Notes under the pieces: generated by a model | Told to the model about the DNA's origin: nothing | What the model saw: the letters and a program-made list of their open reading frames with translations, nothing else | Databases searched by the model: none | Position numbers and translations under genes: made by a program | Part shown: positions 1-64,000 of the stretch, in pieces | Position numbering within the stretch: the first letter of the stretch is position 1 | Layout of the letters: every line of letters starts with the position of its first letter | Source: Malacoplasma penetrans HF-2 | Lineage (GTDB): Bacteria > Bacillota_I > Bacilli_A > Mycoplasmatales > Mycoplasmoidaceae | DNA length: 64,000 bases | NCBI RefSeq assembly: GCF_000011225.1 | Contig: NC_004432.1 | Location: 496,001 to 560,000 of the forward strand | Direction of reading: 5' to 3'

Positions 1-3000
1 GCAATGAATGTTAACCTTCAATTATTGAGTGGTAACAAATACAATACTTTCTATAAAATTCCTGTAATGTATTCTTTCTTAATGCAAAGAGTAGTTCAAT
101 ATGGATTAAGTCAAGAAGCAATTGATTTAATAGTTTATTACTTCACTGAAGTATGTAATTATATTCAAGATGCAATTGAGTTAATGATACTTAATAGTTC
201 ATTGCTTGTGAATGGGGATGGAGTTAAATTTAATTTAGCATCATTCTTCAATATTGGTAACATGGACTATGATCTAAATACTAATGTTGAATACTTTTTA
301 GAAAAAATTAAAGAATGACCAAAAATGATTGCTGCAATGGATGCTTATATGGGTGCATATAACAACTTGCTAACAACATCAGGGTTAATTCCTTTCACAA
401 GCTATGATCAATCATACTTAGTTGAAAATGGAATCATTACTAATGCTGAATTAGATTCAATTAGCAATTCTCTATTAAATATTTACTTAGCTTTTTCACA
501 AACTAATTATGTAGATTTCTTAGGAGCTTTTGTTCCTGTTTCAGACAATAAAGATATCCAGGAAATATACAAAAACAGTGAACCAAAAGATTGAGAAAAA
601 AAGATAGATGAAACTGCTGCAAACAATTCTAATTCTTCTATAGGTGTAATTCTAAAAAGTGCTGTTCAACAAAACAATCAACATCAAATACTAGCAAGAA
701 CAGTATTGTTGAATGAAATTAGAATTTACAAAGCTTCAGGATATATTCTTCCTTCTGGGTATTTAAGTTTACTTTGAAGTAAGAGAGCATCTGCTAATAA
801 AATTGATCAATATGTTGATTTCGTTTCAGCAAATGAAACTCTAGATGCTTACAAAGTTTATTTAGCGTTTATAGTAGATATGAGAATGAAAACTGATTTA
901 ATAAATGATAGTTCTCTATCAAGTGCTGATAATTTTGCAAAAACACTAACAAGAGTTATATGATTAACATTAAGTACATCAGTAATGGTAACTAGTACTT
1001 TAAAAAATTTATATAACACAGGTTCAAAATTCTTTTCTTCATCATCAGGATCATCTTCTGCAGGATCTTTTTCAGATAGTAGTAGTACAGGAACTATTAC
1101 ACAATCTTTAGTAGATAGATTAGAAGAACTTAGAGATATTCCTCAACCTCAAACTTCACAATTATGAGATGCAATTGGTAGTGGTACTGTTAGATCTACT
1201 GGTTCTAGTGATAGTTGAGAAACAATTTCAGAAAGATTTTCTTTAGGCACATCTAAAACTGCAGGCTCAGGAACTAGAACAACAGGATCTAGTCAAGGTG
1301 AAGTTATATATATAAAACCAGAAGACTTGTTTGTTAAAGTTGCACATTCAGGAACTTTAACAAGTGAAGGTAAAATTGAATATTCATTTTCAAATAAATA
1401 TGAACAATTAACTAAAGTATCTAGTATTATTCCAAATCCTAAAGATTTCCAAAGACAGAATACAATTTATGCTCAATTAGCTAATACAACTAAATCAGCT
1501 ACTTCAAGTAACACTATAGTTACTGCAAAAGGTCAAAATGGTAGTATATTCCATGCATCTAATTTAAATAAAGGGTTATCAATATCAGAAGGTAATTTAT
1601 CATTAATCCTTCCTCTTGATGAAGTTAAAATTCAAAATACTTCTACTAGCATAGCAAATGAAGTAACTATTAGAAATAAAAAAGGTAATAGAAATGCTAA
1701 TAGATTTTCAGGACTTAGAATTTCTTACATAAATACAAATTCAGGTTTTTTGGAAATTAATGCATCAACTACATTTACTTCTAAGTTTAAAAACAAATTA
1801 TCTTTAACTAAGCTTTATAACTTTGGAAATAAAGCATTAGAATCTGCTAAGAAATTTGCTCAAACTGTTAAAAAGTTAATATTGCCTATTATTTCAGTAG
1901 CATTTTCAGCTTTGGAAACTTACTTCTTTATTTTGGATTTAATTAATGTTGATTACAAACAAGACTTCTATGTTTATACAGCAAGTGATGGAACTGAATT
2001 TATATGAGATGGTGGGCTAACTGTTAGTAAATTCTTAGGTTTTGTAACTTATGAAGAAACAAACATTGATTCAATGAAGTTAGTTAATCCAATTCAAATT
2101 AGTCTTCCACAAGTTGAAGAATACTACTACTATAATGGTAGAAAATACTATGACATTAATGACTTAAAGAGAACTCAACTTCTTTATATTATTAGAAATA
2201 AATATAATGGCGCTTACGATAAATTTACTTTAAATTATTCATTAAACAACAATGAAGGTGAATACAGTAACTTAACTACAGTAGATCAATTATTTGAACA
2301 TGTAATGACAAGTATTGGGGCTACTAAAAAAGATGATGGTTCTTATGATTTCAGTGGTTTAAAAAATGATACTTCTTATGTTGCTTCAATATCATCAGGA
2401 TTCAAAGGAACTGAAAATATGACTGCAACAGACTATGGAAATATAGCTCAAGTAATTGTTGATTCAATTAGACCAACTAATATAGTTCAATTACCAGAAG
2501 TTGGTGAAAATGGTAAAACAACAGGGAAAATAAGTACTTTTGTTTATCCAGGAAAATATTATGATTCAACAACTAAAAAAATTGTTGAAGGTCCATCGAA
2601 TTCATCAAACTATATAATTGATGACACTGCAAATGCTAAAGATTCAAGCAGTGGAGCATACACTATTACTGATGAATCAAAAGCTGTGAAAGAATCTAAA
2701 GATAAATTAGAAAAATCTTTCAAAGATAAATTAAAAGACATAATCAACTCAAAAGAAGTGTTAAAAAATGACTACTTATTTAGTGATGCTAAATTCTCTA
2801 GTTTAAGTAGCAATATAAATGTTGTGAATTTATATCAAGTTAATTTAAACAACCAAACTAATTACTTTAATTCAATTAATGAAGCAAGATCTTTCTTGTT
2901 AGAAAAATTAAATTTTGCAAAAAATGAAGATGTGAAAATCTCTTATTCTTACATCTACAATAATAAATATTTTGCAAATGAAGATGAATTAAGTAAATGG

Positions 3001-3027
3001 GTGTTGGCAAATACAATAACTAAATAG
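1..3027 (+). CDS. Giant modular surface protein, copy A (5' end outside window)
   Basis: One open frame runs from the window edge to a TAG at 3025-3027 (1008 codons visible) once TGA is read as Trp. I do not recognise a named family, but the protein is clearly paralogous to the next two genes. They share a TFYKIPVMYS block, an aromatic DGTEFIWDGG block after a hydrophobic helix (here about 1870-1950), and a module of the type Y-x-Y-x-N-G-x-x-Y-F-x-x-x-x-D/E-L seen near 2115-2170 and 2950-3000. A Ser/Gly/Thr-rich linker lies at about 1035-1300. The visible C-terminal helix suggests a membrane-associated or surface protein; function is unknown. The three copies are separated by 13 nt each and probably form one transcript. 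The N-terminus is missing, so no signal could be checked. Confidence 0.85.
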
Positions 3028-3040
3028 AAAGGAGTAGAAA

Positions 3041-6000
3041 ATGAAAAATAAAATTAAAATAAAAAGTAAAAGCACCTTTTTTAGAAAAAGAAATATATTT
3101 ATAACTTCTTTTTTAACAGCAAGTGTTTCTATTACTCCAACTATTGTTCTTTCCACTCAACTTTCTAGAGAAGTTTCATATAATGGAATGACATTTAAAA
3201 ACAGTGAAAAATTAATTGATTATGTTAAAAATAATTCAACTAAGAAAACTTATACTGAAGATGATAATGCTCAATGAGAATTTAAATTAAATGGACAAAG
3301 TTTCAGATTTAATTCTCCAAGAGAAATGCAAGAAAAACTATCTTCATATATAAATGTTGAAGAAAGAATTACATCTTTATCTGAAGAACAATTAACTTCT
3401 TATGTAAGTTCTTCTGCAACTGGAAATATTTTCAGTGATGACTTCTGAAATGTTACTCAAATTGGAAGTGATCTTGCAAAAGCTTCTAGTACTAAAGTTT
3501 ATCAAGCAGCTAATGACAAAATTGTTCAATCAGAAGATGATGCTTACAAAAGTCATTACTATGAATCAAGTGCATATTCTTTCAATGGAATGTATTTCCA
3601 ATCAAAGGAAGATTTAGCTAAATATTTGAAAAATGATTATTTATTATCTAATAACAAAATAACTGATCAAAAAATAATTATTAAAGCTCCTAATGGAAGC
3701 ACTTCTGCACCAATCAATTTAAGTGATGCTAAAGCATTAGAATTTATAAAATCATTTATTTCTAACAACTATAGTGATGTTATTAATTATGTTGGTTCAA
3801 ATGGTGAAGATTTAACTTTGACTAAAGAAAATTTGAACTCTAATCTTAATGCAATTACTTTAGAAGATTTAGATTATATTCACATTAATTCTAATGAAGG
3901 TAAAAGTAGATACATTATTGATAACAGTGTAGAAGATGCAAATGATTTAATTGGTCCATACTTTTACAATGGTAATTTGGATGTTGGTTCATTTATGAAT
4001 AAATCAATGTGACAAAAAACTACAGATGTAAAAAATAAGGTATGACAAGAAGGTAAAGTTAATTCATTTATTGGTGCTTTCTTCACTTCAATTATTAATG
4101 ATGATAATATGTTGAATTTAGAAGAAGCAAAAGATAACAGTAAATCAATTCCTACAATTTTTAGAACTTTATTAGCTAGTGATACATCAAGTGAAATTAG
4201 TTATGATGAACAATATTTATCAAATTTAAAAGCAGCTTCTGAATCTGTTTATAATGATGTAATGACTTCCCTTAATAGTTTATTAAAAGGTAAAAAAGCT
4301 AATACATTCTATAAGATCCCTGTAATGTATTCATTGATTATCCAAAAACTAATAAGTGTCAATGCTGGGAAAGAAATTATAAATGAAACTATAAATTACT
4401 TTTCTAAGATTTGTGACTATCTTCAAAATTCATTAGAAACAATAATTCTTGATCAAAGTTTATTGGTTAACTCAAAAGGTGAAAAATTCAACTTAAAAGA
4501 ATTATTTAACATTGGAAATAAAGAGTTTAATGTTAACACTAATGTTGAATACTTTATGAACAAACTTAAAGAGTGACCTAAATTAGTTACAGCTATGATT
4601 GTTTATATTGAAGCTTTAAATAATTTAAGTTCATTGGGAGGTTTAATTCCTTTCAGTGGAAATGACAATAAATTCTTGTTTGAATTTTCAGTTATTTCTC
4701 AAGATGAATATTATTTAAATGAAGATAAGTTTGAAAAAATTTACAATACTTACTCAAAGAATAATTATTCAGATTTTGTTAAAGAATTTGTAAATAATTC
4801 TCAATTAAGTTCAGTTTCTTCAATTAAAAATGAAGATGAATCAGAATGAGAAAATAAATTAAATAATGTTTTAACTTATGGAAACATCCCATTAGGAACA
4901 TTATTAAAAACAGTTATTGTAAAAAACACAATTCAATATAACATTTCTAAAAATGCTTTAATTTCTGAAATTGAAGAATTGAAGAAAACAGGAATGGTTG
5001 TAGAAGATGGAATGCTATATCAATTAGGTAAAGCTTTAGGTCCTTTTATTAAAGGGACTAATAGTGATGAAGTTGATGTATATCAAGCATATCTTGCAGT
5101 TTTAGCTGATATGAGAAGAGGTGGAGACACTTTAACTTCAGATTCTAAAGTTTCAAATGTTACTACTTTATTAAAAAATATAAATTATTTTGCATCTACA
5201 GTTCTTTCTAGTGCAATAATGGTTAAAGATGTTGTTAGTACATTATTTGATAAAGCTTACAGAATTTTCTGAAATGGAAGTTCAATTGTAAATAGTCAAG
5301 GGCTAGCTTCTAAAGTATTTACTCCTATAAGAAGTAGTTTAAGAAAGTCTTATAACAAGATTAAAGATTCTCTTGGAAGATTAAACAGTGTTTCATCAAA
5401 GAATAGTTATACAGTTAATGCAAGTACTTTCAAACCATCTCTAGTAGCAGGAGATAAATATTTCTGAAAAAATGAAATGAGTTTATTTGATAAAGCTGCT
5501 CCATTTATAAATTCAGCATTCTTGTTAATGCAAGCAGGTTTATTTGCATATGACTTGTTTAGTCAATCTAGCTCAACTGTTTATTACACTTATACAACAG
5601 CGGATGGAACTCAATTCATTTGAGACGGTGGTGAGTTAGTAAGTAAATATCTAGGATTTGTTACTGAAGAAACTGCAACAATTGATGATATGAAACTTAT
5701 TCAACCAATTCAATTTACTTTAGGCCAAATTGAAGAATATTACTACTATGATGGTGTTAAATATTTTGATAAAAATGATTTAAAGAATGTTCAATTGAAT
5801 TACATCTTTAGTAAAGATTATAAAAATGAAAACAAACACTTTACTAAAAAATATTCATTTGATACATATGCAGCTAATTCAGTGAAGAACTTATACAACT
5901 CATTGGATGAATTGATTTCAGGTGTTTTATCAAGTTTAGGTATTAAGTTATCTAGTGATAAGAGTAAAATAGATTCATATACTTTAAATAATTCTTCACC

Positions 6001-6676
6001 ATATTTAGTGGCTTCTCAATATTCATTTAGTACTGGTTTATTAACTAACCATTCAGGTACAGTAGAAGTTATAGCTAAAAATATTGTTGATAATATTAGA
6101 GCTACAAAAATAGTTAAATTACCAACTATTAACAATGGTGTGGTTGAAACTAATCAAACTAATTCTGAAATTGTTATTCCTGGAAAAGTGTGAACTTCAA
6201 ATGGGGTTGTTGATAACAGTTCTAAAGCAAGTGAATACTTAGTAGATAATTCAGCAAATGATGTTAATGCACAAATAACTGATTGATCTAAAGTAAGTGG
6301 TAGTAATTTTAAAGTTGCTGATCAAAAAGTTGCTGAATCAACAGCATCAAAAAACATATATGAGTTATTTAAATCTAAATTTAAATTGAATTCTAAAGAA
6401 GTTTCAAATTTAGACTTAACAAACAATTTAATTAACAAGAATAATAAATATTCTGAGGTTAATTCAAACCCAAGAAAGATTAATGTGTATAGCGTTAATA
6501 TTCCTGGTCAAAAAGTGTTGTATTTCTTGGATCAAGGAAAAGCAGAATACTATGCTTCTTTATTCACAAATGCAACTAAAACAAACACAAACACTTATAC
6601 ATCATATAGTTTTGATGGAATGTATTTCAAAACAGAAAAAGATTTAAGAAACTGAGCATATAGCTTAAGAGGTTAG
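3041..6676 (+). CDS. Giant modular surface protein, copy B
   Basis: This 1211-residue frame starts at an ATG 13 nt after copy A, behind AAAGGAG, and ends at TAG 6674-6676. The basic N-terminus followed by a hydrophobic stretch (about residues 20-42, FITSFLTASVSITPTIVLS) looks like an uncleaved signal anchor; there is no lipobox Cys. Just behind it is the repeated short module (SYNGMTFKNSEKLIDYV; again YSFNGMYFQSKEDLAKYL near 3575-3625). A conserved block with LIGPYFYNGNLDVGSFMNK lies near 3945-4005, the TFYKIPVMYS block near 4305, and a C-terminal hydrophobic helix followed by DGTQFIWDGG near 5500-5630. All blocks occur in the same order in copy C. It is probably an exported or surface protein; function is unknown. 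It lacks the long Gly/Ser linker of A and C. Confidence 0.9.
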
Positions 6677-6689
6677 AGGAGAAATTATT

Positions 6690-9600
6690 ATGAAAAAACT
6701 AGTTATTAAAAGTGGGAAGAATAAAAGCTTTTTCTCGAAAAAGATGATTTCTATCTCTACATTGTCAACTATTGTTGCTACAGTTCCTTTAAGTGCTGGT
6801 GTTTGTCAAATTGTTTTAAACAACTCTAAATATGTTTATAAAAACCAAAGTTTCAATTCTTATAATGAATTACAAGAATATGTAAAAAGTAATGCTAAAC
6901 TTCAAAAAGCTCAAGAAGATAATAATTGATCAATTACTTTAAATGGAAATACTAAAACATATAGTACTCCAGAAGAATTGAGAAATGATGTTCTTAACAA
7001 CTACATAAATTCTAATTTAAGTTTATCTTCTAATAATTCAAGTTATATTACTAGAAATGCAGCTTCTTTTAGTTCAATTAATGATTCAAATATTACAAGT
7101 ATTTACCAAGGAAATCATGATGTAGCATATCAAAATTCTGATGATGCTTACAAAACTTATTTCAATGTTAAAAATGGGTATTTCTTCAATAATATTTATT
7201 TCTCAACAAAAACAGAATTAAATAATTATTTAGTAAGTAACTATTTACCAACTGCAAATAATAAAACTAATTCAATTGTTTTAAAGAGTCCAAGTGGTGT
7301 TGAATCTCCATCAATTGATCTATCATCAAAAGATGCTTATCAACAAATTGAAAAATTTATTAGTAATTATTCAGATACTACTTTGTCTTATAAAAATTCA
7401 GCAACTGGTAAAAACTCATTAATTAATAAAACAAATGTTAATAGTGTATTGAGTGATGTTAGTTTAAGTGATCTTGATTACTTACACGTTCAATCTAGTC
7501 AAGGTGAATCAAGATATATTGTTGATAACCAAAGTACAGATGAAGCTAACTTAATTGGTCCATACTTCTATAATGGTGTATTAGATACTGGTTCATTCAT
7601 GAATAAGAAAATGTGAAAGAAAACTAATGGAGTTAAATCTCAAGTTTATGCACAATCTAAAATTGATATTTCAATTGGTTCATTCTTCACTTCAATATTC
7701 AATGATGATAATGCTTTAAATTTAGCTCAAGCTGAAAGTAATAAAACAGATGCTGTATTATTTAGAACTTTACTTGAAGATAAAAATGGTGAGTCTTTTG
7801 ATCAATCATTCTTAACTGAATTAGGAAAATTAAGTCCTAAGTTAAAAGCAGCAGTTGTAGAAGCTAACACTACAATGATGTCAGGTAAGAAATACAACTC
7901 ATTCTACAAATTATCAATTCTATATAACTTCTTATTAAGTAGAATTGTATCTTGAGGATTAGGTCAAGATGTAATGAATTTAGTTGTAAACTACTTTACA
8001 AGTGTAGCTAACTTCATTCAAGATTCTTTAGAATTTGTTGCTCTTTACAATAAAGACTTATTAAAAAGTAAAGATGGAAAATCATTATTCAATGTGAAAG
8101 ATTTCTTTGAGATTGGAAACCCTGAATATAACATTAATTCATCAACTGAATACTTTTTAAATAAATTAAAGACAAACTATCCTAACTTAGTTGCATTATC
8201 TCTAGTATATGTTGGTGCTCAAAACAATATTACAATGGCTGGTGGATTAATTCCTTTCTCTTCGTTTGATAGTAGTCTACTATTTGATTATGGAATTTTT
8301 GATAACAAAGATGATTACTACAAAATGGAACATTACTTAGAACCAGTATATAATGTGTTCTCTTCTTTAAACACTTCAGATATGGTAAAAATATATGTGG
8401 GTTCTTCAGGAAGAACTGATGTAAAAGCATTAGCTAGTTTATCTGGTGATGAATTGGTTAAGAAATTTGCAGAATTAAAAACTGGAGCAAATTCTAATAT
8501 TTCATTAGAACTTATGTTGAGTTCTATTGGTGCTAAAAACTCTAAATATTATGAAATGTCTAATTCATTAATTAAATTAGAAATTAATACTTATTTAGAA
8601 ACTGGAACTATTGTAAAAGGTGGTTACTTAGCTCAACTATATAGTACAAACCCAAATAGAGATAAACTTGGATTATTTATCAACTTTGTAAATGAAAACT
8701 CTGAAAATGTAAGCTTATACAGAGCATATTTAGCTTTCATGATGGACAAAAGAGTTGCTAATAATCAATTTATTGATAGCAATAGCACTTCTAATTGAAC
8801 AAATTTTGGATCTGCTATTTCAAAAATAGGATTGTATTTATTAGGATCAGCAGTTCAAGTTTCTACAACAATTTCAAAAATCTATAATCATCAATCAGAT
8901 TTATCAATTGGTTGAGATGATGAAATTGATGGATTAATTCCACAGGCAAGCAGTAACCCTATAATGGATATGTTTGTTAAAGACTTAGTGAGTATTCCAA
9001 CAGCTGTTCCAGATTCTAGTGGAAACACTGGTCAAGGTGGAAACAGCAGTGGGCAAACTGGTGGTGGTAGCCAAGGCGGAACTTCAAGCCCTGGTGCTGG
9101 TGAAGGTCCAAGCACAGGTGGTAGTGGTAATAGTGGTGGATCATCTTCAAATACTACAACTACTGTAGTTCAAAAAGAAGCATATTCTTTATCTACAAAA
9201 GATGCTGCAAAAAAAGGGAAAATTTTAAAAACTCCTTCAACTACAAAAACTAGTTTATTTGATAGTAGTGTTAACCCTAGTACTTCAGCTATCCCTGAAA
9301 AGAAAGTTTGATATATAACTTTTGAAGATTTCTTAAACAATAGATTAACAGATGCTTCAGGGGCTCAAGATTTCTATTCAGATATTAAAGATGCTCATAG
9401 ATTAAAATCAATTGCTAGAAATGCTAATGGTGAATTAATGTTATTAAATCCATTAGATGATGCAATGGTTGCTACTTCAAGTAACTTTAATCAATTAGAT
9501 GATTTGCAAAACCAATGAACTACTAGTAACAATAATGATTCTGGAAGTACAACTTCTAAACCAAGTTCTTCAAAATATAGTAGACCTGAAGTTGAAAGTT

Positions 9601-10826
9601 TCAAAAAACAAAAGAAATCATGATGATCAGGAACATTTAAATCTTTTGATAAAATTAAAAATCTTATTTCAATTATTGGTAGTGCTACTTTAGGAACATT
9701 CACAGTTGTATTTGTGGCTATGGAAGTATTCTTCTTTATCTACAATTTATTAAGTGAAACAACTACACAAGATTTCTATACTTATACTACTGTTGATGGT
9801 ACTGAATTTATTTGAGATGGTGGTAGAACTGTAACTAAATATCTTGGTTTACAAATAACTCAAACTAATGGAATTGAGTCAATGCAATTATTAAAACCAG
9901 TTCAAATTACTCTTCCTCAAGTTGAAGAATACTATTTCTTTAATGGAATTAAGTATTATGACAATACTGAAGAATTGAAGAGAAACCAATTAATTTACTT
10001 ATTGAATGGTGGAGAAGTTGTTAACAAGAACTTTGAAAAATCATTAATGTTTAGTTCGAGTAATTTTGATAGATCATCAACTTTAAGTGAATTAGTAAGT
10101 AAAGTTGTGGGTTCACTTGGAATAACTAAAAATTCTGATGGATCATTTACTTCTGATAAATTAAATAAAAACTCTATTTATTTATCTTCAATTAATTTAA
10201 GTAGTTATGGTGTAACTTCTTCTTCATCACAAAATAATTATGCTTATTTAGCACAATCTATTTCTGAAAACATTAGACCAACTCTAATAGTTAAATTACC
10301 AACATTAGTAAATGGGTATGCAAGTGATTCAGTTTCAGACTTTGTGTTCCCAGGAAACTATTGAGAAAATGGTAAGGTTGTTGCTCAATCAGGAGAGTTC
10401 AAAAACTATTTAGTTGATAATAGTGCAAATGAAATTGTAGATTCAAGCAAGTCTTATGTTGATAAATCTAATTTCAAAGTATTAGATGCTAACAAAGCTG
10501 TAAGCAATGCAAAAGAATCACTATTCAATACTTTTAAAAATAGTTTCAACTTAAATACAAAACAAATTCTTACAAATGATTTAACAAGAAGTAATAAATA
10601 CTCAAATATTAATGCTGTAGCAATTAATAAAGTATATACTGCTAACATAAATGGTGCATCTGCAACTTTTGATAGTTTAGAAAATGCAACAAACTATGTG
10701 TTAAACAAATTGAATTTTAGTAAGAACTTAAGCTATGAAGATGTTTATGTATTTGAAAATCAAACATTCAAAAGCATTAATGACATCATGAAATATGTAT
10801 TAAAAAATAGTAAAGTTGTAAACTAA
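6690..10826 (+). CDS. Giant modular surface protein, copy C
   Basis: This 1378-residue frame starts at an ATG 13 nt after copy B behind AGAGGAGAAA and ends at TAA 10824-10826. N-terminal residues 1-40 are basic then hydrophobic (signal anchor, no lipobox). The block order matches copy B: LIGPYFYNGVLDTGSFMNK near 7555-7610, then a C-terminal hydrophobic helix (about 9665-9760) and DGTEFIWDGG. A Gly/Ser/Thr low-complexity linker at about 9020-9165 replaces a less biased linker in B and is richer in G+C than its surroundings. The last 60 residues again carry the short aromatic module. It is followed by a terminator, so A-B-C is probably one operon. Surface exposure and a role in host contact are inference only. 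Confidence 0.9.
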
Positions 10827-10844
10827 TATTTAAAAATTTATAAA

Positions 10845-10881
10845 TAAAAAACCAGTTTGAGAAATTCAAATTGGTTTTTTA
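10845..10881 (+). terminator. Intrinsic terminator of the surface-protein operon
   Basis: AAAACCAGTTTGA and TTCAAATTGGTTTT form a stem with a GAAA loop, followed by a T-rich tract. It lies 19 nt after the stop of copy C. Confidence 0.8.
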
Positions 10882-11116
10882 TTTTGTTATTTTACTAACA
10901 ACAATATAGAATATTAATACTAAATAAAATTAGATGCTTACTCTTATTGTGAAGACTAAATAAAACTTTTATTATATCTCATATTGATAAAAATAATTTA
11001 AAAATGTTATAATTTTAAAGTCATGGTATTTAATATTAATTAAATACTTAGCTATGCTTTACAAAAGTTTTAAACCTAGTAATTGAACATAAAAAATTCA
11101 GGAGTTTTATTTTTAT
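10882..11116. other. Gene-free spacer, 235 bp
   Basis: AT-rich spacer between the surface-protein terminator and the dihydroorotase-like gene. It must hold the promoter of the next gene, but no clear -10/-35 pair stands out among many TATA-like strings. I saw no ORF or RNA gene here. Confidence 0.5.
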
Positions 11117-12385
11117 ATGCTTACATTATTAAAGAATTGTCTATTATCAAACAGTAGAAAAGTTGATATTTTAATAAAGGATTCAATAATTGAAAAAATT
11201 AGTGATACTTCTTTAGATTCTAAAACTTATAACAATAAAAAAATAGATGCTGTTTTTGATATGAAATGTAATTTGGTAATGCCAGGTTTCATTGATGCTT
11301 TTTCAAGAATCAAAAAACAAACATCATATACTACAAGTGATTATGAAACAGAATCTCGTGCTTGTGCATATGGAGGTATAACTACTTTTGTTGATATCCC
11401 TTCTGCTCCAATTAGTGAAAAATATTATGATGCTATTATTGATAAAGTAAATGAAGCAAAAGAAAACTCACATGTTAATTTTGGATTTGTAGTTTCAGTT
11501 TCTAATTTATCTAACATTGTAGAACTTGAAAAGATCCAAGACTATAGTGTTGGTACTATTATAAATATTAATGCTAGAACAGTAAGTGATAGAATCATTG
11601 ATTCTGAAAAATTATCTGAAGCATTAAAAGCTTCTAAATTGGTTTTATTACATTTATCAGGATTTGATATTGATTTATTCTTTAGTGTTTGTGATGATAA
11701 ATTTACTAAGTTAGTTTTCTATGACATTACAAATGAAAATGATTTAGAAAAAATCTTATCTTATAAAAAAGAAGGTTACAACATTAGAACTGCAACTAGT
11801 GTTAATTACTTATTATTCAATAGAGATATGATTGCTAATGAATATAAAAGAAAAACAATTACTACTGAATATAAATTAGGAACTATGCTTAATAACTTAG
11901 GTTTATGAAATGCAGTTAAAGATAGAAAGATTGATATCATAACTTCAGATCACACTCCTGTGTCATTGATTGAAAAATTTGAAACAGAACAAAAAGGTTT
12001 ACCTAACTTTGAAACAATGTTCTCAATCTTATTTGATAGTTGTTATTACAAAAGAATTCCAATTACAATCTTAGAAGATCTATTATGTAAGAACCCTGCT
12101 AAAGTTTGTGGTTTCAAAAACAAAGGTGAAATTAAAGAAGGATATGATGCAGACTTAGTTGTAGTTAACACTACTAAGAGATGATGAATCAAAAATGAAG
12201 ACATTGTTTCTTCTGCTAGATGAACACCTTTTAATGATTACAGAATTAGTGGTAGAGTGATGATGACTTTTGTAAATGGTCAATTAGTTTACAACTTCAT
12301 TAATCAAATGTCACCTATTAGAAATGTTAAAGCTGGTAAGTTTGCTGAGTTTGATAAAAACCTAGCTTCAAGATCTGCTTCTTAA
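11117..12385 (+). CDS. Dihydroorotase-like amidohydrolase fold protein, metal site lost
   Basis: 422 residues, ATG start, TAA stop. The layout follows cyclic amidohydrolases of the dihydroorotase/dihydropyrimidinase type: MPGFID at residues 55-60, GGITTFVDIPSAP in place of the usual GGITTxxDMPNT, IDIITSDHTP around D278-H279, KGLPNFET, and the C-terminal KGEIKEGYDADLVVV signature. The HxH that normally follows the Asp of PGxID is absent: positions 62 and 64 are Phe and Arg (FIDAFSR). The His of the usual CPHYL stretch is also missing (TSVNYLLF). Known enzymes need these ligands for zinc, so this copy is probably not a classical dihydroorotase. Inactive dihydroorotase-fold subunits and CRMP-like structural homologues are known. 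No other pyrimidine gene is in the window. Weak RBS (AGGAG about 13 nt upstream). Confidence 0.85.
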
Positions 12386-12404
12386 TTAACTAAATTAATA
12401 ATTT

Positions 12405-12447
12405 AAAACCATTGAATGCTTGAATGCTATTCAATGGTTTTTTTATT
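12405..12447 (+). terminator. Intrinsic terminator
   Basis: AAACCATTGAAT and ATTCAATGGTTT form the stem, followed by a T run, 20 nt after the dihydroorotase-like gene. Confidence 0.8.
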
Positions 12448-12551
12448 GTTTTAAATTTAAACTATTTAAGTTAAAAGATTTATTTGTTTCTTGTTAATAA
12501 GTGATTAATTAAATTGATAAATATGGTATAAATATTAATGTTATTTAAATA

Positions 12552-12597
12552 TGAAAATGTTTTATATTAAGTTTTCCAATATAAAGTAGCATTTTCA
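12552..12597 (+). promoter_or_regulatory. Stem-loop in the rpsO 5' leader (possible S15 autoregulatory site)
   Basis: TGAAAATG at 12552-12559 pairs with CATTTTCA at 12590-12597, and inside it TTTATATT pairs with AATATAAA, with an asymmetric internal loop between. The structure ends 28 nt before the rpsO ATG. S15 binds structured leaders of its own mRNA in several bacteria; that this is such a site is inference from position and shape. Confidence 0.45.
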
Positions 12598-12625
12598 ATA
12601 TTGTTTTATGAAAGGAAAATATATT

Positions 12626-12898
12626 ATGGCTATTAGTCAAGAATTAAAAGCTAGCTTAGTAAAAAAATATGGAGGGAATTCAAATAACACTGGTAAAGTA
12701 GAAGTTCAAATTGCTATTTTATCTGCTGAAATTGAATCTCTAACTAAACATATAGTTGCAAACAAAAAAGACCAAATATCTAAAAGAGGTTTATTCCAAA
12801 AAGTTTCTAAAAGAAGAAGTTTATTAAGTTACCTTAAAAATACTGATATTGTTAGATACCGTCAAATTTTAAAAGACTTAGACATTAGAGGAAACTAA
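12626..12898 (+). CDS. rpsO: 30S ribosomal protein S15
   Basis: 90 residues starting [17 protein letters not shown], with the S15 core [21 protein letters not shown] and the C-terminal [14 protein letters not shown]. It binds the central domain of 16S rRNA early in small-subunit assembly. I chose ATG 12626 rather than the in-frame ATG at 12608 because AAAGGAAAA sits between them at the right spacing, and because the resulting length and N-terminus match the family (88-90 residues). leuS follows 33 nt later with no clear terminator, so the two may be cotranscribed. Confidence 0.97.
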
Positions 12899-12931
12899 TA
12901 ATTTTTTTATTATTAGACTGAAGGTAAGGTT

Positions 12932-15331
12932 ATGTATAACCACAACTTAGTTGAAAAGAAATGAAGAAAAATTTGAAAAGATTCTAATTTACATACTTTT
13001 AAAGATAATTTAAAAAAACCAAAGTTCTATGCTTTAGATATGTTCCCATATCCTAGTGGTGCAGGATTGCACATGGGACATGTGAAAAGTTACACACCAA
13101 CTGATGTGTATGCTAGATTTAAAAGATATCAAGGTTATAGTGTTTTACATCCAATGGGTTGAGATGCTTTTGGATTACCTGCTGAACAATTTGCTTTAGC
13201 TACTAAAAATCATCCAGCAACTTTTACTGATCAAAATATTAATAATTTCAAATTACAAATAGATCAATTAGGTTTTTGATTTGATTGAAATAAAGAAGTT
13301 AATACTACTGATCCAAATTTTTATAAATGAACTCAATGAATCTTTATTAAGCTATTTGAAAATGGATTAGCTGAAATCAAAGATATTGATGTTAATTGAT
13401 GTCAAGAATTAGGAACAGTATTAGCTAATGAAGAAGTATTAACAGATGAAAAAGGTAATAAAGTTTCTGAACGTGGTAAATACCCTGTAATTAAAAAACC
13501 TATGAAACAATGGGTTTTAAAAATTACTAAGTTTGCAGATCAGTTAATTGATGATTTAGAACTTACTGATTGAACAGTAGGTTTAAAAAATATTCAGAAA
13601 AAATGAATAGGAAAATCAATTGGTGCAACTGTTAAATTTAAAATCCAAAATTCAGATAGTGAAATAGAAGTATTTACTTCTAGACCTGACACAATTTTTG
13701 GAGTATCTTTTATTGGTTTGAGTTCTGACCATGAATTGGTTTTAAAAGAAAAAACTAAAAATAAAAAAATTGAAGCTTTTTTAAATGAACTAAGTTCATT
13801 AAAAGAATATGAAAGAACTGCTATTAATGTTGAAAAAAAAGGTGTTCTTTTAGACATTAAAGCAATTCATCCTATTACTAAACAATTAGTACCTGTATAT
13901 GTTTGTAACTATGTGTTATCAAACTATGGGAATGGTGCAATAATGGGAGTACCAGCAGGTGATAAAAGAGATTATGATTTTGCTAAATTATTTAATTTAG
14001 AAATCAAAGAAATAATCAAAGATCATCCAGCTCCTTATGAAGAAGATGGGATTCATATTAATTCAGATTTTTTAAATGGTTTAAACAATGAAGATGCAAT
14101 TGCTAAGATTGTAGAATATTTGGAAAAAAATAAAATTGGTAAAAAACAAGTTAACTATAAATTAAAAGACTGATTATTTAGTAGACAAAGATATTGAGGA
14201 GAACCATTCCCAGTTTTATTTGATGAAAAAGGTAATATTATAGTGGAAAAAAATCTTCCATTATTATTGCCTGAAACTAATGATATAAAACCAAGTGGAA
14301 CTGGCGAATCACCATTAGCTAATTTAACAGAATGAGTTAATGTAAAGATTGATAGCAAACTATATCGTAGAGAAACAAACACAATGCCACAATGAGCAGG
14401 TTCTTGTTGATACTACCTTGCTTATTTATTAAAAGATGGGGATTCTTATTTACCGTTGGATTCAAAACAAGCATATGAAATCTTTAAAAGATGATTACCA
14501 GTAGATATTTATATTGGTGGTCAAGAACATGCAGTGCTTCATTTATTGTATGCAAGATTCTGACATAAATTTTTACACCAGATTAATGTTGTTCCAAACA
14601 AGGAACCATTTTACAAAATTATTAATCAAGGAATGATTTTAGTAAATGGTGAAAAGATGTCTAAATCAAAAGGTAATGTAGTTAATCCAAGTGATTTTGT
14701 AGTATCACATGGTGCTGATGCATTACGTCTTTATATGATGTTTATGGGACCAATTACTGCATCTCTTCCTTGAGAAGAATCTGGAATTGATGGAATGTAT
14801 AAATGAGTTCAAAGAGTTTATAGATTGTTTGAAACAAAACAGATTGATAAAAACTTTAATGATGAAAATCTAGAAAAGAAATATCATCAGTTTGTTAAAA
14901 AAGCATCTGAATTCATGGAAAACTTTGACTTTAATTTAGTAATTTCTGAAATGATGATTTTCATTAATGAATGTTATAAATATGAAAAAATCAACTATGA
15001 CTACATGTTAAACTTCTGTGTTATCTTAAGTTGTTTTGCTCCTTTTATTACTGAAGAGATTAATGAAGTCTTTCTTAAAAACAAAAAATTCATCTCTGAT
15101 AATCTTTGACCAAAATATGATGAGAAAAAGATTGTAGAAACAACAATTAAAATTCCTGTTCAAATCAATGGGAAGATTAGAGAAGTACTTGAAATTAATT
15201 TAGGTGCAACTCAAAAAGATGTTGTTGATCTTGCTATCAAAAACGAAAAGATTATAAAGTGAATTGAAAACAAAAAAATTGTTAAAGAAATATATATAGA
15301 AAATAAAATCTTAAATTTAATTATTAAATAA
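12932..15331 (+). CDS. leuS: Leucyl-tRNA synthetase
   Basis: 799 residues, close to the usual bacterial length. The protein starts [15 protein letters not shown]. The class I HIGH motif appears as HMGH in [11 protein letters not shown] (about residues 45-55), followed by [14 protein letters not shown]. The KMSKS motif is in [15 protein letters not shown] (about residue 575). The editing-domain region, with [10 protein letters not shown] near 13680 and a following insertion, is present. It charges tRNA-Leu in the cytoplasm. Tryptophans are nearly all TGA. The gene lies between rpsO and rpmG. Confidence 0.97.
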
Positions 15332-15334
15332 TAA

Positions 15335-15340
15335 TATAAT
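15335..15340 (+). promoter_or_regulatory. Likely -10 box upstream of rpmG
   Basis: A perfect TATAAT lies 4 nt after the leuS stop and 36 nt before the rpmG start. No convincing -35 is visible, as is common in mollicutes. Confidence 0.45.
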
Positions 15341-15375
15341 ATTTAATAGTGTCTGACCAAGAAGTGGAGTTAATT

Positions 15376-15537
15376 ATGGCAATTAAAAAAAGTATTAGAC
15401 TTGAGTGTGGTGAATGTAAAGAAATTAACTACTTAACATTCAAAAATGCAAAGAAACATCCTGAAAAATTAGAACTTAACAAATATTGTAAAAGATGTAG
15501 AAGTGCAAAACCTCATAAAGAAACTAAAAAGAAATAG
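15376..15537 (+). CDS. rpmG: 50S ribosomal protein L33
   Basis: 53 residues, [20 protein letters not shown] with CxxC at ECGEC and a second pair in KYCKRCR, so this is a zinc-ribbon (C+) form of L33. The ATG at 15376 follows GTGGAGT; the in-frame upstream GTG at 15349 would add nine residues not expected in L33. It is a late-assembling large-subunit protein. It is followed by a perfect 20-bp palindrome and the M24 peptidase gene. Confidence 0.95.
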
Positions 15538-15550
15538 TTTATAAAAATAG

Positions 15551-15570
15551 AAGACAATTTAAATTGTCTT
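15551..15570. promoter_or_regulatory. Perfect 20-bp palindrome touching the RBS of the M24 peptidase gene
   Basis: AAGACAATTTAAATTGTCTT is perfectly self-complementary and is followed directly by the ribosome binding site AAGGAG. It has no T run, so it is not a canonical terminator. It could be an operator, an RNA processing site or an RBS-adjacent hairpin. Confidence 0.55.
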
Positions 15571-15582
15571 AAGGAGAAAATT

Positions 15583-16635
15583 ATGTCATTCAAAACAGAA
15601 TTGATGAAATACACATTAGAAGTAAATAAAGCAGATGCATTCTTTATAGTTTCAGATACAAATAGATTTTGATTATCTGAATTTATGTCATCAGCTGGTT
15701 ATGTAGTAGCTACTAAGAAATTAGTTTATTTATTTTTAGATAAAAGATACTACCAAAAAGCAATGGATACAATTACTGATCCTGATATCAAAATTGTTTG
15801 TTTCACTGCTAAATCTCAAATCTTAGATTGTTTAAAAGAAAACAATGTAGAAACATTAATGGTGGAAAAAGAATACTTTTCATTTAATGATTATTTATTT
15901 GTTAAGAATAGTATTAAAAATATTATTAACTTTACAAGTGATGTACTAAGAATTCAAAAAACTGAATTTGAAGTATACAACACTCAAAAAGCAGTTGATA
16001 TTACTTGTGAAACTTTAAACTGAATTCAAGAACAAACATTAGTTGGTTTAACTGAAATTGAAGTTGCAAATATGGTTACATGTCATATGTTGGAATTAGG
16101 TGCAAGCAAAAACTCATTTGATCCAATTGTAGCAAGTGGTAAAAATGGAGCTTACCCTCACCACCAACCAACTAATAAAATAATTGAAAATGATGAATTT
16201 GTAACAATTGATACTGGTTGTATTTACAAAGGCTATTGTTCTGATGTTACTAGAACTTTCCCAATTGGTTTCCCACCAGAATTATTAATTAATGCATATA
16301 AAGCAGTTTATCACTCTAATAGTTTAGGTATCCAAAAAGCTGCATATAAAATGATTGGTCAAGATGTTGATAAATTATGTAGAGATACAGTTACTTCTTA
16401 TGGATTTGGAGAATACTTTGTTCATGGAACTGGGCATGGTGTAGGAATTAACATTCATGAATTACCAAATGTTAATTCAGCTTATACTGGTAAATTAGAA
16501 AATAATTCAATAGTAACAATTGAACCTGGTATTTATATTCCAGACCTTGGTGGTATTAGAATTGAAGATATGGTTTTAATTAAAACTGATTCTACAGTTT
16601 GAATGACTGAAAAAGGTAAGAGATGAGTTTTTTAA
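15583..16635 (+). CDS. pepP: M24 family metallopeptidase (Xaa-Pro aminopeptidase)
   Basis: 350 residues. The C-terminal pita-bread domain shows the five metal ligands in order: Asp in IDTGCIYKGY, Asp in CSDVTRTFPIG, His in HGTGHGVGINIHE, Glu in VTIEPGIYIP and Glu in GGIRIEDM. The N-terminal ~120 residues match the creatinase/prolidase N-terminal domain. It removes N-terminal residues ahead of proline from peptides taken up by the cell. pepP versus pepQ cannot be settled by eye; the length and HGTGHGVG context fit the short mollicute Xaa-Pro aminopeptidases. AAGGAG sits 7 nt before the ATG. Confidence 0.9.
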
Positions 16636-16658
16636 TTTAAAACTCAAATTGCATATTT

Positions 16659-16693
16659 AATCCTTATTAGAAAATCTAATAAGGATTTTTTAT
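16659..16693 (+). terminator. Intrinsic terminator
   Basis: AATCCTTATTAGA and TCTAATAAGGATT form a perfect 13-bp stem with a 3-nt loop, followed by T residues. Confidence 0.9.
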
Positions 16694-16782
16694 TTATATT
16701 AGTTTAAATAATCTTATTTAATAATAAAATATAAATTAATATTGAGCTTAATGCTCTTATTGATTTATATAAGGAATAAATT

Positions 16783-18168
16783 ATGAGTAATTCATTAGTA
16801 AAAACAATTGATGTAGTAACTAAATTTTTAAAAGACAAAAAAACTGATATTAGTTTAATTGATATTGAAAATAGAGTTTTAATTCTTAAAAAAATTAAAG
16901 AGTGAGTTATTAAGAATACAAATGATATAGTTTCAGCTTTAAAAAGTGATTTAAACAAAAGTGAAATTGAATCTTTAATTAGTGAAGTAAGTGTAGTTTT
17001 AAAACAAACAAATTATTATATTAAAAACCTACACAAATTTTATAAAAACAAAAAAGCAAAGAACATTCCTTTCTTAGGTTTGAAATCTAAAGGTTTTTAT
17101 ACATACAAACCAATGGGAACTGTTTTTATGATTAACCCATTTAACTATCCTTTCCAATTGGCTTTGATTCCATTAGTAACTGCAATTGCATCTGGTAATT
17201 TTGTCATTATGAAAAATTCTGAAAAAGCTAATAATACCAGTAGATTAATTTTAAAAATGATCCAAGAAATTAACATTAACAATTTAGTATGTTTTTTAGA
17301 TGAAAAAGTTTCTAAAGATTTTATTTTTGATGTTATTGATAGTAAACCAGATTTAATCTTTTTCACAGGTTCTAAAAGTTTTGGATATGAACTTAAAAAA
17401 CAAGCAATTGCTAATGAGATAAAAATTATTCTAGAACTAGGTTCAGCAAATCCAGTAATAGTAGATGAAACTGCAGATATTGAACTTGCAGCTAGAAGAA
17501 TTGTTTGAGCAAAGTTAATGAATATGGGTCAAACTTGTGTTGCTCCAAACTCAATCTTTTGTGATGAAAAGATTCATGACAAATTAGTTGAAGCTATAAA
17601 TGCTGAACTTACAACTCAATACAATACTAATAAATTTGATTTTGTAAAAATTGTAGATGTTCAACATTTGGTTAATGTTGCTAACATGGTTAAAAGCTTT
17701 ACTGATATTGATCTAGAAAAAGATGAAGAGAACTTAAGAATTAAACCAACATTGATTCAAGTAGAAAATAATAATCAAATTTTATTTCAAGAGATTTTTG
17801 CTCCAGTTCTATTCATTACAAGTTTTAAAAATCTAACTGATTTTTGTGCGGACTATAAAGACAAGATTACAGATTGCTTAGCTTTATACTTGTTTTCAAA
17901 CAATGAATACAATATCAAAAATGTATCTAACTCTTTCTCATATGGTGGAATGGGTGTAAATGAATTATTATTACAAGTTTCAAATATCTATTTACCATTT
18001 GGAGGAATTAAAACTAGTGGGATTGGTAAATACCATGGTAACTTTGGTTTAATGGAATTTAGTAATCTTGTATCTGTTTTAAGAGGTTCAAAAAAAGAAG
18101 TTAATTATAGATATTTTCACAAGATTTCAAAATATAAGAGTTTAATTAAGTTTTTAGTTAAAAGATAA
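16783..18168 (+). CDS. Aldehyde dehydrogenase family protein, catalytic residues present
   Basis: 461 residues. NPFNYPFQLALIP (about 115-127) is the cofactor/active-site Asn region, FFTGSKSFG matches the FTGS motif, Glu218 lies in LELGSANPV and the nucleophile Cys252 in MGQTCVAPN. LPFGGIKTSGIGKYHG near the C-terminus matches the PFGGxxxSGxGxxxG signature. Short and without an obvious signal, it resembles class 3-like NAD(P) aldehyde dehydrogenases that oxidise fatty or other aldehydes to acids. The substrate is unknown. A second, degenerate paralogue lies at 46141. An alpha/beta hydrolase gene begins 8 nt downstream, so the two are probably cotranscribed. Confidence 0.9.
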
Positions 18169-18176
18169 ACCAAAAT

Positions 18177-18980
18177 ATGAATAATAAAATTAACTGAGAA
18201 AAATTCTCTAAATGCATAATTACATATCCTTTTAAAAAATACAATATAGTTTACTTCCATGCATTTACTGGAAGTTATAAAAACAAAAGTATAATTGCTA
18301 ATCAATTTGAAGATTGTAACTTTTATGCTTTTGATATGCCAGGACATGGTGATACTAAATTTGATAGTAATGAACAAATTTCAATTAACTACTTTTGTGA
18401 ATTAGGAATTCAGTTCATATTAGATAATGACATTAACAACGTTATTTTATTTGGTCACTCAATGGGTGGGGGAATAGTTACAATGATAGCTAATCACCCT
18501 TTAATCAAAGATAGAGTTAAAAAAATAATTCTAGAATGTCCTGCAAGCTTAGCAAGTCTAGTAAATTATGAAACTGTGATTAAAAAACTAATTCCTGATT
18601 CATTAGAAGAAATGGAATTAATAGCAAATGAATTATTTTATGATCCCTTAAAATTTTTTGGGAATGATAAGAACTATCAAAAGTTTTTAAATCTTGAATT
18701 TGAAAGACTTAAAAACAAACAATATCTAAAAGTTATTTTAGATAAAGATAACCAAAAAGAAATGGGAAATAAAATCAACCAAGGAATAATAGCAAATGAT
18801 AAAAAGGCATTATTAATCTTGGGTGAAGAAGATAAGATTATCCCAGCAAAAGAAAGTACTGAAATTTTTAAAGTTAATAGTAATTATCAAATTTCTATTA
18901 TTAAAAATACTAAGCATGTTCCAATTGCTGAAAAAACAAATGAGCTATTAAAAACAATTAATTATTTTATTCAAGACTAA
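18177..18980 (+). CDS. Alpha/beta hydrolase
   Basis: 267 residues from ATG 18177, 8 nt after the aldehyde dehydrogenase. The catalytic triad is visible: nucleophile Ser in GHSMGGG, Asp in LGEEDKIIP and His in NTKHVPIAE. An early FDMPGHGDT loop is typical of the fold. It is a cytoplasmic esterase/lipase-like enzyme of unknown substrate. Mollicutes carry several such genes, often called lysophospholipase or esterase on weak evidence. Pairing with an aldehyde dehydrogenase could mean lipid or aldehyde handling, but that is inference. Confidence 0.88.
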
Positions 18981-19029
18981 AATTCTATAAAATTAATCAT
19001 GTAGATTATTTTATGGATTTTTTTATTTT

Positions 19030-19278
19030 ATGAATAAAGACAATGTTGTATTAATTAATTTTAGAATAAGAGAAAAAACTAGGGAATCACTTATTCAATC
19101 ACCAATTCATAAATCTCCACTATATCTAGATGAGTACCAACAATATTTAAAAAAGAAAGAAGAAGAAAAGATTAAATATGAGATGCTTAAAATAGGTGCT
19201 GAAAAGATTAACCCTAATAAATTCCAACCAAAATCTAGAAATTTAATTAGTAATTTCAAAAACAATGAAAATATTTAA
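19030..19278 (+). CDS. Small hypothetical protein, 82 aa
   Basis: ATG start, 82 residues, strongly charged, with a Lys/Glu-rich helical segment (QYLKKKEEEKIKYEMLK). It follows the hydrolase by 49 nt with no clear RBS. No signal, no Cys, no recognised domain. Codon use resembles the neighbours, so I consider it a real but unidentified gene. Confidence 0.6.
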   Translation: MNKDNVVLINFRIREKTRESLIQSPIHKSPLYLDEYQQYLKKKEEEKIKYEMLKIGAEKINPNKFQPKSRNLISNFKNNENI

Positions 19279-19336
19279 TTATAATTCTATTTTTTGTTAT
19301 TTATTCAATAAATTTGTTTTTTTATTTTTTACATAA

Positions 19337-19342
19337 TATAAT
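19337..19342 (+). promoter_or_regulatory. Likely -10 box of the MoxR/VWA operon
   Basis: A TATAAT string lies in the AT-rich gap 60 nt before the first gene of the three-gene unit. Nearby TATAATA repeats make the exact hexamer uncertain. Confidence 0.4.
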
Positions 19343-19401
19343 ATAGAAGTATCATGTAATTTATACATTTATCACTTTAAGTAGTATTGAGGATTATAGT
19401 T

Positions 19402-20268
19402 ATGGCTAAAGAAATGGATTCAAATGTTCAAAATGAAACTGCTAGCAATGCTGAAGAACAAAGCAAAGTAGCAGCAGCAAACCAAGATGATAGTTTAAAC
19501 TTTGAGTATGATAGTGAAGAGTTTAAGAAAAATCTAGAGTTATATTCAAAAATTATTGATAGAAGTGATGATATAGTTGCAACTATTTATAAATTCATGT
19601 ATAAATTCATGAATAAAACATTAGACCCACCTACAAAGGCTGAAATTGATCTTTACCGTAAATCAATTATTATGGCTTTGAAAAAAGGGAACCATAAAAA
19701 ATATGGATACCTATACAAAATCATTGCTAAAAATATTTATGATTACAAAGAACATGTAAGAGATCAAAGTCATAAAGCAAACAATCAAGTAATTATTAAC
19801 CCAAACATCTTTGCGATTTCATGAGATGACTTACAAGCAAATATTAGAGACCGTTTAAGAAACACTGACTCTGATATGCTAACACCTGAAAACTTGGAAA
19901 AAGCTTATAAGGCAGAATTAGATAAAGTTAAAAAACTTTACAACAAATTAAAAGATATGGCAGACAACGGTGTTGAAGTTCCAAGTGATACATTGAATAT
20001 GACTAGAAGTACAATGTTAAAATTAACAGACCTTGTAAATATATTCATGCTAGAAAACTTTGATGAATTACAACCAATGATGCAAGAAATTCAACTGTTT
20101 GAAAAACACCATACTTTTACAGACAGTGCAAACAATTCTATTTTTATAGATGCTAATTTTAAAAATATTACAAACTTATCAGCCCCAATTAAAGATGCTG
20201 ATGCTGCAACAAAAAAATATGTTGATGAACAAATAGAAAAAGTTTTAATTCAACTTAATGCTAAATAA
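19402..20268 (+). CDS. Unknown protein of the MoxR/VWA unit with a phage tail-fibre-like C-terminal motif
   Basis: 288 residues from ATG 19402 (GAGGATT upstream; the in-frame TTG at 19387 was not chosen). The acidic N-terminal 45 residues look disordered. Residues about 60-125 (IYKFM..., DPPTKAEIDLYRKSI, YKIIAKN) resemble the N-terminus of the VWA protein two genes downstream (LYKFV..., NPTKQEFEKFRKELI, PIIKYF). The C-terminal 35 residues contain NITNLSAP and DADAATKKYVDEQIE, a pattern familiar from phage tail fibre/collar proteins, where it precedes a trimeric coil. No signal peptide. With MoxR and VWA partners it may be a client or scaffold of the ATPase; its function is unknown. Confidence 0.85.
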
Positions 20269-20297
20269 TTAGATAACTTATAGTTAGGAGAATGTTA

Positions 20298-22019
20298 ATG
20301 AATAACGATAAATTAAAAAATTTAAGTAATCAAGAAATTGAAAGAATTAAATTAGAAGCAGAAAAAACAAGACAACAAGTTGTTAATGTTATTACTAAGG
20401 TTTCAAGAGATTTAGCTGAGAGAGAAGATGTTCTAAAATTAGCTTTCCTTTGTGCAATGGCTGGAGAATCTATTTTCATGTTAGGACCACCTGGTATTGC
20501 AAAGTCATTAGTTTCAAGAAAAATTGCTGATATATTTAGAGAATCAAACACTTTTGAAGTTCTTATGAACCGTTATAGTACACCAGATGAAATTTTTGGA
20601 CCTATTGATATCATTAGTTTAAAAGAAGGTAAATATGTAAGAAAAACTGAAGGTTATTTACCATCTGCTGAAATTGGTTTCCTTGATGAAATTTGAAAGG
20701 CATCTTCATCTATTCAAAATGCCTTACTGATGATTATTAATGAAAAAATCTTTATTAATGATGGTAAACCAGTTAGAGTTCCACTAGCTTTATTAATTGC
20801 AGCATCTAATGAGTTGCCTGAAAGAAATAAAGGGTTGGAAGCTCTTTGAGACCGTTTCATTATTAGAGTTGATATGAAACCAATTCAAGCTGAAGACAAA
20901 CTTTTAAAATTAATTGATAACCCTGTTAACATCTTAGATCAACAAGAATTAACAGAAGATGAAAAGTTTGATTTATCTTACTTACAAAAAGTTGCTAAAA
21001 ACACTTACCATGTAGAAATTCCTAAGAATGTTAAGAAATTCATTTCTTTATTAAGAAAGAAAATTAATGAATTCAATAACAAAGTTAGAGAAACTAACCA
21101 AAATCCAAATGACTTTGACTTAATCTATGTTTCTGACCGTAAATGAAAAAAGATTGGATCATTACTTAGAACTTCAGCTTACTTAAACGGTAGAATGTAT
21201 GTTGATGTAACTGACTGTTTCATTTTAGAAAATGTTATTTGAAACAATACTACTCAAATTCCTGGAATTCAAAAAATGATTAATGATACAGCAGCTTCTA
21301 TTGAATATGGTATTGATGGAAGATATTCATATGCTACTGAATCATTCAATAAAATAAGAGAAACAATTATTGATAACATTGCAATTCATGAAAAGAAAGC
21401 AAATGTAATTATCAAATCTTATCGTAACAAACAAAGTGTTTTCTATTACTTCATGGATGGAGAAAAGAACAAATACTTCTTCAAAAAAGAAGATATTGAT
21501 AATATTCCTAAAAATGATAACTTTGAAATCATGGACTGAATGGTTAACTACTGTACTGCTGAAGAATTCAAAACAAGTACTCCACCTTCAAGACGTGCAT
21601 TAATTAAATATGATGGAACAAACTTCTATGTTTATAAAGATGCAAATGAAAATGCTGAAAAGATCAAAATTTATACTAATTTTGAAGAAAAAGAAGTTGA
21701 CCACTATAGATTAGTTAGACCAACAGTTGATTTCATTAAAGATATCAAAAATACAGCTACAACTCTAATTAATAGAATTAACTTAGATATTGATGGATTA
21801 AAAATATTAAGAGAAAAGAGATTTGATGGAGTAACAGCAAATAATATATTTGTTGAAAACAAAGATTTAGGTTTCTTAAAACATACAATTGAAGACTCTA
21901 TCGAAAAACTTGAAGACATTGTTGATAAAACAAAAGACATGTTTGTTTACATCAAGTTAATCAACTATGGATTCACTACTAAAGATAAAGATAAAATTCT
22001 ACCAACATTAAATAGTTAA
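20298..22019 (+). CDS. MoxR-type AAA+ ATPase, RavA-like
   Basis: 573 residues. Walker A is GPPGIAKS (residues 63-70), Walker B is IGFLDEIWKA (about 127-136), followed by AASNELPE (sensor 1) and EALWDRFIIR (arginine-finger region). The strings LMNRYSTPDEIFGP and FLDEIWKA match the RavA subgroup of MoxR proteins. After the AAA+ core (about 1-300) a further 270 residues form a C-terminal extension, as in RavA. Such ATPases act as chaperones with a VWA partner, here encoded next door. I chose ATG 20298 (AGGAG spaced 7 nt) over ATG 20292 (1 nt). There are 29 nt to the gene upstream and 66 nt to the VWA gene. Confidence 0.92.
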
Positions 22020-22085
22020 TTTATATTAACTATTTATTTTATTAATATAACAATTACCAAAATTGAGATTACTTAGGATGTGACT

Positions 22086-23546
22086 ATGTTAAAACAAGCA
22101 AATATAATAACTGAATTAGTTAATCTTTTAGAAAACAGTCAAACAACTGCTTTAAAACTTTATAAATTTGTAAATGGTGAAGGAACTAATCCTACTAAAC
22201 AAGAATTTGAGAAGTTTAGAAAAGAATTAATTAATTCAATTAAAAGAAAAAAAGAGAATGCATTACAATTATTTCCAATTATTAAATACTTTGAATCTAA
22301 CAGATTGTCAGAAGAAGATTTACAAAATGATGGAACATTATTTACAGTGCCATCAGATGAAAAAATTGCAATTGCTTCTCCAATTGAAGTTTTAGAAGAA
22401 TTTCCTCAACCAGAAGACTATGATTTAAGTATTCTATGAGATTTATCTTCAATTGAAGAAAGAGAAACTCAATTATTTAAAGCTGTTGAAAACTATTTTA
22501 ATCTTGTAAAGGATGATGAAAACCTAAAGAAATTCATTAGAATGATTGGGACATTCATGCAAGAGAATTTAGAAATTGAAAAAAATGAAAAAGAATTGTT
22601 CTTAGAAAACATCCCTCAAGAAACTTTTGCTTTATATCAAAGTAGTGACTTAAATAACTTAATTCCTAATGAAATTGCACAATTAGATGATCCTGAATTA
22701 GAAATTATCTTTTTAAAAAATTTCATTGAACAAAAATTATTAACTTACCAATTGTGAGGAATTGAAAGAGAAATCCAAGAAGAATGAGTAATTAAACAAA
22801 GAGATATTGGTGAAAGAGGTCCTTTATTTATTTGTTTAGATACTTCAGGTTCAATGAGAAACATGAAAGAAGTACTTTCAAAAGCATTAACTTTAGTGTT
22901 TGTTAGAGAACTTGAAAAAATGGATATTAATGTTGTATTTATACCATTCTCTATGGAAGCTAAGTTCTATGATTTATATGACAGTAAGTTCAAATTAAAA
23001 TCTGTAAAAATGAATTTAAGAAAATCATTCTATGGTGGATCAGATATTGAAAAGCTAGTTGATTTAATAGATTCAGTAATTTACAAGAAAAAATATGAAA
23101 GAGCAAACATTTTAATAATGTCTGACTTCATCTTTAAAAAACTTCCAAAAAAAGCTGTTAATAAACTTAAGAAGTTAAAACACAATGGTCACAAACTACA
23201 CTCACTAACAATTAGTGATCAAATTTATAAAAACAATCTATTTGATATTTTTAATACTAACTGAAGATATACATTTAATTGAAAAACTGATGATGGTTCA
23301 ATTGAAGAAGAATTTATTAATGAACTTTCAGAAGCTTCAACAATGAGTGCTGAAGTTATGAATACAATCCAGTCATTTGGTATTATTAACTTAATTAAGA
23401 GTCATGATAAAGCTGAAGAAAATGCTCAGAATTTAGCTGAAGCATTAAACAGAAAATTAAGAGGAGAAGATGTTGCAACTAGTCCTATTGTAAATAGTTC
23501 TACAACTGCTCCTGATGAAGATGATTTTGAATCAGCAGATAACTAA
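22086..23546 (+). CDS. VWA domain protein, ViaA-like partner of the MoxR ATPase
   Basis: 486 residues. The MIDAS motif DTSGSM starts at Asp252 in FICLDTSGSM, followed by GGSD (a Ser at the third MIDAS position, often Thr) and LIMSDF. The N-terminal 250 residues are helical, as in ViaA-type proteins, and their start shares a pattern with the first gene of the operon (YKF...PTKxE...RKELI...IIK). Acidic tail. Start 22086 was chosen because AGGA is 7 nt upstream, whereas GTG 22080 would be too close. VWA proteins bind metal-dependent partners and act with MoxR ATPases in complex assembly. The biological target is unknown. A strong terminator follows. Confidence 0.9.
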
Positions 23547-23561
23547 GTAATTTTATATTGT

Positions 23562-23604
23562 TAAAATCACAAGAATAATTTTATATATTCTTGTGATTTT
23601 TTAC
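23562..23604 (+). terminator. Intrinsic terminator of the MoxR/VWA unit
   Basis: AAAATCACAAGAATA and TATTCTTGTGATTTT form a 15-bp stem followed by a T run. Confidence 0.9.
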
Positions 23605-23651
23605 TCTATTTTTATTATCATTATATTACCTATTTTTTATCGGAGGAAAAT

Positions 23652-24161
23652 ATGAAAGTAGACTTAAGACAGCCACTTGTTTTAGAAAACAAACCATTAA
23701 CAGTAGGACAAAAAGCACCAGACTTTTGTCTTGCTAAATTAGATAACTTTGCAATTTGCGATGTATCATTAGAAGATTTTGGAAAGAAGATTAAAATTAT
23801 TTCTTGCTTCCCATCAATTGATACTGGGGTTTGTGATATGCAAACAAAAAAACTATTTAGTGAATATGGAAACAATGAAAAAATTGTTTTATTAAATGTA
23901 AGTTCAGATTCACTTTTTGCATTTAACAAATGATGTTTAGCAAATGAAGCACAAAATACAGTAATGCTTTCAGATTACAGAGATCACACATTTGCAAAAG
24001 CATATGGTGTAAATATTAAAGATGCTAATTTAATTTATCGTTCAATCTTCATTATTGATGAATTTAACTTTGTTAAATACATTCAACTATCTAAAGGTTT
24101 AACAGACGAATTAGATTTTGTTCAAATTAAACAAGCAGTAGAAAAAGTATTAGGAAACTAA
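23652..24161 (+). CDS. tpx: Thiol peroxidase (atypical 2-Cys peroxiredoxin)
   Basis: 169 residues, the usual Tpx length. The peroxidatic Cys61 is in FPSIDTGVCDMQTKK and the resolving Cys95 in NKWCLANEA, the same positions as in E. coli Tpx. It reduces hydroperoxides using thioredoxin, in the cytoplasm. The RBS CGGAGGAAAA is strong. RNase P RNA begins about a dozen nucleotides after the stop, and its promoter must overlap the end of tpx. Confidence 0.95.
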
Positions 24162-24162
24162 A

Positions 24163-24168
24163 TATAAT
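24163..24168 (+). promoter_or_regulatory. -10 box of rnpB
   Basis: TATAAT begins 2 nt after the tpx stop and sits 6 nt before the proposed RNase P RNA 5' end. Any -35 element lies inside the tpx coding sequence. Confidence 0.6.
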
Positions 24169-24173
24169 ATTTA

Positions 24174-24534
24174 TGGTTAATGATAGTTGGTTGCTATAAG
24201 TTTCTTATAGAGGAAAGTCCATGCTAGCACTATCTGAGATGATAGTAGTGTTTGTTGCAGGTATATAAAAAATAAAACCTGGAAGATTTACTCTTACGAC
24301 ACAACAAAACCTAAAATGGTTGCATTATGGTTGAGTTGTATAAAGTGCCACAGAGACGAGCAAAGAAGAAATTCTTGATATGAAACGCGGTAAACTCCAC
24401 AAGCTAGAAACCTAAATTTGGTAAGGGAACTGGTTATAAAAGAATTCAATTTTATAAACGGAAGAATGTATGTTCTTAGATAAATAACCAACGTCTAGAT
24501 AATAGATACAGAACATGGCTTATTTCATTGACTT
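24174..24534 (+). ncRNA. rnpB: RNase P RNA (type B-like)
   Basis: The conserved blocks are present in order: GAGGAAAGTCCATGC (P4 5' strand region) near 24213, ACAGAGACGAG near 24350, GAAACGCGGTAAACTCC near 24382 and the 3' ACAGAACATGGCTTA near 24508 that pairs with the 5' P4 strand. GTTAATGA (24176-24183) pairs with TCATTGAC (24525-24532) to close P1. The ribozyme removes tRNA 5' leaders. The ends are set by P1 and are good to a few nucleotides. The minus-strand ORF across it is a shadow. Confidence 0.95.
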
Positions 24535-24567
24535 AGTATAGGGATTATCTCCCTATACTTTTTTTAT
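24535..24567 (+). terminator. Terminator of rnpB
   Basis: AGTATAGGGA and TCCCTATACT form a 10-bp stem with a 5-nt loop and a seven-T tail. Confidence 0.92.
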
Positions 24568-24707
24568 TTCTTCTTTAGAAAAAAATTAGGTAAAATATAC
24601 TTATAAACTATAATTTTTTATATATTTAATATATTCAAATTTTCAAGATTTTATATAATTGTTAATTATTTTAAACAGTTGTTTATTAGGTTAAAAGTTA
24701 TTAGATT

Positions 24708-27365
24708 ATGTTAGTAAAAAGTAAATTAAGAAAAATTATCTCATTAAGTGTTGTATCTTCTACTACTCTAATTTCAGGGTCTGCTATTTTAGGTGTTTAT
24801 TCTTCGAGTTTAAATACTAATTATAATGGTGGTAACAATGTTTCAAAAGATACAAGTGATACAAGTACAGAAACATTTTTAGACCAACAGTTATCTTCAT
24901 TAGAAATTCCTTCAAGCTATTATTCTATTGATGCAAATCAATATTATAACAGTTTGAATTTATCTACTTTAATTTCTGATTATAGTAATAGTTTAAGAAA
25001 AGAAACTGTAGCTAACCTTATTAATAAGATTAAAGAAAAAAATACAACTTTTTCAACTTCAGATTTAAATAAGGATATTTTATATTTTTTAAAAAACATT
25101 TATAACAAACTAAATGGTAAAGTTTCTCTTGTAATTGAAAAGAGTGATTTTAGTGCAACAGATTCTACAGTTTCATTTGAATACTTAGTTAAGCTAACAA
25201 ACAATAGTAGCACTACTACTTCATTTAATATTAATAATCAAAGTTTTTATATTCCAGCTGGTAAATCTAAAACTTTAGAAATTAAAGCAGATAATCAAAA
25301 CTTCTATTTTGGAATTACTAAAAACTATAATAATTATTATTTAAATTGAAACACTAATGTAACTTTTAAATTTGATGACCAAGAATATTTATTTGAAAGT
25401 TTTTCATTTACAAACAATGATTATTCAATTGCTATTCAAACTTCAGTTAATGGAATAACTTCTTCTAATAGCTACAAAGAAATTTCTACACAAGAAGCAT
25501 ATTTTAATAATCTATCTGAAGATAGTTTAAAAACAAATATAGATTCTTATTTATCTAGTAACTTAGAGTTATCTTTAAGCATGTTAGGTTATTTAACACC
25601 TATTGTTGCTGATTTAAACACAAATACAAACCTAAATGCATTATTAACTAAACAAAGTGAAAATATAGCTAAGTTAGTTCTTAAATTACTTGCAATCGAA
25701 GAAACTAATGCAAATTACAATTCATATGTAAAATTATTTTCTGATTTATTAGGAAGCACAGATTCATTATTAACTGTAATTGGAAATAACAATATTGCTA
25801 TTTCTAATTTAATAGCACTATTAATTGATGACCCTACAATTTCAAGTGATGTAATTTATACATATATTAAAAATATTAATGGTAATTTAAGTGATGAACA
25901 ATTAGTAGAACAAAAAGAATCTATTAAAGGTTTAATTTCATTCTTTGTAACTTCAATGGGTTCTTCTAGTACTATTGATTTAAACTTTGTTAATAAATTA
26001 ATTGAAACAGTATTTAATAAATCTACAACTACACTTTCTTTAGTTTCTTATTTATTTACTAATAGTGCAGATGATTTAATCAATATGCTTACAACTAATG
26101 AAAGCACAAAGCAAACTTATCAAATGTATTTTAAATTTGTTGGTTTATTAGTTAATGATCCTACTAAATTAATATTTGATCAATTATTGTCATCTGAAGG
26201 TAAACAATTATTATCAGATATTTTAAACTCAATGATGGGGATGAATGCTGTTCAAGGGGATAATAGTAATTCTTTAATATTATCTTTAGTACAACAAATT
26301 GTAAGTCCTTCTAATAGCAATTTAAACCCTAGTAATTTACAAACTTTATTAACTGATTTAGTTGTTCCATTATTAAAATTTTTAAGTGATAGTAATAACT
26401 ACACATTAAATAAAACATTTAATAGTATTTCATACAATCAAGAAGCTAAAAAGGTTTCATATAATTATGAAATTAAATTTGAGTTTAAAAATAATTTCTC
26501 ATTTAATATCAATTCAGTTTTAAACATTTTGCCAGATAGTTTAAAAATGGGTTCAACATCAGTTCCTAAATCAATTTTAGAATACATGTTGAAACAAGAT
26601 AATAAAGCAATGCAAATGACTATTACAAGTGGTGATAAGATTGTATTTACTTTCACTGGTAATAATGAACAAATTAATTTAAGTCCTGTTTCAAGCAATG
26701 GTAGCTATATTGCTAACTTTAATATCATGTATAAATTAGTAATGAGATTTGATATGCCAGGGTTATTTAACTCTATTACATCATTCTATAAAACTGGTAC
26801 ATGACATAGCATTGGTAATTCTATTGTTAATGTATTAAAAGACTTTTTAAAATATTTTTTAATTAGAGATTATGAATTCTATGGAATGATATCTATTAAA
26901 GATTCTTCTACTATAATTTCTGATTATGATCCAAATGTTTATTTTGAAAATAATTACTTCAGTTGAAAACAACCTGAAAGTTCTTTCTTCACAGAATTAA
27001 AAAATAATATTACTTCAGTTGATAGTAATTCATATTCATTAAAATTAAATAACTATAATACATGGGGACAATCATCACCTAAATATGAAACTGTAACTGG
27101 AAGTAAACCAGTAATCTCTGATGAATACCAAAAAACAATTCAAGAAAAAGTAATGGAATATTATTCAGATATAACACCTATTATTAAAATAACTCCAGAA
27201 GTTAATTCAAATATGCCAATAAAATTTATAGGTATTAATTTAAGTAGTATTCAAATTACTTTAGTTAAAATTCAAGTATGATTCCCATACAGTGTAATAG
27301 ATAAATCAGATCCAAGTAATTTATCATTCTCAAATTACTTTAGTGTTGAAATTAACTTAAGCTAA
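24708..27365 (+). CDS. Large exported protein, paralogue of the lipoprotein at 37074
   Basis: 885 residues, TAA at 27363-27365. The N-terminus MLVKSKLRKIISLSVVSSTT is basic then hydrophobic to about residue 32, a Sec signal or anchor without a lipobox Cys. The body is rich in Asn, Ser and Leu with few charged clusters. A region around 25290-25410 (NFYFGITKNYNNYYLNW, then TFKFDDQEY) aligns by eye with NNNFYLAW and TVTFNNQSF of the 37074 gene, so the two are paralogues. The C-terminal half contains long helical stretches. No known domain was recognised. It is probably a surface protein; function is unknown. A terminator follows. Confidence 0.85.
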
Positions 27366-27372
27366 TATATGA

Positions 27373-27415
27373 AACAAAAGAGAATAATTGTTAGATTATT
27401 CTCTTTTGTTATTTT
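27373..27415 (+). terminator. Terminator after the exported protein
   Basis: AACAAAAGAGAATAAT pairs with ATTATTCTCTTTTGTT (16 bp, 6-nt loop), followed by ATTTT. Confidence 0.8.
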
Positions 27416-27540
27416 CTAAATATATTAAATAAATTATGTATTATATCGAATTTTTTTCTTGAGTCAATAGAGAGTAATATTTAAATACAAACTTTTATTA
27501 TACATTAATATTTTATATTTGATTTAATTTTTTTATAAAT

Positions 27541-27546
27541 TATAAT
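27541..27546 (+). promoter_or_regulatory. Likely -10 box of the acidic coiled-coil protein gene
   Basis: TATAAT lies 32 nt before the ATG at 27578. Confidence 0.45.
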
Positions 27547-27577
27547 TAAATGTATATTGGTTAAAAAGGTAATTTAC

Positions 27578-30139
27578 ATGAAATTTAAAAATTTATTAGT
27601 ATCAGAAGATAACCAACTAGTTTTAAGTGATTATGGTTTAACTGAAGATGAAGTTGAGGTTCTAGACCTTAACAAATCTTTAGCAGATGTTGTGGAAGAT
27701 CAAGAACTTCAACAATTTATTGTTGAAAGTTCTATTGATCCACAAAAAATTTACATTTATTGTGTAAAAGAAGATTTTGGGAATAATGATCAATTATTAG
27801 AAGATATTCCTAACATTAAAGTACTTGGGAAGGCACTTAAAAAATTATTTAAGAAATTACCTAATATTTACTTCTTTGTATATAATGTTTATTTAAAAAA
27901 TGAAGATGTTATCAACCCTGAATTAGCTCCATTAGAAGCATCAGAAGTTGAAGCTAATGAAGTTAGTTATGAACCAGTTACTGAAGAAGAAATGGTTTAT
28001 GAAGAACAACCTGTAGCAGAAGAAGAATATGAAGTAGTAAATGAAGATTTACCACAATATGAAGAAGTAGCTGCTTCTAATGAAGAATTCTTACCTCAAG
28101 AAGAAGCTATTGTTTCTAATGAAAACTTACCATCACAAGAAGAAGTACTAGTTTTTAATGATGATCTACCACCATATGAAGAAGCAGTTGTTTCTAATGA
28201 AGACTTGCCAATGCAAGAAGAAGTAGTTAATGAACTACCTGAAAATGACCAACTACCAGATTATCCTCAACAAGACAATGTTGAAGTTGTAGGTCCAGAA
28301 TCATTTGATGATTCAGTAACAAATTTTGTTTCTGAAGATGGAATGAATCAACCTGAATATGTTCAAGATGAAGATAAACTAGCAGTTGAAACTGTAGGTG
28401 AAGCAATTGAAGCTTATGAAGAAGTTCAACCAGAAGAAGTTGTTGAATCTAATGAACTTCCAGTTGAAGAAAAAGATTTCAACCTAGAACAACAAGAAGC
28501 TTATGCACAATCTTTTGATGCAGAAGAACTTGAAAGCATTGTTGATGATGGTATGGATGACTGAGCTAACAGTGATGATGAACAAGTAAAACAATACATT
28601 TTAGAAAACAATGATATTCAAGCAGAATCAACTGAACCTGCTGAATTATTTAATGAACCTGAAATGTTATTAGATCAAAGTCTTCCAACAAATGAAGTTG
28701 CAATTTCAGATTCAATTGAAGAAGTAGCTGCTGAAAATAACTTAGCTCAAGAAACTGGTGAATCAACAGTTGTATATGATGATGGTGAATCAAGTCTTGA
28801 AATGCCAGCAACTTTCTTTGACACTGAAAATGAAGAAGAAATCACATATGAAGATTACAATGAATTTGTAAATGACTATGAATTAAATATTCATGCTTTA
28901 AAATCTATTTATGATTTCATTTGAAGAATTCTTGTACTAAACAACTACAACCTAAAATTAAATGACTTATTATACATTGCAGTTAATAACTTAGATGCAT
29001 TCTCAATTGGACAAAGTGATTTTGTTAGACAAACTGCAAACAAAGCTGAATCATTATTTGATTTAATCTTACAATTGGATATTAAATTAGAATTTAATAA
29101 CTCATTATTCTACATTTATTTAGCTGAATTCTTTAAAATTAATGGAAACAAGATTGTTGTTAATGAAAAATTCTTGGATACAATTTCTATTTGAGTAAAC
29201 AAAAATTCAAAAGAAAAATTCATTGCTCAAATTGAACAATTCATGAACTACAGTACAATTTACAATAAAAAAATTGTATTCTCATACTTTATTGAATTAG
29301 CAAACTATGTAAAAGGTCGTTTACCTTCAATCAACTCAAACATTACTTTAATTGATGTTCACAGATTGTTAAACAACCCATACAACAAAGTAAGAAAAGA
29401 AAACATCTTTGGTTTCATGGTTCAAAAAATTAACCAAATTCTTGAAGCTAATGGTGTAGTTATTGAAATGTACTTAGTTAAAACTCCTGATAGTATGTTT
29501 GGAGTTGAAATTAACCAACCTTCAGAATTAGCAAGTGAAAGTTGAAAAACTCAATTAGCACTTCTATACAAAAAATTAATTCAAAATATTCATGATTACA
29601 TCTTATTAAAAGGTAATAGAGAAGTTGAAATCTTCAATATCTTCTTAGATATTAGAGACTTAAGAATGTACCAAGATGTAGCAGAAAATAGAAATGTATT
29701 ATCACCTGAAACTATTAGTGTTGCACCTAATAACAATGATGTAAACTTCTTAACAATTGGTGATGAATTAAGTAGAAATGATTCTATTGTTCCATCTCAA
29801 AATAACAATGGAAATCAATACAGTTATATCAACCCAACAAACTATGTTCAAAATTTAGAAAGAGGAATTCCAATGGAAAGAAAATTTGGTAATTTAAATA
29901 ATAATGTTGTAAACAACACATCTGACAACTTAATGTTCCCTAATGAAACTACAGTAAACACAAGTAGTGAAGATGCTTTAAGAGAAAAATATGCATCAAA
30001 ATTCAATGTAGCTGAATTTGAAAGCTCAATGTCTAGACGTATTGAAGAATACGAAAGAAAAATTAAAAACAATATTTCCAGAATTGAAGCTGAAAGAAAA
30101 CAGCTAAGGGAAAAAATGGAAGAATTAAAGAACATTTAA
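27578..30139 (+). CDS. Large acidic protein with tandem repeats and C-terminal coiled coil
   Basis: 853 residues from ATG 27578 (AAAAAGGT upstream), TAA at 30137. Residues 1-110 form a small domain of unknown type. Residues about 125-390 are extremely Glu-rich with Pro, including a tandem 13-residue repeat. Residues about 430-700 are a Leu/Ile/Asn-rich helical region. Residues about 800-853 (SMSRRIEEYERKIKNNISRI onward) are a coiled coil. No signal or membrane segment, so it is cytoplasmic. Acidic, Pro-bearing, coiled-coil proteins are typical of mollicute cytoskeletal and terminal-organelle components; that role here is inference from composition, not homology. Confidence 0.85.
28040..28230 (+). 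repeat. In-frame 39-bp tandem repeat (13 residues), about 4.8 units
   Basis: Four full units of the pattern N-E/D-x-L-P-x-x-E-E-x-x-V-S (NEDLPQYEEVAAS, NEEFLPQEEAIVS, NENLPSQEEVLVF, NDDLPPYEEAVVS) and a partial fifth lie in the acidic segment of the host gene. Units have diverged at the DNA level. Confidence 0.8.
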
Positions 30140-30157
30140 TTTAAGTTAAATTTTCTT

Positions 30158-30274
30158 ATGGTTAATACTCGAAAACAAGAACTGCTAGATAAAAAACAAG
30201 CTAGTAGAAGACGCAGAATCAAAAAAGAGTTAAGAGAATTAAATCCCTATGTAACTAGAAAAGTGATCTTTTAA
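30158..30274 (+). CDS. Possible small basic protein, 38 aa
   Basis: ATG at 30158, 18 nt after the acidic-protein gene, to TAA 30272-30274. The product (MVNTRKQELLDKKQASRRRR...) is highly basic, unlike random AT-rich DNA, and would fit an RNA-binding peptide. There is no clear RBS, and the stop codon lies within the terminator loop. Either a real small gene at the operon end or chance. Confidence 0.4.
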   Translation: MVNTRKQELLDKKQASRRRRIKKELRELNPYVTRKVIF

Positions 30275-30293
30275 AATCACTTTTTTTATTGGA
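30256..30293 (+). terminator. Intrinsic terminator
   Basis: AAGTGAT and ATCACTT pair around an 8-nt loop holding the stop of the small ORF, followed by a T run. Confidence 0.75.
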
Positions 30294-30316
30294 AGTATTT
30301 AATAAAAACTAAAATG

Positions 30317-30354
30317 AAAAGATTGAATTTTAAATAATTCAATCTTTTTTATTT
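30317..30354. terminator. Second terminator-like hairpin
   Basis: AAAAGATTGAATT pairs with AATTCAATCTTTT, followed by T residues. The symmetric A and T flanks would let it work in both directions. Confidence 0.65.
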
Positions 30355-30582
30355 CTTCTTTTTAATAAGTGGTAGTTGTTATAAAAGTTATTTCAAAATA
30401 GATTGTGAGCTTTAGATTTGTATTATTGAATAGATAATGAAGTTACTAAACTAATTTATCTATTTGATTTAATAAGCATATTAATATCACTAACTTAGTT
30501 ACAAAAAATGAAAATGAGATGAATATGTATAAATATTTATTACTAATTAAAAGTATGTTATTTACACGGTTAATATAGAAGC
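30355..30582. other. Gene-free spacer with an inverted repeat
   Basis: About 230 bp with no ORF. AATAGATAA (about 30428) pairs with TTATCTATT (about 30456) around a 17-nt loop. No promoter, tRNA or known RNA was recognised. Confidence 0.4.
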
Positions 30583-30617
30583 AAAAAACCTAGTCTCATA
30601 AAGGACTAGGTTTTTAT
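30583..30617 (-). terminator. Terminator of the Abi-family gene (bidirectional)
   Basis: AAAACCTAGTC and GACTAGGTTTT form a stem that abuts the minus-strand stop at 30614-30616. On the minus strand it ends in a T run. Confidence 0.8.
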
Positions 30618-31435
30618 ACTTTTAATATTTCTTTATAGTAGTTTAAGAAGATCAACTTAATGATTCTTTGATATTCTTGCTTGTTGTTTAAAGTCTTTTT
30701 AAACACTGCTAAGTTTTTATTAACATCTTTAATAAGATATTTAACTTTTTCATTATCCATTTTCTCTAGAAATTTTTTTAAAGAAAAAATTGAACCTGAA
30801 ACATTTGTAGAGATAATATCTATTTCTTTCTTTTCAATAGGGAAATCAAATAAATCTTTTTTAAGTGAGAATCTTTTATTGTTTTTATCATCCCTAATTT
30901 TAATTATTGTTTTATTATGAGCAACTGCATTTCTTAATATTATTAAAAACTTTATTAAGTTAGAAAAGATTCCAATTGGGAAACCTAAGTGGTAAGCAAT
31001 TTTGTTTCTTATGCTTGAATTAAAAGCTAGCATTAGATTTACAAATTCTCCAAAGGTTAAAGAAAAGATTAATTCATCAATAGAAACATTTGTTAAGTTT
31101 TTTCTAACTAATATATCATATGGGTTTTTACCTTGGATGTTTTTATCATAGTGGTCTAAATCAATTAAATAAGAAGCAGAATCAGTTAAATATTTTTCTT
31201 TATAAATAAAAATGAAATTAGATTTTAATTCTCTTTCTATTTTTAAGATTCATGGGAATATAGTGTTTTTTAAATTGATATCTAATCAGTATAAACAAAT
31301 CTTAGTATTGAAACTATTGTGGTTATCTTTAAAGATTCAATTTAAATCATTTTCTATTTTCCAAATATTATGCTTTGTATCAATTTTATTTGGGTTATAT
31401 TTTTTCTTTTTAAATTTCAATATTTTTATATTCAT
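30614..31435 (-). CDS. Abi_2-family protein (AbiD/AbiF-like, HEPN RNase motif)
   Basis: 273 residues from ATG at 31435 reading leftwards; TGA-Trp codons at 31337, 31286 and 31250 (plus coordinates) hide the N-terminal half from standard-code translation. The C-terminal half matches Abi_2: FSLTFGEFVNLML, then KIAYHLGF, then LRNAVAH, where R168-N-x3-H173 is the Rx4-6H motif of HEPN ribonucleases. An ErxxKS-like segment (KIERELKSNF) lies upstream, as in the family. Abi_2 proteins of lactococci abort phage infection; a defence or RNase-toxin role here is inferred from the family. It stands alone between two terminators, with no antitoxin visible beside it. Confidence 0.8.
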
Positions 31436-31457
31436 ATTAAATAAAGTACCACTTAAT

Positions 31458-31499
31458 AAAAAACCCCTGAGATTATTTTTCAATAATTACTCAGGAACT
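31458..31499 (-). terminator. Terminator of plsY (minus strand)
   Basis: CCTGAG...ATTATT pairs with AATAAT...CTCAGG with a 2-nt bulge. On the minus strand the stem is followed by GGTTTTTTATT. Confidence 0.75.
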
Positions 31500-31559
31500 A
31501 CTCTTTAATAATAAGTTATTTTTTAAAAAATTCCACTATTTTCAACTTATTGAAAAAAA

Positions 31560-32378
31560 TTAGTGAGTATTAGTTTTTTTAGCGAAAGCTTTTCTTTCTT
31601 CTCCTTTTATTAATCTAACAATGTTTTCTTTGTGACGATAAATTACTAAAACTGCAGTTAATAGTTCTAATAAAAAAGTTACTAATATATATCATCAATT
31701 AAGTGAATAATTAAAAATAGCAGCGATTTCAAAAGGTCTATTAAATGGAGGGATTGGATTAATATTTGCTTGTGCAACATCTAACATATAAAAATAATTT
31801 AAATGAGGAATTAGTGATCAAATTGGTAAAAGGAAAACAGTTACAATTGATGCTAATGAAACATATTTAGAAATTAAACAAATTGATCAGAAAAGAACAA
31901 AACAAATAAAGAACATTCAAGGACTAATACTTGCAGCAAATCCAGCTGCACTTGAAACTCCTTTACCACCTGAATATTTTTTTGCTTCTTCAAAATTAAA
32001 CTTAGTTTTAAATAAAGTATAAAAATAAAAACAAGGGAAACAATGTCCAATAATTGCAGCAAATCCACCAAGATAAATAATTACACCTGCATTTGCATAA
32101 GCTGATTCATCACCAATTGAATATCTTAAAGCTTTATATATTAATAGACAAACAAATGTAGAAAATCAAGATTTGAAAAAATCTAAGACCATTACAATTG
32201 CCCCACTTATTCTTCCTAAATTTCTTGTGACATTAGTAGCTCCTACATTTCCAGAACCTAAAGTTCTAATGTCTACACCTTGAGATTTAGAAATCAAAAT
32301 TCCAAATAATATATTCCCAATAAAATATCCTATAAATAAAAACAAGATAATAATTCCAATTAAATTTCCTATATTCAT
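31560..32378 (-). CDS. plsY: Glycerol-3-phosphate acyltransferase PlsY
   Basis: 272 residues, very hydrophobic with several membrane helices. Motif [15 protein letters not shown] (about residues 42-56) and motif [11 protein letters not shown] (about 140-150) match the conserved PlsY glycine-rich motifs; the catalytic/phosphate-binding region is intact. It transfers acyl groups from acyl-phosphate to glycerol-3-phosphate at the inner membrane face, the first step of phospholipid synthesis. The C-terminus is charged. It is consistent with acpP, pgsA and fakA elsewhere in the window. Start ATG at 32378; stop TAA at 31560. Confidence 0.93.
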
Positions 32379-32451
32379 AGAGATCCTATTAATTTTTTGA
32401 TTTATGAATTATATTTTATTTTATATTTTGAAATCCAAGCAAAAATAATAA

Positions 32452-32488
32452 AATAAAAAACCAAACTCATAATCAAGTTTGGTTTTGT
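32452..32488 (-). terminator. Terminator of rpmB (bidirectional shape)
   Basis: AAACCAAACT pairs with AGTTTGGTTT; the minus strand then reads TTTTTTATTTT. It lies 26 nt beyond the rpmB stop. Confidence 0.85.
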
Positions 32489-32513
32489 TATAAACTAAAA
32501 ATAACTTAGATAA

Positions 32514-32762
32514 TTATTTAGGGCTGTTTTGACCATAAACTTTAGCAGGTTTTGAGTAGTCAACTTTAACCACTTTATTATTTTTCTTTAGACCCTTTAA
32601 AGTTCTTGCAGTAACTTTCACTTCCACTATATTATTATTTTCATCATAGATTTTAACTTTTTGTAAGTTTAAATCTCATCTTCTTCTACTGTGGTTTAAT
32701 GCGTGTGAACGAGTATTACCAGTCATTGCCCTTTTTTTAGTTATTTGATCTACTTTTGCCAT
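32514..32762 (-). CDS. rpmB: 50S ribosomal protein L28
   Basis: 82 residues, [36 protein letters not shown]; the GN(K/T)xSHAxxxTxRxWxxN pattern identifies L28, with its Trp encoded by TGA. The C-terminal [10 protein letters not shown] also fits the family. It is a large-subunit protein. It is a single gene with its own terminator, divergent from asnS across a 209-bp spacer. It is missed under the standard code because of the TGA. Confidence 0.93.
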
Positions 32763-32971
32763 AATTTATTCCTAATATAATAATCTTTAAAGTTTTCATT
32801 TAAGTAATAAAAAACTACAAATAACATTATATAATAAATAATGATTTTTTAAATATTTTATTAGATAAAAATTTTGATGTTTGAAAACTTCATTATTAAT
32901 TTATTATATAAAATGTTAAATTTATATTTTTTAAAAATAAAAAACAAATAAAACAAGGACAAATAAATATT
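32763..32971. promoter_or_regulatory. Divergent promoter region between rpmB and asnS
   Basis: About 209 bp, extremely AT-rich, between divergently read genes. Several TATAAT-like strings lie on both strands (for example near 32829 and 32901). I cannot assign individual start points. Confidence 0.4.
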
Positions 32972-34333
32972 ATGGAAACAGTAGCAGTTAGAGATATATT
33001 TAAAAACTATAAAGAGTTTTCTAATGTTAAGTTAGTTGGTTGAGTTAGATCTAATCGTGACAATGGATCAATTGGGTTTATTTCATTTACAGATGGTAGT
33101 TGTATCCATTCAATCCAATTAGTTTATAAAAATGGTGAAACAAATAATTTTGAAGAAGCTAAATCTACAAGAACTGGAAGTGCTATTTTAGTTGAAGGTG
33201 TTGTAGTTGAATCTAAACAACCAAACCAAAGTTTTGAAATTAAAGTAACTAATTTTATTTTATTAAAACAAGCAGATGAAGATTACCCTCTTCAAAAGAA
33301 AGAACATGGTGCTGAATTTTTAAGAACAATTGCACACTTAAGACAAAGAACTAATAAATATGGAACAATCATGAGATTGAGAAGTGAATTAGCTTTTGCT
33401 ATTCATAATTTCTTCCATCAAAATAATTTTGTTTGAGTAAGTTCTCCAATCATCACTTCAAATGATGCAGAAGGTGCTGGAGAAAACTTTTATGTAGATT
33501 CAAAAACTGTTAAAAACTTTTTTGGTAAAAATGCAAGTCTTACAGTTTCTGGTCAAATGCATGCTGAAGCTTATGCTCAATCATACAAAAGAGTTTATAC
33601 TTTTGGTCCAACATTTAGAGCTGAAAAATCTAATACTAATAGACATGTTTCAGAATTCTGAATGGTAGAACCAGAAATTGCTTTTTGTAACCTTGAACAA
33701 TTAATGTATTTAATTGAAGAATTTGTTAAGTATTTAATTAGATTTATTTTGAAGAACTGTAAAGATGAAATGACTTTCTTAAACAAGTTATCTAACAACA
33801 CATTATCTGAAAAACTTTTAAATGCTATTAGTCATCCATTTGAAAAAATTACTTATAAAAAAGCAATTGCTATTTTAAAAAGTGATGTTGCAAATAAAAA
33901 AGTTAAATTTGAAAATGAAAGCATCTATTTTGGAATGGATCTTAATAGTGAACATGAAAAATACTTATGTGAAAAAGTATTTAACAAACCATTATTTATC
34001 TATGACTATCCAGCTGAAATTAAAGCATTCTATATGAAAATGAATGCTGATGGAACAACAGTTGGGGCATGTGATTTATTAATGCCAGGAATTGGTGAAA
34101 TAGTTGGTGGTAGTGAAAGAGAAAGTGACTACACTAAACTAGTTAAGAAATGTACTAAAGCAAATATGAAAGTAGAAGATATTGAATGATACTTAGCATT
34201 AAGAAAATATGGGTATCATAAATCTGCTGGATTTGGTTTAGGGTTTGAAAGATTTTTAATGTATGTTACAGAATGTGAAAATGTTAAAGACACTATCCCA
34301 TTCCCAAGATCTTATGGATCATTAGATTTCTAG
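32972..34333 (+). CDS. asnS: Asparaginyl-tRNA synthetase
   Basis: 453 residues. The N-terminal OB fold is [10 protein letters not shown]... with [19 protein letters not shown]. Class II motif 2 is [21 protein letters not shown]-like (about residues 213-233) and motif 3 ends [14 protein letters not shown]. The Asn-type EFWMVEPE separates it from AspRS. It charges tRNA-Asn directly. pgsA starts 28 nt downstream and serS 10 nt after that, so the three may be cotranscribed. Confidence 0.96.
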
Positions 34334-34360
34334 TTTTATCAATTTAAGGATTTTTTAATA

Positions 34361-35014
34361 ATGAACTTTTTAAAGAATAAATTACATTTATTACCAAACA
34401 TCTTATCTATATTAAGAATTATTTTAACTATTGTAGTTTTAGTTTTACTTTTTATAGATTCTAATAATGTAATTTATTCTTTTTCTATTAACGACATTAA
34501 AACTGAAGTAAGCTCTACATTTTTAGCAAGTGGAATCATTTTTGTTGTTGCTTGTATTACTGATTTTCTAGATGGGTTTTTAGCAAGGAAATATAATTGG
34601 ATATCAGATTTTGGAAAAATTTGAGATGCAATTAGTGACAAAATTTTAACAACAAGTGTCTATATTTCTTTTGCAGTATTAAACTTAATTCCAATCTATT
34701 TTGTTTTAATAATGGTTTTTAGAGATTTTATTATAGATGGATATAGAATGTTTTCTAGTAAGCATGGAATTATTGTTCCTGCAAACTTCTTTGGAAAATC
34801 AAAAGCAGTATTACAAATGATTTCACTTATTTTAATTTTCTTTGTTTTCAATGAAAGTATAAATACTCATAATGTTTATTATTATTTAGTACAAAATTTA
34901 TTTGTTATCTTAGCAACAATATCTTCAGTAATTTCTGGAGTTATTTATGTTGTAAGTATTGAAAAGAAAATTAAAGAAATTAAAAAACAAAATAGTTCAG
35001 TTCAAGAAAGATAA
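34361..35014 (+). CDS. pgsA: CDP-diacylglycerol-glycerol-3-phosphate phosphatidyltransferase
   Basis: 217 residues with several membrane helices. The CDP-alcohol phosphatidyltransferase signature DGx2ARx8Gx3Dx3D is complete: DGFLARKYNWISDFGKIWD and then AISD (about residues 72-97). A TGA-Trp lies inside the motif. It makes phosphatidylglycerol-phosphate at the membrane. The start has RBS-like AAGGA about 10 nt upstream. It overlaps neither neighbour; serS begins 10 nt on. Confidence 0.9.
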
Positions 35015-35023
35015 GGTATTTTT

Positions 35024-36304
<1,281 letters not shown>

Positions 36305-36387
36305 AGTAGAAACTTTTATTATAATATCAAATTTTAAAAATTCTCAAAAAAATTTCAAAATTTTAATAATTTAATATTTTTTTACCT

Positions 36388-36393
36388 TATAAT
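36388..36393 (+). promoter_or_regulatory. -10 box of the candidate structured RNA
   Basis: TATAAT in a T-rich context, 5-7 nt before the first stem-loop of the proposed RNA. Confidence 0.5.
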
Positions 36394-36397
36394 ATTA

Positions 36398-36935
36398 ATA
36401 GTGGGTTGTCTCCACTATAATAAAAGACTTAAATTGACTTTTTCTTATTTATATTATTATTAATGTAATAATTGATAGATAATTTTATTTTTTTATTAAA
36501 TTTTAATTCTTATACTTTTTTATATTAAAGTATGTATGTTTCTCAATCATAGAGTTTTTTAAAATTTCTTTTATGATTTGTTATTAAATTGTATTAATAA
36601 CCTCCTTTCTGTTAAAAATTTTATACACATATTATCGTGTACGTTTGATTAAGACATTTAAGTCTTTTTCTAATCATATATAAATTCTTTTTATTATTTT
36701 TTTTCTATAATATCTTTTATATTTCGTCCTAAGATATTTGTTTTTGTTCCTTTGTTATTTTTATTTTTTATCTTTTTTTAAAGAATTTCTCATATATATT
36801 AGATTTGTTTTTCTGTTTGTGGTTTTTCTCCTTAGAATAATAAAAATAGAGTTATACGATATATATAATTAAAAGTCGCGGTTTATTGAATAAATAAAAC
36901 ACCCGGGTTCCTCTTGGGTGTTTTATTTTTTATAT
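36398..36935 (+). ncRNA. Candidate structured non-coding RNA, about 535 nt
   Basis: No ORF of note on either strand. Downstream of a TATAAT there is a chain of stem-loops: ATAGTGG/CCACTAT (36398-36418), ATTATTA/TAATAAT (36456-36472), ATACTTT/AAAGTAT (36512-36533), AATCATA/TATGATT (36545-36578), TTATTAA/TTAATAA (36581-36600), TACAC/GTGTA (36624-36641), a bulged stem with AAGAC/GTCTT inside TGATTA/TAATCA (36646-36676), and AATATCTT/AAGATATT (36709-36738). It ends in a strong 12-bp terminator (36893-36935). ACCTCCTTTCT (36600-36610), identical to the 3' end of bacterial 16S rRNA, and TTCTCCTT (36826-36833) are unpaired and complementary to Shine-Dalgarno sites. It does not match tmRNA, SRP RNA or 6S RNA as I know them. 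Transcription is not proven. Confidence 0.5.
36893..36935. terminator. Strong terminator closing the candidate RNA
   Basis: AATAAAACACCC and GGGTGTTTTATT form a perfect 12-bp stem with an 11-nt loop, followed by a T-rich tract. The symmetry would allow some activity in both directions. Confidence 0.9.
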
Positions 36936-37073
36936 AAATAAATTATTGATTTATGTCAGTATTTAAGTTTTTAGAAAATACTAATTTTTAGTGAAAAAAA
37001 TATAAATTTACAATTTATTTATATAAAATATAGACTATATTAATTTTTGTATAAATATTTAAAATAACTAACT

Positions 37074-40010
37074 ATGATCAAGAATAAAAAAGATAAAATA
37101 TTTAAAATATTATCTTTTTCACTCCTTGCAAGCATGGTAGCTATTCCTTTAGCTTCTTGTAATTACAACAGTACATCTTTTAATAATCAAGTTGATGAAA
37201 CACCATCAAAAGATTTTAATGATGTAAACCAAAACAACTCTAATTCTTCTAATCAGAATAATAAAGAAGAATTAGACATTCAAGTTGTTAACTCTAAAAA
37301 AGTAGATAGCAGTTTACAAATAAATTTAACTAGTAGTAATAATTATGGACTAGAACAAAATTATTTAGATTTTGCTGACAATGGATCTTTTAACCAATTT
37401 AATGGAAACAGTAGCTTTGTAGAAAAAGACATCTTAGGTTATTTACATAGTTTGTATTATTCAAACAATGAATCAGTTTCTATTACTAATGTTAATTTAA
37501 GTAATTTAAAAGTTAATGCACCTGATAATAAGATAGTTTTTAATGAGTCTGAAATTAGCTTTAGTTTATCAGCAGAAATAAGTGCTAAGAAATTAACTAA
37601 CTTCATAATTGAAAACCAAACTTTTACATTGTCTCAAAATCACCATTATTCTTTAAACATTGAAGTTGTAGATCAATTAATAAAACCATCTATTCAAAAA
37701 TATAATAATAATTTTTATTTAGCTTGAATGGTAGAAAAAGCTACAGTTACTTTTAATAATCAAAGTTTTGAAATAAGTAATTTTGTTATTACTAAGAATT
37801 CTTTTTCTCAATCTTTCTATGTTCAGTTTGATAACCTATCAGATCAACAAACTTACTTTGATTTAAAAAATAAATATGAAACAGAGTTTAAAGAAAATTT
37901 AAGTCAAAACAATGTTAAAGAATTAGTAGAACAAAAAATAGAAAATGATACTTCATTTTATTTTTACATTGTAGATGTTGCTAACACTTTAGTTAAAGAA
38001 ATTGCTAAAGATGAACCAATCAATAAAATCATTCAAAATGCTACTAATTATTTATTAGACATATTAGTAAAACTTAACATTATTCCTAGTGAATTTGAAA
38101 GTATTTTAAAAGAAGCTCTTGTAGTTAATAGTGATGGAACTGCAAGCAATACAACTCTTTTAGAAGTTCTTTATAAAAACAAATCACAATTAATGAGCTT
38201 ACTAAAAAAATATCTAGGTACAGCATATGACATTGTTTATCCAATGATTGAAAATTTAGAACTTAATATGGATGAAAACAATGCAAGTTATAAAGTTATT
38301 TTAAATTACATAAATAGTATTAATAATCCACAACTAAAAAGTCTAATTACAGGAGACTTATTAGGTGTAACTTCGTCAGCTAAAAGTTTATGACAAATTG
38401 TTTGAGATAATTTTGATTTTATAATTTCTCAAGTTAAAGGATTAGCAAATAATAATGCTACTCTTAATTCAGTATTGAACTTAATATCTATTATTTTTAA
38501 AAAAGATGCTACTAATGGAAACTTTAGTTCTATCTATGATTCAATCCTTGCAAATGACACTAATAAAACAAATTTTACTAATGCTTTAGTTGGATTATTA
38601 CCAAGTGGTGTTTCAGAATATATAAAAATATTAGTTTCAGATAATACTGACTTCAATAAAGAAAACCTATTAAAAATAGTTACATCTATTTCTAATACTT
38701 TAAATGGATTATTTGAATATGCAGACAATGCTACAATTGATACTCCATACTATGAAAGATATAAAAATATTACTTTTACTAGAAGTTGAGTAAAAGATGT
38801 TTCAGTTGATACTACAAATTCACCTACAACTTCTTTTGAATATAAAGTTAGTTTTACATTTAACAGTGAAGTAACTTTAGATTTAGCAGTTATTAAAAGC
38901 TTAGTTAATCAAACTGTCTTTAATTCTTTAGTGGATAAATTAACTGGAATAAATAGAGATGCTTTAGTGAAATTAGTTGAGGATGAGGTTTCAAATGTTA
39001 AATTTGCTGGTTCAAAAGTTAATTTAGTAACACCTGCAGCAACTATGATTGATAATGAGCTTGCAAATATTAAAAAATATTTATTAGACTATGTTCCTGA
39101 CTCAATAAAAATTGGCACATCAGGAAATGAATTCTCATTAACATATACTGCTGATAATGATCAAATTTGATTTAATCCAAATAAAAAAGGATCTAATTAT
39201 TATTTAGGATTTAGTGTAGGGTACGATTTAAATATTTCTTACAATGATGTGGGAATGGTAAATTCTATTGTTAATAAGTATGCAGTGGGTGATGTTAATT
39301 ACCAATCAAAATATAAAGTTAAATGAACAGTTTTAACATTAGAAGCAATTTATTTTGACTATACATTGAATTATTACAATTTTTGAAAACCAATAATTCA
39401 AAACATATTCTTTAAAGATTACACTTATTCATCAAGGTTTTTCTTATCTGATTATAGTCAAGAGATTGCAACAACAAATAACTATAATGAAAATTATTAT
39501 TATACAAATTTAACATTTGAAAATAAGTCGAATTCTGTTTCTATTGATGATATAAAAAATCTAATTACTAAAGAAGATAATAATAGAAATAATTCTGTTA
39601 ATTGAAATGGAACTACAGAAAATACTAATGGTATTAATTTAACTTTAAGTGAAGATAACAAAAAACAATTATTTTCAAAAATGTTTGATGTTAGTTCAGA
39701 CAATAATAATTTAACTAATTCAAATTTTAGTAGTTATTATGATTTTCAATTTGATTCACATTTAGACTTTTCTACTACTTTAAGTTTTAATTTAGTTGCT
39801 AGAGGGCATGTAAAAATAAATTATGGATTTAGCAAATATACATGAGATAAAGAATTCCAAAGAGTTAATTTAAATGTTAATTTAAGTGCATCATTATATA
39901 ATTCAAAAATTTACTTCCCCATTAACTTCTATGATTCAACAAATAAAAAACTTGTTACTTCTTATACAAAAAACTACACAAGTTTTAATGTTGCTACTAC
40001 TAATAGTTAA
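37074..40010 (+). CDS. Large lipoprotein, paralogue of the 24708 gene
   Basis: 978 residues, TAA at 40008. The N-terminus is a lipoprotein signal: basic MIKNKKDKIFK, hydrophobic ILSFSLLASMVAIPLA, then lipobox LASC with the Cys at about residue 29. A short Asn/Gln/Ser-rich linker follows, then a body without a recognised domain. NNNFYLAW followed by TVTFNNQSFEI (about 37705-37775) aligns with the equivalent segment in the 24708 protein. It is probably anchored on the outer membrane face. No clear RBS. It starts 64 nt after a clear AT-rich promoter-like stretch near 37010-37060. Confidence 0.88.
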
Positions 40011-40026
40011 TTCAACTTTATTTATA

Positions 40027-40061
40027 AATAAGGCTTTAAGGCCTTATTTTTTTATTTTCTT
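40027..40061 (+). terminator. Terminator of the lipoprotein gene
   Basis: AATAAGGC and GCCTTATT pair with a short loop and are followed by a seven-T run. Confidence 0.85.
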
Positions 40062-40290
40062 AAATAGTTAATTTTATTTATAAAAACACTAAAGAATTAT
40101 TAGAAATATATTTCTGATAAAGAAATTAGACATTATTGATAAAAAAATAAAATATAAAATTGATTTATACATATCTAATGTCAATTAGTATTTTGTTAAC
40201 TAAGAGTTTTTAAATATATAAATATCTTGTCTATTAAAATGTTTTTAATTTAAAATAAATACATGTAATTTAAAAGAAAACTTTCTAAAA

Positions 40291-42108
40291 ATGAAATTAT
40301 TTGGCAATAAAAAGAACAAAGATAAAAAAGTAAAAGATAAAAAAGAAAAACAAAAAAAATCTTTTTTTGGTTTTTTTAAAAAATCTAAGAAAAATAAGAA
40401 TTATCAACCAACTCAAGATGTTCAAACAGAGTTGTTAGATAACAATGCTTTTGAATCTCAACAACCTATTGAACAAAAAATATTTTTAGAAAACACATTA
40501 CCTGAAAATTCATATTCAAAAGACTTAAATGATTTTGATAATGAAAGAATTTTCTTAGATACTAAAGCTGTTAAAAATGAGGATCTAATTAAAGAAGCTC
40601 TTGAAGTTAGTGCTTTAAGAAATGAAGAAGATGAATCATTTAAAAAAGATGACTTATATTTCCAAGATGAAAATAATGAAGTTTATTATGAACAAAATGT
40701 ATCTCCTGTAGAAACTTATGGGGTTCCATTTGAAATTGCATATGATAATAAAGAAACAATAGAAAAGAATTTATCATATGATGCAATTTATACAGAAACT
40801 GATTTAAAAAACTTTGGCTTACCAGAAGATTTATTTTTGAAATTTTTCAAAAATGGATCAGTATTTTATAAATTAAAAAAAGAAGGTAAAACTGAAGATG
40901 AAATTTCAGTTTATACAGTTTTTAAAAAAGATACTAAATTCTCGGACAGTGAGGATGAAGAATTTAAAAAACAAGCTTATTTAGAAAAATTGAAAGAAGC
41001 TGAATTCTTTTCAAAATGAGATGATGATTTTGAAATTAATGAAATACTTGGAAATAACTTAGATGATAGTGAAGAGAGATTATCATTAAAAGAGAAAATC
41101 TATAATCTAAATAAAGAAATTGAAAACAAAATTGAAAGATTAAATAAAGTTAATATTGTTGATGGAGATATAGGAGAACTAATCTACACAAGACAATACA
41201 TTGAACAAAAACAAGAAGAAATAAAAGATAAAATTTATGAACTGAAAGAAAACTTTTCTAACAGCAATATTTTTTATAAAGTGAAAAATCTTTTCTTTAA
41301 TACATGAGATGAAGATGACATTTATTTTGGTTACAGATTAGAAAACATTTCTTTTGATGTTTATCCAAATGACAGAATTGTTATAGTAAGTGATAACTCT
41401 ATTACTAACCAATTGTTAGTTGATGTTCTAAAAGGTGATGAACTTAAAACAGCAGGATATGTTTACAAAAATGTTTGAAGAAAAAACCAATGAGTAGATG
41501 CATCTGACCTTGAATATAATTATTCAAAAATTAATAATGTAGATTTAAATGATGAATTACTATATGGTTTAACAAGTCCAGATTATTTATCATTTGGTAT
41601 TAAAAACAAAAGAAAAGATAATGTTGGTATCTCAATGCAAAGAATCTTTAAATCTTTAGGAGTTTCTCCGGAAGATAAGATTAGAGATAGATTAATTGAA
41701 TTAATGAGATTTGAATCTCAATTAAACAAAAACTTGTTTGAATTAGATGATTTAAACTTAGAGAAGTTTTACACAATTTGTGACATTTTAATTAATAAGA
41801 AAATGATCTTAATTAAAAGTATTTGCCAAGGAATGTCTTTCAATGAAAAGATGGAATTATTGAACTTCTTAAATAAATACTTTGCTACTAACAACATTAC
41901 AGCAATTTATGCATCTGATGATTTAAATGATGTTAATTTATTTGCTACTAAAGTTATGGTCATTAAACAAGGTCAATTAATGAGCTTTAAATCATTTGAT
42001 CAAATTTTAAAAGAGTTCAATTCAGTAAATGAATTTGTAATCCACCATCTGAAATATGGTGTGGTTAAAGAATATGATGTAGATAAAATTGTGCCTCTTC
42101 CTGAATAG
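40291..42108 (+). CDS. Cytoplasmic protein with a degenerate ABC-ATPase-like C-terminal domain
   Basis: 605 residues. The first 45 residues are almost all Lys, Phe and Asn (basic tail). Residues about 45-250 are acidic, 260-330 are coiled coil (LNKEIENKIERLNKVN). From about residue 345 the order resembles an ABC ATPase: LENISFDVYPNDRIVIVSDN, a helix LLVDVLKGDE, a TAGYVY strand, MILIKS in place of Walker B, then an ITAIYASDD stretch (H-loop position) and VMVIKQGQLMSF like the usual VLxxGxI. The Walker A GxxGxGKS is replaced by SDNSITNQ, so ATP hydrolysis is unlikely. The assignment is by eye. A scaffold role is inference. It lies upstream of a real ABC exporter pair. Confidence 0.75.
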
Positions 42109-42166
42109 TAATTTTTTTACCAATTAGTACTTTTAAATTATTTAAATTGCTATCCATTTCATTCTT

Positions 42167-42210
42167 GTACTTAAAAATTTTTATCTAAAAAAATTTTTAA
42201 GTAGTATAAT
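42167..42210 (+). promoter_or_regulatory. Long palindrome overlapping a promoter upstream of the ABC exporter
   Basis: ACTTAAAAATTTTT (from 42169) pairs with AAAAATTTTTAAGT (to 42202), giving a perfect 14-bp inverted repeat. A TATAAT follows at 42205-42210. It may be an operator covering the -35 region or the terminator of the preceding gene. Confidence 0.5.
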
Positions 42211-42341
42211 TTTCAATGCTAAGCAGAATTCAAAAAAAATAACATTTTTAATAATTCTTACAATCGTAAGATTATTTAAAAATTTATTTTTTATTTTGTG
42301 TTTAATTTTTGCTATAGCTTTTTATATTAAAGGGGGAGAAA

Positions 42342-44138
42342 ATGTTTAAGCTGTTAAAGTACATGAACAAAAAAGATGTCTACTGAAGTTTATTATGTGC
42401 TTTTATGTGTATTGGGCAAGTAGCATGTGATATTGCACAGCCATTTTTAATGTCTAATATGTTTACAGATTTAACTTCAAAAATGTTAACTAATCCAGAA
42501 AGTTCAATTTTAATTTCTACTATTTGATACTATGCTGGAATAATGATTGCTTTAGCAATTGTCAGCTTTGTTTTTGGGTGTGGTGTAACATTTATTTCAG
42601 CAAGAGTTGCAGTAAGAGTTTGTGGAAATATTAGATTCCAATTATTCCATAAGATTCAACATCTTACAGGGAAAGAGATTGATAAAATCTCAACAGTTTC
42701 TTTGATTACAAGAATTACTAATGATGTTACTTTTTATCAGAATACATTAGTTTTAGTTTTAAGAATGTTATCAAGAAGTACTTTATTATTTGTTGGTGGT
42801 GTAATAGCATCTTTCATTTATAGTGCTCAGTTAACATCAAATGTTGCAAATGGACAACAAAGCTTATGATGATTAGCTTTTATTATCTTAGGTTGTTTAG
42901 CAGTGCTTTTCTTAATCATGTCAGTACTGATTGTCTTTTCAATTCCATACTTTTCTAAACAACAAAAAGAAACTGATAAAACAAATGCAGTAATGCGTGA
43001 AAATATTTTAGGTATCAAAGTAGTTAAAGCTTTTAATTTAGAAAAAGAGCAAATTAAATCTTTTGATATCCAAAATAAAGAGTTAAGAAAGGTTTCAACA
43101 AGAGGGCAACAAATTGGTTTTACATTAATGCCTCTTATATCTTTCTTTGTACAAACATCAATCATTGTGTTATTAATGGTTGCTGCTACTCAAATGGTTG
43201 GTTCTGGTAATGCATCAGCAAATGGAACTGTTTTAGCTTTTATCCAAATGGTTTCATTAATTGCAATGGGTATGATTTTATCAATTATTGCTTTAGTTAA
43301 CATAGGGCAATCTAAGGCATGTTGTAATCGTATTTTAGAAGTATTTAATTCACAACCTTCTATTCCAAGAAATACTTCAGACAATATGGTTGTAAATTCT
43401 AATGTTGAATTTAAAAATGTATCTTTTAAATACACACAAAATAAAGATGCTTTAAATGTATTAGATGATATTTCATTCACAGCAAAACCTGGAGAAATGA
43501 TTGGTATTATTGGACCTAATGGAAGTGGAAAAACTACATTAGTTAATTTAATTACTAGAAACTATGATGTTAAGAGTGGTGAGATTATAATTTCTGGTCA
43601 CAACATTAAAGATATTAATTATCAATCACTTCGTGATTCTATTGGTTATGTTCCTCAAAAAAGTGTTTTATTTTCTGGAACTATTAAAGGGAATATCTTA
43701 TTTGGTAAAAATGATGCTACTGAAGAAGAATTAGTTGAGGCTGCAAAAAATGCAGAAGCTTTAGACTTTATTAAAAATAAAGAAAATTATTTTGATTCAG
43801 TTGTAGAACAACGTGGTGGAAACTTTTCAGGTGGTCAAAAACAAAGGCTTTCAATTGCACGTGCTTTAGTTAGAAAACCTAAAATTTTAATTTTAGATGA
43901 TTCTACAAGTGCATTGGATATGATCACTGAAGCTAAGGTTCAAAACAATATTAGAAAGTTTAAAGATTCTACAATTTTCTTAGTAGGTCAAAGAATTAGT
44001 GCAATCTCTAAAGCTGACAAGATTATTGTTTTAAACCAAGGTAAAATGGTTGGTTTTGGAAAACATAGTGAGTTGATGAAAAATTGTCCTTTATATAAAG
44101 AAATTTCAGATTCTCAAATGTTTACAGGAAAGGATTAA
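42342..44138 (+). CDS. ABC exporter half-transporter with a degenerate ATP site
   Basis: 598 residues. The N-terminal ~330 residues form a six-helix exporter domain. In the NBD, Walker A is GPNGSGKTT (about residue 391), the signature is FSGGQKQRL and Walker B is ILILDDSTSALD (about 517), so the catalytic Glu is replaced by Asp. The switch His is replaced by Gln (VGQRISAI). The RBS AGGGGGAG is very strong. Two nt downstream lies the partner half with a complete site. The pair fits asymmetric heterodimeric multidrug/lipid exporters of the LmrCD / BmrCD / TM287-288 type. Substrate unknown. Confidence 0.92.
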
Positions 44139-44140
44139 TT

Positions 44141-46132
44141 ATGAATACTAGTAAAAAAATAAATTCTAAAGAAACATCTAATATCTTAATTAATCAAGAA
44201 ATTCAAAACCAAGAATCTCAAAATCAAAAAGCTGTAAACCAACAATCTGAGTCTAAACCTTATTCTAAAGACAAACTGCAATTTAAATTAGCATTTAAGA
44301 TAATGCTAAGATATTTAAGTTTTTATAAGAAGTCTGTAATTGCAGCATTCTTAATTGCTTTAGTTTCTACAGGATTTAATATTGTAGTTATTATTGGAAT
44401 GGGTGATGTACAAAATTATTTCACTACTTTAGTGGGTGCTGGAAATAGTGGAAACATCACAACAACTAATTTCTTTATATTTGCTGGAATGATGATGCTT
44501 TGTTATTTCTTTAATGCATTTTTCCAATGATGTCTAAACTTTACTGTAATTAAGTTATCTCAAGGAATTGGTTATAAATTGAGAATGGATCTATTTAACC
44601 ATGTCCAAATCCTGTCTGTAAAATATTTCGATACTCATGAAAGTGGAGATATCATGAGTGTTTTAACAAATGATGTTTATAAATTAACTCAGTTTATTTC
44701 TGAAAACTTTACTCAGACATTATATGGTTTAACAACCATGCTTGGAATGTTAATTCTGATGTTTATTATTAGTCCAATCATATCTTTAATAGTTATTGGA
44801 GTTCTTTTAATTTTATTATCTTTAATTTCTATTTTGATTAAAAAATCTGCTCCTGCCTTTATGAAACAACAAAGAGAACTTGGACATATGAATGGATATG
44901 CTGAAGAAATCATTTCAGGACAAAATATTATTAGTTTATATAGTCAAGAAAAAAATGTTGAAAAAGATTTTCAAAAAATTAATTCAATATTAACAAAGAG
45001 TGGTGAATCTTCTCAGGGAATCTCTGGTTTATTAATTCCTTGATTAAATTTCTTAATGACATTTATTGTTGCTCTTTTATATGGGATCTCAGTTACTTTT
45101 GTTTTTAATGATATTAAATTTTATGGTTTAGCAGATTCAGGGAGTGGGATAACTTTACTCCATGAATTATCTTCAGCACAAGCTAGTAATCCACTTTCGC
45201 TTAAATTAGCTGCTATTACATCAATGATTTTAGCTACTAGAAACTTTATTCAACCAATTAACCAAATGATTGCAATGGTTGCACAAATGCAACAAGCAGT
45301 TGCCGGATGTACTAGAACTGATGAAATCTTTAAACAACATGATGAATACAAAGAAATTGAAACCGTTACAATTGATCAACCTTTAAAAGGTAAAGTTGAA
45401 ATTAAAAATTTAAACTTTAGCTATGTTGAAGATAAACCAGTTTTAAAGAATGTTAGTATATCAGCTGACCCTGGTCAAACTATTGCAATTGTTGGACCTA
45501 CTGGAAGTGGTAAAACAACTATTATTAACTTATTAACAAAATTCTATGACATTGAAGATGGAGACATCTTTATAGATGGTTATGATATTAAAACAGTAAC
45601 TAAAGAAAGTATGAGAAAACAAGTTTCAATAGTTTTACAAGATACTTACTTATTTAGTGGAACTATTAAAGATAACATTAGATTTGCAAAACCGGATGCA
45701 ACTGATGAAGAAATCAAACAAGCTGCAATTACAGCAGACTGTGATGATTTCATTATGAAGCTTGAAAATGGTTATGACACAGTTTTATCTGAAAATGCTT
45801 CAGAGTTATCAAGTGGACAAAAACAATTGATAGCAATTGCTCGTGCTATGATTTCACCTTCAAGTATTTTAATATTGGATGAGGCCACATCTAATATTGA
45901 TACTAGAACTGAAAAGATAGTTCAAAAAGCTATGTTAAAATTAATTAAAAATAAAACTGCTTTTGTTATTGCTCACCGTCTATCAACTATTAGAACTGCT
46001 GATAAGATTGTAGTTTTAAAAGATGGAAGTGTTTTAGAATGTGGAAACCATAATGAATTGATGAAGAAAAAAGGATTCTACTATAATTTAAATCTTTCTA
46101 AAACTGATAATTTAGATGAGGAAAAAGACTAA
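44141..46132 (+). CDS. ABC exporter half-transporter with the canonical catalytic site
   Basis: 663 residues, starting 2 nt after the first half. An extra Gln/Asn/Ser-rich cytoplasmic N-terminal tail of about 45 residues precedes the membrane domain. In the NBD, Walker A is GPTGSGKTT, the signature is LSSGQKQLI (second Gly of LSGGQ changed to Ser), Walker B is ILILDEATSNID with the catalytic Glu, and the switch His is in VIAHRLSTI. The altered signature contacts the degenerate Walker site of the partner; the intact partner signature FSGGQ serves this canonical site. Together they make an asymmetric heterodimer. A paralogous aldehyde dehydrogenase-like gene starts 8 nt later. Confidence 0.92.
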
Positions 46133-46140
46133 TAATAACC

Positions 46141-47529
46141 ATGAACAATTTATTTTCTATTTTTGATTTACAAAAGAACTTTTATATGTCTAGTAATGAA
46201 ATGTCATATAAGAATTTGTTGAGTAAGTTAATCCACTTTAATGAGGTTTTTAAAAAGTATGAAAAAGAACTTTATAAAGTTATAGGTGAAAGTTATGACC
46301 AACCTTTATGAGATATTTATCATACTGAAATTAAACCTGTCATTAGAGAAGTAAAATATTTTATTAAAAGAATTAAGATCTTTAGAAAAGCTAAACTATT
46401 AAAAAACAATTTTATTGATAACTTATTTAAACAAAACACTACTTATAGACAACCATATGGTTCATGTTTGTTTTTACTAAACCAAAGTATGCCAATTTCT
46501 AAAACTTTCATTTTATTAATTGGAGCTTTAGTTTGTGGGAATTCTTTATTTGTTAAACTACCTACTTTTACAGTTGATGTAAATAGAATTATTAAATGTA
46601 TTTTCAAAGAAGTATTTAATGATAACTACATCTATTTCATTGATGAAAACATTTCAGAAAATGATTTAAAAAATGTATATGATTTTAATTTTGATTTAGT
46701 TTATTACAATGGTAATACTGCTAATGCTAAAACTATTCAAAGAATCTTTGCACCGAGATTAACTAAAATAGTTTTAGATATCAATAATAAAAATCCAGTT
46801 ATTTTAGATGAAACTGCAAACTTAGAACTTGCAGCTAAAAAAATAATTTGATCAAAGATGTTATTAGGTGGTCAGACTTCACATTCTCCTGACTTTCTAA
46901 TTATCCATGAATCAATTTTTCAATCATTTATTAAGATTTTAAAAACTGAATATGATTCACAATTTGGTAAGGGTGAAAAGATTGATAAAATAACTAGAAT
47001 TGATACTAATCAAAATTATGAAAATATTACTTCTATATTAAATAAATCTCTTTCTAAAAACAGAATTATTTTTGGTGGTTTAACTGATAATAACCAAAGA
47101 AAAATTGAACTAACATTAGTTCAAGTAGATGATCTAAAATCAGCCTTGTTATCACAAGATATTAATTCTCCAATTTTACCAGTTGTAATATTTAATAGCT
47201 TCTCTGATATTAATGGGATTGTAGAACATAGTGATACTCCTTCTTGTATTTATTTCTTTAGTAAAAATAAAAAAAGAATTAACTCACTTTTAAAACAAAT
47301 AGAATCAAGATTTTTCTGTATCAATAACATTTCTATTCCTTGGTTTAAAGGTCTTCCATTTGGAGGGATTAAAAATTCAGGAACCCATTTATATTCAAAA
47401 AGAGATACAGTAAAAGCTTTTACATATAAAAAGATTATTATTAAAGAGTTTTGAGATAGTAAAGAAAAATACTTAAACAATACTGAAAAAAATAATAAGA
47501 TTAAAGAAAAAATAGAAAAAATGAATTAG
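46141..47529 (+). CDS. Aldehyde dehydrogenase-like protein lacking the catalytic Cys
   Basis: 462 residues, ending at TAG 47527. It is paralogous to the enzyme at 16783 along its length: ILDETANLELAAKKIIWSKM here versus VDETADIELAARRIVWAKL there, and LPFGGIKNSGTH near the C-terminus. The nucleophile Cys is Ser247 (GGQTSHSPD versus MGQTCVAPN) and the general base Glu is Asp213 (VLDINNKNPV versus LELGSANPV). The Asn site region reads LLNQSMPIS instead of NPFNYP. Classical dehydrogenase activity is thus unlikely. The frame is intact, so it seems maintained. It follows the ABC exporter by 8 nt and ends with a terminator. Confidence 0.85.
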
Positions 47530-47537
47530 TTTATTCA

Positions 47538-47577
47538 TTAAACTTCCTAGGCACTATCTGGGAAGTTTTTTATTTTT
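47538..47577 (+). terminator. Intrinsic terminator
   Basis: AAACTTCC and GGAAGTTT pair around a 13-nt loop, followed by a T run. Confidence 0.8.
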
Positions 47578-47675
47578 CAATATTATAATTCTTACAATTT
47601 TTATTTTCATAATTTAAATAAAATATAATAAAATAGTTTATATATATTTTTTTGATAAAGTGAAATTCTATAATT

Positions 47676-47930
47676 GTGTTAAGTGCAAAAATTACTAAAA
47701 GTATAATTGAACAAATTCTTAAATCTACACCAGGTGTTAATGATAAGATTTCAGCTTCTGATATTGAAATAAAAATTCAATCTTTTATTTATATAACTAT
47801 TAACGTTTCAATTGATGAAACACAAGTTAATGTTTTAGAAACTGCAAAAATGATTCAAAAACAAGTTTTTTATGATTTAACTGACAAAACAGATTTAAAG
47901 AATTTTAAAATTGATATTTTTCTTAAATAA
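47676..47930 (+). CDS. Asp23/Gls24 family protein
   Basis: 84 residues from a GTG start (VLSAKITKSIIEQILKSTPGV), with the TPGV(N) motif and the later ITINVSIDETQVNVLETAKMIQKQV stretch of the Asp23/Gls24 fold. It is shorter than Asp23 of Firmicutes (about 120). TTG 47652 is an alternative start adding eight residues. In Gram-positive bacteria a gene of this family (yloU) precedes the fakA homologue, as here with a 14-nt gap. Its role may be at the membrane or in fatty-acid uptake, by context only. Confidence 0.75.
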   Translation: MLSAKITKSIIEQILKSTPGVNDKISASDIEIKIQSFIYITINVSIDETQVNVLETAKMIQKQVFYDLTDKTDLKNFKIDIFLK

Positions 47931-47944
47931 GGGTGTATTACTGT

Positions 47945-49666
47945 ATGAAAAGTCTTGAGACCAAAATTTTAGTTTCTATGTTTGAAAATGGAGCTAAAGA
48001 AATTGCTAAACATTATGAATATATAAATGAGTTAAATGTTTTCCCAGTTCCTGATGGTGATACTGGTACAAATATGAAAATTACTGCAACATCAGCAGTT
48101 GAAGCCTTGAACAAACAGTTACCTGAACTTGGAAGTATTTATGAAGTAGGTAAATTTTTTTGTCGTCAGTTATTAATGAATGCTCGTGGTAATTCTGGGG
48201 TTATTTTTTCTCAAATTATTAGAGGTTTTTTTGAACCAATTGAAGAATCAACAAAAAAACTTACAATAGAGCTTATTGTTAGATGTTTTATTTCTGCAAA
48301 AGAAAAAGCATATAAATCAATTTCAAATCCTGTAGAAGGAACAATACTTACTATCATTAGAGAGATCTCTGAACAACTGCCTAAAGAAAATATTAATGAT
48401 GTTGAAGAATTATTTAAAAAAGCTTTAACAATTGGTTTGAATGCATTGGAAAAAACTCCTGAAATTTTACCATCATTAAAAGAAGCTAAAGTTGTAGACT
48501 CTGGTGGTTATGGTTTATGTAAGTTCTTAGAGGGAATGTATAACCAATTAGTTAATTCAGATGATGATAATGTTCAAAACAAAGATATAGAAATTGAGAA
48601 GAAAAAAGAAACTGTAGAAAGTATTTCTGTAACTAGTAAAAATACATTTATTCAATCAAAAGTAAGAAATGATATTTCTGAAGAAGGGTTTGGATATTGC
48701 TGTGAGTTTATTATTCAAAAAGATTTTATTACTCATGAAAAGCAACCTCTTAAGATTAAATTTGATTTAAATAAATTTGAAAAAGAAATGCTATTAGCAG
48801 GTGAATCTTTAGTAGTTGTAGATGACTCTGATATTGTTAAAGTTCATATCCATTCAATTACACCTTCTTTAGTATTTGAAATAGGACAAAAGTATGGAGA
48901 GTTTTTAAAACTTAAAGTTGAAAACATGACTCTTCAATACATTGAATCTCACCCAGGTGTTTCACCAAGTGATTTATTTAATAAATTCAGTTTAACTGAT
49001 GATGTTCAAATTGTAGCTACTTGTCCTTCAAGAAAAATTGCAGATTATTTAAAGAATGAATTTGGAATTAATAATGTTATTGTTACTGAAGAAACTGGTA
49101 ACCCATCCACTAATGAAATAATGAACCAAATCATTAACTGTAAGAGTAGAAACATTTTAGTGTTAACAGATGACTCAAATATTATTCTAAGTGCTGAACA
49201 AGCTGCTACATTTATGAAAGAAAGATATGATGTAGTAGTTTTAAAATCTAAAAATATTATTGAAGTGATTAATGCTTGTTTAGTATTTAGTTCTGAAAAA
49301 TCAATCTCTGAAAATGCTAGAGTTATGAATAGGGCAATTAGAAAACAAGATTCTGCTATGCTAAGTGTTTCTGTTAAAACTTCAAAATTCAATGGAGTTC
49401 ATGTTGAGAAAAATGACTTTATTGGAATCTATGATAAAAAAATTGTTTTAGCTGAAAAGAACTCTGAAATTGCTATTACTAATTTAATTAAAAAATTAAG
49501 AGATAGAAATAAGAAAGCACAACTTCTATATATAGTATATGGTCAAGGTGTAACTCTAAGAGAAATTAGAAATATTGAAAAATTTGCTAATGAAAATTAT
49601 GGGATTAAATGTAAGTTAATTGATGGTGGTCAAAAAATTTACAGATACTTTATAGGAATGTCCTAG
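47945..49666 (+). CDS. fakA: Fatty acid kinase subunit FakA (DAK/DegV-related)
   Basis: 573 residues. The N-terminal ~200 residues are the DhaL-type nucleotide-binding domain, with NVFPVPDGDTGTNMKIT (about 30-46) and NARGNSGVIFSQI (about 80-92). The centre holds HIHS-like VKVHIHSITPS. The C-terminal ~250 residues match the DAK1/DegV-like domain, ending in YGQGVTLREIRNIEKF and LIDGGQKIYRYFIGMS. FakA phosphorylates FakB-bound exogenous fatty acids, feeding acyl-phosphate to PlsY. ATG 47945 was preferred (AAGGG upstream) over GTG 47933. A terminator follows. Confidence 0.9.
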   Translation: MKSLETKILVSMFENGAKEIAKHYEYINELNVFPVPDGDTGTNMKITATSAVEALNKQLPELGSIYEVGKFFCRQLLMNARGNSGVIFSQIIRGFFEPIEESTKKLTIELIVRCFISAKEKAYKSISNPVEGTILTIIREISEQLPKENINDVEELFKKALTIGLNALEKTPEILPSLKEAKVVDSGGYGLCKFLEGMYNQLVNSDDDNVQNKDIEIEKKKETVESISVTSKNTFIQSKVRNDISEEGFGYCCEFIIQKDFITHEKQPLKIKFDLNKFEKEMLLAGESLVVVDDSDIVKVHIHSITPSLVFEIGQKYGEFLKLKVENMTLQYIESHPGVSPSDLFNKFSLTDDVQIVATCPSRKIADYLKNEFGINNVIVTEETGNPSTNEIMNQIINCKSRNILVLTDDSNIILSAEQAATFMKERYDVVVLKSKNIIEVINACLVFSSEKSISENARVMNRAIRKQDSAMLSVSVKTSKFNGVHVEKNDFIGIYDKKIVLAEKNSEIAITNLIKKLRDRNKKAQLLYIVYGQGVTLREIRNIEKFANENYGIKCKLIDGGQKIYRYFIGMS

Positions 49667-49670
49667 TTAC

Positions 49671-49713
49671 TAATTATCTTTGCTAATATTTAGCAAAGAT
49701 AATTTTTTATTTT
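49671..49713 (+). terminator. Terminator of fakA
   Basis: AATTATCTTTGCTAA and TTAGCAAAGATAATT form a perfect 15-bp stem with a 3-nt loop and a T tail. Confidence 0.93.
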
Positions 49714-49802
49714 ACTTTCATTTTTAAAAAAATGGATTAATATAAGTAATTGTTGTGTTATATTTTTGATACAATAAGTTTAATTTTGCTACTGAGGATT
49801 AT

Positions 49803-51926
49803 ATGGATAAATTGTTAATTATTGAGTCTCCAAATAAAATTAAAACTCTTACTAAGTACTTAGGCAAAGATTATGAGATCATTGCTACAATTGGTCATAT
49901 TAGAGATTTGAATCAATTTGGAATGGGGTTTGATGCTGACTTTGAACCAAAGTGAGTAATCCCTTCAGTTAAAAAGAATTCTAAAAATAAAAATGAAGTA
50001 AGTAAAAAAGAAATTGTTGAAAAACTAAAAAAATCAGCTTCTAAAGCTAAAGAAATCTATATTGCAACCGACCCTGACCGGGAAGGTGAAGCAATTGCAT
50101 GACATGTATACGAAGTGTTAGATGCTGCGAGTCAAAAGAAATGTAAAAGAATCACATTTAATGAAATTACTAAGAATGCAATTTTAGAATCATTAAATCA
50201 TAAAAGAGATATTGATATTAATTGAGTTCAATCACAATTTGCTAGAAGAATAATTGATAGATTAATTGGGTTTAAATTATCAAAGTTATTACAAACTAAA
50301 CTTAAAGCAGATTCTGCTGGTAGAGTGCAATCTGTTGCTTTAAAGTTCATTGAAGATAGAGAAAAAGAAATTAGAAACTTTGTTGCTGAAAACTGATGAA
50401 CTTTAGATGTTATGTTAGAAGATAACAATTCTTTAATTTTGAAATCAATTGATCCAAATTTAAAAAATATTAAATTATCAGAAAAGAAGTTTTCTACATC
50501 TGGTTTAGATATTGCTGATGAAGAATCTGCAAATAACTTATTAAATGCTTTAGACAAGAAGTTTAAAGTTAAATCAATTGAAGAACCGTCTTTTTATTCT
50601 TCTTATCCAAAATCTCCATATAAGACTTCAACTTTACAACAAGATGCTATTAATAAATTAGGGTGAAATTCTAAAAAGATTACTTTAATTGCTCAACACT
50701 TATATGAAGGTGTTGAAGTTGATGGCAACCAAATTGCTTTAATCTCATATCCTAGAACTGATAGTTTAAGATTGAGTGATACTTTTGTTCAAAGTGCTTT
50801 CAAATTTATTGAAGAAACATATGGGAAAGATTATGTTGGTAAGTATCAAGTAAAATCTAGTGCAAATGATGCAAATACTCAAGATGCTCATGAGGCAATT
50901 AGACCAATTGATCCATACTTAACTCCTCAAGAATTAAAGAACAAAATATCTAAAGATGAGTTTGCTTTATACCAATTAATTTACAATAGAACAGTAGCTT
51001 CATTAATGGCTGCAGCAAAGTTTAAAAAAGTAACTATTAAGTTTGACAACAATAATTGTGAATTCTATACATTCTCAAGAGAGTGTTTATTTTTAGGATT
51101 TAAAAAATTATATGTTGAAGATAATGAGGATGAAGAAAATAAATTAATTGATTTAAATAATTATCCAGTTGGTAAAGAATTTAAATCTAAAGTAATGGAA
51201 GTTAAAAAACATGAAACTCAACCACCTCAAAGATACACACAAGCTACTCTTATTGGAGACTTAGAAAGTGCAGGGGTAGGAAGACCTTCAACTTACAGTT
51301 CAATGGCTAATATTGCTTTAGAACGTGGATATGCAGTTACTGATAAGAAAGCTTATGTGATGACTGACATTGGAAAAATTGTTGTTGACCAATTAGAAAA
51401 ATTCTTCCCTGATATTATTAATAAAGATTTCACTAAGAAGATGGAAGAACATCTAGATCAAATAGCTTCAGGTAATGAAGAGTGAAAATCATGACTTAAA
51501 AAATTTGCTCCAGGCTTTGATGAAGAAGTTAAAAAAGCATATGACACAATGGAAAAAATCAGTGATGAAAAAGTAGGTAGAGAATGTCCTAAATGTGGAA
51601 AAGACTTACTTTACAAAAGAGCAAGACGTGGTGGAAGCAAATTTATTGGTTGTAGTGGATACCCTGAATGTACTCACTTAGAACCACTTGAAAAACCAGA
51701 AGAGTTAGAAATAAGCTGTCCTGAATGTGGTTCTAAATTATTAAAAAGAAAATCTAAAAGACAACAAGTCTTTGTTGGGTGTTCTAGTTGACCAAAATGT
51801 AACTATATCATTAGTGATAAACTATTTGATAAACACATGAAAGAAACACCAGATAAACCTCTTCCTAGCAAAAAGGAATTAGAGGAAATAAGAGCTGCAA
51901 GATTGCCAAAGTGAAAAAAGAACTAA
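49803..51926 (+). CDS. topA: DNA topoisomerase I
   Basis: 707 residues. The TOPRIM domain begins [18 protein letters not shown] and carries [14 protein letters not shown]. The active-site Tyr316 is in [13 protein letters not shown]. The C-terminus has two zinc-ribbon units: CPKCGKDL with CSGYPEC, and CPECGSKL with CSSWPKC. It relaxes negative supercoils. ATG 49803 follows GAGGA with proper spacing. Three in-frame TGA codons near the end break the frame under the standard code. A terminator shared with the convergent gene follows. Confidence 0.96.
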
Positions 51927-51941
51927 GTAATTTAAGACATT

Positions 51942-51978
51942 AAAAAAAATCTTGTTATTAAACAAGATTTTTTTTAAT
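51942..51978. terminator. Bidirectional terminator between topA and the convergent gene
   Basis: AAAAAATCTTGTT pairs with AACAAGATTTTTT around a 5-nt loop, with A and T flanks suited to both directions. Confidence 0.88.
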
Positions 51979-52729
51979 CTATTCAATGAGGTAATACTTT
52001 GTTCTTTTGTCTTTTTAAACTTCTTGTATCTGTTACTAAAAAATCAAATGGAAGTTGTTTGCTGAATTTTTTTTGGAAATGATAAATTCCATAAATTGCT
52101 TCTTCTAACTTTAAATCACTTAGTAATACAATTGGTTTAGTACCATAAACTTCTAGTGCATCCTCTGCTCTAAATATTTTATTGTCATAGTAGTTATCTA
52201 AAACTACATCATTAAAGAAGTTAAAAAAGTTTAATGAGTTTTCTTGGTGAAAGTTAGAATAAAAATCTTTATCAAAATCATAAAAATTACTAGATCATGT
52301 AAAAACTGAAAAATCTGGATTTGCTTCTTTTCTAATTAAAGTTTCAACAACTCCTAATCCTGAGTTTTCATAAGATTTAATATTGTGGAAAACTCTTACA
52401 GCTTCTTCTTTAGTTAAAGAAACAAAAAAGGTAAATGGTAAGAAGTTATCAAGAATCTCTCTAATTGTCTTTTTAGTATATAAATAAGGTTGTTTAAATA
52501 TAACTATTAGGTTGTGAATCAAATCTGTTAATTCATCTAACATGTTTTCTTTTTCAACTCTTTCTTTTCTGTCATTAAGATCAAAGTCTGTATTAAAAAG
52601 AGTTTTTAAAGATCTAATTGTTACTATGTAAGATCTTTCATTAAGTTCTAATTTACTTTTGATTCTTTCAATATTTTGTTTATTCTTAATTTTTTCTCAA
52701 AAAGGAATTTTTATATTGTTGCTGTTCAT
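51974..52729 (-). CDS. Hypothetical protein, 251 aa
   Basis: Minus-strand frame from ATG at 52729 to TAA at 51974; the TGA-Trp codons split it under the standard code. N-terminus MNSNNIKIPFWEKIKNKQNI; mixed alpha/beta content, a KERVEKENMLDELTDLIHN helix, no signal or membrane segment, and a basic C-terminus (RSLKRQKNKVLPHW). I do not recognise the family. acpP lies 81 nt upstream on the same strand, so cotranscription is possible, but an AT-rich hairpin between them may separate them. Confidence 0.7.
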
Positions 52730-52784
52730 ATCAATATTAAATTATAAACATTAATTTAAAAAACCTCTATTGTTAGTAAAATAA

Positions 52785-52818
52785 AAAAATCATATTTTCA
52801 TACGATTTTTTTATTTGA
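52785..52818 (-). terminator. Possible terminator of acpP
   Basis: AAAAAATC pairs with GATTTTTT around a 12-nt loop, overlapping the acpP stop. On the minus strand it ends in T residues. Confidence 0.5.
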
Positions 52819-53053
52819 TTGTACTTTGGATTAAATTCAGCAAATCACTTGGTGTTTTAATTTCTATCAGTTTTTCATCTGGTAAACTGATTTTTAGTTG
52901 TTCTTCAACTTGAACAATCATTTCTAACATATCTAATGAATTTAAACCAAGGTCTTTTAAGTTACTATTAATATTTTTGTTGTTAATTTTAAGTGATGAA
53001 TGGTTCTTTTCAAGAACTTTATTAACTTCAGTAGTAATTTGTTCTATAGTCAT
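52811..53053 (-). CDS. acpP: Acyl carrier protein
   Basis: 80 residues, acidic. The phosphopantetheine attachment site is Ser39 in LGLNSLDMLEM; the usual DSL is NSL here, as in some diverged ACPs. The four-helix pattern with VQVEEQLKISLPDEKL matches the family. Without a full fatty-acid synthase in such a genome, its role is likely acyl transfer with PlsY/PlsC or another acyltransferase; that is inference. Confidence 0.9.
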   Translation of the reverse strand: MTIEQITTEVNKVLEKNHSSLKINNKNINSNLKDLGLNSLDMLEMIVQVEEQLKISLPDEKLIEIKTPSDLLNLIQSTIK

Positions 53054-53174
53054 ATTAACTTCCTTATTTATCTAATTATTGATTAATTTATAATTAATAC
53101 TTTTTATTGTATTACAAAAAGAGAACTACTATGTTATTTGTTAGATAAACAATTTAATAATAATTTTGGATAAA

Positions 53175-53574
53175 TTAAACATTACCACCTGTTTTGTTGT
53201 ATCCACTAACAAAAGAATTATATTTTTCTATTAATTCTTTTTCTAATGAATCTAATTCATCTTTAGTTTCACATTCAATTGTTTTATAGTAAAAATCATC
53301 ACCATTTCATCAGTCTTTTGCAAAGATAATATTTTTAACATCATTGTTATTGAAATGATCTCTAAAAATTCTTTTATTAACATTTTTTGACTGACCTACA
53401 TAATAAAGATTCTTAGTTTTATTTCAAATAATATAAACTCCTTTAAAGATATCTTTTTTACTAAAGTTCATTTCATGTCTTAAATCTAGAAAACCATCCT
53501 CATCAAAAACTTTCACCCTATAATCAGTTTGTTTAATTTCATTGATTTTCTCTAATAAAGAATTTATTGATTTA
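53175..53574 (-). pseudogene. C-terminal part of an IS-split gene: GIY-YIG endonuclease domain
   Basis: Reading leftwards from the IS edge, an open frame KSINSLLEKINEIKQTDYR... leads into GVYIIWNKTKNLYYVGQSKN and VNKRIFRDH, the GIY-YIG signature (GVY...YVG, then Arg), ending at TAA 53175-53177. There is no start codon between the in-frame stop just inside the IS and the domain. Deleting the IS and one 5-bp duplication joins this frame to the fragment at 55923-56676 without a shift. GIY-YIG domains cut DNA in repair, restriction or homing. The fragment is probably not expressed alone. Confidence 0.8.
53570..53574. other. Target-site duplication, left copy
   Basis: ATTTA directly before the IS left end, repeated at 55923-55927. 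Confidence 0.8.
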
Positions 53575-53629
53575 TGTTATCGGTAAAGTTAAATCCCCAC
53601 CTTTCGGCAAAGTTAATTCCCCACCCCCC
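53575..53629. repeat. IS left terminal region with two tandem ~24-bp units
   Basis: Unit 1 starts CGGTAAAGTTAAATCCCC and unit 2 CGGCAAAGTTAATTCCCC, followed by a run of C. Confidence 0.85.
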
Positions 53630-53685
53630 GTGAGGACTTAACTAAAGAAATGGGGATTTTTATAATTTCTCTAATAGGGGGAATT

Positions 53686-55062
53686 ATGAAAAAAATTAAC
53701 AAAATAAGAATGATAGATAAAATTAAAGAATTGTTAAAAAATCAACAAGTAGTAAACATTAAGGCTTTATCTAGAGATTTACAAATAGACAGAAAAACTG
53801 TTAGGAAGTATTTAAGAATTTTAAGTAATAACCCAGAATTAAAATCTTGTGACTTCAAAAGAAAATATAAAAAACCATCTAAGAATTTTTTATCACAAAT
53901 TGAACATATTATAGAAGAGAGAATTGAATCTTATAAAGAAAAAACCAATGGAACTAAACCATCAATATTTTCAATTTATGAACATCTCTTGGATTACTTA
54001 CCTTCAAAGCTTGAAATATCTAAAACTGAATTTAAAAATAAAATTTCCTATTCTACTTTTAAATCATTTTTAAAAGAAAATTATGATTATTCTTCAAGAG
54101 CTATTACTCCTCCAAAAAAAATAATAAAGGAAACCTATCCTGGAAAAATTTTGGAAATAGACTGGGCTGAAAATATTGTCATTCATACAAAGGAAGATGG
54201 AAAGTTAAAAATTAATATTTTGGTTACAAAGTTCTCGTATTCTAGATATATGAAGTTATTTGTTTCTTATGAAAAGAGTTCTCAAACTGTATTGAAGTTT
54301 TTAGTCTCTGCATTGGCAGAATTCCAAGGCAGCCCTCTTTATTTAGTTTGCGACAACATGAAATCTATTATTTCTAAAAACCAAAACTATTTAAACAAAA
54401 AGCCAATTTTAGAAAAACATTGAAATGATTTTGAAAGAGATTTTGGTATAGAGATTATTCCATGTGATCCAGCTTCACCAGAACAAAAAGCTAAGGTTGA
54501 AAGTGCTGTAAGAATTGCAAAAAAAATAAAAGCTTGAACTGGAGTAATTGAAAACAAAAATCACTTAATAGAAATTGTTAAAAACATAGAATCTAAATAC
54601 AACAACAGTGAGAATGGTGTGGGGTTTAAACCAATTCAATCTTTTTTAAAACAAGAATTGCATACACTTCAACCTTTACCTAACAAAAAAATTATTGAAG
54701 GTTATTTAAATTCAAAAGAAACAAGAATGGTAAAAAATGACTATAAAATAGCATTTTTAAGCAATTTTTACTACTTACCACCTTTATATCTAAATGAATA
54801 TGTGCAAATATATCAAGATGATTCTAATGTCTACATAGAACATAATGGAACAATAATTGCAACATATGAAAACAGTTTAAAAGTAGCTAAGCATTCTTTT
54901 ACTACAACAGAAATTCATTCAGAAATTTTAAAGTATGAATTTTTAAAAAGAGGTGACAATATTTCAGAAGAAGTCATTAGGAAAATGGCAAAAGAAACTG
55001 TTGAGTCATTAGACTTGCAGTATAAACTAAAAGTTTTTAATCAGAAAAATCAGGAGACCTAA
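53686..55062 (+). CDS. istA: IS21-family transposase IstA
   Basis: 458 residues from ATG 53686, preceded by AGGGGG (ATG 53650 upstream lacks an RBS). An N-terminal helix-turn-helix lies at about 25-50 (VNIKALSRDLQIDRKTVRKYL). The DDE triad is visible: Asp in LEIDWAEN (about 162), Asp in LVCDNMKS (about 222) and Glu in ASPEQKAKVESAV (about 270). It catalyses strand transfer of the element. Two TGA-Trp codons show adaptation to this genetic code. istB follows after 1 nt. Confidence 0.93.
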
Positions 55063-55063
55063 A

Positions 55064-55825
55064 ATGAAAGAAATTGAAAATTTGTTAAATGAAGTTAAAT
55101 GAACAACAAATGAAAAGGTATTTAATCTTTTAATGGATCAAAGATATTCTAGTCCTTTAATTGTTGAATTTTTAAAATCAATTTTAAGAGAGGAGGTAAA
55201 CTTCAAAACTAAAAGAAGAAAATATTTAAAAGTTAAAACAGGAGGATTTGGAATAATAAAAACTATAGAAGAATTTGATTTCACTTTTCAACCACAAATA
55301 AATCAAAATCAAATTAATTATTTTTTAAATTTTGATTTTATAAAAAATAAACAAAATATAATTTTTCAAGGTACTTCAGGGGTTGGAAAAACTCATCTTG
55401 CCACAGCTATTGGGATTGCTGCTGCAGAGTCAAAATATAGTGTTTATTTTATTGACTGCAATAGGTTGTTAAATAATTTACAAGAAGCAAAATTTAAAAA
55501 CCAACTTGCTCAAAGAATTAAACACTATTCTAAGTACAAGTTACTGATAATTGATGAATTGGGATTTCTTCCCATGGATCAAGAAAAAGCAAATATATTT
55601 TTTCAATTGGTTAATAGTAGATATTTAAAAAGCTCAACAATTATTACAACAAATAAACTATTTTCAGAATGGGGAAAACTATTCCAAGATGAAGTTATAG
55701 CAAGTGCAATATTGGATAGATTATTACATAAATCCCATGTTGTTAGCATTGCTGGAAAATCTTATAGAAACTATGAGTCTTTAAAATTAAAAGAAGAAAT
55801 TGAATGAAAGGATAATGTTAAATAA
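55064..55825 (+). CDS. istB: IS21-family helper ATPase IstB
   Basis: 253 residues, DnaC/DnaA-related AAA+ fold. Walker A is GTSGVGKTHLATAIG (about residues 104-118), Walker B is KLLIIDELGFLP, and the following DQEKANIFFQLVNSRY and STIITTNKLFSEW match IstB. It selects targets and activates IstA. RBS AGGAG 8 nt upstream. The C-terminal WKDNVK ends at TAA 55823. Confidence 0.93.
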
Positions 55826-55867
55826 AACCCTTTTAAATAAAAAAAGTTAAGTCCCACATTTATACTA

Positions 55868-55922
55868 AGGGGTGGGGAATTAACTTTACCGAAAGGGTGG
55901 GGAATTAACTTTACCAAAAACA
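55868..55922. repeat. IS right terminal region with two tandem ~24-bp units
   Basis: Inverted copies of GGTAAAGTTAATTCCCCACC at about 55871-55890 and 55897-55915 mirror the left end. Confidence 0.85.
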
Positions 55923-55927
55923 ATTTA
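55923..55927. other. Target-site duplication, right copy
   Basis: ATTTA directly after the IS right end, matching 53570-53574. Confidence 0.8.
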
Positions 55928-56676
55928 TTTTTATCATCAATTTTTTTGTTAACTAACTCATGGTTTTTTTCAAAGTTGTTTTTTATCTTTTCAAATTCAG
56001 ATTCCAGTACACTAATTTGTCTTTTATTGTTTTCAGCTTTTTTCTCACTAGTGTATGTACATAATATTGCAATACCTATAATAAGAGGTAATGTGATAAT
56101 ACCAACAACTAATCTATATGTTGGATCTTTTCTAATTTTTGTTTTTAATTTTATACGTCTTACTATTTCTTCTTTGTCTTTATAATCTGCTTCTTGCTCT
56201 TGTAATCAAAAACTCATTTGGTTAATTTCTTGATTTATATTTGTTATTTGATTTTGATATTTATCACATTCTTTTTTCTTCTCTAATCAGCTTGGAATAT
56301 AAGTTTTGCTAAGACAGAAATTTAACTTATTAACTAATTCAACTTTTAAGTCATCATTTATCTTATTCATTTGTAGAATTTCTTCTTCCATGAATCTTAT
56401 TGGAATTATTTTTTTGTTAAATTTAACTAATGAAGAATATCTAATACTAACATCTTCATATATTGGAGTTTTATTATAATTGTATGTAACATATCTTGTT
56501 ATTTTAGGTTTCATTGATTTATGTTTAATGTGAAAACTTAAAGTATTTGTTTCACTATCAAATTCAAAACTGTCTATGAAATCCAGTTCTTCAAATTTAT
56601 TTGGATCATTATATCCATTTGTATTTTCATCATAAGAAAAATTATTAAATCAATTAAATCGATTTCTATGTCTCAT
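55923..56676 (-). pseudogene. N-terminal part of the IS-split gene: membrane and coiled-coil region
   Basis: ATG at 56676 reads MRHRNRFNWFNNFSYDENTN; about 250 codons reach the IS. Residues about 1-130 are soluble and polar; a single membrane helix (LVVGIITLPLIIGIAILCTY, about 195-215) is followed by a coiled coil (ENNKRQISVLESEFEKI onward). In the present state the frame runs into the IS and stops at 55771-55773. In the uninterrupted gene the coiled coil would lead straight into the GIY-YIG domain at 53574-53175, giving a membrane-anchored nuclease-like protein of roughly 380 residues. Confidence 0.78.
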
Positions 56677-57028
56677 ATTTGTTTTACCTTTCTAAAAAAA
56701 TTTATATAAATTAAAAAATGAACTTTATAACTATTTAACAAAGTTAATATTATAGTTAAATAGTTGTTTAGAGCACCTATAAATTATAATAAAAAACCAT
56801 ATGCTGAAGGATATTTATTTCTGTGGGGGGAAATAAAAATTAATATAGTTTTATTAACCTTAGATAAATATTCATAATATTTTAAAATATGTGTTTACTA
56901 TTAATCATTAGATAATAATAAAAAAATCTATACATTAGAAGATAATTTAATAAAGAAGGTTTTATAGAAAGTTTTATTTAAAATTGTCTTTTTAATAAAA
57001 TAAAATTTTTTATGATGGTTAAATTAAT
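56677..57028. other. Gene-free spacer with an 11-bp inverted repeat
   Basis: 352 bp. AACTATTTAAC (56729-56739) and GTTAAATAGTT (56755-56765) are perfect inverted copies 15 nt apart, in the promoter region of the split minus-strand gene. A GGGGGG string near 56825 has no ORF behind it longer than 11 codons. Nothing else was recognised. Confidence 0.5.
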
Positions 57029-58003
57029 ATGGCAAAAGATCAAATTGAATTGTTTAAAAACAGTTTAAAAAGTTTAGATAGAGTTAATGACTTACTAAAA
57101 AACCACAAAGATAATAAAGAAAAAATCCTATTGGATATTTACAAATTATTGATTGATAAAGAACCTAGGATTAAAAGTTTCAAAAAAGTAAATATAAATT
57201 TTTTAAATGAAGTACTAGAAATATTCTTTAATAACCTAAATGAAATTTCAATGTCATTTTATGAAGCTCAAAACTCTCTCTATATATTTCTTGATGACAA
57301 TAATATTAGTCCTAAAATTATATTTAATGATTCTAATAAAAAAGGCTTTTCTGATTATCATGAAATGTATGGTGAAGTTGTAGATGAAATAATAAAGAGT
57401 ATTCATGTAGTTACAAATTTATCCACAGATTCTCACTATGATGAAATATTACAAACTATTGGTCTTTTTACAGACTATTTTTTTGAAATTTCAGATATTA
57501 TTGATTTATTTTTAGAAGATGTTGACACAGTACTTGGGTACTTATTTAAAAAAGATCTGATTGATGAATTTGATGAAGAGTACATTGATAAATTTATTGA
57601 AGTTTCTGTTGAGAATATTTATTTAAGAGATTCTTTTGCTATTAATACAGATACATTAATACAAAGAACAATGATTTTGATATTTTCACATTTGTATAAT
57701 GGTGCATACAAAAGATTCCTTAAGAAAAATAAAGACTTAGATAAAGTTGATGATTATTTAACAGAAGATAAAAAAGAGGAACATTTTTTATCATGTAAAA
57801 AAGATCTTTTAACATTCTCAAAAATGATTGCATCAGTTACTGAGAATATAATGATAATTAATAAATTGAATAGAAAAATAACTAAAAATGAAAATCCATT
57901 GTTCTATTGTGAGGAAAATAAAAAATATTGAAAAGATATGTTTCAAGAATTTAAAAAAATAAATGAATCCTTTTTATTTTTAAAAAAAACACTAAAATAT
58001 TAA
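57029..58003 (+). CDS. Hypothetical helical protein, 324 aa
   Basis: Starts MAKDQIELFKNSLKSLDRVN and ends at TAA 58001. The body is nearly all helical and rich in Asp, Glu, Lys, Phe and Ile (for example SDIIDLFLEDVDTVLGYLF). No signal, no membrane helix, no catalytic motif that I recognise. It has no close RBS. It stands alone between the IS-split gene and an AAA ATPase; a repeat cluster follows its stop. Function unknown. Confidence 0.75.
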
Positions 58004-58014
58004 TTTATTAAAAA

Positions 58015-58134
58015 GGATAAAACTAGGAGTACTTTTAACCAAAATGGTTAAAATAATACCCGGAATTATCCAAAATTGGATAAAACTAGGAGTACTTTTA
58101 ACCAAAAATGTGAAATATACTCCCATTTTTATCC
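58015..58134. repeat. Intergenic repeat cluster upstream of the DUF4143 ATPase
   Basis: A 30-nt direct repeat (GGATAAAACTAGGAGTAC onward) at 58015-58044 and 58078-58107, and an inverted near-copy TACTCCCATTTTTATCC at 58118-58134 (15 of 17 matches). Between and around them are palindromes TTAACCA/TGGTTAA and TTATCCAA/TTGGATAA. It could be operators, a small non-autonomous element end or a structured leader. Confidence 0.7.
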
Positions 58135-58181
58135 TAAGATAAAATGTTTTTAATAAACTCATCTATATAAGGTATTTTTCT

Positions 58182-59438
58182 ATGAACATAAAAAGAAATA
58201 TTTTAAATGCTTTAGAAAATTTATTACAGCAATATCCAATAGTTTTACTAACAGGATCTAGACAAGTTGGTAAAACAACTTTAACAACTTATTATCAGAA
58301 AAATAACAACTACAAATATGTTTCATTAGAAAATGAGGATGATTTAAAATTAGCTAAAAGAAATCCTGGTAAGTTCTTAGAAAAGTATCAATACCCTTTA
58401 ATTATTGATGAAGTTCAATTAGACCCAATCCTTTTTAACCAAATAACACACATAGTAAATGAAATCAGAAGACTTCATGGTAGTAATGCTGCAAGAGGAT
58501 TATTTATTTTAATTAGTTCTCAAAAGTATCACTTAATGAAAAATGTGACTGAATCAATGGCAGGCCGTGTTGCCGTTATGGAAATGGGGCCTCTTAGTTT
58601 AAGTGAAATAAATCAGGTTGAAGAAAAACCATTTTTTGTAGATAAATCTAATTTTGTTGAATATATTAATAGAACTAGTGAATATAAAATAGATGAAGAA
58701 AAAATATATCAACAAATGATAAGAGGGTTTTATCCAGAGATTTGTGCAAACAAGAATTTAGATACTTCAATTTTTTATAAAAACTATATTGACACTTATA
58801 TTGAAAGAGATGTGAGTAAATTAGAGAATGTAAGAAGTAAAAAGAAGTTTAAAGAATTTTTAGTATTATTATCTAACTACACAGCAAATGATTTTGTACC
58901 TGAGAATTTAAGTAAACTTTTAGGTGTTGATATTAAAACAATTAACTCCTGAACTTCAATTTTAGAAGCTGGCAATATTATTACCCTAGTTTCTCCATTT
59001 AGTGAAAAAATAAATAACAAACAAGTGACCAAAAGACAAAGAATTTATTTTAATGATACTGGTTTAGTTTGTAACTTATTAGATCTAAAAAATACTAAAG
59101 ATAAAAAATTTCTTGATAACAAAGAGAAGTTATTTGAAACTTTTGTTTTTAATGAAATCAATAAAACATATATCAATAAAAACCAAGTGATTAATTTTTA
59201 TTACTATCGAGATTTAAGAAAAAATGAAATTGATTTAGTTGTTTTAGATGGATATAAAAATGCTTTAAATTTAATTGAGTGTAAATCAGGTAAAAAATAT
59301 GATTTAAGCGATGTAAAGTTTCTGAATGAATTCAAAAGTAATAATTATGAGATTGCTTCTAAATTGGTTATTTGTCTAACAAAGGATTTTTATTCTATTA
59401 ATTCAAATATTCATATTTTCCCTATTACATGTATTTAG
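58182..59438 (+). CDS. AAA ATPase of the DUF4143 family
   Basis: 418 residues. Walker A is GSRQVGKTT (about residues 26-34), Walker B is PLIIDEVQLDP, and sensor ILISSQ follows. The AAA_14 domain precedes a winged helix and the DUF4143 C-terminus. KNEIDLVVLDGYKNALNLIE leading to CKSGKK looks like the D-x(n)-ExK core of a PD-(D/E)XK nuclease fold. These ATPases are frequent and variable in mollicutes; the function is unknown. The preceding repeat cluster may regulate it. A bidirectional terminator separates it from the convergent ATPase. Confidence 0.88.
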
Positions 59439-59519
59439 TTTTTAATTTATATTTGGATAAACAAAATTTTATTTTCATTATTAATAGTTAATAATTTAGG
59501 TTTTATAAATTAACCAAAA

Positions 59520-59558
59520 ACAAAAACCTCACAGTTTTATAAAGTTGTGAGGTTTTTA
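59520..59558. terminator. Bidirectional terminator between the two ATPase genes
   Basis: AAAAACCTCACA and TGTGAGGTTTTT form a 12-bp stem with A and T flanks. Confidence 0.9.
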
Positions 59559-59573
59559 ATCATAGTTATTTTT

Positions 59574-60953
59574 TTATAAAGAATAAATATCTTTTAAGTC
59601 TATTAATAAATAACTAGATTCATCTTCTAAATCAAATCCACTTTTACTAGCAAATCCCATTTTAAAGTTCTTGATATCAAGTTGTTGAATTTGAAAAAGT
59701 TCTTCTTTAATTGTTGAATATTTAATTTTGTTTTTAGAGTATTTAACTTCTATAAAATTATAGACACCATCATAATCTAAATAAACCACATCAAATTCAA
59801 CATTGATCTTTCTTTTAGAGTCATTGTGTCAGTACTTGCCAATGTTTTTAAAAGGAGTATTTAATTCACTTCTTAGATTTTTTTCTATCAAATATTGTTT
59901 AACAATTTTCTCAAATTTTTTAGGAATAAAAGTATTCTCTAAATCTTCTTTAATAAACCTTTTATAGTAGTCTTGAGAAGAACCTGAAAAATTTAAAGTT
60001 TTATATGCAGAAATATATCTATAATAAAAATCTAAAAAATTGTCTTCAATATAGTAAAAAATCCTTTTTCTATTCTCTAACATATTTATAGGAGTTTCTT
60101 TAACTATTAATCCCATTTCTGTTAATGGTTCTAAAACAAACAGTATATGAGATGAGCTTTTACCAAAACTGTTATATAAATCACTCAATTTATTTTTGCC
60201 ATTACTGATATGAGTAAATATTGCATTAGACCCAGGGATATTTTTAATTTCATCTACATAAATAACACTAGGGCTATCTAAGACAGTCTTATTTTCTAAA
60301 ATATTCTTTTCAATATTTTCATCTATTGATATTTTTGGATTGATAAATTGTAAGTAATATGGAGTCCCACCAAATACTGAATATGCTTTTACTTTGTCTT
60401 CTAGACTATAATTTGGATAAAATAATGAAGCTTCAAAATAATTAAAATCTTTTACCACCAATTCATAAGTAAACCTTCCATATAATGGTGCATTATAATT
60501 TTTAAGCTCATTCATAGTTTTTGTATGTGAACCAATTATTATTAATTTCATCTTAGATTTTTGATGATATTTATCAATAAACTTTTTTAAAATGCTATCA
60601 AAGAATTTAATAGTTTCAATTAAATAAGGATATTCATCTATAACAAATATTATTTTTTCTTCTAATGATTTTTGAAATAAAAATTCCAAAGCAGATTCAA
60701 TTGAAGAGAAAAATTGAAATGTTGATTGATTAAATTCAAGATTGATAGCATTTGAAAATCATTTTAAATTGTAGTTTAAATCATTTCTGCTTCATTCATA
60801 ATAAATTGTTTTGCAATTACAATCTTTTAGTGACTCCAAAATAAGAGAGCTTTTACCAACTTTCCTTTCCCCTGAGATGATGATACTTTCAAATTTTTTT
60901 GAATTGTATTTTTCTTCTAATATATTTAATTCTTTTGCTCTTCCAAAAAACAT
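59574..60953 (-). CDS. Archaeal-type AAA ATPase with DUF234-like C-terminus
   Basis: 459 residues from ATG at 60953; MFFGRAKELNILEEKYNSKK is the typical FxGRxxEL start. Walker A is GERKVGKSSL (about 26-35) and Walker B IIFVIDEYPYL. The C-terminus (VEFDVVYLDYDGVYNFIEVK with the lysine following) carries the D...ExK pattern of the nuclease-like DUF234 domain. It is similar in plan to the convergent ATPase but from a different family branch. Function unknown; these are often viewed as mobile or regulatory ATPases. Upstream lies a palindromic repeat cluster. Confidence 0.85.
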
Positions 60954-60983
60954 TTTAAAAACCTAAAATAACTCTTTCTAATA

Positions 60984-61044
60984 TTTTAGTAAAAACTTTT
61001 TACTAAAATATTTTTACTAAAAACTTTTTACTAAAAAGTTTTTA
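60984..61044. repeat. Palindromic TTTTTACTAAAA repeat cluster upstream of the minus-strand ATPase
   Basis: TTTTAGTAAAAA and TTTTTACTAAAA (60984-61008) are perfect arms around one C. Two further TTTTTACTAAAA copies follow to the right, with AAAAACTTTTT / AAAAAGTTTTT pairing. The position just upstream of the minus-strand start suggests an operator. Confidence 0.6.
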
Positions 61045-61198
61045 CAAATAATTCCCATTAACTTAATTTATGTTTTTTGAACCTTATTTAAATCTATTTA
61101 AATTTATTAAAAAAAGATATTTTTCAATAATGTAGATAGCATTAATTGACTTAAAGTATTAAAATTAAATAGTATATTCAAATAACTATTAAATAACT

Positions 61199-61510
61199 AT
61201 GAAAATTTATATAAGTAAAATTAATAAAAAAAACGATAAAGATATCTTGTTTTATAAATACAAAAGTTCAAAAAAGATTGTTGCTTTAGCAATTTGAGCT
61301 GAACTTATGGAACCAAGATACATTTTAAATAAAGCTAGCTTTTTAAGAGCTTGAAAATTATTTATGGACTCTGAGTTAGATATTGTAGTTGATGAAGTAT
61401 TTCAATATGAAATTCTATTAGACTATTTAAACTTCTTTGATTTATCTAAATTAGAATTATTTTTAGAAAAGATTTGAAGCAGTAGATATTCTTTTGTTAT
61501 TGCTAAATAA
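61199..61510 (+). CDS. Small hypothetical protein, 103 aa
   Basis: ATG 61199 to TAA 61508-61510, read through three TGA-Trp codons. Protein MKIYISKINKKNDKDILFYK..., then IVALAIWAELMEPRYILNKA and a Leu/Phe-rich acidic C-terminal half (VDEVFQYEILLDYLNFFDLS). It is likely helical, with no Cys and no signal. I do not recognise a family. It has its own terminator and lies 80 nt before the ABC/OLD-like ATPase. Confidence 0.65.
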
Positions 61511-61535
61511 ACAATATTTTGTGTATTATCTAAGT

Positions 61536-61568
61536 AAGGCAAGATTTTTAAATCTTGCTTTTATTATG
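61536..61568 (+). terminator. Terminator of the small hypothetical gene
   Basis: GCAAGATTT and AATCTTGC pair around a 3-4 nt loop, followed by TTTTATT. Confidence 0.8.
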
Positions 61569-61590
61569 AAGTTAAGTGTAAGGATAAAAT

Positions 61591-63162
61591 ATGATTAAAA
61601 GTGTAAAAATAAAAAACTCATCAAGTTTTTTTAAAGAACAAAAAGTAGAATTTTTTAATTCTTATGATGATCCCAATAAAAGTTTAAATTACATTTTTGG
61701 ATTATCATCTTCTGGTAAATCATCTTTATTTAATTTATTAAAAGCAACTATTTATTACATAAGAAGATGAATTACCTTTTTTAAAGGTGATATGTTTTCT
61801 ATTAAAAAAACTTTTAATTTGCAGTCCTATTTTAATCCCAACATTAACTCAACAGAAATTGGTATGGATAATGAATCTTGTATTGAGATTATTTTTGCTA
61901 ATGCAGAATGAGAATATAAATATGAATTAAGATTTTGTGAATTTGCTTGTAACTTAGAACACTTTTCATATAGAAACCAAAATTCAAATAGTGAATGAAT
62001 AACTATCTTTAATAAGGCTTTATTATCAGTTGAAGAAATTAACCAACAATATGAAACTATTTTTAATTATGAAGTTAATAGCAAAGAATTAGGTTTAGAT
62101 TTTGAAGTTAATTTAGCTAAAAAAGAATTGAATGATTCAGTGTTTATGCACATTTTGTCTCTTTGTAAAAATAACAATATAAAGCCAATTGTTAATATTA
62201 TTGAAAATATTGTCTTTTTTGAAACTAAAAATTTTCATTCATTAAATAACTTTTTACTTCCTTATTCTTTCTTTTTGAATAATAAAAAAGAAATCCTTGA
62301 AGGTTTAAACAATATGGAAATGGAATATTCTGATATTGCTTTAAATAACTTTAATAAAATTACAGGTGCATATGAATTAAACTTATTTTTAAACACTTAT
62401 GATAATTCTAAAAAAGTTAGATATATTAGTTCTTCCCAACTTTCTAAAGGTGAACTAAAATTATTAATTCTTTCATACTTATATGAAAGATATAAAAACC
62501 AAAACAAAATTATTATTGTTGATGAATTCTCGTCAACTATTAAATATAGTAATTTCTTATCAATTCAAGAATTTCTAAAAAGAGTTTTAACTTCAAACAA
62601 CAAGTTCCAATTCATTTCTTGAAATAATGAGTATTTTGAAGAAACTAAACAACACTTTGATGAAAACATGAACATTTTTAACATTGTTAAATCTAAAAAC
62701 TATGAAAGCGAAATTAAACAAATTTCAAAAGATGATATTGAAAAAGAATTAAAAGAAAAAGAAGTTGAAAAACTTAAAACAATGTTAAATGTTGAACTAT
62801 TAAAAGAGTCTAATCTTGCTAAGAATAATTCTGAATTTGAATATCTTAAAGATAAAAATGATCAAGTTGAAGAAATTGAAATCAATGAATCTGAAGAATT
62901 AGAAGAGTCATATGAAGAAGAGCCTTCAAAAGAATTAGATTCTTCAATAATGGATTTAGTTAATGAACTACAAGATGAAGAATTTATTGATGATGAAGAA
63001 GAATTATCAGAAGATGAAATAGCTAGAATGAGCAAACAAGAAACATCTGATGATGACTTATTTGAGCTAGAACAATTTAATGCTTCTTTTATTTTTCCAA
63101 AAACTAGTGCTAGTCAATGAAAAGAAGAACTAGAGCATGAAAAGGAAAAAGAAGAAGAATAA
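61591..63162 (+). CDS. ABC/OLD-like ATPase with acidic C-terminal tail
   Basis: 523 residues. Walker A is GLSSSGKSS (about residues 37-45), an ABC-type signature LSKGELKLLILSYL appears near residue 292, and Walker B is KIIIVDEFSST. The arrangement (N-terminal P-loop, long insert, signature just before Walker B) fits AAA_15/OLD-like or RecF/SMC-like ATPases, not transporters. After residue ~365 comes a Glu/Lys-rich tail (about 160 residues) with strong acidic runs. TGA-Trp codons occur throughout. AAGGA 8 nt upstream of ATG. The function is unknown. Such ATPases occur in defence pairs, but no nuclease partner is evident. Confidence 0.8.
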
Positions 63163-63209
63163 TAACTATATAATTAGTTTCTAATTAAATAAAAATAAAA
63201 GGGATGAAA

Positions 63210-64000
63210 ATGAATAAGTATAAAAATCAAATTGGTTTAATTGGATTAAATGATAGCAGTGAATGTTTATTAAGAAATCTTACTAGAAATTGTTTTAGTG
63301 TTCTTACATATGATTTAAATAAATCAAAATATGAAGAATTAAAGAAAGAAGGGTTTACATGTTTTGATTCTCTTGAAAAATTTGTTAACTATTTTTTAGG
63401 AGAAAAAATAGTTTTACTTACAGGGAATTGAAACAGACAAACAAACAACATATTTTTAGATTTAATTAATATGTTGAATATGGATAGCATCATCATAGAT
63501 TTAACAGACTCTAGTCATGATGTAGTAGTAAGTAATTATCAAAAAGCTAAAAATAAAAACATTGAATATGTAGATGCTTCAATTATAGGAACACTAGATG
63601 ATATTACATGAGGTTTTAGTTTAGCAATCAGTGGGAAAGAAAACACTGTAAGATATTTACAAAATGTATTAAAAAATACTTTATCTCATGAAACTAATTT
63701 CTTTTTCTCTGGAGCAATAGGGTCTGCTCATTTTCTTAAAATGATTCATGACTCTATTCAAAATTCATATGCTAATTCAATTTTAGAAGGATTAGATCTA
63801 ATGAGAAAAAGTCAGTTTGACTTTAACTTTAAGCAAGTATTAAACTTTTTTGAAAATGGTAATTCATTAATTCAATCTAGAATTTTATCTTTACTAAATA
63901 AAGCTGATGTAAGTAAAGAAAAAGATAATTATTTATTAACTGATGATGTTGTTAATTTAAACAGTGTACAAAACTATATTAAGCATTGTATGGAAAATAA
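63210..64000 (+). CDS. 6-phosphogluconate dehydrogenase-like protein (3' end outside window), key residues altered
   Basis: 263 codons visible from ATG 63210 (AAGGGATGAAA upstream places the start here rather than at 63204). The fold order matches 6-phosphogluconate dehydrogenase: NQIGLIGLNDSSECLLRNL (Rossmann), IIIDLTDSSH, NIEYVDASIIGTLDDITWGF and SAHFLKMIHDSIQNSY. The GxGxxG of the dinucleotide site is GLNDSS. In the catalytic K-M-x-H-N-x-x-E the lysine (K177) and His (H180) remain, but Asn is Asp181 and Glu is Gln. It is thus a diverged homologue or a pseudoenzyme. The C-terminal part is missing. Confidence 0.75.

Follow-up and report, generated by a model that had tools for sequence, protein, structure and literature searches.

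Three genes on the plus strand at positions 19402-23546 of the window, the stretch of 64,000 nucleotides from the Malacoplasma penetrans HF-2 genome (1,358,633 bp, one contig) analysed in this work, encode under genetic code 4 a protein of 288 aa termed P0001 (19402..20268, +), a RavA-subfamily MoxR AAA+ ATPase of 575 aa (P0002; 20292..22019, +), and a ViaA-like VWA protein of 486 aa (P0003; 22086..23546, +). The P0001 and MoxR genes are separated by about 23-29 bp, the ATG at 20298 being a likelier start of the MoxR gene than 20292 because of the Shine-Dalgarno position and the ends of the homologues, and the MoxR and VWA genes by 66 bp. An intrinsic-terminator-like hairpin with a T-run (23563..23602, +) lies 3' of the VWA gene; its AT-rich 15-bp stem (23563-23600) leads into the T-run and has a folding energy of -16.5 kcal/mol (z = -7.25), and it is absent from the list of the consensus scanner. 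A weaker AT-rich hairpin over the MoxR stop codon (22010-22035) has no significance against shuffled sequences (z = -1.25). These gaps and the single stable hairpin agree with the initial annotation, which described a tightly spaced three-gene unit with one strong terminator.

The ATPase P0002 matches the NCBIfam RavA profile NF010054 (E 5.9e-75, residues 30-332), the Pfam bpMoxR family (2.8e-52), the solved RavA structures in PDB (2e-60), and Salmonella RavA (hhalign 1.2e-55, 39% identity), and the RavA-type AAA+ module and lid are present within residues ~30-332. In the RavA comparison, P0002 has no match past residue ~330, and the part of RavA past residue ~307, which holds LARA, is left unmatched; by eye, residues 340-575 of P0002 look helical with a beta-rich insert. 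P0003 matches the ViaA profile from residue ~103 on (4.4e-44), exceeds the family cut-off of PF05762, and contains a VWA domain (22818..23213, +) with an intact DTSGSM MIDAS motif that is invariant across its family. The ViaA-specific N-terminal region was not found in P0003: the alignment begins at residue 114 of P0003 and residue 180 of ViaA, no counterpart of ViaA residues 1-179 could be detected, and P0003 differs over its first ~110 residues. Since neither protein attains the curated equivalog cut-off (253 bits vs 681 for RavA and 151.5 bits vs 500 for ViaA), P0002 and P0003 are classified by sequence as RavA-like and ViaA-like, not as RavA and ViaA proper.

Homologs of P0001 with near-full-length support are encoded in 12 of 298 genomes of the order, namely every one of the ten genus members sampled, Mycoplasmoides fastidiosum (G120), and G032, which belongs to a different family; among 346 sampled genomes of the wider class, P0001 was detected in the window genome and G032 only. 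The closest named relatives of the trio are from Malacoplasma. Each of the 12 P0001-encoding genomes keeps the P0001, MoxR and VWA genes adjacent and in the same order, and between genera P0001 is conserved at approximately the level of MoxR and above that of the VWA protein. The proposal that P0001 is a third component of the system is supported by these observations, which also provide the suggested check for conservation of the trio elsewhere. In other sampled mollicutes the MoxR-VWA pair alone is common and occurs with no P0001, and the MoxR tree contains a branch with 100/99 support that parts the MoxRs of trios from those of pairs. The trio MoxRs of G032 and G120 (L060, L059) cluster together in this tree (100/99), contrary to their family assignment, which hints that the trio has moved between families.

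Several individual loci deserve mention. One member of the genus (G099) has a separate canonical MoxR-VWA pair in addition to the trio (L070:5868-8936), in the G032 trio the VWA gene carries a frameshift, genuine or due to an assembly error, and was used uncorrected (L065:4506-5865), and the MoxR of G146 is located on a very long tree branch and has no recognised VWA neighbour (L069:7080-8792). A fourth conserved gene was considered and rejected, as the ORFs of ~620 aa that precede three of the trios are mutually unrelated by eye (a topoisomerase, an oligopeptidase-like protein, and a hypothetical protein). Likewise, no hidden third component was recognized upstream of the Spiroplasma-type pairs, where the genes by eye resemble those for small membrane proteins or helicases. 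Two 'phage' contigs with MoxR-VWA genes (MT837553, MT839506) appear to be pieces of bacterial DNA, and no P0001 was seen in them, and the search of Moorella phage MTATph1, which has a MoxR gene with a neighbour, gave no P0001-like gene.

The stretch in which P0003 departs from both ViaA and the VWA proteins of other mollicutes is occupied by a helical domain of ~60 residues (residues 9-67; 22110..22286, +), located at the position of the ViaA N-terminus, which is shared with residues 46-109 of P0001 (19537..19728, +). Such a common domain had been proposed from inspection of the sequence; its existence was confirmed by profile comparison, while its limits, first placed at about residues 60-125 of P0001 and 1-75 of the VWA protein, differ slightly. 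The two single proteins are matched by BLASTP (1e-4), and hhalign of the separately aligned P0001 and VWA families, which the initial annotation had named as a check, gives a significant match both for full profiles (E 3.7e-6) and for the domains (2e-9), with an observed score of 49.8 compared with a maximum of 20.6 across 200 column shuffles. The P0001 family has no match to canonical mollicute VWA proteins (E 0.29), to Salmonella ViaA (E 0.79), or to the MoxR of the trio itself (E 0.39), and the shared domain was detected neither in ViaA nor in the VWA proteins of other mollicutes. A whole-genome search with the P0001 domain of a homologue, which lacks the local duplication described below, retrieved P0001 (1e-45), the VWA gene (0.0028), and one weak match (0.098) at genome position 185546; the latter is an unrelated coiled-coil-rich ORF and not a credible third copy. 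AF2 models of P0001 and P0003, run separately and of low overall confidence (pLDDT 54.9 and 51.1), have the same helix-helix-loop(N..P(T/S)K)-helix-helix layout in this region, with moderate confidence there. Within the P0001 domain, the window strain alone has a perfect 12-bp tandem duplication (19588..19611, +), which adds a second YKFM (YKFMYKFM) and is missing in all 11 homologues.

We regard residues 46-109 of P0001 and 9-67 of P0003 as homologous on the basis of these alignments, and consider it highly improbable that lysine-rich helices, encoded by an AT-rich genome, resemble each other here by chance. The domain is short and biased in composition, and in G120 and G032 it is undetectable between P0001 and the VWA protein alone: their VWA proteins are too diverged from P0001 for direct recognition (E 0.16-0.28) and are recognised only via the VWA proteins of the genus. 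Against chance stand the shuffle control, the negative profile controls, and the whole-genome ranking, and the P0001 proteins of G120 and G032 still match the VWA proteins of the genus with an E-value of 7.3e-5.

P0001 as a whole has nothing above noise in Pfam, NCBIfam, and PADLOC. It consists of a probably disordered N-tail, the shared helical domain, long helices, and, at residues ~246-287 (20137..20262, +), a neck of the phage tail-fibre/tail-spike type followed by a C-terminal helix. This neck, unnoticed in the initial annotation, is the most informative feature of the protein. It bears the segment NITNLxxPxxxxDAATKxYVDEQIE, and PHROG tail families (1640, 6518, and 2710) are matched by all 11 P0001 homologues (best 3.8e-6). 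In PDB it is matched best by spikes and fibres of phage tails (9m4c, 9m4d, 23sh; E 0.015-0.026), followed by a trimeric autotransporter adhesin (0.085); the neck is short (~30-40 residues) and the individual E-values are modest. The chains of the matched PDB entries are deposited in multiples of three, and from the phage-fibre neck we predict that P0001 is a homotrimer. The phage matches are limited to residues ~220-280 of P0001, with no tail-attachment or receptor-binding parts detected. The neighbours of P0001 are not phage genes, and no relatives of P0001 were found in viral contigs. A prophage origin of the trio was rejected because the unit is single-copy and fixed in the genus and has no viral-contig relative. 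The neck motif itself occurs only once in this genome. Another mollicute (G004) contains multicopy prophage-like ORFs with repeated necks of the DAATKxYVD type (L044, L045).

We tentatively interpret the trio as a three-part variant of the RavA-ViaA protein-remodelling machine, in which P0001 would be a trimeric adaptor or a built-in client that docks in the manner of the N-domain of the VWA protein. The N-terminal NTV region of E. coli ViaA, comprising 319 residues, suffices for RavA binding (PMC9489729), and the N-domain of NorD docks on the small helical subdomain of the NorQ ATPase (PMC13036017). The shared domain falls in the part of P0003 that corresponds to NTV, and it is plausible, by analogy with these systems, that P0001 docks through the same domain as the VWA protein. 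The neck would trimerise P0001 and thereby display three copies of the domain, and P0001 and the VWA protein would engage the ATPase complex via equivalent domains, the docking site most likely being the helical lid of MoxR, as for the NorD N-domain on NorQ. If the shared domain does the job of NTV or of the NorD N-domain, the VWA protein and the P0001 trimer could share one MoxR hexamer by binding to its different subunits, and the ATPase together with the VWA protein would pull on P0001 as a resident client or adaptor. The shared domain may also lie outside the ATPase contact, because NTV is large and its RavA-binding patch has not been mapped onto the replaced segment. Of the E. coli RavA-ViaA partners, the NuoF and LdcI families were not found in this genome, and the FrdA-type FAD domain is represented by fragments of 33-36 residues only; P0001 would thus be the obvious local candidate for an adaptor or client, with the reservation that this list of clients derives from E. 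coli work. P0001 could then stand in for the respiratory and LdcI partners of the E. coli system. The initial description of P0001 as a substrate-mimic found no support. A more specific and quite uncertain extension of the adaptor/client reading is a RavA-ViaA lineage with a dedicated trimeric P0001, a relative of the VWA N-domain fused to a phage-fibre neck, by which a three-fold protein would be coupled to the six-fold AAA+ motor as its permanent third subunit.

Other roles of P0001 were weighed against the same data. The shared domain might self-associate, so that P0001 pairs directly with the VWA protein, which alone touches the ATPase, and P0001 serves as a cargo handle. We consider this arrangement possible and somewhat doubtful. 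Homologous domains of neighbouring proteins commonly form homo- or heterodimers, and of the three proteins the outer two alone carry the domain. E. coli ViaA is dimeric, a point in favor of such pairing, whereas its isolated NTV is monomeric (PMC9489729). It is rather unlikely that P0001 is purely a substrate, namely a trimeric and possibly filament-forming structural protein whose assembly is driven by MoxR-VWA. Its phage-fibre neck and helical body, the position of its gene at the start of the unit, and the virus ATV, for which an interaction of the RavA-subfamily ATPase p618 with the filament-forming p892 is cited in PMC3893208, are consistent with such a role; however, secretion signs or membrane segments are not apparent in P0001 by eye, and a domain in common with the VWA partner fits an integral component better. 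The three-gene MoxR/VWA layout and the Pfam bpMoxR match would also suit a conflict (defence) role of the kind that Kaur et al. (2020) described for MoxR-vWA ternary systems, in which P0001 would act as the effector or the sensor, but we give this reading very little probability, as VMAP, iSTAND, FtsH, propeller, and effector domains were all undetected, PADLOC gave no match, and the trio has a single fixed architecture throughout the genus instead of a variable one.

The substrates of RavA-ViaA-type machines are still under debate. A small genome in which NuoF and LdcI were not found offers a co-conserved gene with the domain of the VWA partner, and hence a testable adaptor or client, within a compact three-protein system that is suited to reconstitution. 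The trio would also represent the reuse of a predicted phage-fibre trimerisation module in an apparently cytoplasmic chaperone system.

Phage tail fibres and spikes have in common with P0001 the NxxxPxxxxDAATKxYVD segment running into a helix, a piece of only ~35 residues, whereas no phage match covers the remainder of P0001. Among the open-licence papers searched, none was found to describe a comparable third protein for RavA-ViaA; the initial statement that no third component was known for RavA/ViaA agrees with these papers, but MoxR-vWA ternary systems with other third components have been described (PMC7159879, Kaur et al. 2020). These combine MoxR and vWA with a third component, as the trio does, but theirs is VMAP, iSTAND, FtsH, or a propeller, none of which was detected here. 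In the NorQ-NorD system, likened to the trio from the literature, a MoxR ATPase likewise has a VWA partner, and the N-domain of this partner binds the ATPase at its helical subdomain, but there are two components only. The two-gene MoxR-VWA pairs of other mollicutes have a homologous core and a similarly tight arrangement, and differ in the lack of P0001, in the different and longer N-terminus of their VWA proteins, and in the separate position of their MoxRs in the tree. RavA-ViaA of E. coli and Salmonella shares with the trio the RavA-subfamily AAA+ module, the order of the ATPase and VWA genes, and the C-terminal three quarters of ViaA including the MIDAS VWA domain, whereas the trio has an extra gene upstream and the shared domain in place of the region of ViaA residues 1-179.

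What the first reader, a model, noticed from the sequence alone, without database searches (positions are those of the whole stretch)
36388..36935. Possible new structured RNA with eight stem-loops and anti-Shine-Dalgarno motifs
Seen: TATAAT, then eight perfect or near-perfect hairpins in about 350 nt, then a strong terminator, in a 769-bp gene-free stretch. Two unpaired pyrimidine motifs (ACCTCCTTTCT, identical to the 16S rRNA 3' tail, and TTCTCCTT) could pair with ribosome binding sites. Inference: a regulatory RNA titrating or blocking Shine-Dalgarno sites. Read on the minus strand the same motifs are strong RBS without ORFs, which argues for the plus strand.
Basis: partly seen in the sequence, partly recalled or inferred. 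Interest (0 to 1): 0.7.

Follow-up and report, generated by a model that had tools for sequence, protein, structure and literature searches.

The report
Large structured RNA with anti-Shine-Dalgarno sites
Next to the serS gene of a mycoplasma and some of its relatives lies an undescribed RNA gene of about 500 bases whose ends pair with each other and whose interior shows copies of the ribosome's mRNA-binding sequence, so it probably switches off mRNAs by covering their ribosome-binding sites.

Summary
The intergenic stretch 36305-37073 holds a stand-alone RNA gene of about 530 nt: TATAAT (36388), 5' hairpin (36400-36416), terminator (36892-36928). Genome length fits Malacoplasma penetrans HF-2 (recalled). 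Orthologues follow serS in three other genus members (G001, G004, G009); G007 holds a cut copy. The real structure is different: two long-range helices close the RNA. P2 pairs 36479-36492 with 36842-36855 in three species (14 pairs after one hand-moved gap, 9 as aligned; shuffles at most 9), with a compensatory change and G-U pairs that point to the plus strand. P1 recurs with other letters in G009. The interior exposes ACCUCCUUUCU, an 11-nt copy of the genome's own 16S tail (0 of 2000 shuffles), plus conserved GUUCCUUUG and UCUCCUU sites, all mostly unpaired. No Rfam match, no ORF, no Hfq. Best explanation: a trans-acting RNA that masks Shine-Dalgarno sequences, like staphylococcal RNAIII but unrelated. 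Targets are unknown: no pairing was conserved between species. Expression is untested.

The parts
36388..36393 (+). -10 box TATAAT of the RNA gene; start of transcription inferred at about 36400
   Evidence: Sequence; same spacing to the 5' hairpin in G001, G004, G009
36400..36416 (+). P0, hairpin at the 5' end, GUGG/CCAC stem, loop with UGUCU
   Evidence: GUGG/CCAC kept in pen, G001, G004, G009; the stem itself never varies
36436..36454 (+). P1, 5' arm of the outer closing helix
   Evidence: pair probability up to 0.88 in pen, 0.99 in G001; compensatory pair 36436:36877 (G-C to A-U)
36479..36492 (+). P2, 5' arm of the inner closing helix
   Evidence: pairs with 36842-36855 in three species
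36600..36610 (+). anti-Shine-Dalgarno site 1, ACCUCCUUUCU, copy of the 16S tail; CUCCUUUCU invariant in three species
   Evidence: mean unpaired probability 0.75 against 0.45 for the whole RNA
36741..36762 (+). invariant 22-nt block UUUUUGUUCCUUUGUUAUUUUU with anti-Shine-Dalgarno-like site GUUCCUUUG (36746-36754)
   Evidence: GUUCCUUUG unpaired 0.85
36811..36833 (+). conserved block UUCUGUUUGUGGUUU.UCUCCUU (one variable column) with anti-Shine-Dalgarno site UCUCCUU
   Evidence: UUCUCCUU unpaired 0.72
36842..36855 (+). P2, 3' arm
36861..36877 (+). P1, 3' arm
36892..36928 (+). intrinsic terminator, followed by a T run

Best explanation
The stretch 36400-36935 is an undescribed RNA gene with its own promoter and terminator. 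Shown by computation: the plus-strand RNA has a 5' hairpin, two long-range helices (P1, P2) that bring its ends together, and a U-rich branched interior in which several pyrimidine sites stay unpaired. One of these sites is an 11-nt copy of the 3' tail of the organism's 16S rRNA. Inferred: the RNA acts in trans by pairing these sites with Shine-Dalgarno sequences, so that the 30S subunit cannot bind, much as RNAIII of Staphylococcus does, and without Hfq. Several sites in one molecule could serve several mRNAs or strengthen binding to one. That it is a real plus-strand RNA gene I put at about 0.9; that it works by masking Shine-Dalgarno sites at about 0.55.
For: RNA gene: the same order of promoter, 5' hairpin, closing helix and terminator follows serS in pen, G001, G004 and G009, although the gene downstream differs (lipoprotein-like in pen, nadD in G001 and G004). 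P2: 14 consecutive pairs possible in pen, G001 and G004, against at most 7 in 200 column shuffles and at most 9 in 200 block shuffles, with U-A to G-C at one pair. P2 holds 2, 4 and 3 G-U pairs in the three species, which cannot form on the minus strand (longest shared helix there is 8). P1: G009 cognate energy -23.0 against -6.8 to -12.8 for arms swapped with pen, G001 or G004; shuffled 5' arms reach the cognate energy in 0, 1 and 1 of 100 for G009, G001 and G004. Anti-Shine-Dalgarno: 11-nt and 10-nt tail copies, shuffle P 0.000, 0.001 and 0.005 of 2000 in pen, G001 and G004; 4 of 5 UCC triplets lie in invariant columns against 26% of all triplets. The main sites are mostly unpaired (0.72-0.87 in pen, G001 and G004, RNA mean 0.45-0.47). 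Shine-Dalgarno sequences are used here: 214 of 297 sampled genes have energy of -4 or lower, against 41 of 262 internal Met codons. The pen RNA prefers gene starts to internal sites more than 25 of 25 shuffles. No ATG ORF of 12 or more codons in four species.
Against: No expression data. As MAFFT placed one gap, the shared P2 helix is 9 pairs, reached by 3 of 200 block shuffles; 14 needs that gap moved by hand. In pen P1 is no better than shuffles (25 of 100) and P2 has a mean pair probability of only 0.21. In G009 the tail matches (longest 8 nt) are not above shuffles (P 0.12). In G004 the preference for gene starts is reached by 3 of 25 shuffles. Predicted pairing energies of 88 orthologous gene pairs do not correlate (rho 0.12, P 0.28). 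Of triplets with two G or C other than UCC, 17 of 42 are invariant too, so 4 of 5 is only suggestive. A third site of the tail type in G004 (UCCUCCUUU) is mostly paired (unpaired 0.30).
Confidence: 0.55

Rival explanations
1. A structured RNA that binds a protein or works as a scaffold or sponge; the invariant U-rich blocks are protein sites and the likeness to the 16S tail is a side effect of pyrimidine-rich sequence.
For: The longest invariant blocks (22 and 15 nt) are U-rich and longer than a Shine-Dalgarno match needs; no conserved mRNA partner was found.
Against: The 11-nt tail copy in pen is not reached by 2000 shuffles of the same dinucleotide content, and CCTCCTTTCT is rare in the genome (4 places).
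Confidence: 0.22
2. A regulator with one main target through extended antisense, for example the glpF leader: in G004 the invariant GUUCCUUUGUUAUUUU block and its neighbours are complementary to the glpF ribosome-binding site.
For: 22-nt complementarity, best of 268 sampled G004 gene starts at -31.8; best BLAST match of the G004 RNA outside itself in its genome (E 4.4e-7); the same leader in G007.
Against: glpF of G001 and of pen lacks the pairing although the RNA block is invariant (pen only -13.5); 1 of 25 shuffled RNAs has a best start energy lower than -31.8.
Confidence: 0.1
3. A cis element: a leader with attenuator for the downstream gene, or a 3' UTR of serS.
For: It lies between serS and the next gene on the same strand.
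Against: Own -10 box directly before a conserved 5' hairpin, strong terminator about 145 nt before the next start codon, and unrelated genes downstream in different species.
Confidence: 0.07
4. No RNA at all: AT-rich intergenic DNA in which hairpins and pyrimidine runs arise by chance.
For: Hairpin number at shuffle level and weak folding energy on the plus strand.
Against: Conserved blocks, synteny, shared P2 helix and P1 recurrence; a sequence model of the 3' part finds the three known loci far above everything else.
Confidence: 0.05

Closest known systems
RNAIII of Staphylococcus aureus (length of 514 nt and long-range closing helices recalled)
   Same: About 500 nt, ends joined by long-range pairing (recalled for RNAIII), unpaired pyrimidine motifs that mask Shine-Dalgarno sequences (passages of PMC2837412)
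   Different: No Rfam match, no encoded peptide, the motif copies the 16S tail (ACCUCCUUUCU) and is not a UCCC loop; likeness only in way of working
LhrC of Listeria monocytogenes
   Same: Several redundant CU-rich sites in one RNA, each able to recognise the target, covering a Shine-Dalgarno sequence; Hfq not needed (passages of PMC4132741)
   Different: LhrC is 111-114 nt in five copies; this is one gene of about 530 nt with long-range closing helices
Predicted sRNAs of Mycoplasma hyopneumoniae, M. flocculare and M. hyorhinis
   Same: Trans-encoded RNAs proposed in Mollicutes (abstract and outline of PMC5088518)
   Different: Other species; I did not compare sequences; the present RNA has cross-species structure evidence

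Membership tests
RNAIII (Rfam) | Match to the Rfam covariance model | tested here: not met
   No RNAIII match at gathering score in the window nor up to E 5 on 36300-37073
RNAIII (Rfam) | Encodes delta-haemolysin within the RNA (recalled) | tested here: not met
   No ATG ORF of 12 codons or more in the RNA of four species
Trans-acting RNAs that mask Shine-Dalgarno sequences | Independent transcript | not testable with these tools
   Promoter-like box and terminator present, no expression data
Trans-acting RNAs that mask Shine-Dalgarno sequences | Accessible pyrimidine motif complementary to Shine-Dalgarno sequences | tested here: met
   (accessibility by computation)
Trans-acting RNAs that mask Shine-Dalgarno sequences | Pairing with a target mRNA, conserved between species | tested here: inconclusive
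   No conserved target among 88 orthologous pairs of a sample; glpF pairing in G004 and G007 only
Structured non-coding RNA gene | Helices kept by compensatory change between species | tested here: met
   P1 and P2; few sequences, one gap moved by hand
Any family of Rfam 15 | Score above the family's gathering score | tested here: not met

The most novel reading that the evidence does not exclude
A decoy of the 16S rRNA tail: the RNA presents near-perfect copies of the anti-Shine-Dalgarno sequence in several places of one scaffold, so that it competes with 30S subunits for all strong Shine-Dalgarno sequences and sets translation genome-wide, in a genus without Hfq.
Probability: 0.12. Interest if true: 0.8.

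Novelty: new variant of a known kind. Interest (0 to 1): 0.52.

Why it matters
Post-transcriptional control in Mollicutes is poorly known, and the genomes of this genus searched here show no Hfq. A conserved RNA of about 500 nt that carries the ribosome's own anti-Shine-Dalgarno sequence would be a concrete candidate for such control, testable with simple reporters, and would show an RNAIII-like design arisen apart from RNAIII.

Tried and rejected
Known RNA families: none (the three weak matches cover the terminator end). tRNA or tmRNA: none. Eight hairpins as the defining feature: count at shuffle level. G003 candidate (L074), found by the 5' hairpin pattern: rejected as orthologue, no P1 (cognate -3.0, 0 pairs above 0.3) and another neighbourhood. 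Pattern matches in other genera of the family (L070, L071, L077-L080): L071 and L078-L080 were read, L070 and L077 judged from the matched letters alone (tRNA-like); none taken as relatives. Gaps after serS in 22 loci of other genera (those whose loci one search returned): none with the 5' hairpin. In the genus, G003, G005 and G008 lack it after serS; G006 runs into a contig end; G002 and G007 had no serS match. Sequence model R1 gave pen, G001 and G004 clearly and G007's cut copy at E 0.09; the G008 match (E 0.005) lies antisense inside a coding sequence and was dropped; its 15-mer is exact in pen, G001 and G004 only in the RNA itself. Exact-pattern scans of two public collections gave, beyond G004 and G001, two unrelated genome records and two viral contigs, taken as chance and not examined. 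Gapped duplex energies were of no use for this U-rich RNA; I used ungapped helices. The 33-nt likeness at G000:C1:1092548 lies downstream of a membrane-protein gene and remains unexplained. A pairing of AAAAGAC with the region behind the terminator hairpin, proposed by the alignment fold, is broken in pen and was not used. I did not look for pairing with rRNA.

Full report
What is there. The window is a stretch of a low-GC mycoplasma genome of 1,358,633 bases, a size I recall for Malacoplasma (Mycoplasma) penetrans HF-2; its genes read through with TGA as Trp. The finding lies in 769 bases without a gene, between serS (35024-36304) and a lipoprotein-like gene (37074-40010), both on the plus strand. 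I call this species pen. There is a TATAAT at 36388, a terminator at 36892-36928 (1 found, 0.1 expected), and no ORF with ATG of 12 codons or more in between. Rfam has no match in the window apart from RNase P at 24179, nor in the orthologous loci.

Counting perfect stems of at least 6 pairs gives 4 in pen, 4 in G001, 2 in G004, 4 in G009 and 5 in G003, none above dinucleotide shuffles. Folding energy of the whole transcript is better than shuffles (z -4.1), but without the terminator z is -1.9 in pen (2 of 60 shuffles as good), -3.2 in G001, -1.2 in G004, -1.7 in G009 and -2.8 in G003; on the minus strand pen has -4.8 and the others -0.7, 0.1, 0.0 and -1.4. So the row of hairpins is not the evidence for an RNA.

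Orthologues. BLAST found collinear pieces in G001:C78 and G004:C3 (E 5e-16 to 3e-9), both right after serS, followed by nadD (nadD named from the protein, recalled). With G004 as query the full RNA aligns in G001 (81%, E 1e-139), and its last 91 bases at the end of a contig in G007 (100%). A pattern of TATAAT plus GUGG-loop-CCAC matched 11 of 95 genomes of the family, 5 of 10 in the genus: pen, G001, G004, G009 and G003. G009 carries it after serS too, with a terminator about 560 bases on. G003 carries it elsewhere and lacks the closing helix; I leave it out. In the genus serS was found in 8 of 10 genomes; the RNA follows it in 4 of these 8.

Long-range helices. In pen, G001, G004 and G009 the segment just after the 5' hairpin pairs with the segment just before the terminator (P1). 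Arms swapped between G009 and the other three are far weaker than the cognate arms (-6.8 to -12.8 against -23.0), which is what covariation predicts. Against shuffled 5' arms the cognate energy is reached in 0 of 100 (G009), 1 of 100 (G001), 1 of 100 (G004) and 25 of 100 (pen); so pen on its own is not convincing. P2 lies inside P1: AUAAUUUUAUUUUU / AAAAAUAGAGUUAU in pen, GUAAUUUUAGUUUU / AAGACUAGAGUUAU in G001, GUAAUUUUAGUUUU / AAAACUAGAGUUAU in G004. One pair changes on both sides (U-A to G-C). The shared helix is 14 pairs if the single pen gap beside the 3' arm is moved out of the arm, and 9 as MAFFT placed it; column shuffles reach at most 7 and block shuffles at most 9, the latter 9 in 3 of 200. 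The helix holds 2, 4 and 3 G-U pairs in pen, G001 and G004, which would be A-C on the other strand, and the longest helix shared by the three minus strands is 8. This is the best evidence for the plus strand. The ensemble probability of P2 is 0.94 in G001, 0.87 in G004 but 0.21 in pen.

Anti-Shine-Dalgarno sites. The 16S gene of this genome ends GGATCACCTCCTTTCTAACGG. The RNA copies ACCUCCUUUCU. Among 2000 dinucleotide shuffles per species the longest tail match is reached in none for pen (11 nt), with P 0.001 for G001 (10 nt), 0.005 for G004 (10 nt), 0.12 for G009 (8 nt) and 0.13 for G003 (7 nt); the number of sites is not significant in any. CCTCCTTTCT occurs four times in the pen genome: in the 16S gene, in this RNA, antisense to the ribosome-binding site of an atpB-like gene (name recalled from the protein), and in a coding sequence. 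In the three-way alignment the invariant blocks with G or C are UGUCUCCAC, GUUAUUAAAUU followed by CUCCUUUCU, UUUUUGUUCCUUUGUUAUUUUU, UUCUGUUUGUGGUUU, UCUCCUU, AAAAGAC, AAGAAUU and the 3' arm of P2. Four of five UCC triplets are invariant, against 26% of all triplets, but also against 17 of 42 other triplets with two G or C, so this is suggestive only. The three main sites have a mean unpaired probability of 0.72-0.87 in pen, G001 and G004, RNA mean 0.45-0.47.

Targets. Shine-Dalgarno sequences are in use: in a sample of 297 pen genes 214 have a pairing energy of -4 or lower, against 41 of 262 internal Met codons; starts were chosen partly by this energy, which inflates the contrast. The pen RNA prefers gene starts over internal sites more than 25 of 25 shuffled RNAs; for G004 3 of 25 shuffles do as well. 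The best G004 target among 268 is the glpF-like leader, with 22 nt of full complementarity at an invariant block. Pen and G001 glpF leaders do not pair in this way. Energies of 88 orthologous pairs do not correlate (rho 0.12), while Shine-Dalgarno strength does (0.58). So a conserved target is not shown; the sample covers about a third of pen and about two fifths of G004.

Reading. I take this as a new family of structured RNA in at least four lineages of the genus, probably acting in trans on ribosome-binding sites. It works like RNAIII and LhrC as described in the passages I read (PMC2837412; PMC4132741) but fails membership in RNAIII. Hfq is absent in 10 of 10 genomes of the genus while the control finds it in 5 of 14 known genomes. 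The searches of the paper library listed nothing on this RNA; of the listed papers I read passages of two and the abstract and outline of one.

Noticed in passing
L079:1500-1870 and L080:1500-1860 (genomes G103 and G109, genus g7): Another unknown RNA-gene-like unit of about 350 nt: TATAAT, 5' hairpin GUGG..CCAC, stretches alike in both and a terminator, downstream of a sigma-factor-like gene; no Rfam match.
   Followed up: no
L038 (G004:C18) and L035 (G007:C18): The leader of a GlpF-like aquaporin gene is complementary over 22 nt (G004) to the RNA at its GUUCCUUUGUUAUUUU block.
   Followed up: yes
L023:549-581 (G000:C1:1092548-1092580): 33 nt downstream of a membrane-protein gene are complementary to 36730-36762 of the RNA with one mismatch and one wobble; best match of that segment in the genome outside itself.
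   Followed up: partly
L125, L132, L133, L142: A repeated transposase-like gene (MFYTTITLNDTNKYRHLSYGEREII...) whose ribosome-binding site CACAAAGGAACACC is complementary over 10 nt to the conserved GUUCCUUUG block.
   Followed up: no
window 36400-36885, minus strand: In pen the minus strand folds better than its shuffles (z -4.8) while the orthologues' minus strands do not; unexplained.
   Followed up: no
window 24179-24526: RNase P RNA class B, plus strand.
   Followed up: no
window 37074-40010: A lipoprotein-like gene of 978 aa stands after the RNA in pen where G001 and G004 have nadD, which suggests a rearrangement next to the RNA gene.
   Followed up: no
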